Source: a virus. From it: 26,041 nucleotides of DNA. The notes under the pieces are model-generated. The model did no database searches, was not told where the DNA came from, and was given only the letters and a program-made list of their open reading frames with translations. Below, in pieces: positions 1-26,041 of this stretch. Position numbers and translations under genes: made by a program. Where the stretch lies: positions 1-26,041 of IMG/VR virus record IMGVR_UViG_3300017969_000120; one strand, written 5' to 3'. Each line of letters begins with the position of its first letter. Position 1 is the first letter of the stretch.

Positions 1-255
1 ATGTTCTTTTGGGCTTTAAAATCTAAAAATATAGAAGCTGGTGGTGGTTCTATCACTTACTCTAATAAAGTTTGGAGAGCTTGGAAGCTAAGACATAACA
101 TTCTTTATAGACTTCACTACAAGTGGGATAGACCTTACGGTATGGGTATTCACGCAGAAATACCTTACAGATGGACTATTAATCTTAAGTTTAAAGATAA
201 AGTCACATACAAGAGAGAAGAGGCTGTCAATAATGCTGTAGGATGGTTTGTATGA
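1..255 (+). CDS. Hypothetical protein, possibly 5'-truncated by window edge
   Basis: An open frame begins with ATG at the first base of the window and ends at TGA 253-255, giving 84 residues. Because the ATG is the first base, I cannot tell whether it is the true start. The product is rich in aromatic and basic residues (Trp, Tyr, Lys, Arg), and its end (INLKFKDKVTYKREEAVNNA) looks like a beta strand followed by a helix. No family is recognised. Its stop overlaps the ATG of the next gene (ATGA), which suggests translational coupling and supports it as a real gene. Confidence 0.55.
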   Translation: MFFWALKSKNIEAGGGSITYSNKVWRAWKLRHNILYRLHYKWDRPYGMGIHAEIPYRWTINLKFKDKVTYKREEAVNNAVGWFV

Positions 256-434
256 GAGAGTTTACAATACATTTTACAATTTCTGATATGGATGTCTTTC
301 CGTGTGAGTATGATGATGAAGATGCTGTTGATTGGGCTAGAGAGAGAGTTCATGAAAAGCTTAAAAAAGACGGAGTCAATGCTTATGATTTCGTATGTAC
401 AGTTAAGGAAAAAGTGGTGGAGGAAGAGGAATAA
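252..434 (+). CDS. Small acidic-tailed hypothetical protein
   Basis: A 60-residue protein if it starts at ATG 252, which overlaps the previous stop as ATGA. An in-frame ATG at 243 would add three residues, but 252 is the coupled start. The pattern is a beta strand (FTIHFTISDMDV), then a DDEDAVDWARERVHEKL helix, a second strand (FVCTVKEKV) and a run of glutamates at the C-terminus. The codons for that glutamate run form a GGAGG-type ribosome binding site for the next gene. No known family is recognised. The two genes downstream have a similar size and layout. Confidence 0.6.
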   Translation: MREFTIHFTISDMDVFPCEYDDEDAVDWARERVHEKLKKDGVNAYDFVCTVKEKVVEEEE

Positions 435-643
435 TGGCAATGAAAAGACTACAAGCAATAATAAATGTTTCCGGTATATGGAATATGGAGTTTGACGAAG
501 ACAAATGGTCAGAACACACAGACCAAGATTTGGTTGAGAGTTTTTTCATCAATCACGTATCTGAACAAGGGTTAGGTTTATTTGATGTACAATATTCAGT
601 AAAAGAAATCCCCGAGGGTGAAGAACTAGCTGAGGAAGAATGA
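434..643 (+). CDS. Small acidic-tailed hypothetical protein
   Basis: A 69-residue protein whose ATG overlaps the upstream stop (TAATG). A GGAGGAAGAGG purine tract just upstream serves as ribosome binding site while also encoding the glutamates that end the previous protein. Visible elements are an N-terminal strand (LQAIINVSGIW), a DQDLVESFFINHV helix, a strand (FDVQYSVKEI) and a PEGEELAEEE tail. The beta-alpha-beta plan with an acidic end resembles its neighbours and may reflect old tandem duplication, but sequence identity is too low to be sure. Function unknown. Confidence 0.6.
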   Translation: MAMKRLQAIINVSGIWNMEFDEDKWSEHTDQDLVESFFINHVSEQGLGLFDVQYSVKEIPEGEELAEEE

Positions 644-831
644 AAGAGAATGAAATTAGGATAAAGAAGTTTACTGTTCCTATAGAAGGCAGTATAACTC
701 TTATTGGTGTTGATTTTCTAGATGCAATGAAGAGCGTCGATGAAAGATTATCTTTGGCACCAAAGAACTTAAACTTGAGACCAAAAATGGGACAAGTAGA
801 AGTTCGACCGTTTCACGATGAAGAAGAGTAA
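640..831 (+). CDS. Small acidic-tailed hypothetical protein
   Basis: A 63-residue protein starting at ATG 640, which overlaps the preceding stop as ATGA. The GAGGAAGA just upstream doubles as coding sequence and ribosome binding site. Features are a strand (IRIKKFTVPIEG), a DFLDAMKSVDERL helix, a strand near GQVEVRP and a terminal DEEE. It is the last of four overlapping small genes. No family is recognised; the overlapping starts support that it is translated. Confidence 0.6.
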   Translation: MKENEIRIKKFTVPIEGSITLIGVDFLDAMKSVDERLSLAPKNLNLRPKMGQVEVRPFHDEEE

Positions 832-870
832 ATAGCAGCTAGCTATTCAATTTAATATAAGGGGGTTCGT

Positions 871-1539
871 ATGTCTGAAATTTCAGAAATACAAGCTAAA
901 CTATACAGCCAATGTGCAAAATGTAGTAGACCTATGCAACCAAATAACGAGGGTGGATTAGACCTCGAAGTTTCTGGTGGCTATGGTGATTATATTGACT
1001 CATACGATGGGACAACTACATTTAGATTGTGTCATAAGCACGCTCATAAATTTGCCAACTGGTTAGGCAACTCAGATGCACTTACTATGTACTGGGGTCA
1101 TAGCCACGCAGGTTATGAGCCGGGTTTTTGGTTCGGTCATCCAAGCTGGGAACAGCGTACTTGGTTATCGTACATAACTATATTCTTTCATAGTTGGTAT
1201 AAACTAGGCTGGAAAAAAGCTAAATATTATTTAGTAGAACAATTTCGTTCTCACATAAACTGGTCTAGGGTCAACATTAACGACCATAGTACACCAGTTA
1301 AGTGGGGGAAATTCTTCTTCCGTCTATTCTTTTTAGAAAACCATAGTAAAGGTTTCTTTGTTGGACTTAAGCGTAAGTTCCAAAGCAAACTTTACAATTT
1401 TTCTAAAAATTATTACCGTAGCCAGACTTCGTTATATAGCGAAATTTGGTATAAAGCTTTAAACGATGGCTTTTCTGAATCAGAAACAGCTTATCTTAAA
1501 GACTTAGGTCTTGCTTTAGCAAAAGCAGAAGAGGAGTAA
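871..1539 (+). CDS. Hypothetical protein with N-terminal Cys/His metal-binding motif
   Basis: A 222-residue protein preceded by an AAGGGGG ribosome binding site. The N-terminus has C15-x2-C18 and C54-x2-H57 (CHKH) spaced about 35 residues apart, with SGGYGDYID between, which suggests a zinc-ribbon-like fold. The middle is rich in Trp, His and Tyr (for example YWGHSHAGYEPGFWFGHP). The second half is basic and aromatic (KYYLVEQF, KFFFRLFFLENH, YNFSKNYY), and the protein ends in KAEEE. It has no signal peptide and no clear transmembrane helix. It is the last gene before a strong terminator, so it closes the operon upstream of packaging. Function unknown; nucleic-acid or metal binding is only a guess. 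Confidence 0.65.
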   Translation: MSEISEIQAKLYSQCAKCSRPMQPNNEGGLDLEVSGGYGDYIDSYDGTTTFRLCHKHAHKFANWLGNSDALTMYWGHSHAGYEPGFWFGHPSWEQRTWLSYITIFFHSWYKLGWKKAKYYLVEQFRSHINWSRVNINDHSTPVKWGKFFFRLFFLENHSKGFFVGLKRKFQSKLYNFSKNYYRSQTSLYSEIWYKALNDGFSESETAYLKDLGLALAKAEEE

Positions 1540-1549
1540 TCCTTGAACA

Positions 1550-1580
1550 AAACCCCTCGAAAGAGGGGTTTAGTTTTTTT
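1550..1580 (+). terminator. Rho-independent terminator before the terminase
   Basis: Perfect 9-bp stem (AAACCCCTC at 1550-1558 with GAGGGGTTT at 1563-1571), GAAA tetraloop and a T7 run at 1574-1580. It lies 10 bases after the stop of the 222-aa gene and separates the small-gene operon from the packaging operon. Confidence 0.9.
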
Positions 1581-1607
1581 CTATAATTAGTAGTAAAATA
1601 GAGGAGA

Positions 1608-1652
1608 CTCTAGTTACCCAGAATATCCGTAAATAAGTATAGTAGACTAGAG
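1608..1652 (+). promoter_or_regulatory. Terminase 5' leader with inverted repeat overlapping the ribosome binding site
   Basis: CTCTAGT (1608-1614) is the reverse complement of ACTAGAG (1646-1652). The right arm includes most of the AGAGGA ribosome binding site (1649-1654) of the terminase gene at 1658. If the arms pair in RNA they would hide that site. A TATAAT at 1582-1587 directly after the upstream terminator is the only promoter-like box, and it lacks a convincing -35. The 77-base gap otherwise contains no gene. Confidence 0.3.
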
Positions 1653-1657
1653 GAATA

Positions 1658-2920
1658 ATGGGTAATAGAGACATTCTTGAAGACACACCAGTAAAGAAGA
1701 AAAAGTATCTTGACATAAAATTTCCACCTCTTCACGAAGCACAACAAGAAGTAAGAGACAGTGAAGCACGTTGGAAAATATTATGTGCTGGTCGTCGTTT
1801 TGGTAAATCAAGGCTTGGAGTGCAATTATGCATGGAAAAAGCATTAGCAGGTGGTAGAGTTTGGTGGGTTGCACCTACATTCGCAATAGCTAGAGTTGGT
1901 TGGCGTGATGTTGTAGCAGCAGCAGGTGTTTTTCCTAAAGATTCTGGTGTAGATGTAAAAGTCGGTGATATGACTGTACATTTTCCCGGTGGTGGTTCTA
2001 TTGCTGTTAAATCTGCTGATAATCCACAAAGATTAAGAGGTGAAGGTTTGCATTATCTTGTTATGGATGAGGCTGCTTTCGTAAGAGAAGAAACTTGGAC
2101 AGAAGTACTTCGTCCTACTCTTACAGAAAATAAAGGTTCTGCATTATTTATCAGTACTCCTATAGGAATGGACAATTGGTTTTATAAATTATGGGAAAAA
2201 GCAGAGACAGCAGAAGATTGGGCTAGATTCCAATACCCAACTATTTCTAATCCAATGATTGACCCAGCAGAAGTAGAGTCAGCAAGAGAAGATTTAGGTG
2301 AATTAGTTTTTGCTCAAGAGTATTTAGCTGATTTTATATCTGAAGGTGCTCAAGTATTCAAAACTGAATGGTTTAATTATTATAAAGAAGGGGTAGGAAC
2401 GGTATGGGCAGATGGCAAAAAATATGATATAGACAAAGACTTAGTCAAATTTGCTACTGTTGACTTAGCTGTTTCCACAAAAGAATCTGCTGACTACACC
2501 GTTATCGGTGTATTTGGTCACAACATTGAAGATGATAAACTATTTCTCTTAGACATGTTTCGTGACAGAGTAGAAGCACCAGATATTGTTCCTCAAATAA
2601 AAAGAATGGTAGGAATACACAATCTTGAATGGGTAGGAATTGAAAGAGCTGGTTATCAGTTAGCAATAGTTCAGTTTGCTAGAAGAGAAGGTCTCAGAAT
2701 CAAAGAATTAAGGGCTGACAAAGACAAGCGTTCACGAGCACTACCTTTGTCTGCTAAGATGGAGAGAGGACAAGTATACTTTCCAAAAGATAAAGACTGG
2801 ATTCTTGCAGTAGAGCGAGAGTTACTAACTTTTCCAGTTGGGGAGCACGACGATACAGTTGATGTATTGGCGTACGCTTGTTTACAAAGTGCAACTAAGA
2901 GAAAATGGGAAGCTTATTAA
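1658..2920 (+). CDS. terL: Terminase large subunit
   Basis: The packaging motor ATPase and headful/cos nuclease, 420 residues, a normal size. The ATPase half shows Walker A AGRRFGKS (44-51), Walker B YLVMDE (133-138) and the coupling motif ISTPIG (165-170). The RNase H-like nuclease half shows VDLA with D269, the GIERAGYQ segment with E329, and HDDTVDVLAYA with D398/D399, the expected acidic triad. The start is ATG 1658 with AGAGGA a few bases upstream. No small terminase gene is evident next to it. The portal gene follows with no gap (TAAATG), the usual terL-portal order. It docks on the portal during DNA packaging. Confidence 0.97.
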   Translation: MGNRDILEDTPVKKKKYLDIKFPPLHEAQQEVRDSEARWKILCAGRRFGKSRLGVQLCMEKALAGGRVWWVAPTFAIARVGWRDVVAAAGVFPKDSGVDVKVGDMTVHFPGGGSIAVKSADNPQRLRGEGLHYLVMDEAAFVREETWTEVLRPTLTENKGSALFISTPIGMDNWFYKLWEKAETAEDWARFQYPTISNPMIDPAEVESAREDLGELVFAQEYLADFISEGAQVFKTEWFNYYKEGVGTVWADGKKYDIDKDLVKFATVDLAVSTKESADYTVIGVFGHNIEDDKLFLLDMFRDRVEAPDIVPQIKRMVGIHNLEWVGIERAGYQLAIVQFARREGLRIKELRADKDKRSRALPLSAKMERGQVYFPKDKDWILAVERELLTFPVGEHDDTVDVLAYACLQSATKRKWEAY

Positions 2921-5419
2921 ATGGCTGAAGAAAAAAGTTTTTTTAAGCGAGCAGCAGAATACTTGCAAGCTCCACCACAAAGATTAACCCTCAAAAGAGG
3001 ACCACTTGACAAATATGAACAAGTTCAAGGTTCAGTTTGGGGATATAATACCCAATCTGGTTATTTTCCACAAAAACTAATTGATGAACTAGGTGATGGA
3101 CTCGGTAATTCAGCTGTAGTCGCATGTCTTAATGTATTGGCAACTTCTTTTGCTGAGCCAATGCTTAAAGTTTATAAAAAAACAGACCAAGGTAAAGCAG
3201 AAATTGTAAATCATCCATTAGAAGTTTTAATGCAAAGACCAAATGAATTTATCTCTGGTAACATTCTTTCTCACTATATAGTTACTTCATTATCTGCACA
3301 CGGTGATGCTTTCTTACTGAAAGTCAAAGACGGTCAAGGTAATGTTGTTCAGCTTGTCCCATTAATGCCTTCTTATGTAAAAGTAAGAGGTAACGAAAGA
3401 GAATTAATTACTCACTATGAATACCACGCTGTTCAAAAAAGTAATCAACTCAATGCAGACTATATAGAAATACCAAGAGAAAATATGGTTCACGTACGTC
3501 AAGGTATGGACCCAGACGACCATCGTAGAGGTTTTGCACCACTACGTTCAGTTATGAGAGAACTAGCTGGTGATGAAGCAGCTGGACAATTTTCCGTAGC
3601 TTTGTTGCACAATATGGCTGTTCCGGGAGTTATCTTAAGTCCTAAAGACGACACAATGGGTGGACCAAGTAGAGAAGAAGCTGAAGCAATTGCTCAGTCT
3701 TTCAAATCAAAATTCGCTGGTGCCAATAGAGGTTCACCAATGATTATGACTGGCTCTATGGATGTAGATGTAGTTTCATTTACACCAGAACAAATGAATT
3801 TAAAAACATTGAGAAGATTGCCAGAAGAGAGAGTTTCTTCTGTACTTGGAGTCCCAGCAATTCTTGCAGGGCTTGGTGCTGGTTTGGACGCAGCAACTTA
3901 CAACAATACGAAAGAATTAAGAGAGTTCTTTACAGAACAAAAAATGATTCCTATGTGGAGTGCAGTTGCTCAAGAAATTTCACACCAGTTATTACATGAT
4001 AATTTTGAAAAAGAAAACTATGAATATTTTTGTGCTTATGACTTAGACCAAGTTAGAGCACTAGCAAGCGATAAAAAAGACCAAGTATTAACAATGAACT
4101 CTGGTGTACAGGGTGGCTTTGTTACTGTTGGTGAAGCTAGAAGAGCTTTGGGACTTGACACTGACGATAGTCACGATGTATACCTTAGACCATTAAATAT
4201 GATTGCAGTGGCAGAAGGTGATACAGGGATTATGAACTCAACAAATGAGGAGCCCGTCCCTTCTGCAATTGCACAAGAAGAAGAAGAGGATGAAAAAGCT
4301 ACTTTAAATACATCTAGATTTCAACCAGAAGTTCGTAGAACTAAAAGAACTATTGGTAAAAGAAAACCTACAAAGAAAACAGTAACTATTGATTTACATA
4401 TGGAATTTGCTTCAGCAGAATCTGAGTTTGTTCCGATTGAATTGAAAGCTGCTCCGATATCAGCTAAGGTTAAAAAAGTATTACAAAAGAAAGTAGAAGA
4501 CCACAATGCAAAGAATCCAAAATATAGAGCAAGTTATGGAATGTTGGCAGCTGTCTTCAGACGAGGTGTTGGTGCCTATAGAACTAACCCAGCTTCAGTG
4601 CGAGGTAATGTTTCTTCAGCAACCCAGTGGGGAATAGCCAGAGTTAACGCCTTTTTGAAAGGATTAAAAGGTAAATTTCCAAGAACAGCTTTTGACCAAG
4701 ACTTACTTCCTAGTGGACATCCATTAAGTTCAAAAAAATCAGCTAAAGCAGCTTCAGTTAAAGTCGGAGATGCAGTTAGTTGGTCAATCAATAAAGACCC
4801 AGACCCACCTTCAACTGTTCATGGAATAGTTACTTCTGTAAAAGAAGAAGAAGCAACAATGGTAGTTTGGGCAATTATGGAAGATGGCTCTCATAAAAAA
4901 ACTGACAGAAGTGTCACTCAACCAATTTCTAAATTAAAAAAAATTAAAGATTGGCGTAAAGAGTCTAAAGCTCCAAAAGATATAACAAATTTTCCTAGCT
5001 CTGGAGATAATCAAAAAATTAGTTTGAGTAATTCAAACTTTAAACAATTTCCAGATAAAGCATATGTAGACAACTTAAAAAAGAATTACCCAAAAATATG
5101 GAGAAGAGCTGGTACCGGTGGTAACCCTCCTACTTCATTTACAGGTAATGATGCCTACAGAAACTGGACAAAGTACAAAGCAGGAGATAGAAGTGCTTCA
5201 GTACTTAGCTGGGTAAAAAGACGAGAACGTTTTATGTCTCGTCATCAAGGAAACACTCGTTTGAATGGAATTATTGCTGTCATGAAATGGGGTGGCGTAA
5301 CGAAATCTGGCGTATCTGCAATGAAGAAAATTGTCAATGAACAGAAAAAAAAGGAAGATGAACGACGTAAGAAGGCTATTAACCTAATTACCGGGAACAC
5401 TGACGATTTGACAGATTAG
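2921..5419 (+). CDS. Portal protein with long multi-domain C-terminal extension
   Basis: An 832-residue protein. Residues 1 to about 440 match an HK97/SPP1-type portal (VVACLNVLATSFAEPMLKVY, a PNEF segment, HVRQGMDPDDHRRGFAPLRS, VLGVPAILAGL, and a DLDQVRALASDK clip/stem end). Such portals usually stop at 400-500 residues. This one continues through an acidic and then basic linker (about 440-510) into three further segments. Residues about 513-608 form a helical domain (YRASYGMLAAVFRRGVGAY to SGHP). Residues about 613-680 (VKVGDAVSWSI to ISKLKKI) resemble the Hva1 Tudor/SH3-like fold. Residues about 690-812 run from FPSSGDNQKISLSN to a helical basic end. The frame is continuous. The portal call is firm; the roles of the extra domains (head interior, DNA or scaffold contact) are inferred. 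Confidence 0.92.
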   Translation: MAEEKSFFKRAAEYLQAPPQRLTLKRGPLDKYEQVQGSVWGYNTQSGYFPQKLIDELGDGLGNSAVVACLNVLATSFAEPMLKVYKKTDQGKAEIVNHPLEVLMQRPNEFISGNILSHYIVTSLSAHGDAFLLKVKDGQGNVVQLVPLMPSYVKVRGNERELITHYEYHAVQKSNQLNADYIEIPRENMVHVRQGMDPDDHRRGFAPLRSVMRELAGDEAAGQFSVALLHNMAVPGVILSPKDDTMGGPSREEAEAIAQSFKSKFAGANRGSPMIMTGSMDVDVVSFTPEQMNLKTLRRLPEERVSSVLGVPAILAGLGAGLDAATYNNTKELREFFTEQKMIPMWSAVAQEISHQLLHDNFEKENYEYFCAYDLDQVRALASDKKDQVLTMNSGVQGGFVTVGEARRALGLDTDDSHDVYLRPLNMIAVAEGDTGIMNSTNEEPVPSAIAQEEEEDEKATLNTSRFQPEVRRTKRTIGKRKPTKKTVTIDLHMEFASAESEFVPIELKAAPISAKVKKVLQKKVEDHNAKNPKYRASYGMLAAVFRRGVGAYRTNPASVRGNVSSATQWGIARVNAFLKGLKGKFPRTAFDQDLLPSGHPLSSKKSAKAASVKVGDAVSWSINKDPDPPSTVHGIVTSVKEEEATMVVWAIMEDGSHKKTDRSVTQPISKLKKIKDWRKESKAPKDITNFPSSGDNQKISLSNSNFKQFPDKAYVDNLKKNYPKIWRRAGTGGNPPTSFTGNDAYRNWTKYKAGDRSASVLSWVKRRERFMSRHQGNTRLNGIIAVMKWGGVTKSGVSAMKKIVNEQKKKEDERRKKAINLITGNTDDLTD

Positions 5420-5464
5420 AATAGTATATGATATATGAAAGGTATATATTAAAGCGAGTGAGAT

Positions 5465-6796
5465 ATGGAAAATAATAAATTTAACAAATCAATAGAATTT
5501 AAAACTACTGATGATGAAAAAGGAAGTGTAGAAGCTGTATTTTCAGTTTTCAACAATGTCGACACAGACGGCGATGTTGTTCTTCCGGGTTCAATAAAGT
5601 CTGGATTCAAGGATAACCAAGTCCCAATGGTGTTTGCACACAAGTGGGACCAGCCAATTGGAAAAGGTGTCATAACTTCAGATGACAGTAAAGCTACATT
5701 CACAGGAAGTTTCTTTATGGAAACTGAGGCTGGTAGGGAAGCTTATAATCTAGCAAAAGAAATGGGCGACCTACAAGAATGGTCTTTCGGTTTCCGTATA
5801 AACGACTATGAATCCGGTAAGTTTCAAAAAGATGGCATGGAAGAAGAAATAGATGTTCGTTTCTTAAAAGATTTAGAAGTCTTCGAAGTTAGCCCAGTAC
5901 TCGTCGGTGCTAACAGAGAGACTTATACACTCGCAATTAAGTCTGGTGAAGAAGCTGTTTATGAAGCAACTAATATTGAAGAAAAAACAGAAGTAGCTCC
6001 AGAAGTATTTTCTACTCAAGAAGAAGCCGAAGCTAGAGCTAAAGAGCTTGGATGCGAAGGCTCACATTCACACGATTCTGATGGAACAACAGTATATATG
6101 CCTTGCAAGACTCACGAAGAGTTTGAACAGGCTGTTACTGCTGATAATGAGAAGTCTACTGACCCAGAAGAGCAAAGCTCTTGTGGTTGTGGCAGTGAAT
6201 GCTGTGGTAGTAAGAAAGCACACGGAGATTGCTCATATAGCGATGACGGTAAATGTGCTAAAGAAATGGAAAAAGGTTTAGAGATTTCAGATGACGATTC
6301 CAGCATGACAGGAAAACGTTTTTCTGACGAGGTTAAAGATGTGCTTGCAGCATTAGAGAGCCTCATTGTAAGAGCGAAAGCAATTTCAGTCTTACGTGAA
6401 AAAGATGGAAGAGTAATATCGGAGAATGCTAGTTCTGCTCTTAGAGCAGTTCAAGAGGACTTAAATGACGCTTGGACAGAAATAGATTCTATCTTAGATG
6501 AAGTTTCTGATACTGATGAAACTCCTACAGAGGAAGAAGCTCCAGTTGATGAAGCTCCTGTTGAAGAAATTCAAGAGGATGCAGAAGTTGCTGAAGCAGA
6601 AGCTGAAGTAGAAGTTATTGAAGTTGAAGAAACTGTTGAAGATGATTCTGATTCTGAGACCGAAGAGTCTGAAGTTGAAGTTGAAACAGAAGCTCCTTCT
6701 TTAGAAGAAGTTGATGATGAGATTGACGCTTTATTCGCAGAGGGACAAGCATTAATTGCAGATTCACTTGAAATAGAACTAGACGACGAAGTATAA
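5465..6796 (+). CDS. Prohead protease (HK97 gp4-like, S78 family) with Cys-rich insert and acidic tail
   Basis: A 443-residue protein. Residues 15-160 are the herpesvirus-assemblin-like protease fold that cleaves the capsid protein N-terminal delta domain. The likely catalytic residues are H59 (VFAHKWDQPIG), S107 (EWSFGF) and E141 (VFEVSPV), in the order H-S-E seen in HK97 gp4. A usual prohead protease is about 200-230 residues. Here residues 197-264 hold eight cysteines (C197, C214, C240, C242, C246, C247, C256, C264). They are followed by a helical stretch (about 285-345) and a strongly acidic, repetitive tail (about 350-443) that could act as an internal scaffold. The start follows a GAGTGAGAT leader. 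It lies between portal and capsid genes as expected. Confidence 0.92.
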   Translation: MENNKFNKSIEFKTTDDEKGSVEAVFSVFNNVDTDGDVVLPGSIKSGFKDNQVPMVFAHKWDQPIGKGVITSDDSKATFTGSFFMETEAGREAYNLAKEMGDLQEWSFGFRINDYESGKFQKDGMEEEIDVRFLKDLEVFEVSPVLVGANRETYTLAIKSGEEAVYEATNIEEKTEVAPEVFSTQEEAEARAKELGCEGSHSHDSDGTTVYMPCKTHEEFEQAVTADNEKSTDPEEQSSCGCGSECCGSKKAHGDCSYSDDGKCAKEMEKGLEISDDDSSMTGKRFSDEVKDVLAALESLIVRAKAISVLREKDGRVISENASSALRAVQEDLNDAWTEIDSILDEVSDTDETPTEEEAPVDEAPVEEIQEDAEVAEAEAEVEVIEVEETVEDDSDSETEESEVEVETEAPSLEEVDDEIDALFAEGQALIADSLEIELDDEV

Positions 6797-6826
6797 GTAA
6801 TAATTTATTTTGGAGAATAAAATATA

Positions 6827-8050
6827 ATGGCAAATTATAAAGAAGAAATTTCCAAGGTAAGGGCTGAGTTAAAAGAGGCTTTTGATTCTGCAACTGAAGG
6901 TAAATATACCCCAGAAGCAAAAGAAAAAATCAAAGGTCTTAACACTGAGCTTGCTGGTCTTATTGACGCAGAAAACTTAGAGCGTACCAAAGCTAAAAAT
7001 GAAAAAGCTATGGAGCAAGAAGTTTATGCATCAGAAGAGCCACAAGCTGGTCCATCTACTGTAGGTGAAGCATTCGTTAATTCTGATGCTTATAAAGGCT
7101 ACAAAGAAGATGGAGTCAAAGGTGTAGACTCAACAGTAAAGTTCTCACCAGCATATGGTGAAAAAGCAACATTAGGTGCTGGACTTACTGCATCCTTCCC
7201 ACCGGAAGTATTAAGACAACCGGGAATCTTAGAGTCAGCTCTTAGAGACCCAGACGCTGTCATTGGTCTTTTCGACCAGATTGAAACAAACCAAAATTCA
7301 TTTGCATATATGGAAGAAACAACTTTCACAAATGCTGCTGCCGAGCAATCAGAAGAAGCTACTACAGCTGAAGCTGAGCTTGACTTCACAGAGCAAACTG
7401 CACCAATCCGTAAGGTCGGTGTTTTCTTGCCTGTAACAGAAGAATTGTTAGCAGATGTAAATGGAATTCAAGGTTATGTCAACTCAAGACTAGGAACAAT
7501 GATGAAACTACGTTTGGACAACCAACTCCTTTCCGGAGACGGTTCTGCTCCAAACATGGAAGGTGTATTAACAAAATCTGGAATCAATACATTTGACTAC
7601 GCTTTACCATACGCTGGTGAACTAGGAAAAATTGGTCAAATCTACCAAGCAATCACTGAAATCAGAAAAGATGCTTTCGTAGAACCAGATGCAATAATTA
7701 TGCATCCATCAGACTGGTACGACATCGTAACTTCAGTCACAGAAGTAGACACAAGTGGTTCTAAGAACCCATTATTTGTGGTTGCTGGTGGCTTTGGTAC
7801 TGATGCTGCTCCAAGAATTTGGGGTCTTCCAGTCGTAGCCTCCACTGCAATATCAGCAGGTACCGTACTTGTTGGTAAATTCGGTGGTGGTGAAGCAGCT
7901 CACGTTGTGATGAGAAGTGGTCTCGACCTAGCTGTCTCAGACTCACATAGCGACTTTTTCCTTAAAGGAAAACTAGCTATTAGAGCTACAATGAGAGTCG
8001 GTCTTGCTGTTTACAGACAAGAAGCTTTCTGTAAGATTACAAACATGTAA
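6827..8050 (+). CDS. Major capsid protein, HK97 fold
   Basis: A 407-residue protein with the HK97 gp5 layout. The first 70 or so residues are charged and helical (KEEISKVRAELKEAF, KAKNEKAMEQEV), acting as a delta/scaffolding domain. They are followed by a Gly/Pro-rich linker and the capsid fold from roughly residue 110 (GAGLTASFPPEVLRQ, QTAPIRKVGVFLPVTEELLAD, DAIIMHPSDWYDI, GLPVVASTAISAGTVLVG). The protease encoded just upstream presumably removes the N-terminal part; the exact site is not visible. A GGAGAA ribosome binding site precedes the ATG. A hairpin follows the stop. Confidence 0.96.
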   Translation: MANYKEEISKVRAELKEAFDSATEGKYTPEAKEKIKGLNTELAGLIDAENLERTKAKNEKAMEQEVYASEEPQAGPSTVGEAFVNSDAYKGYKEDGVKGVDSTVKFSPAYGEKATLGAGLTASFPPEVLRQPGILESALRDPDAVIGLFDQIETNQNSFAYMEETTFTNAAAEQSEEATTAEAELDFTEQTAPIRKVGVFLPVTEELLADVNGIQGYVNSRLGTMMKLRLDNQLLSGDGSAPNMEGVLTKSGINTFDYALPYAGELGKIGQIYQAITEIRKDAFVEPDAIIMHPSDWYDIVTSVTEVDTSGSKNPLFVVAGGFGTDAAPRIWGLPVVASTAISAGTVLVGKFGGGEAAHVVMRSGLDLAVSDSHSDFFLKGKLAIRATMRVGLAVYRQEAFCKITNM

Positions 8051-8062
8051 TTAGTTCAATAT

Positions 8063-8110
8063 TATCTGGGGTAGTAACCCTGCCCCAGATAGAACTATTA
8101 AATTTTTTTT
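8063..8110 (+). terminator. Hairpin downstream of the capsid gene, possible attenuator
   Basis: TATCTGGGG (8063-8071) pairs perfectly with CCCCAGATA (8083-8091) around an 11-base loop, and a T8 run occupies 8103-8110. The T run begins about 11 bases after the stem, so this is not a textbook terminator. It may terminate partially or protect the 3' end of the abundant capsid mRNA. Confidence 0.55.
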
Positions 8111-8124
8111 ATTAAGGAACAAAA

Positions 8125-8379
8125 ATGGAATATATAAAAGTAGAAAATGATATTTGGAAATTAGCAGACGGAAGTCTCTATGAAGGAGATGTTTCCGGTG
8201 TTAGTGGTCAAGCTTCAAAGATTGCTAAAAAAGGTCATGAATACAATTCAGATTACCTAGCAAAGCATGGTTGGGGCGTTAAAAAAGCAGCTCCTAAAGA
8301 AGAAGCTCCTAAGAAAAAATCAACCAAAAAATCAATCGAAAATAAAGCCGTTAAGCCAGAAGACGTAGAAGACAAGTAA
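8125..8379 (+). CDS. Small Lys-rich hypothetical protein after the capsid gene
   Basis: An 84-residue protein. Residues 1-55 look folded (YIKVENDIWKLADGSLYEG, and a YNSDYLAKHGWGVKK segment). Residues 56-84 are a low-complexity Lys/Ala/Pro/Glu tail (APKEEAPKKKSTKKS). An AAGGAAC ribosome binding site precedes the ATG. It sits where siphophages often carry a head decoration or small connector gene, but no family is recognised. The N-terminal YIKV motif is also found in the 96-aa protein at 14200, which starts KYIKV. Confidence 0.7.
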   Translation: MEYIKVENDIWKLADGSLYEGDVSGVSGQASKIAKKGHEYNSDYLAKHGWGVKKAAPKEEAPKKKSTKKSIENKAVKPEDVEDK

Positions 8380-8389
8380 GGTTTAGCCA

Positions 8390-9076
8390 ATGGCACTCTC
8401 TTCTGTTTCAGACGTTAAAAAGGCTATTGGTATAGACGTTTCAGCAAGTGATGAGACAAACATCACTGATATTTTTATACCGGCAGCAGACGCAGCAATT
8501 AAAAATTTTGTTGGTTATGAGCTCGAATATAATGGAGCTATAGTTGACACATTTGATGGGGCTAATCAAGAAGAACTATTTACTTCAGTAGCACCAATAA
8601 TTTCAATTACTTCACTATATGAAGACTCAGTTCTCTATACAGAAGGTAATGAAGAACATTATGTTGCTTATAAACAAACAGGAAAAATCAAAAGAACAAA
8701 TAACAAAAGATGGTCAGATATTAGATTACAAAATGTTGTACTTACTTATGCAGCTGGTTACTCAGATTCAGAAGTAACAGCAGAAAACATACCATCAGAC
8801 TTAAAATTTATTAGTGCTAGAGCAGCTGGAAGGTTATTTACAGCTTCAGCAGCACTCTCATCTCAACAATCAACTGGTGAAGTTTCAACTCATAACGCTG
8901 ATAATTCAACAGATTCACAGTTTCAGTTAGTAACAGAAGAATCTATCGGTGATTATAAAGCAAAATATGAGTCAGTTGTAGATTTAATGAACCAAGAAAT
9001 ACTTAATACTCAAGATAAATCAGTATTAACTAAATATAAGAGACAATACTTCACATCTGCATCAATTTTAGACTAG
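8390..9076 (+). CDS. Head-tail connector, gp6-like adaptor
   Basis: A 228-residue protein beginning with the typical N-terminal helices of gp6/gp15-type adaptors (SSVSDVKKAIGIDVSASDET, FIPAADAAIKNFVGYEL). A central beta region follows (SVAPIISITSLYEDSVLY, LQNVVLTYAAGYSDSEV) with the usual end of that domain (IPSDLKFISARAAGRLF). The C-terminal 70 residues are Ser/Gln-rich and then helical. It should form the ring below the portal. The start has AAGG upstream. Position after the capsid gene fits. It is somewhat longer than simple adaptors of about 100-170 residues. Confidence 0.8.
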   Translation: MALSSVSDVKKAIGIDVSASDETNITDIFIPAADAAIKNFVGYELEYNGAIVDTFDGANQEELFTSVAPIISITSLYEDSVLYTEGNEEHYVAYKQTGKIKRTNNKRWSDIRLQNVVLTYAAGYSDSEVTAENIPSDLKFISARAAGRLFTASAALSSQQSTGEVSTHNADNSTDSQFQLVTEESIGDYKAKYESVVDLMNQEILNTQDKSVLTKYKRQYFTSASILD

Positions 9077-9085
9077 ACTGTAGTC

Positions 9086-9280
9086 ATGGAAGATAAAGAT
9101 ATTAAATTTAACAAGGCTCAAAGACAAGCATTTTTAAGAGCAGTTGACCTAGACCAGTTTATGGAAGCTGTTTTAGAGCAAATGAACTCATTGAGAATGC
9201 AAAAAGTTAATTTAGTTCAAGATATGGACGATATAGTAAACGATTACTTAAGCATTTGTAAAAAATACCCAATTAAGTAA
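9086..9280 (+). CDS. Small helical hypothetical protein
   Basis: A 64-residue, almost entirely helical charged protein (FNKAQRQAFLRAVDLDQFME, AVLEQMNSLRMQKVNLVQDM) without Cys or membrane segments. No strong ribosome binding site is visible. It lies nine bases after the connector gene and just before the first copy of a duplicated gene. The second copy at 25024 also follows small helical ORFs. Function unknown. Confidence 0.6.
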   Translation: MEDKDIKFNKAQRQAFLRAVDLDQFMEAVLEQMNSLRMQKVNLVQDMDDIVNDYLSICKKYPIK

Positions 9281-9301
9281 ATAAAAAAGTCTGGGAGGGC
9301 T

Positions 9302-10045
9302 ATGAAAATTCGAGGAATTGAATTTAGAACAGATATTGAGGGGTTAGAAAAGACACATCCACCTCAATCATCAAACTTTTATATGCCAAAATGGTTCAAA
9401 ACAATGCCATCTATAATAGAACAGCAACCAGAACCTAAACCACCTAATTATTTTGGAAAAATAGGAGAAACTGCAAAACAATTCTATTCATTTACTGTAA
9501 AAAAATGTCCTGCCATTGTAGATTTCTTAACTCAAGGATATGTAATACCTTTTTGGTGCGATATGCTTATACAAAGAGACCATATGATGCTTGAGTGGGA
9601 CAATAAAGGTTTCCCATCTAAACTAGAATTTCACGATGGACAACAAGTAACACATTGGAAGTTTAAATCTACAGATTTTAAGACACCAGTTAAGTTTGAA
9701 AACCCTTGGCGTATATATACACCTAAAGGATATTCTGTAGCATTCTTTCAACCGGAATATCAGTTTGAAACAAGGTTTTCTGTATTACCGGGTGTAGTAG
9801 AAACTGATAATTATCATCAAGTACACTTCCCAGCAATCATTCACGACACACAAGATTTTGTAATTAAAGCTGGAACACCTTTCATGCAAGTTTTTCCTTT
9901 CAAAAGAAAACAACTTGATTTAGTTGTGGGTCAAATGACACAAGCTATGAAAGATGAAGAATTAGAAAATAATGTATTTTTGAAGCAATACTTTAAAGAA
10001 TCATATAGAAAGCTGTTAAAATGGAGAGGCAATGGCAAGATATGA
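9302..10045 (+). CDS. Conserved hypothetical protein, copy 1 of a duplicated gene
   Basis: A 247-residue soluble protein with no membrane segment, preceded by a GGGAGG ribosome binding site. By eye about half of its positions match the 256-residue product at 25024. Shared blocks are PPNYFGKIG, CPAI, an IP-x-W segment, LIQR, LEWDNK, NPWRIYTP, GYSV, QFE-x-RF, VLPG, VETD, a GTPF segment and PFKR. The order of the last motifs recalls DUF6065-type proteins as I remember them, but I could not check this. Trp, Tyr and Pro are abundant. It lies within the structural block, so a virion or assembly role is possible. Function unknown. Confidence 0.75.
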   Translation: MKIRGIEFRTDIEGLEKTHPPQSSNFYMPKWFKTMPSIIEQQPEPKPPNYFGKIGETAKQFYSFTVKKCPAIVDFLTQGYVIPFWCDMLIQRDHMMLEWDNKGFPSKLEFHDGQQVTHWKFKSTDFKTPVKFENPWRIYTPKGYSVAFFQPEYQFETRFSVLPGVVETDNYHQVHFPAIIHDTQDFVIKAGTPFMQVFPFKRKQLDLVVGQMTQAMKDEELENNVFLKQYFKESYRKLLKWRGNGKI

Positions 10046-10271
10046 TTATAAATGTTCAAAGTGTGAATATGTGTTCGAGGTAACGCACTCAATACACGAC
10101 GAACCAAAGGTGAAATGTGAAAAATGTAAAGCAATTTCTACTAGACAAATTAGCAATAAAGTATATCTTTACGGAACTGTTGGTATTGATTGGAATACTA
10201 ACCCTAATGGTGCTTCTGAATCGATGAAGAAAAAAGCTAGTAAAGCTGCCAAAAGAAAACAACAGTTTTAA
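10032..10271 (+). CDS. FmdB-like zinc ribbon protein
   Basis: A 79-residue protein opening with MARYDYKCSKCEYVFEV, the signature of the FmdB/CxxC_CxxC family of small putative regulators. Cys pairs C8/C11 and C29/C32 would bind one zinc. The last 25 residues are basic (KKKASKAAKRKQQF), compatible with nucleic-acid binding. The start lies inside the preceding gene with GGAGAGG upstream. It ends convergently with the minus-strand SET gene, their stop codons overlapping by 4 bases, and no terminator separates them. Its target is unknown. Confidence 0.85.
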   Translation: MARYDYKCSKCEYVFEVTHSIHDEPKVKCEKCKAISTRQISNKVYLYGTVGIDWNTNPNGASESMKKKASKAAKRKQQF

Positions 10272-10570
10272 ACAGAATAAGTTTTATAACCTAAAGTCAA
10301 TTCCTCATCCGGCATAATATCTTTTGTCGTAATTAAATAAATATTTGGTCCTATGTCTATAAGTTCGCAGTTAGGGTCTTCACTATGATTCACAAAACCA
10401 CCAAGTGGTGTTCTTATCATTCCGTGTTGGTGTTCAATATTTTTTACGTGACTTAAACCTAAATTTTTACCTTTGTCTATTATTTGAGTGCTAAATAATC
10501 CAAGACCGTGTATTTCAGATTCACGGATAGTTAGATTTGACGGTAAAGGATAATATTTATCTTCTTCCAT
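10268..10570 (-). CDS. SET-domain protein, putative lysine methyltransferase
   Basis: A 100-residue minimal SET domain. It shows HGLGLF (21-26), the SAM-binding and pseudoknot segment GGFVNHSEDPNC (57-68) with the NHS core, and PDEELTLGY (87-95) ending in the expected catalytic Tyr95. There is no post-SET cysteine cluster and no pre-SET region. SET enzymes transfer methyl groups from S-adenosylmethionine to protein lysines; the substrate here is unknown. The gene is the last of a minus-strand group that includes a peptidoglycan lytic enzyme, and its start overlaps the end of a 41-aa ORF by 14 bases, implying coupling. Confidence 0.85.
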   Translation of the reverse strand: MEEDKYYPLPSNLTIRESEIHGLGLFSTQIIDKGKNLGLSHVKNIEHQHGMIRTPLGGFVNHSEDPNCELIDIGPNIYLITTKDIMPDEELTLGYKTYSV

Positions 10571-10682
10571 CTTCTCTAGCCTCTAAACTTTTTAACAATT
10601 CATCGCTGAGTTTCCAATCAGAATTTGCTACTTCTAATCTTCTAAGTCTAAATTCTTTATAAAATCTTTTAAAACCCTTCAT
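10557..10682 (-). CDS. 41-residue basic ORF between lysin and SET genes
   Basis: ATG at 10682 and TAA at 10557-10559 on the minus strand give a 41-residue basic helical peptide (MKGFKRFYKEFRLRRLEVAN at the start, LEAREDGRR at the end). It overlaps the lysin gene by 14 bases upstream and the SET gene by 14 bases downstream, so it fills the gap exactly. Tight overlap at both ends suggests a translated gene. It has no membrane segment, so it is not a normal holin. Function unknown. Confidence 0.5.
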   Translation of the reverse strand: MKGFKRFYKEFRLRRLEVANSDWKLSDELLKSLEAREDGRR

Positions 10683-11208
10683 CTCTCCACTTCTTTTCAA
10701 ATTTCTTTACATCACCCCAACAAAACTTACTAGAATTCCAATCTCTCCATCTAGTTTTACTGTAGGTATCTTCAGCTAGTTTACTAGCCATCCATATATT
10801 GTAATAAGGATTAAATTGAATAGTTTCATATTTGAACCCTTCTCTTACATAAAATTCTTGTTCTGGCAAAAATTCTAAAGGTATTCCAGAATATGTTAGT
10901 ATCTTAGAATCAAATTCTGGAGCGTCAAACTTTTCTGCAATCCAGTTCCAAGTTGAAGGTATAAATTGCATGACACCCGAATCATCAGCAGATTTACGGT
11001 AAGCTGAAGATTTACCTCTAGATTCACACCAACCTATACGCATTGCTGTATATAAATTCTTTTCATCAAAATTTTCTACATAAATATGAACATATTCAAT
11101 CATAGAACTTGGTATGACTTCAGTACATTCTCTGTAATCGTCTAGGATTTCTGGGGTCATTGTAGAAGGCATCAAAGACGCCATAAATATCATACATTCA
11201 ACTATCAT
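10669..11208 (-). CDS. Lytic transglycosylase-like peptidoglycan-degrading enzyme
   Basis: A 179-residue protein with the SLT/lysozyme-like signature CESRGKSSAY (catalytic E62 in 61-70), then SGVMQFIPSTWNW (77-89) and a FNPYYNIWMASKLAED segment typical of the third helix. It would cleave the glycan strands of peptidoglycan, either as endolysin or as an entry enzyme. The first 15 residues are hydrophobic and Met-rich (MIVECMIFMASLMPS), possibly a weak signal or signal-arrest segment. A second start at M6 is possible because the ribosome binding site before 11208 is weak. No holin gene is recognisable next to it. Confidence 0.85.
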   Translation of the reverse strand: MIVECMIFMASLMPSTMTPEILDDYRECTEVIPSSMIEYVHIYVENFDEKNLYTAMRIGWCESRGKSSAYRKSADDSGVMQFIPSTWNWIAEKFDAPEFDSKILTYSGIPLEFLPEQEFYVREGFKYETIQFNPYYNIWMASKLAEDTYSKTRWRDWNSSKFCWGDVKKFEKKWRDEGF

Positions 11209-11233
11209 ATACTTTTTTCTTTCTCATACTATT

Positions 11234-11261
11234 ATTATAACATAATATGGGAAATTTACAA
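11234..11261 (-). promoter_or_regulatory. Candidate promoter for lysin/SET genes
   Basis: On the minus strand, TTGTAA (11256-11261) is separated by 16 bases from TATAAT (11234-11239), with a TGT extended -10 element. The predicted start is about 11227, roughly 19 bases before the lysin ATG. The -35 touches the base just before the end of the upstream 75-aa gene. Confidence 0.5.
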
Positions 11262-11262
11262 G

Positions 11263-11490
11263 TTATATTTTTAAAGCTTCTTGTATAACTTCTTGTTCAG
11301 AATTGCCTGTTACACCGGTGATAAATTCGTTAACAAATCTACCATATTTGTCTTGTACTTGCTTGTATACTTGACCCTCGTAAGAGTTTGTATACTTATT
11401 CCAAGCTACAAATAGTGTGTTTTCACCGATTTTGAGCAGTTTTTGATGCTCATCACTGGCAATAATTTCTGGTTTAAATGCTTCTAACAC
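11263..11490 (-). CDS. 75-residue hypothetical protein, first gene of the minus-strand island
   Basis: A 75-residue protein starting with GTG at 11490. A perfect AGGAGG (11496-11501) lies five bases upstream and fixes the start. The sequence suggests a small alpha/beta domain: LLKIGENTLFVAWNKYTNSY strands, YKQVQDKYGRFVNEF, then a C-terminal helix SEQEVIQEALKI. No Cys, signal peptide or membrane helix. No family is recognised. It has the best promoter and ribosome binding site of the island, so it should be well expressed. An anti-host or regulatory role is possible but not shown. Confidence 0.65.
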   Translation of the reverse strand: MLEAFKPEIIASDEHQKLLKIGENTLFVAWNKYTNSYEGQVYKQVQDKYGRFVNEFITGVTGNSEQEVIQEALKI

Positions 11491-11517
11491 AAAAACCTCC
11501 TTGTACTATACCCTTTA

Positions 11518-11544
11518 ATTATACCATATTGTACTCAAATGCAA
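11518..11544 (-). promoter_or_regulatory. Minus-strand promoter with extended -10
   Basis: On the minus strand, TTGCAT (11539-11544) is followed after 15 bases by TATAAT (11518-11523), preceded by TGG (extended -10). AGTACAA occurs twice, at 11529-11535 and 11501-11507, flanking the -10, and could be an operator. The transcript would start about 11511, some 20 bases before the GTG, leaving room for the AGGAGG. Confidence 0.65.
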
Positions 11545-11571
11545 GGAAAAAAAAGAAAATGTGTAAAAATC

Positions 11572-11600
11572 TTGCTAAAAAAACGTTTATGTGATAAAAT
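11572..11600 (+). promoter_or_regulatory. Plus-strand promoter, probably leaderless
   Basis: TTGCTA (11572-11577), 17-base spacer, TAAAAT (11595-11600) with TGA extended -10. An A-rich tract upstream could act as an UP element. The -10 ends five bases before the ATG at 11606, so the transcript would begin at or near the start codon. It is divergent from the minus-strand promoter. Confidence 0.7.
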
Positions 11601-11605
11601 GGAGT

Positions 11606-12352
11606 ATGGAAGATAATAATATAACTAAACCTACGATAGAGCAAGCAGAGTTCCTATTTAAGAAATTTCCTAACAAGAAACTTCGTGATTGGGCTGATGA
11701 ATGGGGTATGTCACATGAAAATGTACGCCTTATGAAGAAAAAACTTGGCTTGCCTACAAGAACTACGCCTATAAACAATATGGTGGCTGATGAAATAATA
11801 GCATTTATTAAAGATGGAAAGGGAACAATAAACACTGCTAGAACATACGCCAATTACCCATTTGGAAAAGGAAAGTTTCTATATTGGTTGGATGAAAATC
11901 CTCAATATAAAGATATTCTAAAAGAAGCTGAAGCAATTGCTGAAGAGAAGAAAAAGAATCCTACTCATAAGCGATGCATAGTTACTGGAGAATGGTTACC
12001 AGTATCAGAATTCTACAAAGACAAAGGAACGGTTGACGGATACTCAAGAAGAAGTAAAAAAGCTGTTCAGTCTATGGTAAGAGAATATTACTACAACAGA
12101 AATGTAACAGAACCTGTAGTAGAAAAGAAGCAATGTTCTGCACTTCCAGAACTTGGTGAATTACCTGCACACTACTTTCATAGAAATAGAAGGTTAACAT
12201 CTGGATTGCAACAATATTCAATAGCGTTTCAGACAGCTTATTCTGCTAATTTAAATTCAGCAGACCCAGAAGTAAGAAAGAACGCACACGGATTAGCTAA
12301 GAAAAAAGCATTAAAATATTTTGCTGAATTAGGGTACACACCTAAAAGTTAA
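11606..12352 (+). CDS. Putative DNA-binding protein with HTH and degenerate zinc-finger repeats
   Basis: A 248-residue basic protein. Residues 26-48 (LRDWADEWGMSHENVRLMKK) look like a helix-turn-helix, and about 60-115 form a second helical domain. Residues 122-153 and 175-208 are two similar segments (C-x-VTGEWLPVSEFY ... DGYS and C-x-ALPELGELPAHYF ... SGLQ). They resemble the Cys-x2-Cys ... FY ... DGL ... Cys-x2-Cys finger of phage HNH-type proteins but have kept only one Cys each. ATG 11606 is preferred over in-frame GTG 11591, which lies inside the -10 region. A dedicated promoter and terminator suggest a regulator; the function is not established. Confidence 0.7.
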   Translation: MEDNNITKPTIEQAEFLFKKFPNKKLRDWADEWGMSHENVRLMKKKLGLPTRTTPINNMVADEIIAFIKDGKGTINTARTYANYPFGKGKFLYWLDENPQYKDILKEAEAIAEEKKKNPTHKRCIVTGEWLPVSEFYKDKGTVDGYSRRSKKAVQSMVREYYYNRNVTEPVVEKKQCSALPELGELPAHYFHRNRRLTSGLQQYSIAFQTAYSANLNSADPEVRKNAHGLAKKKALKYFAELGYTPKS

Positions 12353-12370
12353 TCTGTTATTATTGATGTA

Positions 12371-12389
12371 CGTCAACTTTTTGTTGACG
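12371..12389. repeat. Perfect inverted repeat, possible operator or RNA hairpin
   Basis: CGTCAAC (12371-12377) and GTTGACG (12383-12389) are exact reverse complements around TTTTT. It lies 18 bases after the putative regulator's stop and ahead of a separate terminator. There is no T run directly after the stem, so it is not itself a terminator. Confidence 0.5.
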
Positions 12390-12403
12390 GGCATACTATA
12401 CTC

Positions 12404-12433
12404 AAAAGCCCCTTCTTCGTGAGGGGGTTTTTT
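12404..12433 (+). terminator. Rho-independent terminator
   Basis: CCCCTT (12409-12414) pairs with GAGGGG (12421-12426) around a short loop, flanked by AAAA and a T6 run at 12428-12433. It closes the transcript of the putative regulator at 11606. Confidence 0.85.
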
Positions 12434-12436
12434 GTT

Positions 12437-12450
12437 GGTATAATTATAAT
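12437..12450 (+). promoter_or_regulatory. Promoter box directly after terminator, likely leaderless
   Basis: TATAAT at 12439-12444, with TGG at 12436-12438 as extended -10, begins six bases after the terminator T run. Its end is seven bases before ATG 12452. A second TATAAT lies at 12445-12450. No good -35 exists because the terminator occupies that site. It would restart transcription for the head-completion and tail genes. Confidence 0.5.
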
Positions 12451-12451
12451 T

Positions 12452-12793
12452 ATGCCAAAGATACCAACTTCAGTACTAAATGAATCAATTACGATTCAAA
12501 CATTAAGTGGTTCCTCCGTAGATGATAGAGGTCTTTCTACTGCTACATTTTCAGACTCAGCAACTTCAGTTCAATGTAGAATTGAACACACGAGAGGTTC
12601 AGAATTAACAACAGACGGTAGAACAGAAGAAAACGATATCTTTATTGTGACAATGGGACCAGACGAATCAATAACTCCTCAAGACAGAATTCAGTGGCAA
12701 AATAATTATTATGATGTAAAAGTCGTTAAAAATATAAAAGACCGTTTTGGTAATGTTTTCTATAAAGAAGTAGAAATGACAGCAGGCTACTAA
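12452..12793 (+). CDS. Head closure / head-tail joining protein
   Basis: A 113-residue protein of the phage head-tail adaptor type (SPP1 gp16-like). Typical features are a start in ITIQTLSGSSVDDRGLSTAT, a middle strand SVQCRIEHTRGSELTTDGRT, and the conserved end DRIQWQNNYYDVKVVKNIKD followed by FYKEVEMTAGY. ATG 12452 is chosen. An in-frame GTG at 12419 would lie inside the upstream terminator hairpin and add only low-complexity residues. No ribosome binding site precedes 12452, fitting leaderless expression. The next gene overlaps as TAATG. Confidence 0.85.
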   Translation: MPKIPTSVLNESITIQTLSGSSVDDRGLSTATFSDSATSVQCRIEHTRGSELTTDGRTEENDIFIVTMGPDESITPQDRIQWQNNYYDVKVVKNIKDRFGNVFYKEVEMTAGY

Positions 12794-13749
12794 TGGCACA
12801 AAGATTAAGACTTAATAGGTCATTAAGAACGCTTAAAAAAATTGATTCTAAATCAAAGCGTTATCAGTTTGGTAAGATTGCTAGTTTTCAAGATTTAAGA
12901 AGTTTCTTTTACGAATATTCTCTCTTTATTGGTGATATTCAAGCATTGCCGGGTATGCCTCAACTTGGTGCTTTAGGAAATGCAAGACATTATATGCTAA
13001 AAGGTGGTCGTATTATGGGTGACGTAAACGCTGCTATAGGTACATTCAATAAATTAAAAAGTGGAGACACCAATATTGAAGGAGCAGGAGAACGTATATT
13101 TAGAAGATTTGGTGGTAGAACAACAGGTAAACTTTTATTAATGGTTCCCGGAAACAACATGTTTTCTCGTGCAGCTCGTTCCGTAATAGGTGCTAACACT
13201 CAAAGAGCTTTTGACAGTTTTACTAAAAAACAATTTAGAAAAAATATTCCAGAAAAAGCAATAGTTCACGTCGAAGGAGGATTCAATGCTCAGTTAATAG
13301 CTAACCATATTGATGATGCTATAGCTATGGTAACAGAAGATGTTATAAGACAAGTGTACCCATTCGTTCCAGTAGTATCTGGAAAATTAAGAGGAACTTT
13401 AAGAGCAGATTTTGGAAGAGATAAAGCTAAAGGTGGAAGTATGCCATCTGGTGAAGTCATTATTGGTGATAGTACTACTCGTACATATCACGGAATGATA
13501 GAGTTTGGTTCTGGTAAAGGTTTCAACGTAGGTACAAAAGCTTTAGACAGATACTTCCCAGTACCAGAAGCAGTAAAAGTTTTGAAATCATCACCAAGAA
13601 ATCGTCCTGCTGTTAACTCAAAACATGGTAAAGGTGCCATGATGCGTAGAGGTGCTAGAAACACAATTGAAAGATTTGCAAAGAGTCCATCAAATGTAAA
13701 AGTTAGTACTCTCAACCTCATAGCCGAAGCAAATAAATTAAGGAAATAA
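12793..13749 (+). CDS. HK97 gp10-like neck/tail completion protein
   Basis: A 318-residue basic protein. The C-terminal half has the gp10-like pattern FVPVVSGKLRGTLRADFGRD, then a strand GEVIIGDSTTRTYHGMIEFG with the usual HG-x-IEFG motif, and a late helix ARNTIERFAKS. The N-terminal 150 residues are an unusual extension rich in Arg, Gly and Phe (IFRRFGGRTTGKLLLMVPG) with no recognised family. Typical gp10-like proteins have 110-170 residues. The start overlaps the upstream stop (TAATG). It should act at the head-tail junction or tail end. Confidence 0.75.
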   Translation: MAQRLRLNRSLRTLKKIDSKSKRYQFGKIASFQDLRSFFYEYSLFIGDIQALPGMPQLGALGNARHYMLKGGRIMGDVNAAIGTFNKLKSGDTNIEGAGERIFRRFGGRTTGKLLLMVPGNNMFSRAARSVIGANTQRAFDSFTKKQFRKNIPEKAIVHVEGGFNAQLIANHIDDAIAMVTEDVIRQVYPFVPVVSGKLRGTLRADFGRDKAKGGSMPSGEVIIGDSTTRTYHGMIEFGSGKGFNVGTKALDRYFPVPEAVKVLKSSPRNRPAVNSKHGKGAMMRRGARNTIERFAKSPSNVKVSTLNLIAEANKLRK

Positions 13750-13750
13750 T

Positions 13751-14203
13751 ATGGTTCAGAATTTACCAGACGGAGAAATATTAGCTAGAACTTGGGCTTT
13801 AAGTAAAACAAGCATTACTGACTTAGTTCAACAAAAAATTGCAACAAGACTTCCTACTGGTTCAGATATGCCTTTTATTGTTATTCAAATGCTTGGTGGA
13901 AGTCCACTAGGTGGAGAGTCTTTAATATACCAAGCTCAACTTGTAGTAGATTTTTATGCAGGTAAATATGCAACTAACTCAACCAAAGGACAGCCAGATT
14001 ATTCTTCTGCATTCTCTTTAGGTAACACTTTCATAAGAGAAGCTTTTGACCACGCACCTACAAAACTAACTAGTGTAGGTGGAGAGGTTGGAATGGTTCA
14101 CGGTTTTGATTCAATATCTGGTCTTGGAAGAGTAGAGGAACCCGAGCTCGGTTTGGCACGCTATACTTGTGATATGGTAATGATTTATGGAGCGATATCG
14201 TGA
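13751..14203 (+). CDS. Tail terminator / tail completion protein
   Basis: A 150-residue protein in the gene-order slot between the neck protein and the major tail protein. The pattern fits tail terminators of the DUF3168/gpU type: an N-terminal helix (EILARTWALSKTSITDLVQQ), a strand with MPFIVIQMLGG, a strand YQAQLVVDFYAG, a helix AFSLGNTFIREAFDHAP and a last strand ARYTCDMVMIYG. It would cap the tail tube and join it to the head. Sequence match is moderate, so the name rests partly on position. Confidence 0.7.
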   Translation: MVQNLPDGEILARTWALSKTSITDLVQQKIATRLPTGSDMPFIVIQMLGGSPLGGESLIYQAQLVVDFYAGKYATNSTKGQPDYSSAFSLGNTFIREAFDHAPTKLTSVGGEVGMVHGFDSISGLGRVEEPELGLARYTCDMVMIYGAIS

Positions 14204-14490
14204 AATATATAAAAGTTAATCCATATATAAGAGTTTTTGATTCCATTAGGGATGAAAAACTTGATGTAATTTTTGACAAAATGAACTGGGTCGAAGTAAA
14301 AGACTCTGATTGGAACAGGCTGAAAGAAGCTCAAACCAAACAGGGAGATTTACTACTACCTAATTTTGTTGAAAAGACAGATGGTATGGGTGAAATTAAA
14401 AACTTTACTGCTGCTGAAAAAGTAGAAGAGGAAGTTTTAGATGATGAGTGGTTCGACAATCCTGCTGACACAGAAGTAGAAGAGGAATAA
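14200..14490 (+). CDS. Small acidic hypothetical protein
   Basis: A 96-residue protein with a GTG start overlapping the previous stop (GTGA). The N-terminus KYIKVNPYIRVFDSI is followed by a helix and a strongly acidic C-terminal third (KVEEEVLDDEWFDNPADTEV, then EEE). It sits just before the major tail protein. The KYIKV opening echoes the 84-aa protein at 8125. No family is recognised. Confidence 0.65.
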   Translation: MKYIKVNPYIRVFDSIRDEKLDVIFDKMNWVEVKDSDWNRLKEAQTKQGDLLLPNFVEKTDGMGEIKNFTAAEKVEEEVLDDEWFDNPADTEVEEE

Positions 14491-14525
14491 CGAAAAGTTA
14501 TTCATAGAGTAAGTAGGTATAAGAA

Positions 14526-15131
14526 ATGGCACAAAGTATTAGTGAGGTCATACTAGGTACTGGTAACTTGTTTACGGCTTTAGAGAGTGATTTGAATGGT
14601 GGTTCACCAAACACAACATTCCCAGCAAATCCGTCAGCAGGACCAGACCCTAGCTATTGGACCAATATCGGATATTCAGAGGGTGGATTCTCTCTTGAAT
14701 ATGATAAAACTTTTGAAGATGTTATGGTTGCAGAGGAAATAGACCCTATTAAGACAATCAAAACAGCTCAAGAAGTGAGAATCACAGGTGAATTAGCACA
14801 AGCATCATTAGCTAACTTAAAGTTAGCAATGGCTGGTGGTACAAGCACCATTGAAACACCAGAAGTAGGCTACACCGAATTAACTCCACCAGCAACAGAT
14901 GGATTTTTGGAGTATGGATTAATTCTTAGAGTTAATGCACCGGGTGCAGCTGAAGGTGGAACTCAGAAAGTCAGAGACATTTATGCTCCTAGAGCAGTAA
15001 ACGTCGGAGCTTTCTCAATGGTTCACGCTAAAGCACCACAAAAGGTAACAATAACTGTTGAATACAAATTATTGAAACCTAACAGTGATGCTCCGTTTAG
15101 TCACTTGTTTAAAGTAATAGACGAAGTTTAA
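14526..15131 (+). CDS. Major tail protein (tail tube)
   Basis: A 201-residue protein with the beta-rich tube plan: MAQSISEVILGTGNLFTAL, a GYSEGGFSLEYDKTFEDVMV strand pair, VRITGELAQASLANLKLAMA (the usual helix), LEYGLILRVNAPGAA and a last strand pair QKVTITVEYKLLK. Its place directly before the tail chaperones and tape measure is the standard position of the tail tube gene. The product polymerises into rings around the tape measure. No immunoglobulin-like extra domain is present. Confidence 0.88.
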   Translation: MAQSISEVILGTGNLFTALESDLNGGSPNTTFPANPSAGPDPSYWTNIGYSEGGFSLEYDKTFEDVMVAEEIDPIKTIKTAQEVRITGELAQASLANLKLAMAGGTSTIETPEVGYTELTPPATDGFLEYGLILRVNAPGAAEGGTQKVRDIYAPRAVNVGAFSMVHAKAPQKVTITVEYKLLKPNSDAPFSHLFKVIDEV

Positions 15132-15150
15132 CAAAACCTTAGGAGGGTAA

Positions 15151-15507
15151 ATGACAGACAAATTTAAAGACTTCGATGAAGCAATCAGAGAAGTAGACGA
15201 CGCAAAGATTACTTTCAAGGTAGCTGGGGAGACATTCGATTGTCCTGCTCAGCTACCAGCGAAAGTTGTCTTAACGCAATTAAAAATGCAAAATGAGCTC
15301 GGAGGCATTGACCAAAAAGACATTGGTGAGTGGCTCAGAATGATTATTGGAGAAGAAACTTTCGACAAGCTTTTGGAAAAAAACATATCTTGGACAATCT
15401 TAGAAGAACTTCTAGGTTGGCTATTAGTCCAATATGGAATTGTTCAATCAGCTGAAGAATTAGAAAGCTCTGATAGTGAAGGGGGAGAAGAAGAAGACCC
15501 AAAATAG
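15151..15507 (+). CDS. Tail assembly chaperone, gpG-like
   Basis: A 118-residue acidic protein with GGAGG upstream. FKVAGETFDCPAQLPAKVVL is the usual opening strand and helix start, followed by IGEWLRMIIGEETFDKLLE and ILEELLGWLLVQYGI, typical of gpG-type chaperones that coat the tape measure before tube assembly. The tail ESSDSEGGEEEDPK ends at TAG 15505-15507, immediately after a CCCAAAA slippery heptamer. Terminated product 118 residues; predicted frameshifted product 217 residues. Confidence 0.85.
   Translation: MTDKFKDFDEAIREVDDAKITFKVAGETFDCPAQLPAKVVLTQLKMQNELGGIDQKDIGEWLRMIIGEETFDKLLEKNISWTILEELLGWLLVQYGIVQSAEELESSDSEGGEEEDPK
15481..15504 (+). promoter_or_regulatory. Programmed -1 ribosomal frameshift signal
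   Basis: CCCAAAA at 15498-15504 is in the zero-frame phase C CCA AAA, followed at once by TAG. GGGGGAG at 15481-15487 is a Shine-Dalgarno-like element 10 bases upstream, the arrangement that stimulates the dnaX shift. The -1 frame is open from 15480 to 15800. No strong downstream hairpin is visible. Confidence 0.8.
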
Positions 15508-15803
15508 ACATCACTATTGAGGATATTTTGGAAAGATGGTCTGCAGTTGAATCTGATTTTCAACGCTTCTTTAATCTTCAACCATTAGAACTTTCTTGGA
15601 GAAGGTTCAAAAATTTAATATTCAGTCTGGTCTCTCAAGAGTCTTCTTTCTATGCCCCGTACCTTACTGAGTATATAGAGCAATCTAGAGAGGAAATAAA
15701 TTCACAATATTCATCCGATAAAGATAATCGTGTAAAGATTAACTTAGACACGGCATTAGATGAATTAGGTGGAGCAAAAGAGAGTGTAAGTTTTAATGAG
15801 TAA
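15504..15803 (+). CDS. Tail assembly chaperone, T-part of gpG-T frameshift fusion
   Basis: This frame is entered by -1 slippage at CCCAAAA and continues as IDITIEDILERWSAVESDFQ, then RFFNLQPLELSWRRFKNLIF, to TAA at 15803. This adds 99 residues to the gpG part. The ERW ... FQRFF ... LELSWRRF pattern is typical of the T domain in actinobacteriophage tail chaperones. The only in-frame initiation codon near the front is TTG 15528, without a clear ribosome binding site, so independent translation is unlikely. The gene end overlaps the tape measure ATG at 15796. T domains recruit the tube protein during assembly. Confidence 0.82.
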   Translation: MDITIEDILERWSAVESDFQRFFNLQPLELSWRRFKNLIFSLVSQESSFYAPYLTEYIEQSREEINSQYSSDKDNRVKINLDTALDELGGAKESVSFNE

Positions 15804-18800
15804 AATTAGCTTAGGTGATTTAGTAGTTAACATACAGGGTAATACCTCTGGTATTAACAATGCTGTAGCTGCTGCTCAAATGAAAGCTACTAGTGCTTTT
15901 AAAAAGGTAGGTTCTGCTGCTTCCGGTATGATTACTGGTGCAGTTGTTGCAACTTTATCAGCAGTTGCTATCGCAATGGCAGCTGGTGCTAAATCTGCAA
16001 TAGATTTCGAAGCAGCATTCGCTGGTGTTAGGAAAACTTTAAATGCTACTGACGACCAGTTCAAACAAGTATCTGATGAATTAATAAATATGGCAAGGTT
16101 CTTGCCACAGACAGCTACAGAACTTGCTGGTATTGCACAAGTTGCTGGTCAGTTAGGAGTTGCAGTTGATGATGTTTCCAAGTTTACCGAAGTAATAGCT
16201 AAATTAGGTGGAGCAACAGACTTAGCTGGTGAAATGGGTGCTACTTCAATGGCTAGATTTATGAAAGTCATTGGTCAACCAATCAAAAACACTGAAGCCT
16301 TTGCAAACGTATTAGTTGAATTAGGTAACAATACTGCTACAACAGAATCTGAAATAATTCAGTTAGCTCTTAACTTTGGTGCTTTAGGTTCACAAGTAGG
16401 TCTTACTGGTGAAGAAATATTAGCATTCTCAGCAGCAATGAGAGAGATGGGACAACCTGCTGCAGCTGGTGCAACTGCACTTAATAAATTATTTACAAAC
16501 TTAAATAAAGCTGTATTAGGTGAAGGTGGTCTTGCAGAGTTTGCAGATATCGCTGGTATGGGAATGCTTGAATTCCAAGAACTAGCTGAAACGAGTATGG
16601 CTGCTGCTGCTCAAGCAGTATTAGAAGGTTTGAATGATATGACTGCTAATGGTAAAGACCAAGTTGCAGCGTTAGACACCGTAGGATTAGCAAGAGACAG
16701 AGTTTCTCGTGCATTAATTTCTATGTCTGCAAATGAAGAAGGTTTAGCAAAAGCAAGAAAAATAGCTAACGAAGAGCTTATGAAACAAGCTGCGTTAGAC
16801 AAAGAGTTTGCAGAAAGACAAAATACTGTTGCAGGACAAATGGACATTCTTAAGTCCAAGATAAACTCTTTTGGTATAAGAATGGGTGAATTCTTATTAC
16901 CAGTAATACGTAAAATTGTAGCAGCCTTAGGTAGGTTCTTCGATGGTCTATTTTTCATAGTTCAAGCTTCTAAAAATTTCATAGATGCTATAAAAGCTAT
17001 TAAAGACGGTATACATCCAGCTGTTAAAGGTGGTGGTGCATTAGCACTTCTAATAGCTGCTTTAAGCAAGATTAAATCAATTTTTAGTTTTGTAATTAAC
17101 CAAATTAAAAAATTTACAGGACTGTTTACTAAAGCAGCTCCAAAAGTAGGTATATTTGCTAAAGCATTTGGATTTGTAGGCAAAATGGCTTTAGGTGCTG
17201 TAGGTTCAATTGTTGCATTCGCACCAGCTATTGCTAAATTTGGCGATAAGCAAGCACTTATAGACGACTTTGCAGGTAGTGTAGAAAAATTGACAGATAA
17301 ATTTAATGTACTTAAAACACAAGGAGTAGGTGGATTAGACCAAATTACAGACAAAGCATTAAACGATATGTTTGAAGGGATGAAAGAGGGTGACCTTGGA
17401 AAAGTTCTTAAGGACTTGTTTGATGCAGGTGAATTAGATTCAGATGATGTTAAAAGCCTTGCAGAGTTTGGTAAAAAAATTGGTGAAGATATAATGACAG
17501 GCTTGAAAGATGAAATTGGTGTTGGAGAAGCAGCCTTTGGTAGTTTGACTCAAGGAGATGTTCAAGCACAAATGAAAATTTTAGAAGATGCTGGTCAAAC
17601 TAATAATGAAATATATCGTGGATTAGTAAAACTACAAGATGCTTTTAAAAGTAATCAGAAAGATTTAATTGACCTCGCACACGAAGAACTTATGGCTAAA
17701 TTAGCAATTGCTGAAGCTGGTCAAGATTCAAGAACCAATCAAGAAGAATTAATTTACTTACTTCGTAATGGTGTAGATGCAGCAATATTGCAAGCAGAAG
17801 GTTTTGAACAAGCTATTAAAACTTCTGCAGGATTAGAAAAGTTTGCAAGAGAATTTGGTATGGCTGTAGAAGGAATACCTGCACTTATAGACATATTATT
17901 CCCACCAGCTAAAGACCCTGTACAAGAAGCTTTAATCCAACTTAAAGAAGATGCTGCAGCTTTTAAACAAATGGTTGCAGATGTATTTGCACCAACAAAA
18001 GCACAGTTTGAATTAGAGTTTGCTGAAATGGATTTAGCAGATGCTCATCAAGAGCATGCAGATTTACATTCAGAATTAGGTGACCTACACGCAGAAGATG
18101 CTCAATTACAACAAGATTTAGTAGATTTACAAACTGCCGAATTACTTACTCATGAAGAAAAATTAGACATTGCTGAAAAGCAATTAGAAATACAAGAGTT
18201 ACAGAATAAGCATGCTACTGAAGCTGCAATGACTCTTGAAGAAACTGTACAACAACAAGATTTAATTAATGAAGCTTTAGAAATAGAAGATAGACTTCGT
18301 AGAGGTTTGTCATTATCTGCTAATGACCAATTACGTAGAGAAAAGCTTCGTAAAGATTTAAGAAGAGTAGAACTAGCTGCTGCTCAAGGTTCTTTAGAGT
18401 TTGCTGATTTAGAAGCTGAGGCAATCAGAGAGAACATAGCTTCTTTAGAGAAAAATGCAGTTACAGAAACAGATGCAATTCTTAAACGTAGAAAAGCTGC
18501 TGATATTGAAGGTAAAGCTAATTTACGTCGTGAAAAAGAAAAAGAAGAAATTCTTAAGGCACAAAAAGAAATCAATGAAATTAATTTAGAAGCTACTGCT
18601 CGTCGTAATGAAGAAATTATTGAAATAGAAAAACGTCGTATACAAATTGAAGAGAGATTAACTGAGATACCTAGAGAAATAAAAGAAGCTCACTATGGGA
18701 TTCACAAAGCACAACAAGAAGTGGTTAATCGTACTGCAGATATACAAATAGGATTTATGGAAATGCGTTCTGTCGGTGAACTTGAAATGAAACAGCTTGC

Positions 18801-19266
18801 AGAAGCAATAGGTATGCCTATGGACAAACTTGACGGAATGATGACTTTAATGAATCACTTAAGGGTTGAATCTTCAGATTTTATAAACGGTATAATTGAA
18901 AGAGCAATTCCACCTACTACTCCAATTTTGCCGGGTTCCCAATCAGATGCAGCTAGAAGAAACTATTCGTTCTTAGGAGGTGGAGCTGCTAATAAACCAT
19001 TCTTAAGACACGGTGGTGGTCGTTTCAAGCCGGGTCAAAATTATATCGTTGGAGAATTCGGACCAGAAATGTTGAAAGCATCACCCGGTGGTGGTGGTCA
19101 AATTACACCTATGACAGATGGTTCTAGAGGTGAAACTACCAACAATATAACTTTAAATATTACAGGATTACCTACAGACCCAATTGCTGCTAGAAAAATA
19201 GCACAAAATATTCAAAGAGAATTAACTAAACTTGAAAGAGAAGGAAGGTCTGGGGTTGTTAGGTAA
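15796..19266 (+). CDS. Tape measure protein
   Basis: A 1156-residue protein, the ruler for tail length (at about 0.15 nm per residue, roughly 170 nm). Residues about 70-250 form the TP901-type core (AIDFEAAFAGVRKTLNATDD, LPQTATELAGIAQVAGQLGV). Hydrophobic stretches lie near residues 45-65, 410-435 and 455-480, as expected for a protein ejected to cross the host membrane. Residues about 730-990 are long charged coiled coil (DAHQEHADLHSELGDLHAED and onward). The C-terminus has the common Gly-rich YIVGEFGPEMLKAS motif. No lysozyme or peptidase domain is evident. Its start overlaps the chaperone stop. Confidence 0.95.
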   Translation: MSKISLGDLVVNIQGNTSGINNAVAAAQMKATSAFKKVGSAASGMITGAVVATLSAVAIAMAAGAKSAIDFEAAFAGVRKTLNATDDQFKQVSDELINMARFLPQTATELAGIAQVAGQLGVAVDDVSKFTEVIAKLGGATDLAGEMGATSMARFMKVIGQPIKNTEAFANVLVELGNNTATTESEIIQLALNFGALGSQVGLTGEEILAFSAAMREMGQPAAAGATALNKLFTNLNKAVLGEGGLAEFADIAGMGMLEFQELAETSMAAAAQAVLEGLNDMTANGKDQVAALDTVGLARDRVSRALISMSANEEGLAKARKIANEELMKQAALDKEFAERQNTVAGQMDILKSKINSFGIRMGEFLLPVIRKIVAALGRFFDGLFFIVQASKNFIDAIKAIKDGIHPAVKGGGALALLIAALSKIKSIFSFVINQIKKFTGLFTKAAPKVGIFAKAFGFVGKMALGAVGSIVAFAPAIAKFGDKQALIDDFAGSVEKLTDKFNVLKTQGVGGLDQITDKALNDMFEGMKEGDLGKVLKDLFDAGELDSDDVKSLAEFGKKIGEDIMTGLKDEIGVGEAAFGSLTQGDVQAQMKILEDAGQTNNEIYRGLVKLQDAFKSNQKDLIDLAHEELMAKLAIAEAGQDSRTNQEELIYLLRNGVDAAILQAEGFEQAIKTSAGLEKFAREFGMAVEGIPALIDILFPPAKDPVQEALIQLKEDAAAFKQMVADVFAPTKAQFELEFAEMDLADAHQEHADLHSELGDLHAEDAQLQQDLVDLQTAELLTHEEKLDIAEKQLEIQELQNKHATEAAMTLEETVQQQDLINEALEIEDRLRRGLSLSANDQLRREKLRKDLRRVELAAAQGSLEFADLEAEAIRENIASLEKNAVTETDAILKRRKAADIEGKANLRREKEKEEILKAQKEINEINLEATARRNEEIIEIEKRRIQIEERLTEIPREIKEAHYGIHKAQQEVVNRTADIQIGFMEMRSVGELEMKQLAEAIGMPMDKLDGMMTLMNHLRVESSDFINGIIERAIPPTTPILPGSQSDAARRNYSFLGGGAANKPFLRHGGGRFKPGQNYIVGEFGPEMLKASPGGGGQITPMTDGSRGETTNNITLNITGLPTDPIAARKIAQNIQRELTKLEREGRSGVVR

Positions 19267-19269
19267 AAT

Positions 19270-19350
19270 ATGAATTATTCACACGCTAACTTTCACGCAC
19301 AACACATAGCTACTCACGACAACGATTATGTTGATTTGGAAGAAGAATGA
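19270..19350 (+). CDS. 26-residue micro-ORF after the tape measure
   Basis: ATG 19270 to TGA 19348-19350 encodes 26 residues rich in His (five) and ending in EEE (MNYSHANFHAQHIATHDNDY, then VDLEEE). It starts three bases after the tape measure stop, and its stop overlaps the next ATG as ATGA. The codons GAAGAAGA before that ATG could act as ribosome binding site. Its place in a chain of overlapping starts and stops argues that it is translated, but it is too short to be sure. Confidence 0.4.
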   Translation: MNYSHANFHAQHIATHDNDYVDLEEE

Positions 19351-19469
19351 TTGACAATAAAGATTCAAATATATTAAAAGCTTGTCAATCTGACTTTTCC
19401 TGTGGTAATTATTTTTATCATACAAAATATAGGTATTGTGAACAATGTAGAGCAAAGGATTATTGCTAA
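19347..19469 (+). CDS. 40-residue Cys-rich zinc-ribbon-like micro-protein
   Basis: ATG 19347 overlaps the upstream stop (ATGA) and TAA 19467-19469 overlaps the next ATG (TAATG). The 40-residue product has five cysteines: C13, C19, C31, C34 (CEQC) and C40. The spacing (C-x5-C ... C-x2-C) could bind one zinc ion. It would be a very small metal-binding protein between the tape measure and the distal tail gene, perhaps an assembly factor. No family is recognised. Confidence 0.55.
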   Translation: MIDNKDSNILKACQSDFSCGNYFYHTKYRYCEQCRAKDYC

Positions 19470-20725
19470 TGGCTAATCAAGTAACAGTAGGTAGAATGAG
19501 TTTCACTTCACCTAGAAGTATTAGTATAAGCTCTGTCCAAGATGGTTCAAGAAATTCTGTTGACAGAACAATAAGCATGTCTGGTTCATTCGTTGTTGAT
19601 TCAATTGATGAAGGTAAATCTTTAAGAGATGAATTAATTTCTATGGGTAACTCTAATTTAACTTTTCCTTTTACTTGGACTGGTGATGAGTTAATTGAGG
19701 GTTATTGTAGATTAGGTTCTACTAGTGTAGACAATGCTAAATTAGCAACAGGATTATTTAAATACTCTATTGAGTTGCAAGTTAAAGGTAGAACTTCAGA
19801 AATGATATTTGAATCAAATATGACTGGTTCTTTATTAACAAATTCACACAGCATAACTTCAACTACATATGGTGCAATGCATGCTTTACCAGTTAATGCT
19901 TTAAACTATTTTCATGCTGAAGCTCCAGTAGATGCAATAAGGGCTTCTAGTGAAGGTAATGTTGCAGTTTATTATGATACTAACTTAAGAAGTAGTGCTG
20001 CTCAATGGATTGTAGAGCCAGCAGATTACTACAAAGGTGCAGCAAGAATCAGTATAGACAACACAATTATGACTGGTTACTTAGCAAAAAACCAACCTCA
20101 AGGGGTGACACTTTCAAATGGTATAATAAGATTAACCTCTGGCAATCAGTCAAACGAATCAAGATTTACTATAGAGTTTTATGATAACGGAGTCTGGGCT
20201 AGTTCCAGAGAGATATCATTTAATACTGGTGCCTCCAAAACAGAATGGAATGTTTGGAAAACAGTACAAATACTTAGAAATGAACCACAGGAATGTGTCG
20301 TACGTTTCACTACTTATTCTGACAGTAATGGAGATGGGCGACTTGTAGTAGATGCCACTATTAAACGAGGAGCCCATCACATAGGACTAGTTACTAACCA
20401 AGGTCCTACTTCAGATAGAGCTGCAAACTCTAGAATAAATTTGCAAGTGACAAGTAATCACGATACTTTCACAGATGATACTGGGTATATGGTTGAAGAT
20501 ACGGCTGATAGTGATGGACAGAAGTTCATTGTAGGCTCTCCACAAGGATACACAGCAGATGTAGCTGATGGTGAAGACTTAATTTATGTAAGTAACAATC
20601 AGTTTAAAACATTTGTTGGTTATGTTTACAATGCAAGTTCTCCTAATACTATTGACACAGCAGATGCAGTAAGAGACCAATACTTGGAAGGAATATACGA
20701 AAACGTTAGACTAGTGAGGGCATAA
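19469..20725 (+). CDS. Distal tail (Dit-like) minor tail protein
   Basis: A 418-residue protein directly after the tape measure block, the normal Dit position. The first 120 residues (VGRMSFTSPRSISISSVQDG, DRTISMSGSFVVDSIDEGKS, FPFTWTGDELIEGYCRLGS, and a FKYSIELQVKG strand) fit the N-terminal ring domain of distal tail proteins. Residues about 120-390 are beta-rich with a likely carbohydrate-binding or jelly-roll insertion (RFTIEFYDNGVWASSREISF). ATG 19469 is chosen because it overlaps the upstream stop; TTG 19463 would be two codons earlier. It overlaps the next gene by one base. Confidence 0.7.
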   Translation: MANQVTVGRMSFTSPRSISISSVQDGSRNSVDRTISMSGSFVVDSIDEGKSLRDELISMGNSNLTFPFTWTGDELIEGYCRLGSTSVDNAKLATGLFKYSIELQVKGRTSEMIFESNMTGSLLTNSHSITSTTYGAMHALPVNALNYFHAEAPVDAIRASSEGNVAVYYDTNLRSSAAQWIVEPADYYKGAARISIDNTIMTGYLAKNQPQGVTLSNGIIRLTSGNQSNESRFTIEFYDNGVWASSREISFNTGASKTEWNVWKTVQILRNEPQECVVRFTTYSDSNGDGRLVVDATIKRGAHHIGLVTNQGPTSDRAANSRINLQVTSNHDTFTDDTGYMVEDTADSDGQKFIVGSPQGYTADVADGEDLIYVSNNQFKTFVGYVYNASSPNTIDTADAVRDQYLEGIYENVRLVRA

Positions 20726-23700
20726 TGGCAATTACAGAAAGATTAATGGCACCGGGTAACTTTACTGTAAACTTCAGTCAAGAATTTACACCTACTGCAA
20801 TAATAGAATCAATAAAAGAATGGGGACATATTGTTGTCACCCCACAAGAAATAGATGTAGACACACTTAACGATAGTGACATACTTAGTTCATCAAGATA
20901 CACAGGAATAGTTTTAAACAGAACACTTGAAGAAGGTGTTGTAACTGTAGCTGGTCAAGGATTAGAACTCTATCTGGGTGATGGTTCTGGTAAAGGAATG
21001 GTCATTGCTGAATCCAATAATATTGGAAAAGTAAGAACATACACAGACGTAACTTTATCAGAAGCATTATTCAACTCTTCAGTTGTAGATGGTAAACCAT
21101 TTGGAATAATGAGAGATGAAGCTGGAAACTTACAAGCTATACAACAAGGTACAATTAGCGACCCAGCAACTCTTTATACTGGTCAACACTTCGTTGAAAC
21201 TGCTTTATCTGCATTAAAATTTATATCAGAAATACTCAATACAGAATATAGAGTTAATCCAAATGGAACTATTGACGCTGGTCCTTCATCAAATTTATTC
21301 GTAGGAGTAGGAAGTAATGAACCTACTTCAGTAGTTGTTAAAAGTGCTTATGGTGAAGACCCAGAATATGAAGGTGTAACACCAAGTGGTTTAAGAAGTG
21401 AGTTCGATGCTACTGATTGGGTTTCTAGAGTTGATTTTACTGGAGAAGTTGGTTATTTCAATATACCTACTGATGTAGCTGGTGAAGCTAATTTATCATC
21501 AATACCATATAAAGATTTACACGGAAATGATTTAAAACGTGTTGGTTTAGTACAAGAACCAGAAGCTCCAGAAGAACACTTGAACACTAGAGCACAATCA
21601 ATGCTAAATGAGCTTGCAAGAGTTAAGAAGATACTTAACCTTGACCTAACTCAGTATGAAGTATCTGGTGATATGAAAGTTGGAGACTTTGTATATGCTT
21701 TTGACCCAGATGTAGGTTTTGTTGACACAGACGAAGATGCTGCAGCTGAATCAAGAGATAAATACGAAGTAACTTTTAGAGGTCAAACAATAACACCAGC
21801 TAAAGTTCGTGTTACAGGTTTAACTTTCCCAATTATGTCCGGTATGGGTGTTTACTTTAGAGATAAAGATGGAAACTACACAGATTTAACAGAGTATGTA
21901 CAATTTGAATCTGGTGCTACACAAGTAGAACTAGGAGATGTACTTAGGTCAATAAGAGACGATTTAAGATTTAATGAGTTTTCACTTTCAAGACAAAATG
22001 CTGGTGTATTCTCAATCCCAGATTTACCAGCTACACCAACATTACAATCCGGTACATACTTAGACAGTACTGGTGATTCAAAAGGTTTTATTAGAATTAC
22101 TTTCAATAGACCTCTAAACGAAGATGGTTCACAGATAACAGACGGAAGTCATTACAAAGTTCGTTACAAGAAAACAACTGATAACGAATACTCATATATG
22201 AATTTCCCTTATACAAATGCATCAAGTGAATCTTTAATACTTCAAGATTTAACAGTTGGAGTTAGCTACCAAATAGGTGTTGCAACAGTAGACCGTTCTG
22301 GATTTAAAAAGATGTCTTCTTATGACGGAAGTGGTGAAGATTTATATACAGATTCAGTTAGTGTAAATGCTAATTTTGCATCTAACGCTGTTATTGAAAT
22401 AGAGAAAGATGGTCAAGCACCGTCTAAACCTAAACAAGCTCAATCAATAGCTGCTGGTCCATTAAGAGTTCAAGTTACACATTATCTTGGTAAAGATGGT
22501 CTTGATGGTGGTGGAAATCCCTTTGGAGACTTTACATTAGAAGGTGACTTAGACCATTTAGATGTACACGCAGTAACACAAAGTGGTAATGTTCAAGATT
22601 TTACTGTCGCTGAATCAAATAAAATTGGTGAAGTAAGGGTAACTTCTGGAAACTTATTACAAGCAATACCTGTTGTAGGAACTATGGAGTTAGAAGACTC
22701 ACAAGATTACTACTTTAGAATAGTAGCCGTTGACAAGTCTGGAAACGCATCAGACCCTTCTGACGGTCAATCAGCTGTAGCTAATTTAATTGAAGAAGCA
22801 AACATTGCTGATGCAAACATAACAGAAGCTAAAATCGGAACTGCTGCTATAACAACTGCAAAAATTGCAGACGCAACTATAACAGATGCAAAGATACAAG
22901 ATTTATCAGCAGATAAAATTACTAGTGGAAGCATTATCGGTGGTGAAATAACTGTTGGTGGAGTAGCTAATACAAGTGGATTTATAAAATCATATAACTA
23001 CTCAAGTGGTTCTGCTGGTTGGATTATAAATGCTGACGGTAGTGCAGAGTTTGATGCTGCTGTTATCAGAGGAACATTAGATGCATCTCAAATAAATGTA
23101 ACAAACTTAGATGCTGCAAATATAAGTACTGGAACTTTAAATGTAGACAGACTACCAACTATTACAACTTCAGAAATAAACTTTGACGCAGGAGATATTG
23201 GTGGTGCTGATAGTTCAAATATTGTTGCTACTATAAATACTTCATCAGAGGGACTACAAATTAATGCAGCAAAAGTAAATTTAAGTGGGAAGTTAAATGT
23301 AACTAATCCTTCTATAACTTCCGGTAATATTGGTGGAATTAGTATTACTGGTTCATATATTGAATCTTCTAATTATGCATCTTCTGGAGGTACTGATGGA
23401 TTTAGAATAAACTCTGACGGTACAGCAATATTTGAAGATGTTACTGTTAGAGGAAATATCAGTGGAACAATTAATGCAGGTACAACTGCTACTGCACAGC
23501 TAACTTTAGGAGCAAATGGTAAAATAAGAACTTCTTCGGGTACTTCATTCATTGAACTCAATTCAACAGATGTAAACACTATTGAATTTAAAAAAAGTGG
23601 GGCAACATTCGGAACCATTGATGATGTTGGTGACGGTGTAAGTTCTGGTTTCACTGTTCGTTCCGGTACACAAGAGGCATTAATATTTCAAAGTCCGGGA

Positions 23701-24651
23701 ACTCCGGGAATTGTCTATAGAGGTAATGTACATAATTTTGTTAGTGGTGCAAGTAATAGTTTATCTGGTCAATTACAATTGGGTGGTGACCCCGGTAATG
23801 CTTCTGGTCAATTACTTAAAACTAACACAAATAATGTTTATTGGGGTAATGCTTCTTCTGCTGGTGTAAATGCAATTTCTGGTGACGTAAACTTCAACTT
23901 TAACTCAAATACTGGTACCGTTATTATGGGTTCAAATCATACACACAGTCAAAACAACTTAGTGTTTACAAATAACAATAGTTTTGTCAATGCTGTAAAC
24001 CACTCAAACCACAATGTTCATAATCATAACAATACAAACCTAACTAACTTAGGTAATAACAATGTTATTACTACTGGAAATCAAAATACTAATCACAAAC
24101 ACGGTAGCATTGCACATAATGTTAGTTATGGAACTGGAAACTTAGATTCTAACCACATACAGTTTTATCATCCGGGTACTTGGACAGCTAATAATAATGC
24201 AACAGCACATCACGGTAATACCTATGCATCTTTTGTACACCAGCATATAAACCCGTTTACTCACGATTCAAGATTATTAAATGTAAATGCAAACACAGTA
24301 CCGGGTTTGAACGCTGTAGTTAGAATGAACCCAGTAACAGCTAACTTTTCTTCACAATACAAAGAAAGATTACTAGAAGAAGCGTGGGCACTTCCAGAGT
24401 TAAATCAAAAAACATATAGGTTAACCCATCAAGACGTAAAGCAGGCACTAGAAGATGACGGTGTAGACACTTCTGATATAGCTATGATTATTGACAATGT
24501 TGCTTACGCAAATGATTTAGCACCAGAGTTAGATGACAATATGAAAGGTTTATTTGAAGGAGAAATTGATGCACTATTAATACAGTCAATAAAAGATTTA
24601 AATGATAAAATAGCTTTACTAGAAGATAGAATTGCAGAGCTGGAGGCGTAA
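20725..24651 (+). CDS. Tail tip / tail-associated fibre protein with FN3 domains
   Basis: A 1308-residue protein that probably forms the tail tip hub and fibre that contacts the host. Residues 1 to about 430 are hub-like (SALKFISEILNTEYRVNPNG is typical of actinophage minor tail proteins). About 436-545 and 568-690 look like fibronectin type III domains (VGVSYQIGVATVDRSGF, DYYFRIVAVDKSG). About 690-737 is a heptad-like collar (ADANITEAKIGTAAITTAKI). Two similar blocks near 752 and 877 carry NADGSAEFDAAVIRG and NSDGTAIFEDVTVRG. Residues 1071-1176 are His/Asn-rich with four HxH motifs. The last 30 residues form a coiled coil. Confidence 0.85.
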   Translation: MAITERLMAPGNFTVNFSQEFTPTAIIESIKEWGHIVVTPQEIDVDTLNDSDILSSSRYTGIVLNRTLEEGVVTVAGQGLELYLGDGSGKGMVIAESNNIGKVRTYTDVTLSEALFNSSVVDGKPFGIMRDEAGNLQAIQQGTISDPATLYTGQHFVETALSALKFISEILNTEYRVNPNGTIDAGPSSNLFVGVGSNEPTSVVVKSAYGEDPEYEGVTPSGLRSEFDATDWVSRVDFTGEVGYFNIPTDVAGEANLSSIPYKDLHGNDLKRVGLVQEPEAPEEHLNTRAQSMLNELARVKKILNLDLTQYEVSGDMKVGDFVYAFDPDVGFVDTDEDAAAESRDKYEVTFRGQTITPAKVRVTGLTFPIMSGMGVYFRDKDGNYTDLTEYVQFESGATQVELGDVLRSIRDDLRFNEFSLSRQNAGVFSIPDLPATPTLQSGTYLDSTGDSKGFIRITFNRPLNEDGSQITDGSHYKVRYKKTTDNEYSYMNFPYTNASSESLILQDLTVGVSYQIGVATVDRSGFKKMSSYDGSGEDLYTDSVSVNANFASNAVIEIEKDGQAPSKPKQAQSIAAGPLRVQVTHYLGKDGLDGGGNPFGDFTLEGDLDHLDVHAVTQSGNVQDFTVAESNKIGEVRVTSGNLLQAIPVVGTMELEDSQDYYFRIVAVDKSGNASDPSDGQSAVANLIEEANIADANITEAKIGTAAITTAKIADATITDAKIQDLSADKITSGSIIGGEITVGGVANTSGFIKSYNYSSGSAGWIINADGSAEFDAAVIRGTLDASQINVTNLDAANISTGTLNVDRLPTITTSEINFDAGDIGGADSSNIVATINTSSEGLQINAAKVNLSGKLNVTNPSITSGNIGGISITGSYIESSNYASSGGTDGFRINSDGTAIFEDVTVRGNISGTINAGTTATAQLTLGANGKIRTSSGTSFIELNSTDVNTIEFKKSGATFGTIDDVGDGVSSGFTVRSGTQEALIFQSPGTPGIVYRGNVHNFVSGASNSLSGQLQLGGDPGNASGQLLKTNTNNVYWGNASSAGVNAISGDVNFNFNSNTGTVIMGSNHTHSQNNLVFTNNNSFVNAVNHSNHNVHNHNNTNLTNLGNNNVITTGNQNTNHKHGSIAHNVSYGTGNLDSNHIQFYHPGTWTANNNATAHHGNTYASFVHQHINPFTHDSRLLNVNANTVPGLNAVVRMNPVTANFSSQYKERLLEEAWALPELNQKTYRLTHQDVKQALEDDGVDTSDIAMIIDNVAYANDLAPELDDNMKGLFEGEIDALLIQSIKDLNDKIALLEDRIAELEA

Positions 24652-24839
24652 TGACTTATTCATTTTTTGACCCTAATGAAGCTAGTTTAGAATTATACGA
24701 AATAAAAATAAAGAATTTAGAAGAACTACACTATATAGAGACTCAAAAAGGATTAGAAGAAAATCACGTCCTTGACCAAATATCTGCAGAATTGGAAAGT
24801 ATGAAGCAAGCTTACATCGACGCTGGTGGTACATTATGA
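24651..24839 (+). CDS. Small helical coiled-coil hypothetical protein
   Basis: A 62-residue charged protein predicted mostly helical (LELYEIKIKNLEELHYIETQ, then VLDQISAELESMKQAY). The ATG overlaps the tail-tip stop (TAATG), and its own stop overlaps the next ATG (ATGA). It may be a chaperone or a small coiled-coil part of the tail tip. It resembles the following gene in size and composition. No family is recognised. Confidence 0.65.
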   Translation: MTYSFFDPNEASLELYEIKIKNLEELHYIETQKGLEENHVLDQISAELESMKQAYIDAGGTL

Positions 24840-25027
24840 ATGAATTAAATGAAATTTATGATGCTATAAGCGTTTCTACTTTAAAAATACAAAATATGCA
24901 AGAATTATTATCAGCTATGGAAGAAGAAGAACAAACAGGTGATAATCTAAATCAAATACAAAATTCTATAACTGCAGAACAAGAAGTCCTTTCTGGTTTA
25001 GAAGCCCAAAGGGATGCTTTAGAATGA
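24836..25027 (+). CDS. Small helical coiled-coil hypothetical protein
   Basis: A 63-residue acidic helical protein (YDAISVSTLKIQNMQELLSA, QNSITAEQEVLSGLEAQRDA) with heptad-like spacing of Leu and Ile. Its ATG overlaps the previous stop and its stop overlaps the next ATG, both as ATGA. Together with the 62-aa gene it forms a pair of small helical proteins between the fibre gene and the second duplicated gene. Function unknown. Confidence 0.65.
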   Translation: MNELNEIYDAISVSTLKIQNMQELLSAMEEEEQTGDNLNQIQNSITAEQEVLSGLEAQRDALE

Positions 25028-25794
25028 AGTATTCTTTGGGAGGTAAACAATTTATTGAATTTAAATCTGATGTAAAAGGTATTGAAGATTTTGCACCAGT
25101 AAAACCATCTAAATACTACTTGCCAAGGTGGTTTAGAGAAATGGAAGATTTTATACCAACACCACCTAACGAACAAGGACCACCTAATTATTTTGGAAAA
25201 ATTGGTGATATCGCAAAAAAACATTCTGGTGGGACAGTAAAGAGATGCCCAGCGATTATAGATTTACTTACTGAAGGTTTTATTATTCCTATGTGGTCAG
25301 ACTTTTTAATACAAAGAAACGATGAATTATTAGAATGGGATAACAAAAACTTTCCTTATGGAATTGAATTTCACGGTAAAGACCAAATAGCTGGTTGGAA
25401 TTTAAAAAAAACAGACTTTCCAGAAGGAGTTAAATTTACTAATCCTTGGAGAATATATACACCACCGGGTTATTCGGTATTGTTTATGCCACCTATTTAC
25501 CAATTTGAAAAAAGATTTACAGTATTACCGGGAATAGTAGAAACTGATGCATATCATCATATTAACTTTCCTAGTATCTGGCACACAAAAAAAGACGCTA
25601 TAATAGAGAGAGGCACACCATTCATCCAAGTGATTCCTTTTAAAAGAGATAACTGGGATTTTGATGTATCACAAATGACACAAACTGACATAGAGAACGA
25701 TGCGAGGGAAAAGAATGAGCTTATAAGTAAGTTCAAAAATAGTTATAGAAATATCGTAGGACGTTTAAATGGCAGACATAATAAACGAAGGTGA
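25024..25794 (+). CDS. Conserved hypothetical protein, copy 2 of a duplicated gene
   Basis: A 256-residue paralogue of the product at 9302, with the same order of blocks: PPNYFGKIG, RCPAI, IIP-x-W, LIQR, LLEWDNK, GIEFHG, NPWRIYTPPGYSV, QFEKRF, VLPGIVETD, GTPFIQV and PFKR. The C-terminus is basic and differs from copy 1. No membrane segment, signal peptide or catalytic signature is recognised; a resemblance to DUF6065 is from memory only. Translational coupling with upstream (ATGA) and downstream genes places it in the tail-fibre operon, which fits a virion or fibre-assembly role. Confidence 0.75.
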   Translation: MKYSLGGKQFIEFKSDVKGIEDFAPVKPSKYYLPRWFREMEDFIPTPPNEQGPPNYFGKIGDIAKKHSGGTVKRCPAIIDLLTEGFIIPMWSDFLIQRNDELLEWDNKNFPYGIEFHGKDQIAGWNLKKTDFPEGVKFTNPWRIYTPPGYSVLFMPPIYQFEKRFTVLPGIVETDAYHHINFPSIWHTKKDAIIERGTPFIQVIPFKRDNWDFDVSQMTQTDIENDAREKNELISKFKNSYRNIVGRLNGRHNKRR

Positions 25795-26041
25795 TTCCAA
25801 GTTAGAAGTAGTTGATTCTTCAACTGATGCTTTAGCAAGAATATACGCAGAACTCAATTCTGAAGAGCGATTTGAGATTACTTCTACTGAAATTGCATTT
25901 TATAATCCGAATGACCAGTTGGAAACTGGTGATGCAACTGATGACAATCAAGGTGCTGCTTCTACTTTTAACGGATTTCAAGTAGCACATAGCACAATAC
26001 ACATACAATCTGGTGATGGTGTATCTGTTCCAGAATCAAAC
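25769..26041 (+). CDS. Hypothetical protein, 3'-truncated by window edge
   Basis: ATG 25769 lies inside the end of the preceding gene and the frame stays open to the last base, giving 91 visible residues (MADIINEGDSKLEVVDSSTD at the start). Composition is acidic and Ser/Thr/Asn-rich (RFEITSTEIAFYNPNDQLET, then a DATDDNQGAASTFNG segment), like phage tail fibre or other virion surface proteins. The rest is outside the window, so no function can be assigned. Confidence 0.65.
   Translation, partial: MADIINEGDSKLEVVDSSTDALARIYAELNSEERFEITSTEIAFYNPNDQLETGDATDDNQGAASTFNGFQVAHSTIHIQSGDGVSVPESN

Follow-up and report, generated by a model that had tools for sequence, protein, structure and literature searches.

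The window analysed here, a stretch of viral DNA 26,041 nucleotides long, carries on its plus strand a tape measure protein gene (15796..19266; tail length tape measure PHROG, best E 8e-64) and, further along, a tail gene (19469..20725) whose product has an N-terminal IGxLxFTSP-type motif. From the tape measure stop to the ATG of this tail gene at 19469 there is a gap of 202 nt (the slot), and the sequence and its ORF list show that it is filled by two micro-genes on the plus strand. B (19270..19350) encodes a His-rich peptide of 26 aa, MNYSHANFHAQHIATHDNDYVDLEEE, and C (19347..19469) encodes a Cys-rich, single zinc-finger-like protein of 40 aa, MIDNKDSNILKACQSDFSCGNYFYHTKYRYCEQCRAKDYC. The tape measure stop and the start of B are 3 bases apart, B and C overlap by 4 nt (ATGA), and C overlaps the tail gene by 1 nt (TAATG). 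The first-pass annotation had described two coupled micro-ORFs filling the gap with precisely these ATGA and TAATG junctions, and this is borne out, the exact gap being 202 nt. Its naming of the neighbours as tape measure and distal tail genes holds for the tape measure, through the PHROG match; the product of 19469-20725 has no match in PHROG, Pfam or NCBIfam, so that "distal tail" describes its position only. The N-terminal motif of this product is common to its relatives, and the neighbouring gene (20725-24651) matches minor-tail and tail-tip PHROGs.

When the 202 nt of the gap were resampled 40000 times under a first-order Markov model, ATG-started ORFs of at least 20 codons tiled it end to end in only 29 cases, which by itself makes chance an unlikely origin of the arrangement. 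With a G+C content of 0.302 (C 0.26, B 0.37), the slot lies below the tape measure gene (0.365), and 13 of 276 stretches of equal length (202 nt) have a G+C content as low. I found neither a plus-strand promoter-like site nor a terminator-like site inside the slot. The default minimum gene length of Prodigal is 90 nt, and B, at 81 nt, would presumably be skipped. The first-pass annotation was silent on the last cysteine of C (C40), on exchange of the cassette, on fusion of B to C, on B outside the slot, and on the Shine-Dalgarno sequence inside C.

Several other features of the window deserve mention. Two overlapping-frame ORFs before the tape measure gene (15151-15803) resemble a frameshifted tail assembly chaperone pair, with no slip site established. 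The genes at 9302-10045 and 25024-25794 are paralogous (129 of 246 aligned residues identical), and the first matches phrog_7084, of unknown function. At 10032-10271 a zinc-ribbon protein of 79 aa is encoded (Zn_ribbon_8 in Pfam, E 3.7e-11; FmdB-like PHROG). A second variable region spans approximately 23210-25017: the nucleotide similarity that the window shares with L001, L003 and others (L numbers denote related viral loci) breaks off at 23210, within the tail-tip gene, and returns near 25020-25770.

B and C are both genuine coding genes under purifying selection. Checked for conservation and selection in relatives, as the first-pass annotation had proposed, C gives an in-frame pN/pS of 0.356 across 25 distinct sequences of equal length and 0.218 for 62 close pairs, these and all other pN/pS values being uncorrected and pooled over mutually non-independent pairs. 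Its two shifted frames give 1.148 and 1.521 and contain stops in nearly all sequences. The C set admitted only sequences of exactly 120 nt (26 of 30, of which 25 were distinct); L002, L004, L045 and L047 were set aside for length differences, as were the C loci found later. The 15-codon core of B, in a set of 11 distinct copies made without fused or later-found copies, has a pN/pS of 0.07, and its substitutions fall at codon positions 1, 2 and 3 in the numbers 20, 37 and 293. The grounds on which the micro-ORFs were to be doubted, namely stops or frame changes in relatives or the lack of a conserved cysteine pattern, did not materialize: C13, C19, C31 and C34 are invariant in 28 of 28 aligned rows, an invariance that is partly built in because the relatives were collected partly by cysteine patterns. 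The conservation seen in the pN/pS values is stronger evidence than the chance figure for tiling.

The end of C also carries a second signal. AAGGA, the Shine-Dalgarno sequence of the next tail gene, lies inside codons 37-38 of C (19455..19459, plus strand), as codon usage reveals. The end [KR][DE]xC, missing from 8 of the 50 distinct C sequences, is shared by the 42 sequences used here; 39 of them have AAG and 3 have AGG as codon 37, and the other Lys codons in the same 42 sequences are AAA 182 times and AAG 15 times. Codons 37-38 thereby read AAGGA or AGGGA about 9 bases ahead of the tail gene's ATG. Two constraints thus act on the end of C, whose conservation is in part unrelated to the protein. 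Within B, the purine-rich stretch ggaagaaga (19338..19346, plus strand), which falls in its EEE codons, may be the ribosome-binding site of C. ORFs ending in EEE or EEEE like B also occur elsewhere in the window (243-434, 434-643, 640-831, 871-1539 and 14200-14490), and where such ORFs overlap the next gene their Glu codons lie at its expected ribosome-binding site. Overlapping gene pairs of this kind are described as translationally coupled in published accounts (PMC6728339, PMC10666635).

Might the micro-ORFs then be mainly translational devices, coupled tiny ORFs that control how much of the next tail protein is made, their peptides being by-products? The ATGA and TAATG junctions, the Shine-Dalgarno sequence embedded in C and the terminal Glu codons of B, which form a purine-rich stretch ahead of the next start, would all suit such a role, but it leaves the selection on amino acids (pN/pS 0.07 and 0.36) and the conserved cysteines unexplained, and I consider it very unlikely. 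Regulation as the sole function is rejected on the pN/pS of B and C.

The cysteines of window C are spaced C13-x5-C19-x11-C31-x2-C34-x5-C40, the four invariant ones (C13 to C34) being encoded within 19383..19448 (plus strand). In alignment A4 (28 rows) R35 is invariant together with those four cysteines, and C40 is absent only in L049. In the pooled set of 50 distinct nucleotide sequences, which includes the window and some sequences from near-identical phages, 8 are without C40, the first pair is C-x2-C in 6, and L119 has His as the fourth ligand. The loss of C40, the C-x2-C variants and the His of L119 fit a four-ligand metal site, with the family pattern C-x(2-5)-C...C-x2-[C/H], better than a set of five cysteines, and judging from this pattern C is likely to bind metal. 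Four conserved Cys/His ligands, the mark of a zinc protein, are present in C, though this finding is partly circular in a collection made by Cys pattern. The zinc-ribbon-like pattern reported by the first-pass annotation therefore needs to be divided: the four-ligand set is conserved, but C is not a canonical zinc ribbon, for which two C-x2-C type knuckles are typical. The first pair in the window is C-x5-C, C-x2-C occurs twice in only 6 of 50 distinct relatives, and no Pfam zinc-ribbon model passes its cut-off.

Searches of Pfam, PHROGs, NCBIfam, PADLOC and PDB returned nothing significant for B or C. Window C has no Pfam match, and 28 members of its family have only sub-threshold ones (best E 0.0051). 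The closest likeness is to the single-zinc fingers of the A20 and CGNR type, which share with C the spacing C-x(2-5)-C-[GS]...C-x2-C; the A20 spacing itself is C-x(2-4)-C-x11-C-x2-C. Unlike those fingers, no C member passes the Pfam cut-off: zf-A20 (PF01754) had no match in the window record, among the Pfam matches of the 28 members or in five short variants, and zf-CGNR (PF11706) matched two of the 28 members, weakly and below its cut-off (best E 0.012). Two AlphaFold models, one of them of the fused B-C form described below, have mean pLDDT values of 65.5 and 65.4 and, at this low confidence, predict two short strands and a helix beginning at the second cysteine pair. Foldseek found nothing significant for either model (best E 5.0 and 1.9), and VIA-align gave no match with a Z of 2 or more. 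The fused model has 12 Foldseek matches, all of them insignificant; 7 are zinc-finger entries, judged by title or by the usual meaning of the title, and the 12 include A20 fingers and a DUF1470 protein, a family that carries the CGNR finger.

To place B and C in a wider context, relatives were gathered from viral contigs: 10 of the next tail gene in a single-sequence search and 27 with an alignment, and 28 C loci, rising to 41 with a second alignment, many of them on the same contigs. The slot holds B and C in the window, L012 and L050, A and C in L001 and L030, C alone in L014 and L017, E-B-C in L019, and A-B-C-D in L028. Here A is an ORF of 130-167 aa with a hydrophobic stretch and a coiled-coil-like part, D is 45-53 aa and E 25-36 aa. 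I was unable to identify any relative of the slot DNA, the tail gene, the fused ORF or A in cultured phages, and the single cultured-phage matches to C (E 7) and to a B-type peptide (E 8) are chance matches. Distant matches to the tape measure protein in 370 records and to the terminase in 1461 do not place the phage. In bacterial genomes the C alignment A6 led to 95 pattern stretches, none of which was confirmed. Literature naming the B or C families was not found in searches that were unspecific to them, small-protein catalogues lying outside their scope.

The contents of the slot change independently of its flanks, and B and C are exchanged. Between the window and L001 the flanking blocks have 93% and 96% nucleotide identity and the drop is confined to the slot; pS is 0.254 in the last 150 tape measure codons, 0.600 in C and 0.036 in the next tail gene. 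Between L014 and L015, C has a pS of 0.078 and the tail gene one of 0.546. The C core of L012 is identical to that of the window at 26 of 28 residues (93%) and its tail gene at 156 of 404 (39%), and the C nearest to the window's by full length, that of L076, is identical at 35 of 40 residues, with 268 of 416 in the tail gene. Since the divergences of C and its flanks disagree, the history of C is separate from theirs. Accelerated evolution of C in place of exchange is ruled out because its synonymous divergence jumps too. Furthermore, B is missing at the same place in close relatives, L001 and L003, although their flanks are 87-96% identical, and C is absent from 4 of 27 tail-gene loci (L006, L007, L008 and L010, where D stands alone); absence of this kind is characteristic of phage morons.

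Such exchange across diverged phages would also be produced by a selfish or gene-transfer passenger, for which the slot would simply be a place, lying between conserved flanks, where recombination is frequent; any benefit would then be unrelated to metal binding, and either small or neutral for host range. Recombination at conserved ends is suggested by L003, where GATAA is common to the end of the tape measure gene and the start of C. The lasting purifying selection, however, implies a useful protein, and I give this explanation little credence. Replacement of a cassette between nearly identical tail flanks points to selection on what the cassette contains.

B is not tied to the tail. Its core motif, H[IKR]ATHDN[DE]YV, was matched in 33 viral stretches, and a strictly tail-slot gene is ruled out by the 10 of these that lie elsewhere: B precedes an SNase-family gene in L139 and L140 and a DUF5675 gene in L134 (by Pfam; L135 and L137 are similar by eye), stands amid other late genes in L126, L129, L132 and L141, and is found also in L121. 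In L139 (6629-6808) there is, in addition, a 59-aa ORF ending in SSQANFHQQYHIGWEL, which resembles the first half of B and is without the THDN half. In bacterial genome contigs the pattern occurred in one stretch, in an ORF without resemblance outside the pattern, which was taken as chance. B is fused to C as one ATG-started ORF of 53 aa in L004 and L009; a fused frame is also present in L002 and L005, where a GTG start inside the end of the tape measure gene is needed, and L047 has a fused ORF with a degenerate B part.

The best explanation, in my view plausible while falling somewhat short of probable, is that B and C are moron-like late accessory micro-genes exchanged through a fixed slot, with C a zinc finger that serves as a protein-binding adaptor. 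From the finger-like pattern of C, the lack of co-variation with the tail genes, the relatives that are without C and the context in L049, I infer that C binds zinc and acts on a protein of the host or of a rival phage. In L049 a 733-aa ORF and short hydrophobic ORFs come first, A and then two small ORFs follow, and E, B and C lead on to a 65-aa ORF and a ferredoxin gene (Fer4_15, E 2.2e-14), the only one of these ORFs with a Pfam match; E, B and C (3897-4632) are near neighbours of this small gene. PADLOC found no match for B or C, and the analysis turned up no target in the host or in defence.

The strongest counter-argument is the position of C. Among the 50 distinct C sequences, the tail gene follows directly on 44 and is separated from 5 by one small ORF, and only one C (L049, the same as L121) lies elsewhere, so that 49 of 50 are in the tail slot, which is tighter than expected without a link to the tail. 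C is also nearly standard equipment, being present in 23 of 27 tail-gene loci when the short variants in L067, L068 and L075 are counted, and the slot is without a promoter or terminator of its own. This near-exclusive place is the reason for retaining the idea that C serves tail morphogenesis as a small zinc protein, either a chaperone or a tip component, at the junction of the tape measure C-terminus with the tail protein that follows; the constant position of C would then reflect co-translation with its partners. The retention of the N-terminal motif of the tail gene beside C, among relatives otherwise diverged, would agree with it, whereas the lack of co-variation between C and its neighbours, the 4 loci without C and the one family C outside the slot all argue the other way. 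On balance a morphogenesis factor seems possible but rather unlikely.

On the accessory reading, uncultured tailed phages would swap a pool of small late-expressed genes through the slot that separates the tape measure gene from the tail gene after it. C would fold round one zinc ion as a minimal finger and, inside the infected cell, serve as an adaptor that binds another protein, its target belonging to the host or a competing phage and not being a necessary part of the tail, and B, a short His-motif peptide, would act with C, as the fusions suggest, or alone. With its last codons each cassette would provide the ribosome-binding site for the gene that follows and so keep the operon translated, and, as I propose, cassettes could change without shutting off the tail gene.

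Like phage morons, B and C are small accessory genes among late genes and are present in some relatives only. A classic moron, by definition, has its own promoter and terminator, neither of which was seen in the B/C slot, and B and C further differ from known morons in being overlapping-frame micro-cassettes of 26-40 aa. Phage small proteins, of which Fremin et al. 2022 reportedly give a catalogue, are comparable as small conserved genes from uncultured phage genomes. Among known morons, HK97 gp15 serves in superinfection exclusion. Another, the 83-residue product Tab of the JBD26 late operon, is reported to block tail assembly via the tape measure protein, and a counter-protein (anti-Tab) is encoded beside it (PMC10884400); genes for tail-assembly interference are described as carried mostly by phages (PMC11364771). 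A defence-related role for B and C would therefore have precedent, and I claim no relation to Tab or to the tail-assembly interference genes.

At this point, what can be said is that two conserved families, small enough for annotation to miss, sit inside a very conserved operon of tailed phages. The slot offers a ready list of exchangeable micro-genes (A-E) that are candidate phage effectors, and the 40-residue putative finger is a minimal and tractable target for structural and interaction work. A more general proposal, which I regard as doubtful, is that one-zinc fingers of 31-45 residues and an 11-residue His motif belong to a shared pool of minimal, metal-binding and host-directed effector peptides that circulate among uncultured tailed phages as plug-in micro-cassettes and bring along the ribosome-binding site for the gene after them. 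If this were true, the tail operon could take up cassettes without losing expression of the tail gene.
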